Origin: Diphasiastrum complanatum
Lineage: Eukaryota > Streptophyta > Lycopodiopsida > Lycopodiales > Lycopodiaceae
Reading direction: 5' to 3'
Length of the DNA stretch: 64,000 nucleotides
Assembly: GCA_029204225.1 (NCBI GenBank)
Contig: CM055095.1
Location: forward strand, 66,675,940 to 66,739,939
Numbering within the stretch: the first letter of the stretch is position 1; every line of letters starts with the position of its first letter. A program made the translations under genes and the position numbers. The notes beneath the pieces were generated by a model, which was not told where the DNA came from, did no database searches, and saw only the letters and a program-made list of their open reading frames with translations. This document shows positions 1-64,000 of this stretch, one piece after another.

Positions 1-1714
1 TTTCTATTTCATAATTCTTCCTACACGTTTATTGATCATTGATCTAGGTTCAGGTGAATGGCAACTTTGGTTCTACGTCTGCTCATCTGATACCTGCAGG
101 AATCACAAACTTAGACAGCCAATTTATTTGAAGAACGTCTACAACGGCTAATCTCCAGCAAAGGGTAACCAATCCTGTCATAATTTCAAGTTCAGATGTT
201 AAGTTCAATTACTTGAAGTCATTGAAGACTTGGCCATCTTCAAGGACTTCCACGAAATTAGCATTTAGAACAAGTCTGCAGAAATACATTATTTTCGTGA
301 CCGTCAGCAAAAATACTCTAAGTGTTGTGACAGTCTGCAGAAATGAACTATGTTTTCCACAGTGTCGGCTTTTTTGCATTTCCTCGAAATGCAAAACTAG
401 CATAGTCCAACAGTTTAAACTATTTTGCAACAGCTTCGCCTTTTTTGCATTTCCCTGAAATGCGACACTTGGCACAGTTCAAAGTTCAACTATTTTTTAA
501 CACCTTCAGCTTTTTCACGAAATGCAAAGAGAGAGAAAATTCTCGAAGGTCATCTACTTCAAGACTTGAACTGTTTTAGGGCGCTTTCGACTTTTTCGCA
601 AAAAACCCTATAAGAGAGAAAAAGCAAAGGTCGTCTATTTTGAACGAAGGACGTTCCCCATAATTCGTGAAGTGGGAGAAAGCCACTTCCCCTAAAAACG
701 AAGTGAGAGAATTTTCGACGTCCTCGTTCGAGTCAACATTCCCTGATTTGTTGACCGTATATACCATGTATAGTTGTCACAAGCCAAATACTTTCAAGTA
801 CAATGACTTACCTAATTAGGTGACAAATATTTAATGTAGTTAATACATGGATACAATCTATAAATAGATCATCCCAGCACAGATAACTCGAGATGCTCCG
901 TCCATGAGACGAATGCTTTTGAGCCTCCCAGTTATGTCATCATTCTGGTTGTAACTGCTATTTTATTGTGCTTCAGTGTAATATAGCAGCAACATGCTTT
1001 TCTATCTGCGTATAACGTAGATGAATGCTTGTTGTGATTGAATGCACTCTGTTGCTATTTGATAACATTTGTTCACTCACTCTAATCAAAACACGGACGT
1101 CTACGACTCCCTAGTTTTTTATCAGACGATGGTTGTCTTTGACGCCTGAGGAACTTGCGCTATCACACTGATATTTCAATCTATTTCAGAACTAAACTTC
1201 ATATTCGGATTTCCAGTAATACCACATATACACAAACCATTTCTAATCTCTTCGGTGGACTGTACTCTCATTTTTGTGAGTATGAACTAATTTTTGAGAT
1301 CTGGTTAGAACACTTAAAGCTGTGATTATACTTAGCATAAGTTTTTTATTAGACTATTTTTGCATCTAGCAGCTGATTGTTACGGTAGAACAGTTCCGCA
1401 ATATTCCTGCTATTTCAATCTATTTCAGAACTAAGCTTCATATTGAATCTAATTTCCAATAATACCACACACACACACACACACACACAAACCATTTCTA
1501 ATCTCTTTGGTGGACTGTACTCTCTTTTTGTGAGTATGAACTAAGTTTTAAGATCCTGTTGGGCAACTAGAACACTTAAAATTGTGATTATACCTAGGAT
1601 AAGCTTTCTATTAGGCTGTTTTTGCATCTAGTAGTTGATTGTAACGGGAGAGCTGTTCCGCGATATTCCTACTCTCTTCTCCATTCACGTTCCTCGCACT
1701 CCCTTGCCCCATTA
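1..1714 (+). repeat. 5' LTR of copia element D (left edge outside window)
   Basis: This long terminal repeat is recognised by alignment to 4069-5408 plus 10153-10301 and to the solo LTR at 59264-60778. Comparison with the 3' copy shows about 43 bases missing to the left of the window. It ends in CCCCATTA, where the other two copies end in CCCCATCA, and is followed three bases later by a tRNA-Met primer site. It contains repeated 'aaatgcgacact' and 'gcttttttgcat' modules at 360-610, a (CA)n run at 1466-1489 and a 239-bp internal duplication. Confidence 0.85.
1172..1660 (+). repeat. 239-bp tandem duplication inside the D 5' LTR
   Basis: The stretch starting 'tatttcaatctatttcag' at 1172 recurs at 1411, an offset of 239 bp. 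Each copy runs through the 'gtgagtatgaacta' and 'cttaaagctgtgattatac' blocks. The 3' LTR and the solo LTR have one copy, so the duplication is private to this LTR. Confidence 0.8.
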
Positions 1715-1717
1715 GAT

Positions 1718-1729
1718 TGGTATCAGAGC
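1718..1729 (+). promoter_or_regulatory. Primer binding site of element D (tRNA-Met)
   Basis: TGGTATCAGAGC lies three bases after the LTR end. This is the standard plant copia primer site, complementary to the 3' end of initiator tRNA-Met, and it sets the element on the + strand. Confidence 0.85.
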
Positions 1730-1781
1730 GTAGCTCATATAAACCAGAGATTAAGTGTATTCTATTTGTATTACTGTTAGT

Positions 1782-2849
1782 ATGTCTCATATAGGTAGCT
1801 CTTCATCTTCATCATCCAGCGAAGCTAGAATCATTGACAAGTTCAATGGTTCTAACTTCTAAAACTCCGGATGATGTTGATAGATAGAGATCTTTGGGAT
1901 GTAGTAGAAGGTGTTGACTTGAAACCAGAAGATGGTGATCAGGCAAAGGAATGAAAGATCAAAGATCAGAAGGCCTTAGCATGCATCACACTCAATTCGG
2001 CTGACTCCCAAATATCTCATGTTACCACATGCAAAACCTCTAAGGATGCATTAGATTTGTTATCAAATCTCTATGAGACTCATGATCTAACCACTAGATT
2101 ACATATGAGGAGAAAGTTCTTTACTCTTAGCATGTCTGATTCTACTGCCATCACTTCTCACATCGTGACAGCTTCAAGTCTTTATTGGATCAGTTATCAA
2201 CTGTAGGATGTTTTATTCAAGTTGATGATGTCGTCATGACCTTGCTTTCTTCTCTTCCAAAGTCGTATGAACACTTTGTGGTGATGATCTCCACACAATC
2301 CGACCTCACTCTTCAAAAAGTGATTGGTCACCTACTTCAAGAATAAAAGCCGAGAAAGACAAGCAACCTGTCTATCAAAGACAAATCCATGGCTCTATAC
2401 ACCAAGAAGAAAGACTATTCCAAGGGCAAGAATCAAGTGCAGCAGCAACAGTAGAAGCCTCATACTCAAGGTGAGAATAGTGGATCACGAAAGAAGCTTT
2501 TCTGCAGATATTGCAAGAGAGCCAATCACGACATCAAGGAGTGTCGTATCCAGATCTACAACGAGGCGAAGAAGCAACAACAACAACAACCAGACTCCTC
2601 CAACACGGTGGAATTCAAGGAGCAAGATACACATTTGTTAATGGCTTACAACAACAGCAACGAAGACTGTGATAGCTGGTACTTGAACAGCGGCGCTACC
2701 CAACACATGACCTCTCGCAAGGAATGGTTTACCGAGTATGCAGCTTACAACAGAGATCAATTCATCTACCTCGAAGATTCAAGCACCATATGCGTGGAAG
2801 GCAAAGGGACCGTCAAGATCACTTTCAACAATGATCTTTCTATTTTGAA
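1782..2849 (+). pseudogene. Element D gag-protease remnant
   Basis: The reading begins ATG at 1782 (MSHIGSSSSS) but meets a stop within about 27 codons ('NGSNF*'), followed by further frameshifts. An intact CCHC zinc knuckle is readable at 2503-2544 (C-RY-C-KRAN-H-DIKE-C). The protease core at 2671 reads WYLNSGATQHM. The catalytic aspartate of the family's DSGA motif is asparagine (AAC at 2686-2688), so the protease is dead even apart from the stops. Sequence similarity ends near 2850, where it jumps to reverse transcriptase. Confidence 0.85.
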
Positions 2850-2889
2850 AAGGAGCTGTAGACCTCCCAACCAAAAGGATTCAAAGTCA

Positions 2890-4053
2890 AAGGCCAAGAG
2901 CACAAAGTGTGCAAGCTGCACAAAGCAATCTACAGTCTGAAACAGGCCACAAGAGCATGGTTCGATAGAATCAACTCTTATCTCATTCAATTGGGATCTG
3001 CAAACAATTCAGTTGATTGTAATATTTATTCAAAGCATATATGCGCCAATTCAGTTCACATAGCTCTTTACGTAGATGATGCATTTATTTTGTCTAACAA
3101 CACTTCTCTTCTACACACTACTAAGAGTGATCTGTGAAAGGAATTTGACATGATTGATTTAGGAGCTATCCATTCTTTGCTAGGAATTCACATTACTAGA
3201 AATAGGCTTCAGAAGAATATCTATCTTAGCCAGCAGACATATCTAAAGAGCATTTTAGAAAATTTTCATATGTCTGATTGCAAACCAATTGATACTCCAA
3301 TGGATCCAAATATAGTATTGACTAAACCTACTTGTGCTGATTCTAATAGTAAAGTACTCGACATAGCGAACTACCCTTATAATTCACTAATAGGATCTTT
3401 GATGTATGCAATGTTGTGTACTAGACGAGATTTAGCATACACTGTTAGCATGTTAAGTCAATTCATGTCTAATCCTAGAATCTCTCATTGGAAAGCATTA
3501 AAGAGAGTGATGAGATATATTCAAGTTTAGTTCACATTTTATGTAATGATAAAAATGATATTGACTCACTCGTCCTGCGAGGATACTCCGACTCAGATTG
3601 GGGAGGAACATTCTCTACCAGAAAATCTACCTCTGGGTTCTGTTTTTATCTGGCAGGGGGACCGATTTCATGGAACTCAAGGAAGCATAAATTAGTTGCA
3701 CTTTTTTTGACCAAGGCAGAGTACATCACAACATGTCAAGCTTCAAAAAAAGCTGTATGGATCAGGTTGTTTCATGACTTACATCACACTTAGTTCAATG
3801 CTACCACCATTCTGTGTGACAACTTGAGCTGTATTTCACTGTCACTGAATCTCAGATTTTATGGCAAATCCAAGCACATAGAAATCTAGTATCATTTCAT
3901 TCGGGAGAAGGTTTTCTCAGGGCAAGTGATCCTTCAATGCTGCTCCACAACAGAAATGGTCGCAGACATCTTCACCAAAGCGCTTCCCAAGATCAAGCAT
4001 CAGAAGTTCTTCAACATGTTGAACCTGATGAAGATACCAAGGCACCAACCGTG
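2890..4053 (+). pseudogene. Element D reverse transcriptase-RNase H remnant
   Basis: Integrase and the N-terminal half of reverse transcriptase are deleted. What remains starts at the 'KLHKAIYSLKQATRAWF' block and includes the YVDD catalytic motif (3069-3080), the 'MIDLGAIHSLLGI' connection and RNase H (SDSDWGG, then 'TKAEYI') to about 4053, with stops at 3135 and around 3528. The C-terminal 'VADIFTKALP' copia signature is present just before the polypurine tract. Confidence 0.88.
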
Positions 4054-4056
4054 ACC

Positions 4057-4068
4057 TTAAGGGGGACT
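4057..4068 (+). other. Polypurine tract of element D
   Basis: A purine run (TTAAGGGGGAC) lies directly before the TGTTGG start of the 3' LTR. This is where plus-strand DNA synthesis is primed in LTR elements. Confidence 0.7.
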
Positions 4069-5408
4069 GTTGGAAATTAAGCCCATAGTTGTCTCCTTGG
4101 TGAATGACTAACTTCTATTTCATGATTCTTCTTGCACGTTTATTGATCATTGATCTAGGGTCAGGTGAAACCAACTTTGGTTCTACGTCTGCTCGTCTGA
4201 TACTTGCAGTAATCACAAACTTAGATAGGCAATTTATTTGAAGAACGTCAACAACGACTGGTCTCCAGCAAAGGGTAAACAATCTTGCCATAATTTTAAG
4301 TTCAGATGTTAAGTTCAATTACTTGAAGTCATTGAAGACTTGGACATCTTCAAGGACTTCCATGAAATTAGCATTTAGAACAAGTTTGCAGAAATACATT
4401 ACTTTCGTGACCGTCTGCAAAAATACTCTAAGTGTCGTGACAGTCTGCAGAAATAAACTATGTTTTCCACTGTGTCGGCTTTTTCGCATTTCTCCGAAAT
4501 GCGAAACTAGCATAGTTCAACAGTTCAAACTATTTTGCAACAGCTTCATCTTTTTCGCATTTCCTCGAAATGTGACACTTAGGCACAGTTCCAAGTTCAA
4601 CTATTTTTTAACACCTTCGGCTTTTTCGTGAAATGAGAAGAGAGAGAAAATTCTCGAAGGTCATCTACTTCAAGACTTGAACTGTTTTAGGGCACCTTCA
4701 ACTTTTTCGCAAAAAATTTTAAGAGAGAGAAAAAGTGAAGGTCGTCTATTTTGAACGAAGGACGTTTCCAACCACTTCCCCTAAAAATGAAGTGAGAGAA
4801 TTTTCGACGTCCTCATTCGAGTCAACATTTTCTGATTCGTTGACCGTATATATCATGTATAGTTGTCACAAGCCAAATACTTCCAAGTACAACGGCTTAT
4901 CTAATTAGGTGACAAATATGTAATGTAGTTAATACATGGATGCAATCTATAAATAGATCATCCCAATACAGATTACTCGAGAGGCTCCGTCCATGAGATG
5001 AATGATTTTGAGCCTCCCAGTTACGCCGTCATTCTGGTTGTAACTACTATTTTATTGTGCTTCAGTGTAATATAGCAACAGCATGCTTTTCTATTTGTGT
5101 ATAACGTAGATGAATGCTTGTTGTGATTGAATGCACTTTGTTGTTGTTTGATAACATTTGTTCACTCACTCTGATCAGAACACGGACGTCTACGACTCCT
5201 CAATTTCTGATCAAACGATGGTTGTCTTTGACGCTTGAGGAACTTGCATTATCACACTGTTATTTCAATCTATTTCAAAACTAAACTTCATATTGAATCT
5301 GATTTCCAGTAATACCCCACACACACAAACCTTTTCTAATCTCTTTGGTGGATTGTACTCTCTTTTTGTGAGTATGAACTAATTTTTAAGATCCTGTTGG
5401 GCAACTAG
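4069..5408 (+). repeat. 3' LTR of element D, first segment
   Basis: It begins TGTTGGAAATTAAGCCCATAG and aligns to the 5' LTR until 'GGGCAACTAG', where element C is inserted. The remainder resumes at 10153. Rejoining the two segments (minus one 5-bp duplicate) gives an LTR of about 1.49 kb. Confidence 0.88.
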
Positions 5409-6229
5409 TGTGCAAAAAGTACAAAAAGGACCAAGAGTGGATCCTAATCTGATCCTCAAGAGGGATTGGTTGTCAGATTACTTGATCTATCAATCTACTT
5501 CAGATTAAGATCAATCTAGATCAATTCTAGACACAAAATCCTAACAAGAACAATCATTAATTGAAGGTAAGTGTACTTTATGGTTTCACACGTGTGAAGA
5601 CATTGTCTGAGTATGGACTCCAACCTGAAAATCAAGTACACATTGATAGAACCTCAAAACAATCAAAACAAATGTAGACAAATAGAGAGAATCACTCAAA
5701 ATTGCTTCCAAAACCAAGATTGGTGTCTCACATCGATTATGGCCAAATGTGGCTCTATATATACAATAAGTGGGAGCTCATGGTACTGATCATCCCTATG
5801 ATCCCACATGTGCGAAGGTGCTTTGTCATATGATGATTCATCATGCAAAACTGACACTTGGACAAAACCTTCTATTTTGAGCACTTTTGGTCCATTTTCC
5901 TTCTATATGGAGATCTACTTGGAAATCTTCTAGGAGTCAAAATTCGCCTACTTCAGCTTATTCCACACATGTGAGCTGTCCTCTACACATGTGATATGAC
6001 ACCTAACCAAAAAATGTGGCTCATGCAATCAATAGATTGATGTCATGTGTCATATGTCTAGAAAACCTTTTTAGCCACTAGAACTTGAATTAAACTATAT
6101 GTACAACCTATATGATTATGGTACATGACAAGTACATTATTTTCACACATGGTAACAGGCTCCACACATGTGTAAACATCTATTTACAAGATTTTTGGCC
6201 TCTACCAAGCTTATTTTTGCATTTTCACA
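5409..6229 (-). repeat. Element C 3' LTR (left copy)
   Basis: The 821-bp repeat runs TGTGCAAAAAGTAC to CATTTTCACA on the + strand. It carries palindromic CACACGTGTGAA (near 5587) and several CACATGTG boxes. A solo copy lies at 42342-43162. Confidence 0.88.
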
Positions 6230-6469
6230 CTCCTCCTCAAAAATCTAGCTTGGTAAATCTAGCTTGATGGAAAACATGATGATCTTGAACTTGACTCCAT
6301 AGGCTAAATTGGTCTTTGCTGGTTCAAAAGGTGTGAAGATCAGCCAATGAGCTTGATGTTGATCTGAAATCACCATATCCATGATAGTGCTTCTTTGATG
6401 TTGACACCTTTGATGAGCTTGAGAGCTTTGCACCATCCTAGCACCTCCAAAATTGATTCCTTTCAATTT

Positions 6470-7744
6470 TCATGTAGATGCTTGATTGAGGCTTGCTCCT
6501 TCACATGAGATATGCTCCTCTTTCCCTGGAAATGTGAGCCACATGGGTTCAACCATGTTTCTTGAGTTTCTTTTTGGAATCACAACTTGAGAAGGTGTCT
6601 CCTCCTCAATCCTTGGCACACTTGAACCTTGAGATGACTCCTTAAGATCCTCTTCATGATGCTCCTTCTTGATGGAAATCCGAGACCTCCATGTCTCATA
6701 ATGATCACAACAAGTATGACCATTCAATATGCACTTCCTATGATTATCAAGATTACTTATGCTAGAAACATAAGTCCAAAAATCACCACAACTTGGCATG
6801 ATTTTTCCAATATTGAAATCAAAAGGTATCTCCATCTCAATAAGGCTAACTACTTGCTTATGGATATAAGTGTCCACTTTGAATGCTTCACTTATTCTCA
6901 TTAGAAGTTTACAACTTGCCTTTAGGATTGAAAACATACAATTTTCATCTTTATGAATGAACACATCATTCATGATCTTATTGAAACCAAAAGATCCTAC
7001 ATTATGAAGATATTTCCATTTCCTTGACTTCATAACTAATGTAAGCTTACAAGGAAAACATATTTTGCTATCTTTTAAGGCATCACACTCAACTAGTATT
7101 GGCTTAATCCACCTTTGAGATACAAAAATCTCTTCAAAGCAAAATGGTTCTTCATAAGTGGACATGAGAGCATAAATGAAACTATTTTCATTTTGTGAGT
7201 GCTCCTTATTCTTGATTGATTTCTCTTGGATAATAACAATAAGTTTGAACTTATCTAAAGTTCCAAGCAAAATACTTTCCAAGGACATAAAATAAATCCA
7301 AGTTACTTTCATGAAAGTGACATCTATCTTTGCATCTTGAACCAAACAATGCACTTCCAAATGAAAAATTTCAAAAGATTCAACATGTGTTGTGATGGAC
7401 TCTTGAAGACAAATCTTGCAAGTCCTTGTGAGACTCCAAGCCTCATTCACCTTTCCACAAAGGAAACACCTTTCCTTGGACTTGTCCTTCTTGTATTTGC
7501 ATTTTGAACTTGAAGCTCTATCCTTCACCTCGGCCCCCTTGCTTTGGTTCTCCTTGGATGAACTGGTCTTCTTTTTGTAGCATCTTGAGAAAAAATATCC
7601 TCCCTTGCCACAAAGGTTGCACTCAGGATCCTTTCTTTCCTTCAATAGGATGCCACCTATTGATGCCATGTGAATAAAAACCTGTGATATGATTCTACAA
7701 ATATAATTTGTGACTTTCAAGAGACTAGATTTGAACATCTTCAA
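6470..7744 (-). CDS. Element C zinc-knuckle ORF (gag-like)
   Basis: A 424-residue minus-strand frame. Near residues 41-54 it reads C-NL-C-GKGG-Y-FFSR-C, a retroviral-type CCHC knuckle with the histidine replaced by tyrosine. A second C-FL-C-GK motif near residue 93 is degenerate. Lysine/serine-rich spacers join them, as in copia gag C-termini. The C-terminal 300 residues match nothing I recognise and may be leader sequence that happens to be open. No protease or polymerase motif follows. It is the only long frame in element C and is read in the element's own direction. Confidence 0.5.
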   Translation of the reverse strand: MKMFKSSLLKVTNYICRIISQVFIHMASIGGILLKERKDPECNLCGKGGYFFSRCYKKKTSSSKENQSKGAEVKDRASSSKCKYKKDKSKERCFLCGKVNEAWSLTRTCKICLQESITTHVESFEIFHLEVHCLVQDAKIDVTFMKVTWIYFMSLESILLGTLDKFKLIVIIQEKSIKNKEHSQNENSFIYALMSTYEEPFCFEEIFVSQRWIKPILVECDALKDSKICFPCKLTLVMKSRKWKYLHNVGSFGFNKIMNDVFIHKDENCMFSILKASCKLLMRISEAFKVDTYIHKQVVSLIEMEIPFDFNIGKIMPSCGDFWTYVSSISNLDNHRKCILNGHTCCDHYETWRSRISIKKEHHEEDLKESSQGSSVPRIEEETPSQVVIPKRNSRNMVEPMWLTFPGKEEHISCEGASLNQAST

Positions 7745-9335
7745 TAATCTAGAATGATCTACAAAAGATCTAGCTCACAAACCTAAGAATCAATCTTCAC
7801 ACTAATGACTAGTCACTTGGAAACTTTGCTTTGATCACTAAGACAAAAGCACACAATCTTTGAATCAAATCACAAAAGAAATCAGATTCAATCTCCTATT
7901 GAACTCATCAAATACCAATGACTCTTTCTTTTGAAAGTTGAAATGGATATGAAAAAGATTTGACACCTAGATTTTCCTTTTCACTTGACTAGTTCTCTCA
8001 ACACTTTAGATTCTTGAACAAAAGATGGGTTTTGTTTCAAATACATGAAAATCAAACTTAATCACTTCTTTTGGACTTACTCTTGACCCAAATAATCTCA
8101 CACTTGAGATTTAGAATGAATTTGATTTGATTTGACAACAAACTATGCCACCAATTTTTCACAAAGCTTAAAAATTTAGACAACTAGAGATTCACAAAGA
8201 TCTCAACCATGCATGAATACTCAAATATGGACTCCTCCTCATTCTAGACATTCAATGGGATCACAAATTGACCCTCACACTCTCACAAAGAAAGTTGAAT
8301 AGAACTAATTTGAGTTTCATACATACTATGTCAATTTCTGCTCAACAAATTGAATTCAATCACTCCTATTGGATTCCACCAATTACTCTACCTTTTAAGA
8401 CTTGGAATGAAAATCAAAATCAAAAGTTGTGATTTTTCTCACTAAGATATTGTGCTTCAAAGGGCTAATGCCACTTAGAAAGATTTGATCACCTAGGAAG
8501 AGACAAACTCTCCACCAATAACAACACATAATGAGCTTCTAGATCTTGCCCTCTACAAAGGAATGAACTCTTAGAAAACTGGATCTCTCTCTACACATTT
8601 GCCATAGACACCTTAATGACTCTTTTCAAACCTTACAATCACTCAAACAAATTGAGTAGGATATAACTATGTGACTTGGATCTCAATCTCTTTTCTAGAA
8701 CTCTCAATTTAAGCCAATCTATGTCAAATTCTACAAAAGATTTGCATAGATGCTCTATATGCACTAGAAACTCTCAAAGGTTTCACTTGGAGGATAGATC
8801 CAAGGATGTTTTCTAGCAAATTGATGCTTCTAAACTTGACCCTATCACTCTTGAACAAATCTAGAGTGATGGTACAATGGATTTCAACCTCTCACCTTGC
8901 ATATCACTCCTTAATCTATGATTTTTAGCAAAATCTCTCTCAACTTCAACATGCACTCAAAAAATCAGAGATAATCAATTAATGCACCTAATTCAAGCTT
9001 AAAATTTAATTTCTTGGCTGATCTAATCCAAGAACCAATCAAGGGATTAGATTCTCTATAGAAAATGCTTGATTTTGCACCAAAAATCTCTCAAATTGGG
9101 TATGTGAGTCAAATTCTACAAATTTTTGAAATTTCTCAGTCAAAACCGGAGCTGTACGGCCTCACACGTGTGAAAAGGGTTCCTACAACCCACAACAAGA
9201 TTTGGACCAAAAATTTTGAGGATAGCTATCAAATCCAACTCGCTACACAAAATTTGACTAGTTTTCAAAAAACTGCTAATTTTGGCTTTGATTTGGATTA
9301 ACCCTATCAATTTCAACAAAACCTCTTGTACTAGG
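7745..9335 (-). other. Element C untranslated leader
   Basis: A 1.6-kb AT-rich stretch between the primer site and the zinc-knuckle frame. No frame with recognisable domains was seen on either strand. It is rich in 'tcaaatc/gattttt' runs and is read as leader or packaging sequence. Confidence 0.45.
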
Positions 9336-9346
9336 CTCTGATACCA

Positions 9347-10152
9347 TGTGCAAAAAGTACAAAAAGGACCAAGAGTGGATCCTAATCTGATCCTCAAGAG
9401 GGATTGGTTGTCTGATTACTTGATCTGTCAATCTACTTCAGATTAAGATCAATCTAGATCAATTCTAGACACAAAATCCTAACAAGAACAATCATTAATT
9501 GAAGGTAAGTGTACTTTATGGTTTCACACGTGTGAAACACTATCTGAGTACGGACTCCAACCTGAAAATCAAGTACACATTGATAGAACCTCAAAACAAT
9601 CAAAACAAATGTAGACAAATGGAGAGAATCACTCAAAATTGCTTCCAAAACCAAGATTGGTGTCTCACATTGATTATGGCCAAATGTGGCTCTATATATA
9701 CAATAAGTGGGAGCTCGTGTGTGTGAAGGTGCTTTGTCATATGATGATTCATCATGCAAAACTGACACTTGGACAAAACCTTCTATTTTGAGCACTTTTG
9801 GTCCATTTTCCTTCTATATGGAGATCTACTTGGAAATCTTCTAGAAGTCCAAATTCGCCTACTTCAGCTTATTCCACACATGTGAGCTGTCCTCTACACA
9901 TGTGATATGACACCTAACCAAAGAATGTGGCTCATGCAATCAATAGATTGATGCCATGTGTCATACGTCTAGAAAACTAGTTTTTGGCCTTTTTAGCCAC
10001 TAGAACTTGAATTAAATTATATGTACAAGCTATATGATTATGGTACATGACAAGAACATTATTTTCACACGTGGTAACAGGCTCCACACATGTGTAATCA
10101 TCTATATACAAGATTTTTGGCCTCTACCAAGCTTATTTTTGCATTTTTCACA
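9347..10152 (-). repeat. Element C 5' LTR (right copy)
   Basis: An 806-bp repeat, 15 bp shorter than the left copy because of small indels (for example around 9535 and 9715). It is adjacent to the minus-oriented primer site and ends just before the ACTAG duplicate. Confidence 0.88.
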
Positions 10153-10301
10153 ACTAGAACACTTAAAGTTGTGATTATACTTAGCATAAGCTTTCTATGA
10201 GACTGTTTTTGCATCTAGCAGCTGATTGTAACGGGAGGGTTGTTCCGCAATATTCTTGCTCTCTTCTTCGTTTATGTTCTTCACACTCCCTTGCCCCATC
10301 A
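10153..10301 (+). repeat. 3' LTR of element D, second segment
   Basis: It resumes ACTAGAACACTTAAAG and ends CCCCATCA, matching 1568-1714 of the 5' LTR. The first five bases are the duplicated target of element C. Confidence 0.85.
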
Positions 10302-10321
10302 CAATTGGTTAATAAAATCTA

Positions 10322-11335
10322 GAGGCGCCTCTAGTAGTAGAGGGGTTTTGACAATCTGCGAGTAAATTCTTTACGAGTTTTTGCGGGTTTTATTTAGAAG
10401 TGATTTCTAAAATTTCATGGCACATGGTATGCTATCAGATATATAGGCTCTATATATACTCATTTTATATTAGATGAAAACTAACTTTGATTATACCAAT
10501 GAATTCTACATAAAAAATGGAACACTTTTGCTTTTTGGACCATCTCCGTCCAAGCAATAATAAGAAAGTTATGACAGTTCAACATCTTTTAGACTAGAAA
10601 ACATTTTTTCTAAAAGGGGTAGCACGCCGGTGTGCTATCAATTTGAGTTAAAGACTAAAAGCTTAAATTGGTAGCACGTCGGCGTGCTACCCCTTTCAAG
10701 CTCCAAGAGTAAAAAAATTAGCCTAAAAAATTTTGAAGGGCGATAACTTTCTTAATATTGCTCGGATTGAGATGGTCCAAAAAGCAAAAGTGCACCATTT
10801 TTTATGTAGAATCCATTGTTCTAATCAAATTTGATAAAAAAAAGAATGAAAATATTTTATTATTTCATCATCTCAACATAAGCTTAATAGTCAAGTTATA
10901 GCCTCCATCTAGAACATACAATAAAAATGGTTTTTTTTTTACCAACGTTGATGTTATGATATCTAGGCCACATACATTCATGTCTTTTAATGTATGGTCA
11001 TACATCAATCCTTGGTCGTAGACAAAAATGTTTTAGCTTGATAAATGAGAAATTAAAGTGATTAAGTTTTCTACGTTCTCAATGAAATAACACACTATGT
11101 ACAATTTGTAGAAGACATATCTTTTAGCTAGTAAGAAAATAAACAACATGATAATGAAGTACACAAATAGATTTCGCCCCCAAAAGTGAAACAGAATAAA
11201 TTTTCAAAACCTAAAAACAATGTAGCATGCCATGTGCTATCAATTTGACGTAATTTAAAAACACTAAACTCGCAAAACTCACAGATGATTTACTCGCAAA
11301 ATGCCAAACCCCGTAGTAGAGGCACTTCGAATACT
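10322..11335. mobile_element. Foldback/MITE-like palindrome
   Basis: The outer arms pair: 'gcctctagtagtagagg...gcgagtaaa' at 10326-10365 is the inverse of 'tttactcgcaaaatg...gtagtagaggc' at 11290-11322. An inner pair of about 75 bp is stronger: 10501-10572 (TTCTACATAAAAAATGG to AAGAAAGTTA) against 10744-10815. At the centre, 10619-10692 forms a hairpin from two GGTAGCACGnCGGnGTGCTA arms. No coding frame is present. Internal asymmetry (10,830-11,220) suggests a later insertion in the right arm. A target duplication was not identified. Confidence 0.7.
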
Positions 11336-13300
11336 ACAAGCAAACTAGGAATTGAAGCAAAATTTGATCAATAATAATGTTCAATTTTGAACCAGATCTA
11401 ATACCAAGTTGAAATAGAGAAAAATGACCTGGATTAACTACAAAGTGATGGATGTTGCAGAAGGAATCAAGTTGAATCCAAACTAGCACTTAAGATCAAG
11501 TCATAATCTCAATTCTTGCTTATCTTGGCAAGGGCTCCACATTGGCACATGGAATGTAATCAAATAAGATATGAGGTTCCAGCCACCTCTCACAACCTGT
11601 AAAATATCAATTAAGCATCCAATCAACCTATTACATACCATAAAATGAAAGTACTATGAAGCTACAATTCGCCACACAAAACAATGTGCAAAAAAACTCA
11701 AATCTTGATTTCTAGATTACTCTCTTCCAAGGACACATAGGTGTATATAAGAAAGCCACCACAGATTTTAAGTTTAGGATTTTGTACCAAATCATTTGAG
11801 ACCAAAACCTAACATCTATATTCTAAAATGGTGAATCGGCCCTAACTTTGACTTTTGTGTGGGATAATTTTGTTATTTTTAGCCCCTATATTCTTTCCAA
11901 TGTAATATGGCTCATTTTACTCACATGAAAGGTGCTCCAAAGCCTTGAGTGAGGAATATAAATGAATTATAACTTATCTGAACATCTATCCAAGTGTCAG
12001 TGCCTAGTCTTGGAAAAATTTAAAACACATCAAGCTAGAGTTGTGTAAATTTCAACATTAATTGATTAATCAAGTGTACTTGATAGCTCTAGTTATGGAA
12101 TGTTGGTAAATTGTCAAGTTCTCCTCATAACTAAATGTCTTGCACAAGCTGAAACGGTTAGAGAGAGATTTATTTAGTAAATTGTCAATCGTTGAATAGA
12201 AAACCAAAGAAAATCAGAGAAAAAAACTATCAATTTTTTGTATGCTTTCATTATACTAGTATTCTTTTTGAAGCAGTATGCATTTTTCATACATGAATTT
12301 TATGTTTGGATATTCACAATAGCCTTGAATTAGTAAATATTGTGACTTATTCTTATTAATATTTGACATTGGTTTTAGAGCGAGCATTATAGAAATATAG
12401 ATAGCTCATCAATTCTTTTTCATGTTTACTATCTAATATATGTGTCTCTAATCGACATGGTACTCACCTCAAAAACATGTTGATTCTTATGAGCTTCTTG
12501 TATTTTAATTATCGTTTTAATTCTAAACTATTATCAAATCATAAATGTAAAAAAATTGGTTTCTACTTCTAATTCTTCATGAAATTTTTTGAATTTTTAT
12601 TCACTCTCAAATGTGTGAGCAAAAATTTGAAAAAAAAAATTAAAAAGAACAATTTAAACATTACAAATAGCTCACCATTTGTATACCTATTTTATATAAA
12701 TTTCATAGAATCGCTTGCGCAAATAAGATTCATATTTCGGATTTTTGTTTGTCATCCAAATCATAACAGCCCATTATACAATCCATCTTTGTACTTCCAT
12801 TTTTTAAGTCTTAGAATAACTAGAAATATTGGTTTGTTTGTACATATTTGACAATTGTTATAATCTGAAACTAGTCTAAAAATTAGCTTTGAAACGATAA
12901 AAAGACAATTATCTAATTTGTTTTGTGTCTATAATCAATTAAAGTTTCAAAATTACTCATCCACAATAGTGACTTGAATGCCCTTGAGATATCAATGAAA
13001 AAACTTCTAGAAATGAAAGTCTGTATTACATATAAATGAATACATATTTGTCTTATAGCTGTTAAATTATATTAAATGCTTGCTTGTGTTGAGAAAAAAA
13101 AAATTGATGAGAATAAAATATAACTAAATAAACATCAAAAAAAAATTATATCAATTGCTAAATGAAAAGTCAAAGTTCGCATAAGAATATCCAAAATTAC
13201 TTGGACTTATTGTCAAAATAACTTACAAAGGATGCTACTATTTTGATTACAATTTATCCAAGAACTACCAACGAACTATTAAAATAAGTGTCGTCATAAT
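11336..13300. other. AT-rich intergenic DNA, no gene seen
   Basis: No supported coding region. A decayed primer-site-like string ('gatctaataccaag', near 11396) hints at an old LTR edge in minus orientation, but no LTR pair was found. Confidence 0.5.
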
Positions 13301-16300
13301 GTGCTCAATTTACTCGTATTGCAAAAGCTTACGAGGCTACCATGGTAGCCTCAAGGAAACAACAACGACACAATAATCACTTGAAGGATGACAAATTCAA
13401 GAAGCAAGGTGACACTGACAATCAAGTATTTGGAGGTGTAGAAGAATAAGGATGAGCTACCATAAGGTGAAGAAGGAGAATATTTGTTTCCTTTGCCATA
13501 AGCCTAGATATGTGGCCAAAAAATGTCCACAAAGGAAGAAGCAAGTTGTTTTTACTTATTAATTGGTTGAATCACTAGAAGGAGACAAGTGCTCTTTGTT
13601 GATAGCCCCTCATCTTGAACTAAAGTCAATAGCCTAAAGGGAAGTATAGCCAAGAAGACAAGTGTGTAGTTGAAATTGTGGGCCAAAGGGCAGAAGGCCA
13701 GTCTTGCCATTAAAGAGTTTGAATAGACCAAACGCCCAATTGTTGAGTGGATAGGCACTATTTCCATCCAACTAACTGATGGCAAAAGCAAAATGACCAA
13801 GGAGGTACTTACATACTAGGTTTGAAGAAAAATTTTCTTTCAGTTGGAGTCATTATTGATCAAAAGTTGAAAGTAGAGTTAACACATGATTGTTCCTTTG
13901 TAAAGGATATCAACAAAAAATCAAAGTCATTGTGGATAGTACAAGGGAGCCAAGACCAAATTGTATAGGTTGAATGCTACAGTTAAAGGGCAACATGGAC
14001 TTATCTCGTCCATTCCATCACAAACTCAACTATGGCATAAAAAGCTTGAGTCTCAGTTTGCTGAGAAAATTGGAAACAGTGAAGGGATTGGAAACAGTGA
14101 AGACCACTTGAAGATAATGTGCAAGTCATGTATGTACGGGAAGCAGCATCGAGAAAAGTTCAAGCTTGGTGGTGTTGCAAAAGTGAAGAACATCCCAGAT
14201 TTGATCCACATAGACTTATGAGGACCTATGAGGACAATGTCCATAGGTGGAGCATAATATTTCATCGCTTTCTTAGATGATATGTCTCGTAAGACGTGGA
14301 TATACTTCTTAAAGAAGAAATCGGATGCTTTTGCCACCTTCAAGAGTTTCAAAGCAGTGATTGAAAAGAAGATCAATTTCCTAAGATTTGACAATGGAGG
14401 TGAGTACAAGTCTAATAATTTTAATGACTTTTGTGACCAATGTGGGATCAAAAGACAATTCATGCAAGCTCATGCTCCTAAACATAATGGTGTAGTTGAG
14501 CACAAGAATTGTACGATTGTGGAGAGCGTTAGATCTATGTTTGTTTAGATGAAACCACCAAAGGATTTTTTGTTAGATGCATGCAATACTACAGTCTATC
14601 TTCAAAATAGAAGTCCTATCATTGCCATGCCGAAGATAACACCTAAAGAGACATTCATGAAGAAGAAACCAAAGGTGAACCATTTGCGAATCTTTGGATG
14701 TAAGGCCTTTGTACACATTTTTAAAGAAGAGACAATAAGCTTGATTAGTAGTTGTGAGATGCATGTTTTTAGAATATGATGATCATGTGAAGGGCTATAT
14801 ATGCTTTGATCCATTGGAAAACAAAACGCATGTTAGTCATGACGCTATCTTTGATGAATCTAAGATGTACAAAGATGAGGATGTTGAGAAGTTAGACACA
14901 TCAAGTGGAAAAGATGGTACAATGAGAATTTCTTTTTGACATTCCTGATGATGGACAGATGGATGCACCTCATGATGTCATCACTTAACCTCAAGAGACT
15001 CATTGGCGAGGTAGGAATAAACCATTTGGTGCTAAGAGGATTGAAGTTGGAGGTGACAAATGCAAGGAGAAGAATGTACCATGGGATACATTTTTTCTAG
15101 GAAGCCAATCACCTGACAGGAAGCTCCCTAAGTGGTTTGAGAGATTGATGGAGAGTCGTGACATGGATGACTTTTTTAAATCATCCATCCAAGGAGAGCT
15201 AAGGAGATCAATGAGAGAGAGGACACAACCTAATAGGTATGAAACAAATTATGCTCTCTTATCCAACATCATTCAAAGCAAAGAACCTTCGACTTATGAT
15301 TAAGAAAAGGATGATGACACTTGGGTCAAGGCCATGGAAGAAGAGATGGAAGCAATTGCTAAGCATGGCACATGGAACTTGGTAGAACCAGTAGTTGGTA
15401 GGAAATCCATTGGTTACAAATGGGTATGCCTGACTAAGTACCATGCAGTTGGAAGTATAGCAAAGCACAAGGCAAGATTGGTGATCAAGCGTTACATGCC
15501 AAGTAAAGTTGTCGACGAGACCTTTGCACCAGTATGTAAGAGGAATACTCTACATCTACTTGTTGCTTTAGCTTCACATTTTGGTTGGCCTTCACATCAA
15601 ATGGATGTGAAATCTAATTTTCTAAATGGTGAGTTGGAAGAAGAGGTCTTCATGGAACAACCCGAAGGATTGTGGTGAAAGGGCAAGAGCATAAAGTGTG
15701 TCGCTTGAAGAAAGCGCTTTATGGTCTCAAACATGCACCACGTGCGTGGTATAGCAAGATTGATGCCTACTTTTGTTCGAAGAGGGTGGTGAAAACACAC
15801 TCCAATCCAAATCTTTATGTCATATGTTTTGATGATATGATTGCTTTCGTTTCTCTTTATGTTGACGACTTGATTATTACGGAAAATAATTAAGAGATGA
15901 TAGATATGATCAAGAATGATCTCATAGATAAATTCGAGATGAAAGATCTCAACCTAATGATTTATTGCCTTGGAGTGGAGGTATGGCAAATTAAAGTACA
16001 TGAGGTGGGACTAACACAGGTCAAGTATGTCAGAGAGTTGATGCATAGGTTCATGCTACAGCATTGCAAGCCAGTGAACACTCCCATTGAACCAAGAAAA
16101 AAGCTTTCTAAGCTTGACGAGTCACATCCATTTGATGTTATGTTGTATAGCCAATTAGTAGGGAGATTGATTTACCTTACCATGACTAGACCATATATAT
16201 GCTATGTTGTTGGTATTGTAAGTCGGTTTATGGCAGTACATACGAAAACGCATTGGAAGGTAGCCAAACACATTTTGTGATATATAAAATGCACTTCTAA

Positions 16301-16500
16301 TTATGGCTTTGTGTACTGGAAGCAGGAAAGCCCACTTGAGTTATGTGACTATGTGGATGTGGAGTGGGGAGGTGGTTGGGGAGATCGTAGATCTACCACA
16401 TAGTATGTTTTTCAGTTTTGTGGCAGTTGCTTTTCTTGGTCTAGTAAGAAGCAAAGTACAGCTGTTTTATTCACAAGCGTCACAATGACATGATGCTATC
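13300..16500 (+). pseudogene. Copia element F: gag-integrase-RT-RNase H remnant
   Basis: Copia domains follow in order with many stops. A zinc knuckle at 13485-13526 reads C-FL-C-HKPR-Y-VAKK-C, with tyrosine where histidine is expected. Integrase follows (14020-14560: LWHKKL, 'HIDL', FDNGGEYKS, HNGVVEHKN), then the connecting region, RT (15330-15890, with 'KWVCLTKY', 'MDVKSNFLNGELEEEVFMEQPEG' and YVDD at 15858-15869) and RNase H remains to about 16500. In-frame stops occur at 14218, 14546 and 15891, so it cannot make a polyprotein. No LTRs were recognised. Confidence 0.88.
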
Positions 16501-17070
16501 TATGGTAATTAAGTCTCAATTTCTAGAAAGGTTGAGGAGAATTCATGTCTTGCGAACGTCCTTGTTATTTGTTGGAAGAGAGTTTCTTGCTTAAAAATTA
16601 TGGAATGCGAAGTCTCTAAGAAACTTTTGTTTAGGTGGAATGTACCTAGCCAACATTGAAGAGAAATTGCAAAAGGATATGATTGCTTCACTTTGAGCCA
16701 TTCCTTTTCATTTGTGGATTCAAATCCTAAGCGCCCATAGAGGAAATTTAAGCTTCTTCCAAATTGAGGCCCTTGCTGATGGATATCTTACTTGATCACC
16801 TTGGTATTGGCTTTGCAAAAGCAAACGACTTATTCTTGATGATGTGCAAAAAGATGATGTGTGGGTGAGTTTGAGCACAAACATGCTTCTCTTTTTTGGT
16901 CAGTCTTAAGCAATGGGGTACTTCTTTTAACTCATTAAGGACAAAGTTTGTGGTGACCTTTCAAGAAAGATCACCTTCTTGTTCTTTTTTGTTTTGTATG
17001 GTATTTCTTGTTCTTATATGAAAAAAATATGTATATGTCAGTATTTCTGTTGGAGTGTGTGAAAGAATAA
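16501..17070. other. No gene seen
   Basis: A decayed stretch after copia F. Nothing supported beyond a possible LTR-like start (TGTTGGAGTGTGTG) at 17049. Confidence 0.3.
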
Positions 17071-17475
17071 ATGGAGGATCAATCCAATTCACGAAGGAAT
17101 AGCGTGCAGCTGCAGCAGCAGGAGCAAGAGCGAGAGATGAGGAGGCAAACCCATGAAAGGAAAGGCAAGGGGGAATGTGAAGGAATCGGTCCTAGCAGCA
17201 AGAAGGCCTCGGATAAAGGAGGGGGACGCTACTGTTTTGGTAGCGGGAAGGAGGCTCAAGACTGTCTTATTGAAAACAGGAAGCAAGAGAGCATTGGCAT
17301 TGATGGTGGTCAAGGAAGGCAGAGGCCTGCTGGTGGTCATGCAGCAGACGCCAGAGTTGAGCAGCCAATGAAAGAAGCAGCAATAGAGGATGACAGTGCT
17401 GCTCAACAGCAAGCAGTTCTTGAAAGTCTAGCATCGTTAGTAATTTCAATGAATCCTCTCCTACGCAGGAATTGA
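17071..17475 (+). CDS. Q/E/R-rich hypothetical ORF
   Basis: A 134-residue frame starting MEDQSNSRRNSVQLQQQ. It is rich in Gln, Glu, Lys and Gly, with no domain I recognise. The G+C content is visibly higher than in the flanking copia remains. It may be an upstream exon of the EB1-like exons at 17720-18928, whose first exon needs a one-base carry-over, or unrelated low-complexity DNA. Whether it is translated is unclear. Confidence 0.3.
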   Translation: MEDQSNSRRNSVQLQQQEQEREMRRQTHERKGKGECEGIGPSSKKASDKGGGRYCFGSGKEAQDCLIENRKQESIGIDGGQGRQRPAGGHAADARVEQPMKEAAIEDDSAAQQQAVLESLASLVISMNPLLRRN

Positions 17476-17719
17476 AGATTTGTTTGAAACATATGTAATA
17501 GTATTTGCTCGTTGCCTTTGTTCTTGTCGATTGTGGGACTGTCGAATTCAAGTGGAAACGCGATCTTCGAATTGAACAAACACCCCTGTGATCCTTTTTG
17601 TATAATTTTGGTTTTTCTTTGCTGTTCAAATCCTCTGTTCAAGAAAGAATCGTGCAGCAGGGAAGAAAGAGAAAATTGCAGATGTATTGAGATTTCTTAT
17701 GCTTCTACTTGTATTGTAG

Positions 17720-18928
17720 GTACTTGGAAGGGGAGCTGATGGTTCGTTTGCAATCATATTCCGAGCTGCTTGCAGAGGTAAGAAACCATGCTTGTGCTCA
17801 AATGAAAAGATTGCTTATTTTATGAGTTCATTAAATTGCACACCATTTGCATGTTGTCTTTTTTGGGGATTTCACTGAAATCTGAACTCCAATTCCCCTA
17901 TGAGTCACTATTATAGATCCATACAAATCCACCATCTTGAATGACATTAATTTCATGCCCCAACCCCTCATAACCATAATTAATTTACAGGTCGAGGTAG
18001 GCCTACTGACCTCCTTACAGGATAATAATCTGAGATCAATCCAAATTTGGCCATGGTAGTTGGAATGCCTCCTTGTCTGATGTGCGAATAGTCCTCTTTT
18101 CTTAATCATGTATAGTGCACCCTAACAAGGTTTCACACTATTCGGCCTTGGGTTGCCATTCACTTTTTGTATCAAGAAATATACTAGTATCTTGAAGCTT
18201 TGCAAAAAAAATAATATGTGACAATGTCACACCTATCGTGTGTTGCAACAAAATCATGCGCTAAGTACGGTTGGATCGTGATTTCATCTTCGAACTTTTT
18301 TTTTAAAAGTATTTTCTATGATTAAGGGCAATCCTGGTTCTTTACACCCTATGGTTTAGGTTGTGTTTGAGTTTAATTTTGATATATATTATTGGCACTA
18401 AAGGCCTAAAGAACTATGTCTTCGTGTAGGTGGAGGGTCTGAACAAGGAACGATTATTCTACCATGGCAAATTGATCCAAATAGAGAAGGTATGGATAGT
18501 ATTTTGAACTTGTATTTTTCGATTATGAGGCATTTTCATTTGACATGTCAAACATTTGGGGTATGTAATGAATCCAAAGCTTGATTAGATGTGAATAATC
18601 AATCTTTTGACAAGAAAAGGTTTTGTATGAATTTCCAAGATATGACTAGGTGTTAGTTGTTACCTAATCTTCAAAAAAATTGGGACTTTAGTGCTTATTA
18701 TGCAATTTTGGAAATTTGTAGCTTACGGTACACAAACAAACAACTCTTTTTTCAATGTTGCAAAACATCAATGGTAAGAATTGTATAAGACAGATTTAGG
18801 GTATTCATTTGAAACAGCTTGTGTGCTAGGTGTGTGAACGAGTACAACCATTATCATCTTCAATGTCGCTTGCTCAATCAATTCAGACTATCTTGAGTGC
18901 TACTACTGATCAACCCAATCCACAATAG
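17720..18928 (+). pseudogene. EB1-like C-terminal (EBH) domain exons, no CH domain found
   Basis: Three short exons join in phase with GT-AG introns: 17720-17777, 18430-18489 and 18830-18928 (stop TAG). They read ...YSELLAE | VEGLNKERLFYHGKLIQIEK | VCERVQPLSSS...IQTILSATTD. This matches the layout of the EB1 microtubule plus-end-binding family: coiled coil, then 'LEKERDFYF.KLR.IE..C', then a short helix ending 'IL.A'. The FY pair is kept. The N-terminal calponin-homology domain that binds microtubules is not in the readable upstream DNA (copia F ends at 16.5 kb). This is either the 3' end of a gene fragmented by insertions or a duplicated piece. A LINE tail lies in the first intron. Confidence 0.5.
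18118..18215 (+). mobile_element. LINE 3'-end fragment with A tail
   Basis: 'atatactagtatctt..agcttgcaaaaaaaa' here closely matches 52733-52770, which follows a LINE zinc-binding region. The A run at the same end suggests a 5'-truncated LINE insertion inside the EB1-like intron. Confidence 0.4.
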
Positions 18929-20015
18929 CTTTTCTATGTTATGACTTTGGAAGATGGAGGTGCATAAGTATCACCAAAAAGACAAAGAAATAGAGGTCAA
19001 AAGGTTGTAATTTCTAAGAAAGTAATTCAAATTCTCTTTATGCTTAGTATAGGCGGAATGACTTGTGCTTGCAAACTTTCTCTTTGCTTGTTGTGTGAGC
19101 AATTAGTTGGACTAGATCCTTCATTTTGCATTCTTAAATGATGGCTATGTACGTATGTTGAATAAAATGTTTATGCTGCAAGTAAAATGTTCAAGTATAC
19201 ATATCAATTTTTTTGCAAAGAAGCAATAACTCGTCATTAATTACGATTTGCTACCAAAGCAACGTAATTGTAAGATTTTTATGAACTAGTTTTAAGGCAA
19301 ACATTATGCAAAAATTCTTGCAACAAATAAAATTTAATGTGATTAACGTTGAGACTGTAATTTGTAAGTATGTGTGACACAAGGAAAATAATTTCCCAAG
19401 CTTTCAATCTTACTTTATGTATAAGATGAAAAATTTGTCATCAATAGTTGCATTTATGTGATGCATGCAACTTTGACCACTTCAAACCTAGAAGTATCAT
19501 AACATACTCTCTCTTTTTTGTGAAGGTCTAAGTGAAGTCAAATCTTGCCTTACCAAAAGTCTCAACTCATATTGTTATCATTTGTAAGCATTCACAAAAA
19601 TTCCCCTAGTTATTTTGTTCACCATGTAAAAGAAATAAAAAAAATAGAAAACATAAAAATCGAGAGTCGCGGTATGTTTTAAGTTGGAGACCCTACTTGC
19701 AAGATGTTGGCAACTCCAAGGTAGTTAAAAAATCAATTTAATTACTTAGGTTCCTAAAGTCCTAAGTTAATTATTTTAAGTTGGGCCCAAACTCTTGACG
19801 TGCAAGAGTCTACTTGGGTCCTAACATTTTTAATCTCTCTAGGTGAAATATTTGTGTCCTTGGGACTCATGCATGCATGCAAACACCTAGAGGAACTCTA
19901 CTCGGCTCATCAAACCTACTACCATGCGATGTAATTTTGTTCTCAACAAAAATTATAAAAGGGCCTCCATCGTGTATCCAAGAGAGATCATTTGTGGTGG
20001 AGAAATCGATTGGAG
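18929..20015. other. Intergenic, no gene seen
   Basis: AT-rich sequence without supported coding frames, RNA genes or repeats. Confidence 0.45.
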
Positions 20016-20041
20016 CCCCCCCCCCCCCCCCCCCCCCCCCC
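20016..20041. repeat. Homopolymer (C)26
   Basis: An uninterrupted run of 26 C. Runs of this length are unstable in cloning and sequencing, so the exact count is uncertain. Confidence 0.9.
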
Positions 20042-20383
20042 TTCCCTTCCCTACATTGTTCTATTTATGCTCATTTCATTTAATTCTTTCCATACTTTAA
20101 AGTGTTCTTCTTGTTGTTCTGAATTATAGATCCAATTTGCCATTTTCTAGAATCATAATTCTTAATCATTTGGTGATCCAAATTGTGTAGATCATTGCAC
20201 ATCTATCCATACACTTTCTAAAGTGTTTTTAATGCATTTTGATGATCTTGTTGAATCTTTTAGCTTGCTGTCACAGCTACATACAGATCTGGATCAGATA
20301 TTTCCAGCCAGCCGATCCATCGCTTTACAAGTGTTTTGGGTTTAGGAATACCCATACACCACTCCTACACCTCGCATGGTCAG

Positions 20384-20451
20384 TGCATGCTCTTGCATGT
20401 TGTTGCATGTTGCTGAAATGTTCTTGCATGTCAATGCATGTTAATTGCATG
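20384..20451. repeat. TGCATG cluster
   Basis: Six copies of palindromic TGCATG occur in 68 bp (starting 20384, 20394, 20404, 20425, 20435, 20446), mostly as TTGCATGTT. It resembles RY-type elements or a decayed decamer repeat. Function is unknown. Confidence 0.6.
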
Positions 20452-21904
20452 TGGTCTTTTAAGCCTCAAGACAACTTGTGGGCTTATTAGATCCAAGATC
20501 CTCAAGCTTCCGCTAAACTTTGGTATCCATAATTGTGTTTTTTACATACTCTAGGACATCCCGATTTGCTAGCAATTTACTTTTGTATGTGCAAGTACTA
20601 GTCCATGCATGTTGTATGCATGTCTCTAGAATTTTTCAGATTGCTTGCATGTCGATTGCATGTAGGTATTGTTGAGCTATATGAGTTGTAGAAGACCATC
20701 AAGGTTTCCTAGATTGGTAAACCTTGATTCAAAGATCCTTTCTATCTCTATTCTCAATTTCATAACACATGATTTGTTTTCATTTGCATCTCTCATAAAC
20801 CACATTCATCTATCATTTGTAGTTACATAACTTGGTAAAGCTTTAAGACACTCAAAGAACAATCTTTTTGAAGATTTGAGTGATGAAAACTGTGATCAAA
20901 TAATATTTTACGAAGGTGTGTTTTACCACATGAAGTACCAGATTTAATCATGTTTTCACATGATGGCATGGGTGGAGGACACTTCTGTACATATATTATT
21001 GTCCGCAAACGTTTGCAATCCGGTTGTTGGTGGCCTACGCTTCATAAGGACACATAAAATTTTGTTCAGACATGTGATGTTTGCCAGCGAGCATGACGGC
21101 CTACTCGACAGAATTATAAACCCTTGCATCCGGTTTCAAAGTATTGGAAGTTGTAAATTGAACAGAGTAAGTGTATGCAAGCCATGAAGGACTATTTAGG
21201 GTCCAAGATTGTTGAACTAATTTAAAAATGGATGATATGAACTTTTTCCTGAAAGAAACTCGAATAAACGATCATTATAATGTGCATGGTCCTTGATGTC
21301 AAAATTACCCATCATATTACACTTATTTTCTTGTTTCGACAAATTTGTGCCACTAAGTGAACATTTTCAAGTATTATCTTTGTTAGCATCAAGATTGTCT
21401 GTGCAAAACAAATTTGTAATGAAAATTTGAAGATTAGGTTAAATTATCAATATTTAGGATTTCAATATTTAGTACTTTAGTTCTATTATCATGACTTTAG
21501 GCTTTTTAATTATTAGTACATCAAATATTTGATTCATGAGGTCCAATTCTTTTAATTTCTATTTAAGTACCAAGGTTAGAATGTGTTGTGAATATTCATA
21601 TCAAGGCAACTCGTTTGTGAAAGGAAATTGTTGATATGTACGTGTAGTACATTTGAAACTTTTGATATACTTAGCTCATTAAAACTAGATGATAGTTGCA
21701 TGTTTTGTTGTGGCTAAGATGAATTCTTTATGAGTTTTATAAAGGGCAGTAGATAAAAATGTTATTATTCTCTTCCAAGCATGTAGGAATGTTTTTGCTC
21801 AAAGGCATGCCCCTAACAAAATCACTATGTTTGCAATATGGCTCTTTTACTATTGAAACATGCTAGGTGAATCCTCATGTTATCAAAATTGTCATTATCA
21901 TAAA

Positions 21905-22006
21905 CCTCCTGGAGCTTATCACAAAACCAATAGAATAAAGGTAGTTGTGCAACCCAGAGTACCAAGCTCTAGGTGCTTGCTTGAGTCCATAAAGACTCTT
22001 CTTCAT
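21905..22006 (-). pseudogene. Copia reverse transcriptase fragment
   Basis: The minus strand reads MKKSLYGLKQAPRAWYSGL, the conserved copia block just upstream of the YVDD domain. It is short and isolated, with no flanking RT sequence. Confidence 0.7.
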
Positions 22007-22229
22007 GTTGGAATTCTATGCTCAGGCCCAATTCCATTAGGTAATGAGCATCCTGAAAAACCATGTTCATACTTGTTTTTGAAAAACTACAAAAACGGAG
22101 GAGGCTCAATTTTCTACTTGAAGATCAAAAAATTCAGGATCGAATTTTTTGACCCAAAGAACAGTTTTCAAGAAAACTCCGTATTCCATAAGGATTTATG
22201 TTGCAAGCCCACGACAATTAAGAGTTGAT

Positions 22230-22728
22230 CCATACACAATCTACTATCCAATCACAAGCAAAAAATGATCAAAATTAATGAAAAATTGATCTAATTTGGT
22301 GCATAAGTCAAGATCCAAGATTTTTTTATATTCAAAAGATAGAATTTTCTTATATTGTATCGACTCGAAAAATCTGTGATTTTTATTGTCATTGTAATTT
22401 TTCGAGTCAGTGTATATTTTTTGAGTCTTTGTTATTTTTCGAGTCTTTGTAAATTTTCGATACTGTCATAAATCTGACCCATGTCGCGACGTTGATAGTC
22501 CGCCTACTTCTGTACACAACTCTCTGGCAAAAATGACGGCCACCTACTGCAGAAAAAATGTATTTAATTAAGTAGGTTAACCAAGTACTGATCATCTGAC
22601 TTCCAATCATCAAGGAAGATCTACTGAAGTCAACAGTCTGATCAGGTTATCATCCTGCAAGCATTATACTGAAAATAGTCAAGTTGTAGTTTTTGAAGTA
22701 GGTTCATCAATGAGCTCAGCTGAAGACA
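22230..22728 (+). repeat. Presumed 5' LTR region of copia element G
   Basis: The end is set by the primer site at 22729. The start was not found. It contains repeated 'tttttcgagtct(t/c)tgt' units at 22380-22455. The terminal 'agtcaagttgtagttttt...ttcatcaatga' recurs at 33120-33160. Confidence 0.5.
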
Positions 22729-22740
22729 TGGTATCAGAGC
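22729..22740 (+). promoter_or_regulatory. Primer binding site of element G (tRNA-Met)
   Basis: TGGTATCAGAGC directly follows the LTR end CTGAAGACA. Confidence 0.8.
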
Positions 22741-22871
22741 GGGTGGCTTAGTAATCTGCATATTTATTGCAGGTTATCAGTCTTGTTTTTACCAAGATCT
22801 CATTTCAGCAAGCGCAGCCAACAGTTTCTCAATATCATTGTTTCTATCAACGATCTCGCTACAATACCAGA

Positions 22872-24815
22872 ATGGATTCTACTTCTAGTTCTTCTCTAAT
22901 TGACAAGCTCGATGGAGAGAACTACTTGTGGAAGTCCAAGATGAAGGTTGTTCTACTAGCCAAGGAACTGTGGGACATAGTTAATGGTACCGAAATCAAG
23001 TCAGAGAATGATGTAGCTAGCATCATCAAATGGAGGCAACGAGATGGCAAGGCTTTTGCCTTAATCACTCTGAATATCAGAGACTCTCAAATCAGTCATA
23101 TCCGATCTGCACAGACTGCTAAGGATGCTTGGGACATCCTAGCAACTCTCTATGACATCAAAGATGTCACTTCCAAATTACATCTGAGGAAGAAATTCTT
23201 CACACTCAGAATGTCTGATGCAGACACCATTTCTAGCCATCTCAACACATTCAAAAACCTCATGGAGCAAATGATTGAAACAAGATCGGACATTGAAGAT
23301 TCAGATGCAGTAATGACTTTTTTATCGAGTCTCCTTGAAGCCTATGAATCATGGGTCATGGCTATTTCAACTCAGCAGCAACTTACTCTATCAAGACTCA
23401 TTTCTATGTTGTTACAAGAGGAAATAAGAAGGAATGCAACCTCCTCAGGCTCAGGATCGAATTCCATTGCTCTACACACAACCAAAAATCAGAAAAATCA
23501 GGAGAGATCTCCAAAGTCATATTTTTCTGACAGAAAGAGCAACTTGTAGTCTAGGTCAAATTTTGACTCTGGGTCAAAGTTTTACTCAAGGTCAAATTTT
23601 GGCTCAGCATCAAATTCGAATTTTTCTTCATCATTCCAGCCAAAGCAAAACATGTTTTACAAATACTGTAAGGGGACTGGTCATCTCATCAAGGACTGCA
23701 GAACACTCAAGTACAACAATGAAAAGAAGATGCAGTCCCAACTCAATCAGTTACTCGATCCAGCATGAAGAGGAAGATGAAGCTGCATTTTTAACCAAAA
23801 TCGAAGAACAACATAATATCGATTCTTGGTATCTGGATTCGAGTGCAACACAGCACATGACTCACCATCGAGACTGGTTCCATGACTACAAGTCATACAC
23901 CCATTCTAGAGTTGTGAAACTTGGAGACAACTCAACTCATTCCATTGAGGATGAAGGAATAATCAGGATCGAATTCCAGAAATGTGATGTAATATTTTTG
24001 TCCAATGTTCTTCAGATTCCAAATCTGACCAAAAACCTACTCTCAGTTAGCAAAATCACAGATTCAGGTCAGAGGGTTGAATTCGATAGACAAGGCTGCA
24101 CTATTCTTGACGAATCTAGGAAAGTTTTTGCTTTCAGTAAAAGGTGTGGCAATTTGTACAAACTCAGTCACTCCTATTCTACAAGTAGTCAAGCTCTTTT
24201 TACTACTACTACTGATTCAAATGATATGTTATGGCATCATAGATTAGGCCAATTAAATTTCAGTTGTATTCAGCAAATGTCGAATCAAAACTTAGTACAA
24301 GATTTACCTTTCATTAGCAAATCTGATACTCCATGTAAAAGCTGTATTTCTAGCAAGCTTGTTAGAAGTTCAATCATTTCAGATTCAGAATGTATTTCTA
24401 GAAATTTGCTAGATCTTGTACACTTGGACATTTGTGGTCTTATGCAGACTATTTCCACAGGAGGAGCTGTTTATTTGCTGACTATTAATGATGACTCACC
24501 TCAGTCCAATGGTGTAGCTAAATGGAAGACTCATTCACTCATTGAAAGTGCAAGGAGCATGTTGGCCCATGCATCTCTTCCAAAGAAGTTCTGGGCAAAA
24601 GCTGTTACTACAGCATCCTACATTCAAAATCGATCCATTTCAGAGGCCCTAAATGACAAGACACCTTATGAGGTGTGGACAAGATCGAAGCCATCACTCA
24701 ACCATATCAGAGTGTTTGGATGTTTGCTTTCATTCAGATCACTACTGATCTCAAGAAAAATCTGACTCGAGGATCGAACAATCAAAATCCGATCCAGGGT
24801 CGACTTTTATTGGCT
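22872..24815 (+). pseudogene. Copia element G gag-protease-integrase, 3' truncated
   Basis: Gag is nearly complete from ATG 22872 (MDSTSSSSLIDKLDGENY) to a stop at 23549, with the UBN2-type 'LWDIVNG' and 'LRKKFFTLRMSD' blocks. The zinc knuckle near 23653 has lost its first cysteine (Y-KY-C-KGTG-H-LIKD-C). The protease reads WYLDSSATQHM, DSSA where DSGA is usual. The integrase keeps the HHCC part (LWHHRLGQ ... CKSC) and 'VHLDICG'. After 'TINDDS' it jumps to 'PQSNGVAKWKTHSLIESARSML', so the second catalytic Asp is deleted. Similarity to copia ends around the FIGYS block at 24800-24820. RT and RNase H are absent. Confidence 0.85.
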
Positions 24816-24828
24816 ATTCCTCAGACCA

Positions 24829-25862
24829 TTAGACAAACAAGCTCTTCAATCTGACTCATGGCGCTAACTCTAAACACCCTTGTTTGTACTGCATGAAAAC
24901 AGCAAAAGACATGACAAGGAGTACATGAATATCAAGAGATCGAGAAGATCCTAATTGGAAACCTGTACTACCGATTCCTCTACGAAATGTTCATATCTGT
25001 ACATTGCATGCGGAGATGCGTATTATAGAAAAAATAATATATCTTCACATCTTGTTTGCATGGAATTCCAAGCCAGAGGCCTCTGCAAAGGAAGCTATTT
25101 CCAGATTAGAGGATGTATTGTCCAAAGCAGGCTTACATAAAGGCCACGTTAAAATAAAAAAAGATGACAAGTTATCAGGTATAATAGGAAATATTCCATG
25201 CAAGCCGAGCATTGGAGGATCTAAAGCTCGAAGATTTTTATCAAATTATTCTGGCAAACAATCTAAGGTTCAATACACGGTTTGGAAAGAAATTACTGCA
25301 GCAACTCAAGATTTCGAAGAAGAAGGTTCTACTCGTATACACAAAGTAGAAGTTTGGAAAAAGTTAGACAACATGGTGAAATACTTGAGAAAAGATAAAT
25401 TTTCAAATACTGATGTTCAAATGATACAGAAAACAACCAATGAATTTGTGGATGCAGTTCAGAGTGCATGGGGTGTTGATCATATAACACATTATATGGT
25501 GAGATTTTGATTATACACTACGATAGACAAATATGTGCAATTAAATTAGATACTTTTAGTATTGATTTACATTATGTTTTTATAACATGCAGCACATATT
25601 ACTACATCATTCGACATTCTTTGCAAGAAATAGTGGAAGTCTTAGCATATGGTCATTGCAAGGAATGAAAAAATCTCATTGGCAAGCAAGAGCGGCATTT
25701 CATGAAAGTACACAACATGGTGGGACTAGCACAAAAAATAGCTATATACTACAACTTTTTCAATGGTTTTACAGAAGAATCCAAATTCGTCATAATACAA
25801 AATTGACGGATTATAAAAAATTTCAAAAAGCATGCAAATTTATACAAGCCAGTAGGCTATAG
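24829..25862 (+). pseudogene. Transposon-associated protein of unknown function (gene 1 of the block)
   Basis: The readable protein starts after the copia junction with a CxxC segment (HPCLYC, 24875-24892). An in-frame TGA lies at 24926, then comes 190 open codons with 'LPIPLRNVHICTLHAEMRI', then a 94-bp intron (25499-25592, GTGAGA...TGCAG), and a second exon reading HILLHHSTFFARNSGSLSI, 'SLQGMKKSHWQARAAFHESTQHGG' and a Trp/Tyr/Arg-rich end. From memory, this order (CxxC; 'LHA-MRI-EK'; 'HYMHILLHH...GS...S-QG-EK') resembles large uncharacterised proteins common in invertebrate and some plant genomes. Biochemical function is unknown. The N-terminus is missing. Confidence 0.45.
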
Positions 25863-25922
25863 ACACACAATAAAATTTTGTATATTAAATAAAAATATTT
25901 ACAAAGTACAATTCAGCGGTAT

Positions 25923-27311
25923 CTAATCTACTTCTGATATTTTTTCCAATGAAAGTTGCAACTTAGAATCATGCAACAATTTTCTTCTTTTGTATGGATC
26001 CAATAGCTCATAGTTTTCATGCTTACTCAGATCAACGTAAGCAGCATACACTGCAAAATGAGATGATCTGAACATGGAATTCACTGGTCCATATCCTAAA
26101 ATTTTAACCGCAATAGTTTTCTTTACAAAAATTATTTTATGCACCTTATTAAAATTATGTCCTCCAAGAAAATGAGACAGTGCCTTAATTGTCACAATCA
26201 TAGTTTCACCATGTTGATGAAACTTTGAATGGGCAACACTTATCTCATAATTCATGAAGGACTTTAGATAGTGCCCGAGTGCATGATCTCTTGAAAATTC
26301 TCCCGCAGAAGATCTTTGCCCTCCTCGACGAATTGCGAAATCATCAAGGAAAATTGTTTCTTGAAATGATAAAAAACAAAGTAAGCTCCAATATATAAGC
26401 TGACATAACAAATCTAACAGTACTTGATAAGAGACAAAAACTTGCGCATTCGGCTTTGTCTTCTCTGATTACTATCTCTCCATCAATATTATGTCCAAAT
26501 TTTGATGTCAATATTGCTGGTGAATAGACAGTTGGCTGTGGAAAACCAAGTTGACTTTGGATTCTAAGAAACTCCTCCTCAGAAGGTAGATCATCTTCTT
26601 TGTTGCGCATTTCCTCCACGGCCATTTTCAAGCAATCTTTCCCTCAATAAAACTTATCATTATGTACATCATCAACACCAGGGAGAAGATCATCAACATC
26701 AAAATCAATTATATCCGAAAATTCATCAAGCTCTTTGCTCAAAATGCAAAGAGTCTCAGCTTCAGTGAAGTCAAAAAGATTCGATATATCCGATATTGTA
26801 AAAAAGAAGTTATTATCTATATTATAAGTAGGCAAAGTGATCAAAGATTTATCAGAAGGAGAAAGGGTAGTGGATGTTCTAGAGCCTATAAAAGTAGCCC
26901 TATTTCGAACATGATCAAAATCAGAACAATCATCTAAATTCACACTCGTGTCAATAAAAAAAGTATCTATATCTACAATCTTTGACTTTTCAGACTTTGT
27001 ACCACTAGAAGAAGCTGCTTCAGAAGTGGAGGGCACAGAGTCCGAATTGTCAGAAATATTTAACAAAAAAAAAAAAAAACAGCAGACTGAAAATCAACAA
27101 ATCTACATTTTTTATTATGAATTGGGCACTCATCTACAGACTTGAAATCATTATGCAACTTGGTAAACATTCTGTCAAGCTTAGCTTTGTAGATATGCTT
27201 GTCGAGTGCCACTAGGTCCTCATACTGAATCGTGTCTTTATTCTGAGACCTGAATAACGTAGTACTGAGCAGGGACTTAAATCTGAGATATATCTCAGAA
27301 AATACCTCCAC
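25923..27311 (-). pseudogene. Acidic hypothetical protein, broken (gene 2 of the block)
   Basis: It is read from ATG 27311 (MEVFSEIYLRFKSLL). The frame shifts at a T-run on the minus strand (27063-27079), then continues as a Ser/Asp-rich acidic segment (27066-26647), passes an in-frame TGA at 26644-26646, and goes on with 'MAVEEMRNKEDDLPSEEEF'. A frame change or intron near 26430 leads to a C-terminal segment with 'FSRDHALGHYLKSFM' and 'YELLDPYKRRKLLH', ending at 25923. I do not recognise the family. It converges on gene 1 (60 bp between stops) and diverges from gene 3. Confidence 0.4.
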
Positions 27312-27402
27312 ACCAGGGCCTCAGTTATAGAAGGTAGAATAAAAAGAAAAGGAGAAAGAAGGGTCATCATTATCAGTCCAACCTATCAGTAATACCAAAT
27401 TC

Positions 27403-28553
27403 ATTAAAAAAAGAAAGCAAACTGGATTCAAAATTAGACATTTTAAACAAAAATAATAGAACTGAAGTTTCAAATATCGCTCTCAGGCGCAAACCCCAGG
27501 TCAGACAAGCACATCAAGGCAACATGCGCTCGAGAGAGATATTGGAAGCTGGAGTATCGGATCCGAGCGTAAGAACAACGAGCAGGAAAGAAAAGAGATA
27601 CGAAACGCGCTTGAATGTGATACCGGGGGATGCAGTATCAGATCCAGGCGCATAATAGTCAACAAGACGTAATGAGAGCAAGCGGCGCGCTTGAAATCGA
27701 TATCCGGCAAAGTAATCGTAAATTTGCGTGAAAATCCGAGCCGAAAAAGACCTATTTATATAAACAATTTCGCACGTGTGGAGGAGTGGCGAAGGAACAC
27801 GTGTCGACATGTGATTGGCCAAAATAAATGTGTCCTATCTTGAATGATTAATCTAACATCTGTCACGTGCGAGAATGACACGCGTCGATAAGGGATTCGC
27901 GCACGTGTCTCAGCCCACGTGTCCCCATAATTGGGTCATCATTATCAGTACGGACATTCCACGTGGTCTAGTCATCTGACGACACGTGTCTCGACCGTCT
28001 TTTCACACGTGTAAAAATTTGTGAAAATTTATTAAAAAAAGAAAGCAAACGACAAGCACGTCAAATCAACGTGCGCTCGAGAGAGATATTTGAAGTTGGA
28101 GTATCGTCCGAGCGCAAGAACAACGAGAAGAACAGACGCGCTGGAATGCGATACCGGACGATGCAGTATCGGATCCAGGCGCATAATAGCCAACGAGATG
28201 TAATGAGAGCAAGCGGCGCGCTTGAAATCGATATCCGGCAAAGCAATCATGAATTTGCGTGAAAATCCAAGTCCAAAAAGACATATTTATAAAAAAAAAG
28301 ATCGCACGTGTGGATGAGTGGCGAAGGAACACGTGTCGACTTGTGATTGGCCAAATTAAATGCGTCGTACCTAGTATGATTGATCTGACATCTGTCACGT
28401 GCAAGAATGATGCGCGTCGATTAGGGATTCGCGCACGTGTCTCAGCCCACGTGGCCTCATAATTGGGTCATCATTGTCAGTATGGACATTGCACGTGGTC
28501 TAATCATCTGACGACACGTGTCTCGATCGTCTTTTCACACGTGCAAAAATTTT
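27403..28553. repeat. Tandem ~0.54-kb duplication rich in CACGTG
   Basis: Two copies share 'attaaaaaaagaaagcaaac' (27403 and 28031), 'cgctcgagagagatatt' (27529 and 28076) and 'cttttcacacgtg' at their ends (offset 532-547 bp). Each holds eight CACGTG sites. Copy 1 has them at 27773, 27798, 27864, 27902, 27916, 27960, 27983 and 28006; copy 2 at 28305, 28330, 28396, 28434, 28448, 28492, 28515 and 28538. CACGTG with ACGTGT flanks is the plant G-box/ABRE core bound by bZIP and bHLH factors. The block lies between divergent genes 2 and 3 and is probably their shared promoter. Confidence 0.75.
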
Positions 28554-28554
28554 G

Positions 28555-28564
28555 TATATATAAG
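28555..28564 (+). promoter_or_regulatory. TATA-like box upstream of gene 3
   Basis: TATATATAAG lies 17 bp after the last CACGTG and about 310 bp before the proposed start codon. Similar AT boxes occur at matching places in the repeat copies (27752 and 28283). Confidence 0.45.
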
Positions 28565-28875
28565 TTCTCGAAATTTTCATTTTTTTTCGCAAAATTTTTG
28601 CTTTTAGCTCCCGATATCGCTCTCAAGCGCGCTCTTTTATCTTTCAAGCTTCAGCCCTTTCACAGTGCGTTCGAGTCCGATACCGCCTGCTGTGCAATAT
28701 CGCTTTCGAGCGCGCATCTCTTTTCTGCAAATAATCTTTGTAGATCTTGCGCGCATCTCTTTTTAGTAAATAATCTTTGTAGATCTCAAGCGCCCTTTCA
28801 TCGCAAATTTTTTTGTTTTGATCCACTTTTGTTTTGTTCAAACTTCTTTTTGTTAATTTTCTTCTTCCGAGAATG

Positions 28876-30976
28876 ATGGCCAGGACCAAATCCATCGCCC
28901 GTGTCATCACCACTGTACAGCCATCCCATTCTCGTATTCCCCCTGGTACTGGCCGTAGGCGTGGCAAAAAGCAGGTCTGGCTGAGGGAGATCAGGAAACT
29001 CCAAAGATCAATTGAATTGTTGATCCATAGATCTCCTTTCGGCCAATCTGTACGGAATGTCACTCTGTCACTTGGGCTGGATGTTCATTTTGTCGTGACA
29101 GCCATGCAAGCCTTGCAGGGTGCTGCAGAAGATTTTTTGTCCCAGTTTTTTAAGGATACTTGTCTTTTGGCAATGCATGGTAAGCGTGTCACCATCATGC
29201 CAAAGGATTTCGTCATTCTCAAAAGGCTTCGGGACAAATATTCTGGTCTGCATGTTGATAATGCCAACACCTCCAGAGACTTGCCTCTGGATAGAACCAA
29301 CGTGCCTACTACCTCTAGGAGGAAGAGAAAGCAGGCTGTCCCCAAGAAGGCGGGATCTCGAAGGCCAGCTGCTTCCCTTCCTCCTAGACGTATCCCGGCC
29401 AAGAGACCCCGTGTCTTCCTGAGCTCTGAGTCAAATGCTGGAGAATCTGACTCAAATCGAGAATCTTCACCCAGTCATCCTCCTGTTATTCGTCTAGTTC
29501 CTCAGCAGGTTTCATCACCAAAAGTGTTGATTACCCAAGAGGAGCTAGACAAAATAACAGAGAAATCTATAAATATTCTTTCCACTTCTGTTTCTGCTCC
29601 TGTACATAATGTTTTTGTGAGAATTCCATACGATCCAGCCCAGGTTTTTTTTTTATTTTGACCATTATAATCAATACGAGGCCTACCTAGCTAACAAAAT
29701 TGATCTTCTCGGCAAGTTTTTTTATTTTTTTCTTCCAGTTATGCATAGAAGCTTTAGATTAGGTCCCAAATTTTGTGCCGAGCTAAAAGATAAGACCTCA
29801 GAAATTTCAAATGCAATAGTAGAGGCTAGAGTTTCTTTTTGCAGAATAGTATTAGTTTCGATTCCCATGGTACAGTTTTTGTAGTTAGTCCATTTTTCAT
29901 GAGAGCGGTAAAGGCGAAAGAAGCCAATTTTGAGAAGGCTGTCTATTTTATCGAGTGCAGTCCTATGGTGAAATTTTTGATTCCATATGAAAATAAGTAA
30001 GGATTGTTCTTTTGTTTTTGTTGCTTTAATCTGGATTGTTGCATGCCTCGCTGCTTTAATAAGAACGGAATTTTTTCATAAATATGAATTTAACGATATT
30101 TGTATCTTGGTTGTTGCAGTCGGCATTGGAGCCTAAACATTCTTTTTGTAAAGATAAATAAGGAGGGAGTATCAAATTTTCTATGTGTAAAATTAAACTC
30201 AGCTGCAAATACACATAGAGAATTTGATTCTCTACTTTATGATGTCGTTCGGGAAATACCGACAACGGCAACTTCAATTGGAGATATAACCATTAAATAT
30301 CTCAAGGTATATTCAATCTATCTCTGATATGCATGTATTTCTTTTTTAATTCAAATGTATCGTCATAGCATAAATAAAATTTCTATTATAATATTACTAA
30401 TTTTCGTTCTATATATGCAGTGTGTACATCAAAATGACGCTTTTAGTTGTGCATGGTTCGTCCTGTACAATACGAAGCTATTTTTTGAATGGTATAATTT
30501 ACAAACGGATGTAGATATTGAGAAGGTAATATTTTATTCATTTGTAGTTCATTTCATTCTGATTCATATTTTATTACTATCATTGTTTGTAATTTGCTGA
30601 TTCACGTGTTTTGTGATGACAGTTCACTCTTGAGTTGTATACTCCTGATGATGTATATAGATTTCGGCAAGAGTTGATCAGAACTTTTGCCCAGTACAAT
30701 GTAAGCGTTGCACCTGCAATCGAGGGCCCTCAAAAGGAAGCTGCTCTCGTCTTAATAGCCTTTCAGATTGTTCAGGTAGCAGATCTTATTTTATATGATC
30801 AAAAAGGAATAAAAGTCCTTCCTAATACAGAGGAAGGCAATTTTGTAGCAGATATTCCTCTTGCCTTAAAAGGCATTGAGGCCCTTCCCGAAATTGAGGA
30901 GGGCGAGATTATAGGAGCTGTTGCTTTATCAGTTCCTAACACTGATATAGAAAATATAAAAAAATTGATTGAATAG
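28876..30976 (+). pseudogene. Histone H3-fold / Ulp1-like cysteine protease fusion gene
   Basis: The start ATG is at 28876 (an ATG also at 28873) and gives an H3-like tail, MARTKSIAR. Residues 34-122 form a histone H3 fold: WLREIRKLQRSIELLI, VTAMQALQGAAEDFL, KRVTIMPKDF. Loop 1 has the canonical H3 length. A basic linker (RRKRKQAVPKK) and a Ser-rich spacer follow. After a frame disruption at the T10 run (29645) and another near 29840, exon 1 continues to 29996 with 'VFVVSPFFMRAV' and 'KFLIPYEN'. Exons 30120-30306, 30421-30525 and 30623-30976 supply an Ulp1/C48-type core: HW (30124-30129), Asn in the usual Asp position (LNS, 30196), and Q-x5-C (Gln 30430, Cys 30448). Family members cleave SUMO or related modifiers. 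Both halves are recognisable, but the two frame breaks leave function doubtful. Confidence 0.65.
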
Positions 30977-31167
30977 AGATCTATTTGTAAATAGAGAGAC
31001 ATAAAAAAAAAAAGATTCAATCATTTTACTTATAAACGACCCGTTTGTGGGGTTTTTTATTGATATCACAATAGATCTTACAATCAGCTTGTGTCCATAG
31101 TCTAATAATGGAATGCAATTTTTCTATAATGATAAAAATATTGGCATGTATTTGCTGATAGTGAATC

Positions 31168-32338
31168 TCAATGTTCTTCCATAAGTTGGATTGTTTCGCC
31201 AATATCTCTGCATTTGATCTCGAACTCGTGTCTTTTACGTACCTGCATAAAACTAATATAAAGATAGTTAGAATTAGTACAGAGTTTGTATTAGAAAGTT
31301 TTGATTGAAACTATTCATAAAAGATCGAGTGTTTACAGTTACTTACGAGTTTACCATTGAAAATGAATCTGAAGTCTGAAAGTACATCATCTTGTAGGAG
31401 CAATAGTTCCCGCCGAATGTAGTTTAGACTCCAATCCTCTTCTACCTCAACACATGTCAAAACGGCATCATTGTTTATAAATTTAATATTTTTTCATTTT
31501 AAATGTCCACTGGCTTCCAAGTCTTGATCGAGTGGCACCCATTTACCTTTATTTTTTTTTCATCTTTGATAATGGAAGCATAAGCTCAACATTTGTTTTT
31601 CAATTTGATAAAGGAAGCACATGGAAGACATTTTAATTCTGCATTCTATTTCTCCATCTGATCTTTTGTCCCAGCCTTCATCCATAAGTTCAAATAATAA
31701 ACTATCTGATAAATTTTTGCATACAAACATCATTGGGGTTTTGTGTACATTGACACTTGAAAAGAAATTCAAAAATATATTCAAGGAAATAAACCAACTC
31801 AATCTGATTGTTTTTTATCTCGTGCTCATTTTTAATGAATTTTTTACATCATTATATATCTTGCAATGAAATGATTCTGAAACTGTAGCATCTGGTGCAA
31901 TCCATTCATCACTTTCAAAGCTAGGTAATGGAATTGGTACTATTTGTCCAAAATTTTCTTTTGTATCAGGAATGTACATTGATTCATAAAAAAAAAATTC
32001 ACTATCAACTAGATTTTTTGCAGTTCTACCTCGATATTACAGTTGTCCAATATCAGTGTGAATAACATCTAACAGGCCTGCTAAAAATCTACTCGGCTCC
32101 CATTTATTTATGTTGGATGGATATAAATCTGCAAGAGAAAAATGATCAGATTGGTAAGTTTACTATTAGATATTTATGAATGACAAAAATCAAAGTATCA
32201 AAAATATTAATACTCACAGTTGTTTTTTTTGTGATCCTGACGGTTGAATCCTTGCACATTTATCTCTGAATGCATATATACATGTTGGACTAGAATTCCA
32301 GAAATAGATTTTTCTCCTAATGATGTTTTGAAATCCAA
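31168..32338 (-). pseudogene. Hypothetical gene 4 of the block, 5' cut by copia
   Basis: Minus-strand exons with clean introns: 32129-32217 (89 bp) and 31243-31346 (104 bp). The peptide reads ...VYMHSEINVQGFNRQDHKKNN | YLYPSNINKWEPSRFLAGLL..., then broken text, then TCVEVEEDWSLNYIRREL...DFRFIFNGKL | VRKRHEFEIKCRDIG and a TGA at 31170-31168. In-frame stops (for example after DIGQL) show decay. The last 60 residues alternate like a ubiquitin-type beta-grasp ('DFRF..NG..V..RHE'), which is only a guess. Upstream of 32338 the sequence becomes copia RT, so the start is lost. It converges on gene 3 with 191 bp between stops. Confidence 0.4.
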
Positions 32339-32546
32339 AATTTTGGCCTTCCAATAAGATCGAAATGATAGTTTTGACCTTTTCCTTGATGAAGCCCTCG
32401 GGTTGTCTCATGAAGATCTCCTCTTTCCAATAGCCATTTTGAAAGGCATTAATCACATCAAGCTGAAAAAGAGTTTTCGATATGCTCCTCTTGATGATGG
32501 ATGCATCAAAACCCAATAGTTGTTTGAATATTTTCTTGGCACCCAT
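32339..32546 (-). pseudogene. Copia reverse transcriptase fragment
   Basis: The minus strand reads 'LFQLDVINAFQNGYWKEEIF' and 'MRQPEGFIKE', the conserved RT block. It is joined directly to gene 4 at about 32338, which marks an insertion or deletion junction. Confidence 0.75.
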
Positions 32547-33114
32547 AATCCATTATCATCTGTCTCGTTGAATAGAAGCACAGAGTCGATTGAGGAGCAC
32601 AGCTTCCTTGATGGCGCCATTCATAATTTGCATGCAAAAATCTGAAACAATGAACTATGAATCTGAAAATCTGCATAGACAAAAAGCCATGAATCTGAAA
32701 AAAAGTGTTGGCAAAAATTTGAAACACTGATCTATTTGGCGCCACAAATTAACTCTGGTTATCCTTGTTAACGATGGTTTGACAATGCATATACATTAAT
32801 GGTACATCGATTTTCTCATCTCAATCATCTGTCATATTCATTTTCAATATTTTTGGGTCTCTTCAGGCAGTGATGAGCTGGAAGGGCAGGCCTCATCAAC
32901 CAATAGCATTTCCACATACTGCCCGACAAAACAACAATATATTTAAAAAGTTTTTATTTTATTTATATTTGGAAAATTCTGCGTTATGTAAAACCCCAAA
33001 GCTAAGGTTTCAATTGGTCCACATGGCAACGAAAATAAGAAAAATAAATAAAAAAGCATCTTTTTCAAAGGCCCTCGTCGGGCTCTAAGTTTCTCTAATG
33101 CTTGAAGATCTAAA

Positions 33115-33178
33115 AATTAAATAGTCAAGTTGTAGTTTTTTAAGAAAGTTCATCAATGAACTCATCTGAAGCTGTGTT
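33115..33178 (+). repeat. Remnant of element G LTR end
   Basis: 'aatagtcaagttgtagttttt...ttcatcaatgaactca' matches 22676-22724. It may mark the far side of the original G element, which would place the four-gene block inside G. Confidence 0.5.
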
Positions 33179-33484
33179 TTTTAGTGCCTACTGATTTGCT
33201 CTTAGCTTCAAGCCATTGTACACAGTTTTGATTATTATCAAAGTGCATTTTGTGTCTACACTGCTATTCTGTTCTATTGTGGTGTAGTTACTCGATCCAT
33301 CTTGAACTTTGCTTTGCTGGTAACTGCTGCACTTCCGATCCACTACACCACACATGCTCTCCACTTCCGCTGCAAATCTCCACATTTTCACTGATCTCTG
33401 ACTTGATATCAGAGAGTCTATTTCTATCATATCTCTATTATTCTTATATCAGTTGCCCATATCTGAATCCACTGATTTTCTACA

Positions 33485-33496
33485 TGGTGTCAGAGC
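33485..33496 (+). promoter_or_regulatory. Primer-binding-site-like sequence of a lost LTR element
   Basis: TGGTGTCAGAGC (one change from the usual copia site) follows TTTTCTACA, a plausible LTR end. The following DNA is minus-strand copia, so the element it served is gone. Confidence 0.5.
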
Positions 33497-33499
33497 TCA

Positions 33500-35002
33500 G
33501 CTCTCTGATCCTGTAGATTTACGACACTTCAAGTAGCAAACTTTGTCTTCATCTCCTTGCTTGATGAAGCCCTCGGGTTGCAGCATGTAGATGTCTTCTT
33601 CCAAGAATCCATTTAGGAAAGCATTAGTCACATCAAGTTGGAAAAGCTCCCATTTGAAAGAAGTAGCAAGACAAATGATCATTCTTATAGTGACAAGCTT
33701 AGCAACAGGAGCAAAAGTTTCATCATAATTATGCCTTTAGTTTGCAAAAAACTTTTTGCTACAAGCCTTGCTTTGTACTTATTAATGGATCCATCTTTAT
33801 TGTACTTCAATATATAAATTCACTTACAAGAAAGTGGTTTCTTCCCATATGGAAGATTCACAAGTTCCCAAGTCTGATTTTCTATCAAAGCATCAAACTC
33901 AACTTGCATAACATTTTTCCAAGATTGTGACTTCAAAACAAGATGGCTCTTCAAGCATAGTGGTCAAGAAAGTGTAGGAAGTAAATAGGATGAATGTCTT
34001 CCCTTTGCTTGCTCTTCTCAATACAGGTGAGCCTAGATGGCTCGGCCTTGTCCCTTGTAGACCTCCTTGGCCTTCTCGAATCCTCAGATATCGTCCTCAA
34101 AGTCTTTATCATCTTGAAGCTTCTCCTCGGCCTTTTCAAGATCTTTGACAACATGTGAGTGAGATGAGCTCTCATTCACTTTGGCATAATGAGATTCATC
34201 AAAGAGTACATCCCTACTTACTTTAACTTTCTTATAAATAGGATCATAGATCCTATATCCCTTGCTACAATCACTATAGCCAAGAAAAATGTCGTTAAAT
34301 GAAGTAGCATCTTCTTTCTTCCTTACTTCTAAAGAAATATGGACATAACAAATACATCCAAAGACTTTCAAATCTTTCAAATTTGGCTTTATGCCATACA
34401 AAGCTTCAAATGGTGTGATTTCACCAATGGCATAAAAAATTTGCATATGTAATAGCTTTTTCCCTAAAAAGAAATGGGTAGAGAGGCATCTAATCTCAAA
34501 GCTTTAGCTTATTCACACAAAGATCTATTCTTTCTCTTGGCCACAAGCACAAGTTCATTATCTTGGATTTCATCTCCAATTGAAGCCAATTCTTTGTTCA
34601 AAGATTTGATCCTAAGCACATACTATTGTGCACTCTCTCCACGTCCTTTCATGTTTTGAAGCACTTGATTTCTTAGCATGAGTATCCTTGAAGTGTTATT
34701 GGATTCATAAATGCCTTTTAATGAATTCCAAGCCTCCTTGGCTGAGATACAAGATGACACCTCTTTCAAGAGGTCATTGCTCACATTCATTTTGATGCAA
34801 TGTCAGGCCAATCTAGCCTTTCTCTTTTGTATCTAGCTTGCTCTCGTCCACCAAGAGGTTCATCTTCCTCATCTAGGACAATGTCAAAGAGATCATGGAG
34901 CACCAAAAGTGATTCCATTCTCACTTTCCAAATGGAATAATCAGTGGTAGTGAGACTCTCATTGGCTTCTAGCAAAAATCTACCCATGGATGAGTCAATC
35001 AA
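33500..35002 (-). pseudogene. Copia element H: gag-integrase-RT remnant
   Basis: Read right to left. Gag N-terminus (MGRFLLEANESLTTTDYSIW, start 34989). A decayed gag middle ('LMLRNQVLQNMKG') jumps near 34550 to the integrase C-terminus ('ALRLDASLP') and 34084-34446 ('TPFEALYGIKPNLKDLKVFG'). The connecting region and RT follow to 33530 ('LFQLDVTNAFLNGFLEED', 'MLQPEGFIKQG'). Protease, the integrase core and RNase H are missing. Its gag is close to that of element E at 61914, so both belong to one lineage. Confidence 0.82.
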
Positions 35003-35429
35003 GACAAATTCAATCTAGCTTAATCTAGATGCATTTATGACTACCATCCACATGTGGGAACGGGCTCCACACGTGTGGGATCAAGTTATGTACAAATGAA
35101 CTTAGATCTAAAAGCTAGAATTTGACAATTTCAACACTTCATATCTTGTTGTGATGTACTAATCTCTTTTCTTGCATTCAAATTGCAATGCACGTTGCTT
35201 ATATCATTTGACAAGGTCTTGAGGGAATAGATGTATTTTAAATAATATGAACATGCTCTTCAAAAGTCTGAATATATACAACTATATCATGCAAGAAAAC
35301 TACCACAAAACATTTCAAAATGGATGAAGAACATCATTCATCATTTTTTGGAAGGTTGCAAGTCAAAATGGTAAAGTCAAAAACTCATAGTGGATGTATC
35401 TCATAAAAAGACCTATTTTAGATACATAT

Positions 35430-35660
35430 CTTCTTTGATCATCATATGATGCTTGCCCCTTATCTGAGGTCAAACTTGTTGCAAAATTTTGCACCATTCA
35501 GATGATCCAATAAATCGTCTATCTTGGATAAAGGATATGTATTCTTGATGGTCATTTTATTTTATTTTTTATAATCAACAATGAAGCACAAGTCTCCATA
35601 TTTTTTACCTAGTAAGAGTAAGGGAGATTCACCAGACCATATGTGACCCATCCAAAGATA
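35430..35660 (-). pseudogene. Ty3/gypsy reverse transcriptase relic
   Basis: The minus strand reads 'KKYGDLCFIVDYK', stops, then '[20 protein letters not shown]' and '[10 protein letters not shown]'. This is the gypsy RT block normally seen as 'DYRALNK-TIKN-YPLP-IDDLLDQL-GA--FSKIDL-SGYHQ'. It is the only gypsy-type signal in the window. Confidence 0.7.
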
Positions 35661-37629
35661 ATTTTAAGGTTCTTGAGGAAATTCATCCTCTTCCTTTTGG
35701 CTTATATAGTATAAGAATAGTAGTGCATGATAGCTATTGGAAAGTGGTTCTACTTGATTGTCTACACCCCTAGAGGGAGAAATCCCACTATAATTTTGTC
35801 TAATCCTCCTAAAGACTATCCTAGGAAGAGAATCCTTTATGCTAAAATTATTACGAGGATTGCATTAGATATATTGAATGCAAAATTGCATACATTATCA
35901 ATCACAAAATCATCAATGAAGATAACATCTCCAAACAAGCAAAGAAAAGCATGATACTTAAAACTTCTTGAGCATTTTACAGAAGAAGCATCAAGCATAT
36001 TTACATTGCATGTTACTTTAATCAACAAGTCGTTATGCAATAAAATTAGACTATGAGTGACATAATCTTTCTTTAACAACTGCTTTTTACTAAACCAATC
36101 TTTGTTCAACATTAGAAACTTGTGGCATGTTAAGATACACTTCGCTAATGACACAAGATGAGTCATTTGCACAGCATGTGCATAAAGCCTGGAATGCACA
36201 GAAACATCACTTTTGAGTGAAAAATGTGAGTATCACTTACAAGATTATGTTGATAGTTAAAACACTCAAATCATCACTAGGGCCAAAGAAGTTACTAAAT
36301 CAAGATGGGACGATATACATGTTTTGGAAAAATTGAACACCAACAAGAGTGTTGCCCTTTGTCTATGCAACGATTTTGAGGTGAGCATAACCAAGAACAA
36401 TTAAATAAGGTTAATCCTCATGCAATATCAAACAATATCCTCAAAAGTACAAGTTGATGAATTCGAGAAATATACATATGATTGGGTTGAAGCGGTTATG
36501 GAAAGTGCTCCATTCTAATTAGTAGTGCACAACAACATCGGAACTTATCACACTATTGGCTTTTGATCAAGTCACAAGCCTTGAGGGAAGACCTAGTATA
36601 ACATGGGGGCCATCCACAACATCATATCCCACCAACACAACAATTGAGACACAAAAACCTATACCAACCCATTTTGAACTACCCACACCACAAGATTTTT
36701 ATCTAATGAAGAAGATTTTTCATCTCATCGAAGCTCATTGAGATGAATAAATGCACAATTTCACACTTTTTCAAGCTCATTGAAGATGATAAGGTGATCA
36801 CGGTGTTAACCATCAATGACTTCCAAAATTCCTTTCATACCTTTATGTTTCTCAAAGTCTATCTTCCATAACATGTCCCTGCCTCTCCCTACATTTGAAA
36901 TAGCCTAACAAGAGCATGATGGGCAACAAAGCCATCTAATCATATATTAGGATTTATGGAAAGTTTCCTCAGAGCGAATTACAACAAATAATAAAGTTCA
37001 TTTTATATTGAAGTATAAATAAGATTCTTTTCTAATCAGTTGCAGCATGTCATTGTAATTTCTTGAGGAATGCAAAACTATGCAGCTTCAATGCACTTAA
37101 AAATATATAAAAAGCCTTGTAAATCCTATTGCCACAAGGTGGTGCTTGATAGCATTGCCAAGCACACATGACCCGACACGAGACATGTAAAAACATATAA
37201 TGGCAAATATTCACAATTGGCATGGAGACTTTTGGAGCAAATTCATCTTACCCAAGGTCAAGAAAAAAGCAACAACTCCAAAGGATTTGACTTAGTGCCC
37301 AAGCAAACTACCAAATTATAGAGGAGTTTGTATATTGTACCTCATGATTTTGAAATAAATTCAGAGGATGCACTCTATTCTGTTCATATGTTGACACTCC
37401 GAGAGTACGAATTTGTTCATATGTTGACAGTACCAAGTTCATTATTGTATCTTGTGCTTTCGAGTTGGGTTTATCACCACCAAGCTTCTACAATTCAAGT
37501 TATTGCTGATTTTCCACCCTTTATTTCTTACAGCATAGTGTTTCCTCAAGTCCTGTATTTCCCATCGTGTTGGTAATACAAAGGCTATCTGTAAAAAGAG
37601 TGCTTGTAGATCAAAACCTCTGGCCTGTC
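35661..37629. other. No supported gene
   Basis: Fragments of open frame occur (for example 35837-36199 minus, Leu/Val-rich), but none shows a domain I recognise. This is probably decayed transposon DNA followed by the 3' flank of the carbonic-anhydrase-like gene. Confidence 0.4.
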
Positions 37630-39553
37630 TTAAAAGGCACTCACAGACACTTTTCTTTCATTCAGAGCCTGTACAGGTCGACTATTGGATCCCTGCACAC
37701 AAATTATGAAAGTTGATCTGATAAGTTGCCTTATTCAGTCCAAAACAACCTCTATAGAGCGATTTAGAAGAGCAAGTGCTTACCTCTAAGGCAACTCTAA
37801 ACAATGCCAACTGAATAGGAGACACTTTGTATATCTGTAAAGCAGAGCAGATAGCCAGCCTATTAACATGAATGATAAGTGTTCGGATTTTTGTAGGCCA
37901 AAACAAAGGGTAGAACATGGTAAGAAATGTTCTCGGAGAGAGATGGAGAGCTTACCGTGCTGACAATAGTCCATATAACACCTTCAGTACAAGGGGGAGT
38001 GGTCAAAGATCCCCCATATTGGTAGTAATGGTGTGTATCTGTAGGTTTGGAATAGATATTGACAGGGACGCCAGCCAATGCCTGGTTCTTTTTTAGTTTT
38101 CCAAGTTGCGATGTTACCTGCAAAAGGGTGCGGACCCAATGAGTTCCTTACAGTGAGTGGCTGGAATACTTAGCCAAAGAGCCCATTATTCAACACTCTG
38201 AAGCAATCCAGCACACAGTTTTCCCTTTTTATACCACTATAATACATGAATGCCAGTCAGATTTAGATGAGCACCTGTTCCAACACCGGGTTCTCTGCTT
38301 CGCCATATTCAAAAACAGCTACAATAATCGCATTAGCACCCTCCGGAGAAACGTGGAAAACTTGCATTTCCAAGGGGAATCTGAGCATAAACCGGAAAAT
38401 CAGTTTCACCAACACTGCCAAATTAGCAGGTAACACTGACCTGCCACTTTATATTGCACAGTTCATGACCACGAAGTTAATCATCTTAGCAATATCAGTT
38501 CAAACGAATCGCAAATGAATATGAAAAGAAGAAGTCTGATTAACGTACTCAACTCCATTGATAGTATGCTCGCTAGGGGAGTGGAAGTCAACATAAGCTA
38601 GGCTATAATTCACCCCTTTGATGATTAAGCTTCCTCCTCCTCGAATAACCTAAACAGATAACGTTGGGCTTTCATGAGAGAGCTCGAAACAATTGACATC
38701 ATCACTCAGCACAGTTCATTTAACAATTTCCAAAAGGGCAATAAAATATCACAGAGTGTAAAACACAACTTGAAAGAACAAGCTTTAAGCAACAATGGCT
38801 TTAGCCTTGAGATGGCGGCAGAAATAGCAGTCGCCGTGCCCTGAGAAGCTTACTTTGATTGTCCGACCATCGTTGGTAATTGTAGCATTGCTATACTCTG
38901 GAGCATTATCATATGTTAATGGCAGCATTCCCAGCTCCAAATCCTCCTCGAGCTCATACTTGTGAACATCAATGGGTGACTGCATTCTTCCACTTTTGCA
39001 TACAGCCCACCTAGGATCAAGATCAGCCCAGTGATCTGGTCCCTCGCTACTTTCGGAACAACTGTAGCTCCAATTGTCACCTAATGCCACAAACGCATCA
39101 TATTACTGTCAGAAAATAAAAGAAACCAAAAATGCACTTCGAAAGGTGATATATGCCTGAATACCGAGAAAAAAAACTATTACTACAAGTTAAAAAAGCA
39201 CACGCAGTTTTGAGGCAAGTGAAACTGAAGCGCAGAAATATAACACGATTTGAAAAGGATATGGCCATTCCGATTTCACAATGTGAAAATTCCTTACTTG
39301 CTAGATGACTTGAAGCTTCGTTGTAAAGGTCTGTAACACTTTTCAGATGGGTTTCATCCTGCATGCATTATTGGTTGCAATTTCAACTCACTGAGTAGAA
39401 TTTAAGCTAACCAGGTAATTGATAAACTTTAGATGAAATGTTTGATGGAATGTTTACAGTACCATGCAATACCTGTTGTGCAGAACTCCATCCCAAGCTC
39501 CACAAGAAGAAGCAATGATATAACACAAAGGCCCTTCTACAGGACACCATCAT
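37630..39553 (-). CDS. Alpha-carbonic-anhydrase-like secreted protein lacking two zinc ligands
   Basis: Eight exons join in frame to 283 codons plus stop: 39553-39473, 39358-39298, 39080-38854, 38649-38549, 38380-38275, 38117-37956, 37834-37784 and 37692-37630, all GT-AG. Exon 1 encodes a signal peptide (basic start, FVLYHCFFLWSLGW, then SSAQQ), so the protein enters the secretory pathway. Family marks are DNWSYS, 'QSPIDVHKYE', HSPSEHT, 'GSLTTPPCTEGVIWTI' and 'RPVQALNERK', with the paired cysteines kept. In the usual LHWHSPSEHT block the text is VDFHSPSEHT, and LELHLVH is LEMQVFH. Zinc ligands His94 and His119 (human CA II numbering) are Asp and Gln; only His96 remains. CO2 hydration is therefore unlikely, and a binding or structural role is possible. 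There are no internal stops. Confidence 0.9.
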
Positions 39554-39846
39554 TGCTCTAATAACACTCACTTGCGTTTGAGCAGGAACAGAAATTTGTT
39601 TGCAAATGTATATTAGCCTTTCAAAGCAAAAATGAACCCATGCGTTTAGAGAGACAAAGTAGCAATGATCCCAAGACAATTTTGTGCTAAATCAAGAAGA
39701 AAATAGCAGCAGCAGCAGCTGTGAAAGCAACAAGCTTTTTCACAAAGAAGGAATCACGAGTCTCTCGTGAGTTGATTTTTATTCTTTATCTCTTTGAAAG
39801 GTTTCACATGTAAGAGTCAATCTATAATTTAGTTGCAACCATATAC

Positions 39847-40245
39847 TTGTGGGGCGTTAACATTCTTGATGTTAATGACAATGTTGATGACACTTTGGAT
39901 GGTGATGGTGAAGAAGCATCTTCAAGTCAAAAGCCAAGGAGTACATCAAGGCTCAGGCAAAAACCTTCAAGGCCCACATATGATGAGAATGGTAAGCAAG
40001 TGGAAGTTACTCATTTTGCATTACTCACATATTTTGGTGAATCTTCTTGTGTAAATGAGGCTATGCAAATGGATGGTGGTTTTCATGGATGGAAGAAATT
40101 AATGGATCTGGAAAAGATTTTTTTTTTCTATGGCTTTTATGGTCATGTGGAAGATCAAGAGATTGATCTTGAAGGGCTTCAACAACACAAAAAAAAAAGG
40201 TGGCAATTTGGAGCTAGTCAAGAGCATCAAAGAGAAGTCGAATGA
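39847..40245 (+). pseudogene. Copia connecting-region remnant
   Basis: An acidic, Ser-rich start is followed by 'RPTYDENGKQVEVTHFALLT' and YFGESSCVNEAMQ, the segment between integrase and RT in copia polyproteins ('FALLT--GEP---EA'). RT proper is not reached. Copia A is inserted downstream at 40605, so this is an older relic. Confidence 0.55.
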
Positions 40246-40604
40246 CAAAGATGGTTTGGATCTATTTTGCAGGTGTAGCAATTTCAAGTGAATGTGTGCA
40301 AAATTGTCAAAATATGGTGAAACTAGTTACATTGTTTTGCATTATTTTAATGTTAAAGTTGTACTAGAATTCTTGGCTATTTTTGCTTATGGAAATGAAA
40401 CTAAGGGAGGCTCATTATATCACTCTTTCATGGCTAAGTTCTCAAGTATTGAGTATATCTATGGCAATGGATGCTCATTCATGAATTTTCATGGTGGAGA
40501 CATATCAAGGAAGGACAAAGATGGAGGAGACATGCAAGCATTGGTTGATTACTCACATTTATTGTTTGGTTGTTGTTATTTTCTAGATAGTTCAAAGTTG
40601 GAAG

Positions 40605-40936
40605 TGTTAGCCGAGTTTCTCTTACAATTCATGACTTTCCGCTTTTAGTAGTGTTTTCAAGTCTTTTGCTGCTTATATAATAGTGTGCATGAGTGCCAGA
40701 GCTTAACGGCACACGTAGTGTAAAGTTGGGACACACATCCTATAATGGAGACCGAACTGCCATGCAATGGTACCACACAAAAAATAGACTACGTATATAT
40801 ACCCTTAAGTCTCTTTTGTTAATACAGTTCAAAAGTGTTCTCTTGGGTTGGTGTGTGATCTCTCTTTCTTGCTTATCTAATTGATGATAGATTGCTTGCA
40901 AATTAGCTAACTATACTGCAAGTAAGATCCTTGACA
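40605..40936 (+). repeat. Element A 5' LTR
   Basis: It shares 'cttaacggcacacgtagtgtaaag' and 'gattgcttgcaaat.agctaactatactg' with the 3' copy and contains a TATA-like 'acgtatatatacc' near 40791. The primer site follows with no spacer. Confidence 0.85.
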
Positions 40937-41022
40937 TGGTATCAGAGTCTGGGAGAGGAGCAATTTGGGGTTAGCTGAAAGCCGAATTCTGGGAGAGTTC
41001 GAGGAACCGTTTTGCATGTGCA

Positions 41023-41558
41023 TGTCATGTGCCAAATCTAAGCAAATAGCAATTACAATGGAAGTAAAGCTAAGAGCAAGAAAAGTACAAAGCATTCAAG
41101 ATAGCATATCCATAGAAAGCTAGAAACAATGAGATCTCAATGGAATCACATTAGCAATGAAAGAAAGAGTACAATCAATGTAAATGAGCATGGATTCATG
41201 TAGATAGGGCACATGAGACCTAGCAATGGAAATCCCTATGGCTCACATTCACAAGGAAGCTAGAAGCTCTCACTTGCAAATGAGCCAAAAGATCCACAAA
41301 TTGATGTCTCTTGCCCAGTTATAGACAATGCTCTTACTTAACTTAACATAACTATCTTGAAAGATAGTTAACCCTTGTTAAGTATTATTTAGTCTACATT
41401 GGGCCTTAAGTGGCCTATTATCCTTATTTATTACTTTGGAAGGGCCTAAAGAGGGAACAGCCTTGTTCTTAAGGCTAATAGCTCATTTTGGGCTTACAAA
41501 GCTTACAATGGATATTCTGATGCATTGATAAGCATATATGTACTAAAAGTACATGACA
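41023..41558 (-). repeat. Element B 3' LTR (left copy)
   Basis: It starts TGTCATGTGCC and ends GTACATGACA, giving TGTCATG/CATGACA terminal inverted repeats. Its partner is 46940-47475. Confidence 0.9.
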
Positions 41559-42341
41559 CTCCCCTTAAACATTTTTGTCCTCAAAAATGAAGACTCTTGT
41601 TTGATCAGCTTGATCGCCTCGGTTAAGTAGTTATGATGGAGGATGTGTCATCGTAGAAAAATTACTGCTTCATTACAGATCCATAGTTGTCGAATTGAAT
41701 CCATTTTGCTAGCTTCATACTGTAATCCTTGTTCCCATGAAGAAGAAAAGATGGCCGAATAAGAGATGGATGAAACACCATATTGCTTTTTGACAGTCAA
41801 ATCACAATATCCTCGTTTGTCTGCTTCTTCGACATCGTAAGGTAGTCACTTTGTTGTTCAATCCAAATGCTTCAATGATAACCATAAGCCTTGCATCTGA
41901 ACTGTGAAGATCCTGCATGAAGAAATTATTGGCATAATCAATCCACAACTTAGGGACTAATATGCTTTGATTGATCATCTATGAAAATGATAAATGATAT
42001 TCTGAATGGACATTCATTTCCAAGAATATTGAGTGAATGAGATGCTTGCAAAGAGTAATGATATCCCTTTCACTCAAAGTCTCTACGAAAAATCTTTCGT
42101 AGGTTAGATCAACACGTTCAAAAATATTGATATTTCGAATATTTTGAACCACAAATTGGAAAGTGTGATATAATGGATCTTTGATTGTTTGTCCCATCTC
42201 ATAGCTAGGACAATTTCCAGTTTGTATAATACAAGTTTCATCACATTTCGTTGTGCACTCTATACTGAATGTGAAACATTCATACAGATCAGTTGTATCC
42301 TTGTCTGTTTATCCCATTTCACAAGATGTTTTAGACAAGTT

Positions 42342-43162
42342 TGTGAAAAATGCAAAAATAAGCTTGGTAGAGGACAAAAATCTTGTATATAGATAAACAC
42401 ACATTTGTGGAGCCTGTTCCCATTGTGAAAATAGTGTACTTGTCATGTACCATAATCATATAGGATTTAATTCAAGTTCTAGTGGCTAAAAAGGCCAAAA
42501 ACTAGTTTTCTAGACATATGACACATGTCATCAATCTATTGCTTGCATGAGCCACATACTTTGGTTAGGTGTCACATCCCATGTGTAGAGGACAGCTCAC
42601 ATGTGTGGAATAAGCTGAAGTAGACAAATTTTGACTTCTAGAAGATTTTCAAGTAGATCTCCATATAGAAGGAAAATGGACCAAAAGTGCTCAAAATAGA
42701 AGGTTTTGTCCAAGTGTCAATTTTGCATGATGAATCATCATATGACAAAGCAACTTCACACATGTGGGATCAAAGGGATGATCAGTACCACGAGCTCCCA
42801 CTTATTGTATATATAGAGCCACATTTGGCCATAATCAGTGTGAGACACCAATCTTGGTTTTGGAAGCAATTTTGAGTGATTCTCTCCATTTGTCTACATT
42901 TGTTTTGATTGTTTTGAGGTTCTATCAATGTGTACTTGATTTTCAGGTTGGAGTCCGTACCCTGACAGGGTTTCACACGTGTGAAACCAGCAAGTACATT
43001 TACCTTCAATAAATGATTGTTCTTGTTTGGATTTCATGTCTAGAATTGATCTAGATTGATCTTAATCTTATGTAGATTGATAGATCAAGTAAATCTAACA
43101 TCCAATCCCTCTTGAGGATCAGATTAGGATCCACTCTTGGTCCTTTTTGTACTTTTTGCACA
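42342..43162 (-). repeat. Solo LTR of family C inside element B
   Basis: An 821-bp copy of the C LTR runs TGTGAAAAATGC to TTTTTGCACA, inverted relative to 5409-6229. No C interior or second LTR is present. AGTT flanks both sides (42338-42341 and 43163-43166), part of a probable target duplication. Recombination between two LTRs would leave exactly this. Confidence 0.82.
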
Positions 43163-43290
43163 AGTTTTTTGGTTGAATGTGATGTGATAATTTTGGTGAT
43201 CTCAAGGAAGATAGAGTCCTTGAGTGATTTTCCCCATTGACAACTTCTTTGCCTGAATTGGCCCTTGTACTGCTCAATTGAAGATCAATA

Positions 43291-44775
43291 TTAAAAACAA
43301 AAGTAGTCCTCATAATCCTCCGCATCATGTTTGTTGTCCTCAGTTGATTTTCGATGTCCTTGCATTGACATTGTATTTACAATTGGAATTTTTTGGGTCG
43401 ATTCAAACTGGTAATTACATTTATGTTGCTGATCTTGTGTACATTCTATAGCAGTGCATAGATGTTGATTGTCCATTTCCTGTGAATTCAATGGGGAATC
43501 AAGAGCTATTGATGAAGTTGGCTGATCCATCTGTTGAATAGGCTTTTCAATCATTGGTAACTGTTTTTCCTCGTCAAATTGCACTTCTGGTTCATCCTCT
43601 GATGATGTTGATGAAGAATCATCAGATTCGCTTGAATTCATTTCCTGCATTGGATCTCCCATACCAGACATTTCCTCTTGATCACTACCATTTTGATTCC
43701 CAAGACATGATTGTAGCAAGTTCCCAATGTTGACTGTTCCTTCTGGAACAGTATCAATGTGTTCTCCTTGATTTGAGTCGTAATTTTCTCTATCAGATTG
43801 TTCATCATCCTCAAAATGTTGAATCCTTGAAGCTTCACCTCTTTCTTGGACATTTTGATGAACATTAGTTGGCACACCTTTGGCTGCTATAGATTGTTGT
43901 GCTCGTTGTTCCAACGTTCTTCTATCATTTCTAAGTCCAACCAGATATCTAGTATGACTCTGTAATACCTGTTTTTCCTTGTCCATGTCAATTCTCTGGA
44001 CATCTTGAAAAGGTGTTACATTTTGTGATGGAGATTGTAGCTGGAATGAAGTAGATGGCTCGTTACATCTTTGATCAGCTCCCACAATTTTGTCTTGCCC
44101 ACCAGCTAGGCTAACAAACAATCTTGTCCATTTTACCTCATCATCTTGCCGATTCTGTTTCCTTACTTGCCGATCTTGTCTCATTTCTTGCAACATTCCA
44201 ACTATCAGATCTTGTGTGGCCTATAGTTTACCTAGTACATTTTCTTATTGGTTCAAAACCTGCAGATCTTCCATCACTTCTTCAGTAGGGCTCAATTGTC
44301 CAGTGAACAATAGTAATGATGAACCACAATGTGTATGAGGAGTGGCATTATTGATTGTGCTATTCTGTACGCAATGTTGTACAGGAGATGACGATTGTTC
44401 AAGTTGGCATGTAGAACTCATGTACCACAGTGCGTGCTCATCACCTTGTGAATTGCGATAATGTTTTGATTGTCGTGAATATAGCTCGTCATCACTATCA
44501 CTACTATAAAAACCACCATCAATGCCAGATTGATTTGACTGGTGTACCTCATGGTTTTTATTTTGGTCAGAATAGTTTTCATCATCACTCAAACAGTCTC
44601 CATATGAGTCGTGTTGCTCATATTGATCTGAATTATTGTCATTGTGCCCCCCATACTGATAATATTTATCTGAAATACCATCATTTTGTTCCTTGTACTA
44701 ATAATCACAATATGATTGGTCATCACATTCAGATTGATTATCAAATTCCACCTCATAATCAGAATCAAAATCCAT
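43291..44775 (-). pseudogene. Element B acidic gag-like frame, broken
   Basis: It is read from ATG 44775 (MDFDSDYEVEFDNQSECDDQ). It is rich in Asp, Ser, Gln and Asn, with in-frame stops near 44699 and 44250, then a 301-residue open part (44196-43291) starting MLQEMRQDRQVRKQNRQ. No zinc knuckle, protease or polymerase motif was seen. Position and direction match a gag-like frame of element B, but I do not recognise the family. Confidence 0.45.
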
Positions 44776-45414
44776 TTTGACAAATCAAAGGAGAATATGA
44801 GTCTGTAAATTTATAAAGACCCTTATAAAAAAAATTGCGAAGTTAGATTTTTGCAAAAAAAATAAGATCTTGACAGTTTCTCCACCCACTTAAAAATCAG
44901 AGATCTACGATGAGTAAAATTGAGAATGGCAAAACCTTGAAGTTCATATGAAACTGAGGACTTTTTTTCTTTTTACAGCATCGAATTCTGAACTCAAACT
45001 GAAAAGATATGGAACTTCAAAAATAACTAATAAAAAATACGTAAAATCTGACTCAAGAAAAGGGGTCTTAAATTAAATTTGAAAAGTAATAATGATACAA
45101 TCAGGCTCATCTTTTTGATCACTTTTCGTTTTTATAGCACTGAGATCTGAGCTCAAACAAAGAAGTTATGGGCGCTCAAAGAATGAGAAGGAAAAAACGG
45201 GCATTCAACTTAGGAAAAGGGGTTGTAAAAATTTTACAAACTGGATTGTATAAACCTTGAGATCCATGAATTGTTTTGGTGCTAGAGAGAAATTGCAAGA
45301 ACCGTAGGAGATTAAGAAGTTTTACGATAAAAATTTTAACGGCTGTCTATATGGTGCATTTGGGTGCTCGTGAAGGATTGTGGGCAACCCTAAAAAAAAA
45401 ATTTCAGCAGCGAA

Positions 45415-45740
45415 TAGGTAGAGAGAGAAAAGAGGTAACGAATAGGGGTAGAGCAGGTAATCGAAGGAGAGAGAGGTAGAGAGAGAAAATCTTAACCGAC
45501 GCACTTAGAGAGAGGAAATCTCAACCGATGCACTCGTAGAGAGAGAGAAAAAGGGGTAGAGAGAGAAGATCTCAACAGATGGCTTCGTAGAGAGAGAAGG
45601 GATGTAGCCGACGTCTCTACGGTAACCGACGTTTCCTCAACCGATGGCTTCGTAGAGACAGAAGGGATGGCTTCGTAGAGACAGAAGGGAGGTGACCGAC
45701 GTGGGGGGTAGAGAGAGAGCGAAGGTGATCGAAGGAGAGA
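45415..45740. repeat. Degenerate purine-rich repeat in element B leader
   Basis: Imperfect units around 'gatggcttcgtagagagaga(a)gggatg..accgacgt' are repeated about six times. The stretch is dominated by GAGAGA and has no coding frame. Confidence 0.6.
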
Positions 45741-46939
45741 GAGGGAATGTAAGCGAAGTGAAGGAATTCTTTGAGGAATCAGATCGCGATGGTGAGAGTG
45801 AGCAATCTGTCTGCAAGCAGACCAAAATTGTAGACTTCTTTTCTTTCTCAGAGGACATCCACGTTTAGATTTGAATCGAGAAGGGAGTGGATCTCAGATC
45901 ACTTACGTGACATTCAGAAATTATGAAAATTGTCATCAGCGAGCGGGTGGTCGGAATTGTTCGAATGCTGAGCAGGAGCTGTTTCTTGTTCATTGATGCA
46001 GAGTGGCTCCAACCCGAGCTTGCAGGACAACACTGCCAATTACAACGGGCGATGCAGTTGTAGATTCTGCTTGAACCACTTGGATCCTTGCTGCCGCGGC
46101 CTAGATCCGTGAATTGAAAGTTCATGTTTGATCTAAATAGTGCTTTTAATCATAACACATTACATGAGAGCCAAACCATCAAAACGATTGGCGATACTAT
46201 CGTATACTCCAAATATGCTGGAACTGAAAAAATGCGTGAAGGAGGAGGAGAGAGAGGGAGCGAGAGAATAAGGGTTAGGTTAGGTCGCGTAGGTTAGGGC
46301 TGTAGGTAGGTAGGGTTAGATTTGGTTTGGTTTTTTTTTTTTAAATCAAACTTCAAATTGAAGAAATCCAAAAAAATTTACAACGGACATGAAACTTCAG
46401 AATTGAAAACTGAAGTGATTCTCTCTCACTTGGAAAGAATCCACCAAAAAAAAATTCGAAGAAAGAAAACTAACAAAACTAGAGCTACAAATCAAGATTT
46501 GTCATGACTTTTTGGATACTAATCCAAATGACCTGCCATATAGATCAGATCAAAGCTAATAGAATGCTCTAAAATTCTATGAAAGAACCTAGAAATAAAA
46601 ACTCAGATCAAATCTGAAAAATTCAAATCAAGTGAAGACAAAATTCTAGTCACCTATTTTGATAGCTTTTGGAAAAAGTGCAATAACTTTTGCAACTCTT
46701 ATCCAAATGGCTTGAAAATTAGTGCAAATGAAAGCTGAAACAAAGCTCTACAAAGGTTTGGAATCAAATTAGAAATAAAAAACAAAATTGAATGTCAAAA
46801 ATTCATCTGAACAGAACTGAAAAATTCAATGTTAAAAATATAACATAAAGAAAGCTACAAAAACAATAAACTCATCAAATCTAATGGAATCCTCATAGAA
46901 TCATCATGAATCATGGATCTATGCTCTGATACCAAGAAA

Positions 46940-47475
46940 TGTCATGTGCCAAATCTAAGCAAATAGCAATTACAATGGAAGTAAAGCTAAGAGCAAGAAA
47001 AGTACAAAGCATTCAAGATAGCATATCCATAGAAAGCTAGAAACAATGAGATCTCAATGGAATCACATTAGCAATGAAAGAAAGAGTACAATCAATGTAA
47101 ATGAGCATGGATTCATGTAGATAGGACACATGAGACCCAACAATGGAAATCCCTATGGCTCACATTCACAAGGAAGCTAGAAGCTCTCACTTGCAAATGA
47201 GCCAAAAGATCCACAAATTGATGTCTCTTGCCTAGTTATAGACAATGCTCTTACTTAACTCAACATAACTATCTTGAAAGATAGTTAACCCTTGTTAAGC
47301 ATTATTTAGTCTACATTGGGCCTTTAGTGGCCTATTATCCTTATTTATTACTTTGGAAGGGCCTAAAGAGGGAACCGCCTTGTTCTTAAGGCTAATAGCT
47401 CCTTTTGGGCCTACAAAGCTTACAATGGATATTCTGATGCATTGATAAGCATGGATGTACTAAAAGTACATGACA
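46940..47475 (-). repeat. Element B 5' LTR (right copy)
   Basis: A 536-bp partner of 41023-41558, ending TACATGACA just before the GTGCA duplicate. Confidence 0.9.
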
Positions 47476-47480
47476 GTGCA

Positions 47481-48700
47481 GAAGAATTGAGGCTTCAGTA
47501 TAAGTTATTGGCTTGATCCAGGAGCAAAACTGAAAATTGCCAAATTTTCAAGTTGATTGGAACAAGCAAAGGGTTGCTGAGAAGAACATATTGTTTGCAT
47601 TCAATTGTGCATCAATTGTGAAGCCGAAAATTTAAAGAGAGTCCTTGCAGTAGGGTGACCTCAATAAGCTAGAAAACTGCAAGAAAAACCTGTGAGTGAG
47701 GTGGAGCAAAACCCATGAAGGCTACAAAGTTTTGAAGCTAGGGTTTTAAAGAGAAAAACGGTGGATCTTGTGAGCTGTCAATGCATGATCATGGGCGCCC
47801 TGGTCAAAGAAATTGAGTCGCAGATGGCCGTGACTGGGGATAAGAGGCAATATCAAATTGAGTAGGGTGACTGAGGTGCTTAGCCAAAAGAACTCACACA
47901 AGGAATGAAGATGGTTGTAGAACTCGCGCGCAGCCGATTTGCGTGGATCCATCGTGGCTATAAGTTTCTAGTGCATATAAGAGTAGCCTTGGGCGTGCAT
48001 CATTGCGTGTAGCCACGAGATCAAGGCCAACGTAAATCCACGGAGGAGATCGATCGTCCAATATGCATTGTGGACTGTAAGATGATAAACAGCTGTGGGA
48101 TATGGTTGAAATGGACCTTAATGCAATTGAAGTGGAGTTAGCCATTCAACTTCATTGAAAATTTTCAAGTTGAGAGGGACCATGAAGTGCAAATTCGTTT
48201 GAAGAAGGGATTGGCTTGAAAGTGAAGAAACAGTGTGTTTTCTTCAAGAGCCTTTAACATTTGGTCTAAAGCTTTGTTTAGGGCCGTCCAAAAGCCAAAA
48301 TTCTCCAAATTAAGTACAGAAAAGGACTGTACACTACAAGTACGGTACCTGAAACAGAGTGATTGCCACGGAGAAAGTGTTCGGAGCACGCCAAAAGTGT
48401 TTTCACCATTCCAGTGGGCAAGTAGTTGGGAGTTGGTGACGAAGGGCATTTCGGAGGATGACATTGATTTGGCAGAAAAGTGACGGGAGGTCCTGAAACT
48501 TTATTGTTCAAAATTCAAATTGCTCTATAAGCTTGTCATTGGGCCTCATTAAGGTGCTATAGGAGCAATTTTTGGCGAAATGGTAGGATTGGGAGAATCC
48601 GTGCTTGGAGAAGCTAGCAAATTGGACAGGGTATCCACTATAGCATTTGGAAATTCAAAATGAAAAGTATTTTCATGAAAAAAGGAGCTGTGGGACATGA
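47481..48700 (+). other. Element A leader/gag region, unreadable
   Basis: Interior of element A resuming after element B. Short frames only; no confident gag motif before about 48,700. Confidence 0.5.
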
Positions 48701-48719
48701 TCACTGGGCTGGAACAACG

Positions 48720-49900
48720 GCCAACTACAACTCCAGCCGACATTCATGCATTTGACAAAAGGGCATAGAAGGCCTTATCCTTGATAAATTTGACAATGAA
48801 GGATCATGTCATTGCCCACATTAGTGAAGTTGTATTAGCAAGAGGTGCTTGAGATGCACTCAAGGCACAGTTTCAGATGGCGAACCCCCTCTCGAATGTT
48901 TTTGAGGACTAAACTCGTAAGTGTTTGCATGGAGGAGAATGAGGGCGTAGGGTCCTATTTTATACGAATAAAGAAGTTAAGAGACCATTTGACAGCTATT
49001 GGAGAGCAAATAAGGGATGTTGAGCTAGTTCACACAACTACGAATTTATGGCATAGACGTATGGCGCATTTGAACTTCAAGAGCTTGAGGCTTCTTCGTA
49101 AGCTCAAGATGGTAACAAATCTACCTAGCTTGGATGACAAAGAAGAGTCCATTTGCAAGGAGTGCATGCTAGGCAAGTTACACAAGAAGACGTTCAACAA
49201 AGAAGGAGCAACAAGGGCAAAACGAGTGCTCGAGTTTATACACTCTGATCTATGTGGGCCAATGAAGGTAATGTCTATTGGTGGAGCATTCTATTTTTTA
49301 ACTTTCACTGATGATTACTCACAAAAGACCTAGATCTACACCATTGACACATTTGGATGTTTCAAAAGCTTCAAAGCATTGGTGGAAAATCAGTCAGGTG
49401 CTAAGATCAAGATACTTAGGGCAGATTGTGGTGGTGAGTATCGTTCCACAGCTTTTATTGACTTTTGCAAGGAGCATGGCATTAAACAGGAGTTTTCACA
49501 AGTGGATACACCTCAACAAAATGGGGTAGTTGAAAGGAAGAATCGTACCATTGTCGAAGTAGCTAGGGCAATGATGACACATATGGGAGTTACTGATTCT
49601 TTCTGGGGTGAAGCTTTCAAGACTGTTGTGTTCTTACAAGATAGAGACCCTACAATTGTTGTATGTAATCGCATACCCGAGGAGGCATTCAGTGGTAAGA
49701 AGCCTAAGATGGATGGGTTGCGAGTATTTAGATGTCGAGTGTATGTTCACATACCTAAGAGCAAGAGAGCCAAAATGCGGGTAAAGGCCTTGAAGTGCAT
49801 TTTACAGGTTATGATGAACAAACCAAGGGATATAGATGTTATGATCCAGATGGGCTATGTGTGCACATAAGCTGTGATGTGTTATTTGATGAAATCCATA
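48720..49900 (+). pseudogene. Element A gag/integrase remnant
   Basis: A gag piece ('GVGSYFIRIKKLRDHLTAIG') is fused directly to the integrase HHCC region (LWHRRMAHLNF ... CKECMLGK). Then come 'FIHSDLCGPM', 'LRADCGGEYRS' and 'PQQNGVVERKNRT', so all three DDE positions are readable. The C-terminal domain runs to about 49,900 across frameshifts at 49,330 and 49,800. The zinc knuckle and protease are deleted. Confidence 0.82.
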
Positions 49901-49959
49901 GATTTGGATATGAAGAAAGGGATAATGATGAGCTATCCAAGATTCTCAAAGAGGATGAA

Positions 49960-50373
49960 GTAGTTCTACCCCATGGATTGTTGTATGAGAGGCAGCATAC
50001 TTTACCAGTTTTACAGGGCTTTGTTGATTCAGATTGGGCAGGTTGTATTGATGACAGGAGATCTACCACAGAGTATGTATCTCATGTTGGTCATGGTGTA
50101 TTCTCTTTGTCAAGTAAGAAGCAAGACACAGTTGCTCTTTCTACTATAGAAACAGAATACAAAGCATTATGTTCAGCTATGCAGGAAGCAGTTTGGCTAA
50201 GAAGAATGTTAGAAGACATTGGCATTCCACAAAACAAGCCTACTATGATCAGATGTGACAGCCAGAACACTATACAGCTAGCTAGAAATCCTGTATTTCA
50301 TGTACACACGAAGCATATAGAAATTAAATATCATTTCATTAGAGAGAAGTTGTTATCTTGTAGTGCATTGTAA
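49960..50373 (+). pseudogene. Element A RNase H remnant
   Basis: It reads 'GFVDSDWAGCIDDRRSTTEY', VALSTIETEYKAL and 'HTKHIEIKYHFIREKL', the conserved copia RNase H end. RT is entirely deleted between the connecting region and this domain. Confidence 0.85.
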
Positions 50374-50484
50374 GACAGAGAATTAGTTAGCTGATATACT
50401 CACTGAAGTTTTAAGTACTGATAAGTTTGAGTTTTTTAGAAAAAAGCTCTTTGTAAGAAAGATAAACTAGGGCTTAAGAGAGAG

Positions 50485-50668
50485 TGTTAGAATAAGTAAG
50501 TCCAAGTTTCTCTTACAGTTCATGACTCTCCACTTTTAGGAGTGTTTTTGAGTTTTTTACTACTTATGTAATATTGTGCATGACTGCCAGCTTAACGGCA
50601 CACGTAGTGTAAAGTTTGGATAGATTGCTTGCAAATAGCTAACTATACTGCCAGTAAGATCCTCGACA
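50485..50668 (+). repeat. Element A 3' LTR (internally deleted)
   Basis: A 184-bp copy of 40605-40936. The middle (equivalent of 40730-40885) is missing. A purine-rich 'aagagagag' precedes it. Confidence 0.8.
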
Positions 50669-51153
50669 TGAAGCATGGAGGAATCATGGCATTTACATTC
50701 CATTTGGTTCTTCATGTTCTAGTTACATCTTGATATGGAAAATTGATGATAAAAATAGTGAAGTATCCAATTTGGACACTATTGTCTATATCAGTCATGA
50801 GTGGATCTATTTTGGACATCATAAAATTTTAGAAAGCAGATCCATACTTAGGATGGAGATCATTCTAAAGTTAGATCAAAGTTGTATGGTTAAAACTATG
50901 CCTTGACCTTTCCATAGATCTATTTCTAGGCCTAAGATGTAGTGACGCTCAACTAGATCTTGCATCCTAAATTCACTATCTAGTGCACTTTTTGTCTCAT
51001 CAACAAGTTTCATGCAACCTCCACTCAAAAAAAATCATCTACATAAATGATGAGAATGACGAGATTGCTATTTACAAACTTTATGTACAAGGAAGCATAA
51101 TAGTCACTTAGATTGAATCCAAGTGAGATAAGATATGAGTTTAGCCTTGCATA

Positions 51154-52240
51154 TCAAGACCTTGGGGCTTGTTTAATCCCATACAAGCTTTTGAATAAGA
51201 GAAAAACTTTGGATTCTTCACCTTCTTTGATAAAGCCCTCGGGTTGCTCCATAAAAATTTCTTCCTCAAGATAGCCATTGAGGAAGGCATTAGAAACATC
51301 AAGTTGGAACATCCTCCGTTTGAAATAGCATGCAATAGAAATGATAACTCTTATAGTCACCATTTTGGCCACGGGTGCAAAAGTGTCTTCATAGTCAAGA
51401 CCTTGGATCTGAGCATATCCTTTGGCACATAGTCTTGCTTTGAATTTGTTGATAGATCCATCACTGTTGTATTTCACTCGAAACACCCACTTGCATCCAA
51501 TAACATGCTTGTTGATAGGTGAATCCACAAGCTCCCAAGCTTTTTTAGAAATCAAAGCATCATATTCCTTGGACATGGCTTCAAACCACTCCCTAGATTG
51601 GAGTTATGAGAAATGAAAAGTGCATGATATGAGGTGCCATCCTCCACTTGCTTGCCTTTCTCCACATATGTGAGCCTCCTTGGTTCAGATCTCTCTCTCA
51701 TAGATCTTCTTGGTGTAATTGCTTGAAGATCCTCCTCCTGAAGCCTCAACCCCACCACATCTTGATTGGCATCAAGATTGATAATTGGTGATTCCCCATG
51801 AGATAGCTTGATCTCGACCCCATCCAAGTTGATCTTCATGAAAGAACACATCTCTACTTAAACAATCTTGTTTGTAGAGGGAACAAAGATTCTATATGCT
51901 TTCTTACTTGATGAATATCCAATGATCACTCCTTTGATACAACTAGGATCATCTTCTTTTGTAGTCTCTAAAAGCACACGCAAAAAGCAAACACAACCAA
52001 GGATCCTAAGGTGATCTACCTTAGGCTTTTCCTTATACATCTCATATGGTGATCTTCCTCCTAAAACAAGATTTGGAAGTCTATTTACAAAGATAATTGG
52101 CACATGAAATTGCTTCTCCCCAAAAATCTTTTCAAAGAGATGCCTCTATTCTAAGTGCTTTTGCACATTCACATAGAGTCCTATTTTTTCTTTCAGCATC
52201 CCCATTTTGTTGGAGGGAATTGTTGCCTATATTGGCAAAT
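51154..52240 (-). pseudogene. Copia element I: integrase C-terminus and RT
   Basis: Read right to left: 'GGRSPYEMYKEKPKVDHLRI', 'GVIIGYSSSKKAYRIF', then the connecting region with 'RRSMRERSEPRRLTYV', and RT to 51154 with 'IGCKWVFRVKYNSDGSINKF', 'DTFAPVAKMVTIRVI', 'FLNGYLEEEIFMEQPEGFIK' and SLYGIKQAPRS. It stops before YVDD. The RT part is one of the best preserved in the window, but the ends are lost. Confidence 0.85.
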
Positions 52241-52329
52241 CTAGCTATGTCAAATTATGTAAATATGTACATAAGTGGGTCCCACACGTGTGAGGCCATG
52301 GAGCCACGTGGGAAAGCCATACTAGAGTA

Positions 52330-52775
52330 GGTTAGATCATGTTCAATGATAGACTTTGCCCGATTTGCTAGCTAGAGGAAGAAACTGTAAAGCACATGTT
52401 CTTTTCATTGTCACAGAGCACTCTGGATGGAGCTCGCACATTTACATCGCCGTTGGGACTTTTCTCTTTCTATTGGGATTGACATTATTCTGCTGGGTGA
52501 CCCCGCACTTATCGGTCGCTCTAATCTCACCTTTTGGCACGTCTGCAGGTTAGCAATTTTATGGAGGATTTGGACAGCTCAGAATCAACAAGTTTTTGAG
52601 GGTTCGGCTCCCTCTATCATGGCTTCTACGTGTTTCAGTTGCTTTTAGAACTGCCTCCCTGTGCAAAGTGAGATACTTGTATAGTTTGCCTTTTTGGGCA
52701 ATGATTTGAACTGCTTGTACCTGTACATTTGTGAAAATATACTAGTATCTTTACAGCTTGCAAAAAAAAAACTAG
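52330..52775 (+). pseudogene. LINE reverse transcriptase C-terminus (zf-RVT) and 3' tail
   Basis: The frame reads DRLCPIC, stop, then 'EEETVKHMFFSLS', LWMEL, and after about 35 residues 'LAILWRIWTAQNQQVF'. This is the zinc-binding domain at the end of plant L1-type RTs ('CP.C....ET..H..F.C......W......ILW.IWK.RN..VF'). An A run at 52766-52775 ends it, as expected of target-primed insertion. The 5' part is absent. Confidence 0.7.
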
Positions 52776-52779
52776 TGCT

Positions 52780-54068
52780 TTGTGGAATCATCATTAAAAC
52801 TAAGATGATGGAAATAAATCAATACAAAATGAGCACGGAATTTATGTGGATTGAGCACATTAGACGTAGCAAGCTCTATTCCCAAGGCTCACATTTACAC
52901 AAAGAAAAGCTAAGCTCTCTTATTTGCAAATGAGCCAAAAGATCTTTCAAAATGACCATTAAGAATTGAAAGATGTTAAGCAAGATCAAACCCCCTTAGC
53001 AATAGACTATCAATAGAAGCACATTATGTCAATCAAGAATTACTACACTATTGGGCCTAAATCAAATGGATATCAAATAGTTGTCAAACAATCAATGAGA
53101 TAGTTTTAAATGAAACTAACATGTGGACCTGGGCTTATCAAATTTTAAAAAATGCTTTCATACAAAAAATGCCATTATTCCAATACAAAGCCGAGACATA
53201 ATTTTCAATGAAAGACTATTAACAAAACAAAGATATATAATCTACTTCACTTTACACAAATATATAGTGAACTTAACTTTCATTAAACATGTCATCACAA
53301 GAACAGTAAAATAAAAGTGAATGCAACATGTAATTTGAAGCACAAATTCTCTCAAAAGAACATTTTTTTTCTGACTGGTGCTTTAAGGTTGATCTGAATT
53401 AAAATGTGAGCCAAATTAAGATAGTCAGGATAAACCATCCATAGTCGAATATCTACTCATTGAAATGTAGACTACTGATTTTAAAACTGAGCCAGTCTAC
53501 TGGATTTTTCCTAATCAGATTTTTCCCGTTTGCATGGTTAAACTAGTTTTTGGCAAATAGATTTCACATCATTGTTTCTCAAGCGATTAGTTCTCAAATT
53601 CTTAGCCTAAGAACACCTAGAATTAGCTTGAGAGACACTTTCAAGTTCAAATGTTTCTTATAAGCTACTAGGTGTTGTCGAACCACTAATCTTATATCAG
53701 CGCCATCTATCATAAACAGGATAATCTTAACAGTCAAGCACAAAACTTCCGTGTATTCTAAGAACATATCATGTTTATGATACTTGTCAAGTCACAAAAT
53801 AGTAATAAATTCCAATACCAGCAGCTAAATGCAGAAATTACTAGAGAGCAGATTTTAATTTGTTTGCATTGTAGCAAACACTTTATTCTTGCCCAAAACC
53901 TTCATAGCCAAGATCTAGTATTTCAAGAATTGCGCATTTCTATGAAGCCCATCACTATATGAATCTAAATGGACTTGCTTTTATACAAGTCAACTAAGCT
54001 CATGGAGAATGAAATACTGGACTCATGGCTAGCCTTAATTATCAATATATGACCTTTCCATAAGGTGT
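52780..54068. other. Intergenic, no gene seen
   Basis: AT-rich DNA. No supported coding frame or repeat identified. Confidence 0.45.
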
Positions 54069-54269
54069 TCAACAGATTCCCTCATGTAGAATAATTGCAT
54101 TTTGATGTGCGCATAGAAGTAAGTAGCATTGAAGGACGCCACCACGGGAATATTTATGTTTCTTCAATTGAACTAGGGCCAATGCTGGGTCCTTCCTCTC
54201 ACATCCAATAAAAGCTTCACCTTTCTTATTCAATTCAGTGTACATTATAAAATGAACGTACGGTGCACC
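54069..54269 (-). CDS. Possible terminal exon of an unknown gene
   Basis: After an acceptor-like TTTGTCCAG the minus strand reads GAPYVHFIMYTELNKKGEAF and 'LVQLKKHKYSRGGVLQCYLL' to a TGA, 66 open codons with protein-like composition. No upstream exon was found, and I do not recognise the family. It may be chance. Confidence 0.2.
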   Translation of the reverse strand, partial: GAPYVHFIMYTELNKKGEAFIGCERKDPALALVQLKKHKYSRGGVLQCYLLLCAHQNAIILHEGIC

Positions 54270-54439
54270 CTGGACAAATGTTAGCCTCAGGAGCAATAAA
54301 AAGTTAACTAATATAGAGGGTTAACACTATAACAGATAAACAAGGTGGGAAAAAAAAGTTAACATATTTCAAGGGAGCATATATCCAGGGAATCAGATAA
54401 AAAATGCAAACATTTATGAGGGGAATCCTGCATCTAACG

Positions 54440-54600
54440 GCTGGGGCCTGAGCTAGCAAAACGCACTAGAAGAAATGTGCCCTAAAAACCCAAATTGTTG
54501 GACATAGCCCTTCCCTATCCGTAGAATAACATTTAACCAGGTCAATTTCTTGAAGGCGGGAGTAAATTCTGTTAACAAATAACAGTTACTATTTCTATTG
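54440..54600. repeat. Dispersed repeat, copy 1
   Basis: 'gtagaataacatttaaccaggtcaa' and 'ggcgggagtaaattctgttaacaaat' match 58918-58981 ('gtagaatagcatttatccaagtcaa', 'ggtgggagtcaattatgttaacaaat'). Both copies begin near 'agcaaaa(c/t)gc(a/t)ct(a)'. Its class is unknown. Confidence 0.55.
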
Positions 54601-55103
54601 TGTAAAATCCTTGGGAGTAGCCAAAAATTAACTAATAGTTATAGTTAACATAAATAGAGGTAACATATATAGAGGGTTCACTGTACCTCTTCCATTTGAA
54701 AACACCCTGAGGTTGTGTTTCATATGACCTTTTAACTTCTACCGTAAGTGAAACTTCTTCATGTCACTGAGATGCTACTACACTAAAAGTTAATTATTAA
54801 ACTGCATAATCTCAAGCTTCAAACAACCTCTGTTTGTCATCCATCTCGAACAAGATAAAGCAAAAGCCATAGGATCTAATTTCTAATGCTCAACTTTATT
54901 AATAGGAAAACGAGAGCTTTTCCAGTGCTTACAAAAGGGATTCCGTTTACAGAATTGGAAGCCAAAGTGACCTTCAAAAGGTGAGAACATTAGGATTTGT
55001 CTTCACACGACAAGCCAAAATAGCTTGGAACTGCTGTCCACAATTTATATTCACATGCCAAAATAGCTTGGAACTCCCGCTTGAGAAATGAGCATCGAAA
55101 TTA

Positions 55104-56672
55104 TTACAAGGAATTCTGAGCTACTGCTTGGCAAAGTTCTTCCTCATTAAAAAGCACACGATGAGAAGTCAGAGATCTGATAGCCATCCTCGGTGGTCGT
55201 GGGGGGATTTGACTAGCAGATCCACGAAACAACGTAGCGGTGATTCGTCGCATTTCTACTAGGGGAATTCGGGCCTGTGGTGGCTTTGAAGAATGTCTTG
55301 GAGCATTGGGTGGAGCTGGTTGCCCCACAAGGCTGAGCACACAGAAAAACGAGGCGAAAAGGAATTTCTAGCATTATTTGTAGCTTTGATAGAGATCATA
55401 AAGCATTAACACCTGATAAATAAAAGCTTTACTTGTAAATGATGTAGTAGGAGTAGAATAACACGAAGTCTTACAATTACAGTCTGAAATTCTACTTAGA
55501 AATCAAGACATCAGCACAGACCTTAAAAAGGGCCACTGCTGATCCGGCTTGGGCGTTATAAGGCTAAGACTCTCTTGGCGTTCTCGACTAGGTGTTTTAT
55601 AGTTAAAATGAATCTGCCGAGCCATGACGACCTGCATAAATAGTTAGATATAAGCACAAATCTTACTAGTTTACTGCTTACTGGAACTAAGATTTCTGAA
55701 ACATTTATGGCATTGACATTCTCGGTCCACCTTACTTGAATTTCTTCCTAATCCCTGGACTTTCATAGCAAGTTTGAGTAAAGCATAAAGCACTTTATAC
55801 CGCTTGACGAAAACGCTTGCAGACGTGAAATACTGGCTTTAATTGATCGTGATGCAAATAGCACATTATTCGAACCTGAGATAAATAGATGAGTTAAAAA
55901 CAGTGCACAAGAAATACACAGTGAAGAACCTGACGTATTATCTAAGACAGTTGAAGATGAACATTTGCAGAGATTTATATGGATCTGACCTAATGACACG
56001 CACCAAAATGTCTAAGGGAATTGTTTCCAATACAGAATTGACCTCAGCTTGGCCAGCTTCACAATCCAAAGCAGCAGCTGTTGTTAAGTGAGTCATAGGG
56101 GTTCTTGGAGCTAGCAACTTCTTCCTCTGAGGACATGCTGGGCCAAACTCTTGAACAGATGACTCGGGAGTCATTAGTGGAGACAACGCCAGGAGATCTC
56201 TGCTATCAGGGGAACCTTTGTCGGACTCCACTTCATTGTCGGCTCCGATTATTCTTTTCCTACCTATGGTTGTGCATGGCGCCCTAGCAACTTTTCGGAT
56301 ATCTCGCATTTGAGCTAACGCTCCTGGCTTCATAAATTTTCGCATCTTGTAGAAGGCTTTCCTCGAGCGTTGGTTCCGCTTCGTCTCTTGAAAGGTTCTT
56401 CCTGAATATTTGATCATCTTTTGTCGCAGCAAATGCTTAGCTGAACCAGGTGTTTGGTCGGAGTACACGCGTGGTAGCATATTTAATGAAGTCGATTCAA
56501 CCGCTGGAGCGGATACGAAGCAATGGCATCTATACGAAACCGAAGCCGGCTCGTTGGTTCTGTCAGTAACACGTACGCAAGTGCATTTGTGATCTTCGAG
56601 ATCCACTAGGACTAACTCTCTCCTCCAAAACTCACTCCGACAAGCTTCTTCTCTTTGTGAATGACTCATCAT
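55104..56672 (-). CDS. F-box protein (FBS4/At4g35930-like)
   Basis: Four exons join perfectly to 360 residues: 56672-56004, 55875-55801, 55631-55522 and 55332-55104. Exon 1 has a long basic N-terminal region ('SRKAFYKMRKFMKPGALAQM') and begins the F-box. Across the splice it reads IPLDIL|VRIMCYLHHDQLKPVFHVCKRFRQA, a plant-type F-box. Exon 3 adds ARQIHFNYKTPSRERQESL and PKPDQQWPF, and exon 4 adds 'PPNAPRHSSKPPQARIPLVE', 'MRRITATLF' and a C-terminal Leu-rich helix. This order is, from memory, that of the small Arabidopsis F-box-stress-induced group. It is predicted to bind SKP1 and act as an SCF ubiquitin-ligase receptor; the substrate is unknown. No lesions were seen. Confidence 0.88.
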
Positions 56673-57419
56673 TCAGAGGCGGACTAAACCTAGGCAGCAA
56701 ATATTCAAATATCACGTCAAAATGAGGGAATTACAGGAAAAATGCATAAAACGTCTAACTATTCCAGTAATAATATTATGTTTAAGAGTAGGCACTGCTT
56801 CTGCAGATTGAATATAAAAAATGGTCAACACGTTAATGAGAGCATACACCAACCATACCAAACACATCCAAAATATGAAATAATTGGATGTACCAATGAA
56901 TGCCTCGACCTAGTCAAGGTGTTTTATCATGAAGTTACAAAATTAGAACATATGTTGATTCAAGCATAAAGAAGCCTCAGATATGCAAAGCAAATGAGTT
57001 CTAAGATAGTCGGTAGGCATTTCCAGAATAAGCAAGCCGATAAAATGACAATGCTTGATTAGGTTCATGGAGAAAGTAGTTCACAAATGCAACTATGAAC
57101 TTCCACTTGCTAAACAGCATAAGACTTCCAAAACGTCTGGTATTGACATTGAAAGAGCTTTGATAGACACAATATAGCCTAAAAATAAAAAAACTTAATA
57201 GAATCGAAAGACTGTGGCCTTGTCCCTTAACTATGCTAGGAATAGCATACATTTCAAAAGCATAGAATCTAGATGCTCTAGGTTTCTGCATTGTGCAATT
57301 CTACTTGAGCTTCGATGTCAATGCGCTTCTACATAGAAGCTATAAAAAACTAAGACCCCGTTTAGCAATGAGCACATTCAAGAGTAAGGTGAAATTCGAG
57401 ATTAACATCAAGAGCACAT

Positions 57420-57805
57420 CCTGAAGGAAAAACCCCAATTACGTGACGAAACTGGCATCAAATCAGGGAAAGCAAGGAACAGGAAACTCATCGACTCAAC
57501 AGGATCTGAAGCAAAAACCCCAATTCTGTGACTAAACTTGCATTATAATATGACTAAAAAGAAGAAACTCATCGAATCAACAGGATCTGAAGCAAAAACT
57601 CCCATTCTGTCACTAAACTTGCATTAAAATACGAGTAAAAAGAAGAAACTCATCGACTCAACAGAATCTGAAGCAAAAACTCCCATTCTGTAACTAAACT
57701 TGCATTGCAATACGAGGAAAAAGAAGAAACTCATCGACTCAACAAGATCTGAAGCAAAAAACACCAATTCTTTGACCAAACTTGCACCACAATACGAGTA
57801 AAAAG
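57420..57805. repeat. 81-bp minisatellite upstream of the F-box gene
   Basis: The 'aaactcatcg' start recurs at 57484, 57565, 57646 and 57727, exactly 81 bp apart. Each unit carries 'ctgaagcaaaaa' and 'ctaaacttgcat'. A more diverged partial unit precedes at about 57420. Since 81 is a multiple of three, the minus strand stays partly open, but that frame has stops and no start context. It lies about 0.75 kb upstream of the F-box start codon. Confidence 0.85.
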
Positions 57806-58160
57806 CATCAACCAACCAGAATTTGCAGAATTCCTCTTGAATTTCTCCCGTCGCGATGCCGATCACGATCCAACCAGCGCGCAAGGCAACGCAACGCAAC
57901 GCAACGCAGGGCTGTGTTGGTGTGTGGGAAAGGAGAACAAAACAAACGCAAACGAGACACAAATCGCACCAATCCGAATTTTCTGACAATTATAAATAAA
58001 TAAATAAATAAATGTAATTACTTCTCTTTAGCACGTGAGAAAAAGATTGCGTGGAGCCCAGCGGATGGCCCGCTCCAGCAAAAAATGAGACTATTTTATA
58101 AATATTTAATAAATAATATTTTCAATAATAATAATGAGAAGCCAAGGCTCAGCGCTCCGA

Positions 58161-58194
58161 ACTAATTTAATGAAAAAAAAAAAAAAAAAAAAAA
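58161..58194. repeat. A-rich run
   Basis: A run of more than 20 A after 'atttaatg'. It may be the tail of a retroposed insertion (no source seen) or simple expansion. Confidence 0.5.
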
Positions 58195-58291
58195 AGGGGA
58201 AAATTTTTGAATTGGGTGGGGGCCGACGGAAAAGGGCGGGAGAGCGTCTCCACCGCGGGTGGCCTGATAGGCCCCCGGCAGCGGCCTTCAG

Positions 58292-58402
58292 GGCTGGCCT
58301 AGGTCGGTTATGTCCTCCATCGGCCTTCACTGAAGGGCTGGCCTGGGTTGGTTATGTCCTCGATCGGCCTTCAGTGAAGGGCTGGCCTAGGACGGTTATG
58401 TC
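58292..58402. repeat. 44-bp tandem repeat, about 2.5 units
   Basis: Units start GGCTGGCCT at 58292, 58336 and 58380, each with 'cggttatgtcct' and 'cggccttcantgaag'. It is G+C-rich against an AT-rich background. Confidence 0.85.
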
Positions 58403-58759
58403 CTTTATTATTATGTTATTGTGGTGGTGCAACGCCTCCCTTATTCTTGAAGCCATCTCCGGCCTAGGTGCCTACCCTATAATGCCTTTTTGGTTTATGC
58501 TGAGGGACCCAAGGTTTTTATATGAACCCATGATCTAGATTATAAAGAATGAATGCAGGCATGCGACTTGTAACCAATCCAACTCGAAGTTTAATGACAT
58601 ATGAGATTTGCTACTCCATACCTATCTCTAATGCAAATACTACGTCTTACAGTTTGGATAAATGTTAAGTCTCGGAGTAGATAACGATTTACAATCAAAA
58701 AATTGATGATCCTTGTGTTGAGCAACTATTGATAATTTGATGAGTCTATGCTGGACTTG

Positions 58760-58990
58760 AGGGGTGGTAATGGAGTTTGGGCAAGCAAAATGCTCTAAAA
58801 GAAAAGAAAAAAAATGACTTGTGTATCAAATGTCCCATTGACGGGTTTGAAAGCATTCTTTAAAAATCTCTAAATCCTAAAAATGTTATAACCCCCCCCC
58901 CCCCCCCTCCCTGTTTGTGTAGAATAGCATTTATCCAAGTCAAGATATTTAAGGTGGGAGTCAATTATGTTAACAAATGATAATGAACAC
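58760..58990. repeat. Dispersed repeat, copy 2, with C16 run
   Basis: Partner of 54440-54600. An uninterrupted C run sits at 58892-58907 within it. Confidence 0.55.
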
Positions 58991-59097
58991 TTTTGATATA
59001 TTAAATGTTTAGATTTTACAATTTTTGCCTTGTAAATGTAAGTAATTTGATATCTATGTAGATCCACACGTGTGAGAACTTGTCCACACGTGTGAAA

Positions 59098-61189
59098 TGT
59101 CAAGCATAAATTTCATATCCATTGTATATAGATTTCATTTGAGTCAAATGTCAAATCTCCTAAATTGTAGGAGTTATCTCCTAGATTGTAAGAATCTAGA
59201 AGGTCAAAACTAGCCACCAATGATGATGTGGCAAATTAGTGGAATCTTAGCCAAAGTGGATATTATTAGAAATTAAGCCCACACTTGTCTCCTTGGTGAA
59301 TGACTAATTTCTATTTCATAATTATTCCTGCACATTTATTAATCATTGATCTAGGGTGAGGTGAAACCAACTTTGATTCTACGTCTGCTCATCTGATACC
59401 TGCAGGAATCACAAACTTAGACAACCAATTTATTTGAAGAACGTCTACAACGGGCTTCTGCCTAATCTCCAACAAAAAGTAACCAATCTTGTCATAATTT
59501 CAAATTCATATGTTAAATTCAATTACTTGAAGTCATTGAAGACTTGGCCATCTTCAAGGACTTCCAAGAACTAGCATTTAGAACAAGTCTACAGATTTAC
59601 ATTACTTTTTCAACAGTCTGCAGAAATACACCAAGTGTCGCAACAGTCTGCAAAAATACACCAAGTGTCGCACAATTCGCATTTTTCGCATTTCCTCGTG
59701 ATGCGACACTTGCACAGTTCAAAAGTTTAACTTGTGTAGTTCAAAAGTTAAACTGTTTTTAACACCTTCGGCTTTCTCGCATTTTTTCGAAAAATGCGAA
59801 GAGAGAGAAAATTCTCGAAGATCATCTATTTTCATGAGTTAAACTGTTTTAAAGACATCTTCGCCTTTCTTAGGGCACCTTCGCCTTTTTAAGGGCACCT
59901 TCGACTTTTTTGCAAAATCCTGAAAAGAGAGAAAATGTCGAAGGTCGTCTATTTTGAACAAGGAACGTTCCCAGTCACTTCCCGAAATTTGCGAAGTGAG
60001 AGAAAACCACTTCACGTAAAATGCGAAGTGAGAGAATTTGCAACGTCCTCGTCCGCGTCAACATTCCCTTATTTGTTGACCGTATATACTATGTACAATT
60101 GTCACAAAAGCCAAATACTTCCAAGTACAATGGCTTACCTAATTAGGTGACAAACATTTACTGTAATTAATACATGGATGAAATCTATAAATGGATCACC
60201 TAGGCACACTCTATGAGACACTCCGTCCATGAGACGTATTATTTAAGCCTCCCAGTTACGCCTCATTTTGGTTGTAATTGTTATTTTACTGTGCTTCAGT
60301 GTAATATAACAGCAGCATGCTTTTCTATTTGTGTATAACGTAGATGAATGCTTGTTGTGATTAAATGCACTTTATCGTTGTTTGATCGCACTTGTTTACT
60401 CACTCTGATCAAAACACGGACATCTACAACTCCTCAGTTTCTTATTAGACGATGGTTGTCTTTGACGCCTAGGAACTTGCGCTATCACACTGCTATTTCA
60501 ATCTATTTCAGAACTAAACTTCATATTGAATCTAATTTTTAGTAATACCATAACAAACCATTTGTAATCTCTTCGATGGACTATACTCTCGTTTTTGTGA
60601 GTATGAACTAATTTTTAAGATCTTGTTGGGCAATTAGAATACTTAAAGCTGTGATTATATATAGCATAAGCTTTCTATTAGACTGTTTTTGCATCTAGTG
60701 GCTGATTGTAACGGGAGAGTTCCGCAATATTCATGCTCTCTTCTCCGTTCGCGTTCTTCTATCTCTCTTGCCCCATCAGATATGGATAAGCACTATGAGC
60801 TATCTCACACGTGCTGGATATGGCTTACAGAAAGATTATGAAGATTTTGTATATCATCCATGTGAGATCCATTTTAAGATTAATGATGATAAACATTGAT
60901 TTGGGAGCAATCTTGTTGATTTCAACTCTCTATGCATGTTCTTTGTGAATGAATGTTTAGGATCTGATAAGTAAACACATTTGCTATTAGCAGGCTGTAC
61001 ACTTGCTATACTTCACACGTGTGAAGCCTGTTGATCATTATCTTTGATTGTTCTTGCTTGGATGTGTAGAAATTGTCAAGTAGAAGCTAGATTTAGATGC
61101 TAGTTTGAAGATATCTAGATCAACATACCAAGTTCACTCTTATCGATCTTTTGTAGATCTATTTGAGTCCTATTTTCTGATTTTTGACA
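59098..61189 (+). repeat. 5' LTR of copia element E, interrupted by a D solo LTR
   Basis: The end is fixed by the primer site at 61190. The start is inferred from TGTCAA (59098) mirroring the terminal TTGACA. Without the solo LTR the unit is about 0.57 kb. It carries CACACGTG(T/C) boxes at its start and around 60808 and 61015. Confidence 0.65.
59264..60778 (+). repeat. Solo LTR of family D
   Basis: A 1515-bp full-length copy runs TATTAGAAATTAAGCCC to CTTGCCCCATCA. The flanks are a perfect 5-bp target duplication GATAT (59259-59263 and 60779-60783). No interior is present, so LTR-LTR recombination removed the body. It lies in the LTR of element E. Confidence 0.9.
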
Positions 61190-61201
61190 TGGTATCAGAG
61201 C
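61190..61201 (+). promoter_or_regulatory. Primer binding site of element E (tRNA-Met)
   Basis: TGGTATCAGAGC follows TTTTTGACA directly. Confidence 0.85.
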
Positions 61202-61556
61202 CAAGTCTAAGAGCTTTGACAATGATCTAAAACTCTTCATTTTGTACATAGCATTGGTGAGCAGTTCAATTTGAAGGAGTCTAACCAATTGTTTACTTGA
61301 AGATTTGGAGTACAAATTAGTGTGTAAAGTTCAAGTGTACTTCCCACACGCGTGAGAGGCTGCTATATTTGTACTTTCACCATATCTATGTGATTATTCA
61401 TGTTTGTGCTTCATACAAGATTGAGAGAGTGAAACTAGTGATTTGCTTTGTAAGAAAATCAATCAACTAATTATAGATTTGATGTGAAATGGTGTTAGAT
61501 CTTTGATCAACCTATAAATCATTGAGAGTGAGCTTTGAGGCTGATGCACTCCTGTC

Positions 61557-61677
<121 letters not shown>

Positions 61678-61913
61678 AAAATCATTCTAAACACCATAGG
61701 CAGGCATAGGCACTTCCAAGACTCCAAATCCAATTTTTCCAAGAGGATAGTGTGAGTAGAATTTTGGTTCCGAAGTCTTTTTGAGTTTGAGATTATTAAA
61801 GATTACTTTTTGAGTTTTGTGAGATTCAAGTGAGTGGCCTTGAGGCTAAATTCTAAAAGAGAGAGTAGTGAGCATCTTCTTGAGTACCTTTGTTGTACTT
61901 GTGACTAGTCAAA

Positions 61914-63470
61914 ATGGGTTCGATTGAAGCCTATCTTCTTGAAGCTAGTGAGAGGCTAAATTCTAGCAACTATTCAATTTGGAAAGTTTGTATGGAGTCA
62001 TTTTTAGTGCTCCAAAATTTGTATGAACTTGTCCTTGGTGAAGAGGAAGAGCTCAAGGAGGATAAGAACAACAAAAAGAGAGCTAGGCTGGCATTGCATT
62101 GTCCAAAAAATGAATGTTAGTAATGGACTTCTCAAAGAAGTTGCATCATGTACTGCGGCCAAGGAGGCTTGAAACTCCTTGAAAGGGATTTATGAATCCA
62201 AAAATACCTAGAGTGCTAATGCTTAGAAACAAGGTTCTACAAAGCATCAAAGATAGTGAAGAGAGTGCTCAAAAGTATATCTTGAGGATCAAATCTCTCA
62301 ATAAAGAACTTTCCATCATAAGTAAAAAAATCCAAAATGATAAGCTTGTGCAAATCATCCTAAATGGTCTTGGAGATGAGTTCTCCAATCTAGTACAAAG
62401 TTTTGTCATACAACATTCCTTACCTTCTATTGACAAGCTCCATAGTGTGCTTGTGGCCGAGGAGACTAGTAGGATCCTACATGTGAGACAAAGGATTGGT
62501 TCCTTGAAGCTACATGATGGAGATGAGAAGGCCAACTTCTCAAGCAAAGGCAAAATGAAGTCCAAGAAGAAGATCCAACACAAGGAGTCCAAGAGTGATG
62601 ATCAAGCATCAAGCTCTAAAGGAAAGAAGTAAGACAAAGCCAGACAAAAGTGCTTATTTTGTGGAAAGAAAGGGCACTTTGCATCCGAGTGCTACAAAAC
62701 GAAGAATGCACAAAGTGAGAGCAAGCAAGGGAACCTTACCCTTGAGGAAGATGAGGATGAAATTGATTCATCCTTGATGGCATCTACACCAACAAGCAAG
62801 AGCTACTCCAATGACACATGGTGGACTGATAGTGGGGCTAGTTCCCACATGACATTCCAAAAGGATTTCTTCTCAACTCTTGTACCTTTTGTAGGTTGTA
62901 GAAAGTCTATTCTAACAGCAAGTGATCAAGAATGTAGAATAGATGGAGTGGGAACAATCCCTTTAAGTCTTGGATCCTCAGAAATATTGGATCTAGAAAA
63001 TGTACTCTATGTTCCTAATCTTACTGAAATCTTGGATAACTAATGGATAGTGGTTTAGATGTTCATTTTAGACAAGGTGTTTGCTCTATTATGATGAATG
63101 ACACTTGCATTGTAAAGGGATTCAAGCAAGGGAGGCTATTTAAGCTTGATGCTGATGTGTTTTTTGGAAGTGCCAGAACATGGCTAAGGAGGAAGGAGCT
63201 TACACTAGTGGAGCTTTGGCATAAGAGGTTGGGCCAGCCCAACTACAACGTACATATAGTCCTCAACAAAATGGTATAGCCGAGAGAAAGAATAGTGAGT
63301 GTGCAAAAGCTTCAAGACTAGATTCTTCTCTACCTAAGTCTCTTTGGGGAGAGGCCATTATTTGTGCAAATTACTTATGTAATAGATTGCCATGTAAGCC
63401 CATTGGAGGCATAACATCTTATGAGGCTTTATTTGGTAAAAAGCCAAATCTCAAAGATCTTTGGATCTAC
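61914..63470 (+). pseudogene. Element E gag-protease-integrase remnant
   Basis: Gag starts at ATG 61914 (MGSIEAYLLEASERLNSSNY). A frameshift and stops near 62118 break it, then 'ILRIKSLNKELSIISKK' and a Lys-rich tail follow. The zinc knuckle is intact (C-LF-C-GKKG-H-FASE-C, 62651-62692). The protease keeps its catalytic Asp (WWTDSGASSHM, 62828). After 'LVELWHKRLGQPNYN' the integrase jumps into 'QQNGIAERKNSECAK' and 'SLPKSLWGEAI', deleting both catalytic aspartates. The C-terminal part ends around 63470 and no RT follows. Confidence 0.85.
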
Positions 63471-63619
63471 TTGCTATGTTTTTCAATCATCACATACAAG
63501 AAAGAAGGTGTTAGATTTCTTATGCTCAGCCTTAAACAAATCGTTCAAGTAATGAGCATCCTAAAAAACCAAAGGCCGACAACATATTTTGGGGCCTTCA
63601 CATTTTTTTGTCCCTTGAG

Positions 63620-64000
63620 ATTTCTTGTGCCTCAGAAATCATTTTAAGGCACCTTCTCTTTCTTCACCTTTTTCGCTCCTTAGCCAAAAATGCGACACAC
63701 TAGCCAAGTGGCCATAATGCCTTAGAAACCATTCTTAAAGGCACCTTTTGCTTTTTCCACCTTCTTCGTCTTTTTTGTTCACGAAAAATACAACACACTG
63801 GCCAAAATGACTTAAACCATTTATGGACCACCTTCAACTTTTTCGCCTTTTTCTCTTTGCAAAAAATGCGACAAAGTACCCAGAAAACCTTGAAACCATT
63901 TTAGGGCCCTTTCGTCTTTTTTTTATTTTCTTCGCCACCTCTAAACTAAGGCAATTTTTGCCTTTCTCACTGCCTTTAGTTTAGGGCACCTTCGCCTTCT
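63620..64000. repeat. Degenerate ~90-bp tandem repeats running off the window
   Basis: About four imperfect units contain 'gggcaccttcgcctttttc' and 'gcaaaaaatgcgacacactggcc'. The wording closely resembles the repeat modules in the D-family LTR (360-610 and 59690-59930), so this may be the start of another related LTR. Confidence 0.55.

Follow-up and report, generated by a model that had tools for sequence, protein, structure and literature searches.

A decayed lycophyte DNA transposon carrying a histone H3 gene followed by Ulp1/C48-like exons, with a tentative role in anti-silencing

Introduction

The described systems that come closest to the locus reported here are the VANDAL and KIU (Kaonashi) elements of Arabidopsis, with similar Ulp1 sequences present in MULEs of melon, rice and grapevine (PMC13317346). 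VANC proteins attach to tandemly repeated noncoding sequence of the elements that encode them and cause silent marks to be lost (PMC10398659). KIU elements add an Ulp1 domain; what such domains do in plant transposons is, according to the same source, unknown (PMC13317346). On the histone side, the divergent H3 variants encoded by plant HTR genes combine a histone fold with a degenerate N-terminal tail and substitutions at K4, K9 and K27, and the main text describing them uses neither the word "fusion" nor the word "protease" (PMC4357034). An Ulp1-type protease is also mentioned in conjunction with two other eukaryotic DNA transposons, Ginger and Crypton (PMC2836005, PMC3212892). These two have a different recombinase from that of the element studied here. 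To our knowledge neither of them has a histone gene, and we know of no transposon encoding histone H3 together with a protease, on the basis of protein database searches and of literature searches in which no histone–Ulp1 or histone–transposon case was among the matches listed.

Here we describe such an arrangement within a 64,000-nucleotide stretch of the Diphasiastrum complanatum genome, hereafter the window, to which all positions refer. Like the VANDAL/KIU non-TIR MULEs, the element in the window is a multi-gene plant DNA transposon with one Ulp1-like gene and a tandem-repeated noncoding region. Unlike them it has inverted ends, a lycophyte host, a gene A that lacks a Pfam transposase match, and a protease-like part encoded by one gene together with an H3 histone that precedes it. 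Of the features that characterize VANDAL/KIU MULEs it thereby lacks the non-TIR ends, and no MULE transposase profile was matched in the frames scanned. The H3-bearing gene, gene C, resembles the divergent HTR genes in its histone fold, degenerate tail and altered lysines, but those are described as host genes (PMC4357034) whereas gene C is transposon-borne and has a protease-like part. Finally, it shares with the Ulp1/SENP proteases (PF02902) the order of H, Q and C and a weak profile match, and differs from them in scoring below the curated cut-off, in having N in place of D, in lacking GxDCG and in giving no solved-structure match. The best explanation overall, to which we give a rough probability of 0.37, is a decayed four-gene transposon whose H3–linker–C48 gene would act in anti-silencing.

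Results

The DNA of positions 28556-30976 was used as a query against the species' own 1.74-Gb genome, which gave at least 47 rows with the window included, a lower bound in which some rows are fragments of one copy, the others being 86 to 94% identical to the query. For further analyses we aligned 20 rows, namely the window and 19 loci spanning most of the query (L005-L022 and L024), with ten partial loci (L023 and L025-L033) left out; the row counts given below refer to this alignment. The right end of the element, at window position 33100 (...CTAATG), was common to 11 copies with 10 different flanks (the window, L005/L035, L011, L029, L037, L039, L052, L054, L055, L056 and L059), with L005 and L011 having one and the same right flank, and L035, L037 and L039 matched the window to 33100-33101 and then diverged. 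On the other side L034, L036 and L038 extended past 24842, and the left end could be located in three copies (L038, L046 and L047). The window copy is without its left part, comprising the left end and the N-terminal part of gene A, and has copia-like sequence instead. In the L012 copy (L038 and L039; C23:13866266-13876322), having a length of 10,057 bp, the ends were inverted repeats with 36 of 45 columns alike in this one aligned copy, while no target-site duplication was evident by eye in the three end pairs L038/L039, L046/L056 and L047/L011. An alternative left end at L034:3323 / L038:2707 was rejected since L034 is left-truncated; the flanks of L034/L035 rejoin a copia frame.

That this is a mobile unit, as had been proposed from a first reading of the letters alone (the sequence-only reading), is shown by its dispersed copies, by a right end that stays the same while the flanks differ, and by the inverted terminal repeats. 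The DNA transposon, of which the window holds a decayed copy, has four genes, inverted repeats at its ends and a length of about 10.06 kb, and that the H3 gene resides inside it is close to certain. The features are collected in Table 1.

Table 1. Features of the transposon remnant, in window coordinates
Feature	Position	Strand	Remarks
Transposon remnant	24842..33100		Multi-gene DNA transposon copy
Gene A, C-terminal part, P0122-like	24842..25859	+	One intron near 25505-25592
Gene B (or two genes)	25926..27446	-	Divergent from gene C; several exons; ORFs
Two-way promoter-like region between genes B and C	27501..28580		
Gene C (H3 and C48-like parts)	28876..30976	+	Histone match, exon model, copy alignment
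Gene C coding parts	28876-29643, probably 29644-29996, 30120-30306, 30421-30525, 30623-30976	+	
Gene C, H3 tail and histone fold	28876..29247	+	K4 present, K9 lost, K27- and K36-bearing stretches deleted
Gene C, linker	29248..29643	+	Basic, Ser/Pro-rich, evolving fast
Gene C, stretch between two frame changes	29644..29844	+	Coding in the next exon's frame, or GT..AG intron
Gene C, C48-like core	29845..30525	+	H309 (HW), N333, Q373, C379 in 521-aa model numbering
Gene D	31314..32036	-	Convergent with gene C; ORFs
Copia-like stretch, 86 nt	32388..32473		Skipped by copies reaching there
Right terminal inverted repeat	33057..33100	+	Ends ...TTTCTCTAATG

Pieces of a copia-like retrotransposon at 22673-24840 and 32200-35000 flank and interrupt the element, and just after 22725 there is a TGGTATCAGAGC motif that we take to be primer-binding-site-like. 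The window also contains three copies of a long dispersed repeat (1-1411, 4113-5393 and 59308-60737), which resemble one another at 77-90%. Two loci appear as rearranged derivatives of the element, with gene A sequence located beside the promoter in L010 and fused to the inside of gene C in L027.

Gene A is called a putative transposase because of its place and size only. The protein P0122 (706 aa) matched gene A over 24842-25504 in tblastn (40%, 235 aa, E 8e-49), and the gene was fuller in L036 (35%, 417 aa, E 1.6e-78 against P0122) and also in L034 and L038. Neither P0122 nor gene A gave a Pfam match above the cut-off, with no MULE profile in P0122 or in five of the six frames of the window between 24 and 36 kb, and the predicted structure of gene A had a pLDDT of 36 (AlphaFold2). 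No Pfam match was obtained for genes B and D either, of which four pieces of the former were present in L034, L036 and L038, and three pieces of the latter in L037 and L039. Gene B changes frame at a T15 run (A15 on the + strand, 27065-27079), which could be decay, slippage or a homopolymer error of the assembly.

The promoter-like region between genes B and C consists of a duplicated unit of about 530 bp, with copies 87% alike, and contains 16 CACGTG boxes compared to 0.22 expected (two or fewer in 1000 shuffles). One TATA-like site was found per strand, at 27762 (-) and 28555 (+). At a distance of 58 nt from each there is a GATATCG..TCAAGCGCGC motif, which has four matches in the window with none expected, and the leader at 28581-28872 is without ATG. 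In the 1.1 kb upstream of 20 copies, the CACGTG count ranged from 1 to 16 with a median of 7, compared to a background of 0.53 per 1.1 kb for the window overall.

Gene C starts with M(M)ARTK at 28873/28876, and its histone fold terminates with KRVTIMPKDF. In the window copy this part matched the Pfam Histone profile PF00125 (E 9.7e-23) and a plant H3.1 in the PDB (E 1.5e-19) over 89 ungapped residues, of which 44 were identical to plant H3. It is followed by a linker (residues 126-230) with 21 K/R versus 11 D/E. The ARTK start, the H3 fold and the basic linker of the sequence-only reading were hence all recovered. The longer loop 1 that distinguishes CENH3 from H3 was absent, as gene C aligned with H3.1 over the 89 residues without a gap. 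When the H3 part was used as a protein query, the six inspected matches were tandem ordinary-H3 models, the inspection being drawn from the best 120 of 4127 matches; the predicted structure of the H3 part alone had a pLDDT of 40 (AlphaFold2), which, like that of gene A, is too low for the model to be of use.

The tail is shortened in the window copy, where ARTK is retained and the stretches with K27 and K36 are deleted. Across the alignment no row has Lys at position 9, where 18 of 20 have Ala and the other two Val. At position 4 there is Lys in 18 rows and Arg in two; L017 has a frame shift within the tail. In the window copy, the set of K4, K9, K27 and K36 that makes up the canonical modifiable H3 tail is thereby reduced to K4. 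Within the fold, the window copy retains R49, R52, K53, R72, F84, K115 and T118 as well as the H3–H3' interface residues H113, R116 and D123, while R63, R69 and R83 are altered.

These features could also be explained by an H3 part that works as a chaperone decoy, sequestering H4 or histone chaperones, or as a DNA-packaging coat in transposition, with the C48-like part having a peptide-binding or processing role and with silencing marks being irrelevant. Such a function would agree with retention of the H3–H3' residues in a window copy where the DNA contacts R63, R69 and R83 have been altered, and with shortening of the entire modifiable tail, beyond K9 alone. A pure decoy should however have no need of K4, which is retained in 18 of 20 rows, and at two of the altered DNA contacts Arg is common in the alignment, being present at R69 in every row except the window and at R83 in 14 of 20. 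We therefore regard a decoy or packaging function as unlikely, even though it is the alternative that survives best.

The C-terminal part of gene C is encoded by exon 29845-29996 and the three exons that follow it in Table 1, linked through three GT-AG introns. The intron places are common to the copies, because the splice dinucleotides are mostly kept (in 17, 16, 19, 20, 15 and 18 of the 20 rows), though single copies have lost sites. As had been noted from the sequence alone, the exons present HW and Q-x5-C in the order of Ulp1/C48 proteases, here as H309, Q373 and C379, with the Cys codon present in all 20 rows and HW in 17. The residue at the expected position of the catalytic Asp, as placed by eye, is N333, and DCG appears as SCA, so the catalytic H-D-C triad plus Q of C48 is found with N in place of D.

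The exon-joined models gave a strong Pfam match for the histone and a weaker one for the protease. Peptidase_C48 (PF02902) matched the C-terminal exons with E 0.0024 and three models of the window gene with E 0.0018-0.0066 (0.0066 for the 521-aa model), the window scores of 16.8-18.6 bits lying below the Pfam gathering cut-off of 20.7. It was the sole Pfam family outside the histone fold at E<=0.01 in these models, it was matched in all three copies having open exons (best E 0.00076), and four composition shuffles of gene C gave no match at E<=1. In a search restricted to three loci, a host Ulp1-type exon (L002) matched residues 284-321, including HW (32%, 38 aa, E 0.002), whereas in a pairwise alignment with human SENP1 the H was paired, and Q and C were misplaced. 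A PF02902 scan of the genome, with 150 of 520 candidates scored, found three other loci with the gene C family absent, searches of solved structures with the C-terminal part matched no C48 structure, and an NCBIfam search gave nothing meaningful. Host genes of C48 type, as named by resemblance, include a SENP8-like open frame (L001) and the Ulp1-type exon (L002). From this sequence evidence we judge that the C-terminal part of gene C is likely homologous to C48, with the domain being a candidate protease. The deSUMOylase activity that had been suggested earlier would be a tentative assignment, given the score below the curated cut-off and a third catalytic residue that looks like N, as would chromatin targeting and control of host chromatin.

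With the linker and C-terminal part as a protein query, P0121, a chimeric Diphasiastrum complanatum gene model, was the only match. The C-terminus of P0121 corresponds to part of the last exon of gene C (76%, 71 aa), beginning at most one residue from the start of that exon in the window, and a piece of the element thus appears to be joined to this annotated host gene model.

A wholly open gene C frame was found in none of the 20 rows, with the H3 frame of the window (261 codons) being the longest. Substitutions were assigned to a tree of 15 rows, after removal of the near-identical L007, L011, L017, L021 and L022. On internal branches these small, parsimony-based counts were 20N:16S for H3 (dN/dS about 0.47), 13N:12S for the C48 core (0.35), 29N:9S for the linker (1.29), 5N:3S for the middle stretch and 21N:3S for the last exon (2.5). 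Terminal dN/dS values were 0.77 for H3, 1.57 for the linker, 2.85 for the middle stretch (70N:8S), 0.81 for C48 and 1.29 for the last exon. Together, H3 and C48 had relatively fewer amino-acid changes than the linker and last exon on internal (Fisher p 0.002) as well as terminal branches (p 0.001), and the internal H3 and C48 counts differed from the expected silent-site share with p 0.02 and 0.01. Decaying copies should differ little between gene parts on terminal branches; the contrast was equally strong there, and therefore base composition, rather than selection, may explain part of it. The pattern as a whole would fit a gene C under selection during the active period of the element and in decay from then on.

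Could gene C instead be a passenger, with host H3 and protease-like sequences having been captured as in Pack-type elements and then drifting unused? All 20 aligned copies being broken, and terminal-branch dN/dS values reaching 0.77-2.85 depending on the part, would suit such a capture. It is harder to reconcile with an H3 that is about half diverged and yet retains both fold and open frame in the window copy, with the low internal-branch ratios of H3 (0.47) and C48 (0.35), for which the terminal-branch caveat applies, and with a promoter-like region with TATA that is common to genes B and C. We accordingly find an unused passenger unlikely, and slightly more so than a decoy.

Two frame changes at T-runs separate the H3 frame from the C48-like exons, as the sequence-only reading had stated, with decay or sequence error as its suggested causes. 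That suggestion suits the second, which occurs in the window alone among the 20 aligned rows and where a sequencing error therefore is possible. At the first T-run, ten rows including the window share the form where the H3 frame ends with ...VFFLF* (at 29661 in the window), and since this form is common to half of the rows a sequencing error is unlikely there; it also turns up in each of the tree's three main branches and is therefore probably old. Three further rows have base changes at equal length and two are otherwise shifted, while five (L005, L006, L007, L010 and L011) cross the first T-run in frame, with L005 alone being open across both places into exon 29845-29996.

The stretch in between, 29644-29844, is open for 66 codons, which was equalled in 18 of 1000 shuffles, and in all rows but the window its frame continues into the exon that follows, with a stop in one of 20. 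Its codon usage was exon-like to a degree reached in none of 2000 shuffles (6 and 110 of 2000 for control exons), and introns 2-4 were all negative. The stretch also has GT..AG ends, its excision preserves the frame, and the AG is present in 14 of 20 rows. It may be coding, as favoured by the open frame, the codon usage and the run into the next exon, or an intron, as favoured by the splice-like ends and by the run-length variation. The intron reading was first dropped because of the exon-like usage and the copies, and was then reopened since ten of the 20 copies end the unspliced H3 frame. The frames could be joined either by splicing of 29644-29844 or by slippage at the T-run, with an H3-plus-linker product without protease possible alongside.

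The earlier proposal of an H3–C48 fusion gene stands as regards an apparent single transcription unit. No copy is wholly open and 15 of 20 H3 frames do not get past the first T-run, and because of this census we lowered our estimate for one continuous polypeptide from near certainty to a clear likelihood. If instead this part of the transposon gave rise to two proteins, one being H3 plus linker ending at the first T-run and the other a separate C48-like protein, then the early end of the window frame at 29661, identical in ten of the 20 rows, would be the natural end of the former. No second promoter was seen by eye in the approximately 180 nt between the parts, however, and the open exon-like frame ahead of exon 29845 extends back to the T-run, which five rows cross in frame, and where the splice-like ends of 29644-29844 would join the frames. 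Separate proteins are hence improbable in our view, and we keep to a single H3–linker–C48 gene. Even less plausible, to the point of being very nearly dismissed, is the viral origin that had also been raised, here taken as what an endogenous large DNA virus with a histone gene would have left behind. Although some viruses carry histones and the genes are tightly packed in convergent and divergent orientations, neither the H3 part nor gene A, each scanned once against IMG/VR, gave a relative, and the locus has GT..AG intron-like gaps and forms a 10-kb unit with inverted repeats.

Discussion

Hosts silence transposons largely through H3 lysine 9 and DNA methylation. By analogy with VANC and KIU, we tentatively suggest that gene C is an anti-silencing gene, like these in role and unlike them in sequence, which is the likeliest of the roles considered although less probable than not. 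The proposal starts from the H3 fold, the loss of K9 in 20 of 20 rows, the protease-like exons that lie downstream on the same strand, with the frame open in between, and the mobility of the element; the joining step, nucleosome entry, proteolysis and the effect on silencing are what we infer.

In the mechanism that we envisage, the gene C protein would comprise an H3-like histone, a basic linker and a C48-like domain, joined by splicing or by T-run slippage. Its H3 module would pair with host H4 and enter, or compete for, chromatin at the element, with a tail that would be open to K4 marks and without K9, K27 and K36 to take silencing marks, and the C48-like module might strip or bind SUMO-like modifiers on nearby silencing factors. 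The most specific version, in which a K9-less H3 linked to a domain like that of SUMO proteases takes the place of host H3 on the element, whose chromatin would then resist silencing by K9 methylation, with the protease disarming SUMO-dependent silencing factors, we consider doubtful, with odds clearly lower than for an anti-silencing role as such.

If this reading is true, the transposon would counter host silencing directly at the molecular level, through a K9-less H3 and a protease-like domain of its own. This would open a new approach to the escape of mobile DNA from silencing, and histone genes would join the list of genes captured by transposons. The link of a histone to an Ulp1-like domain, finally, hints at a chromatin role for the Ulp1 domains in plant transposons.
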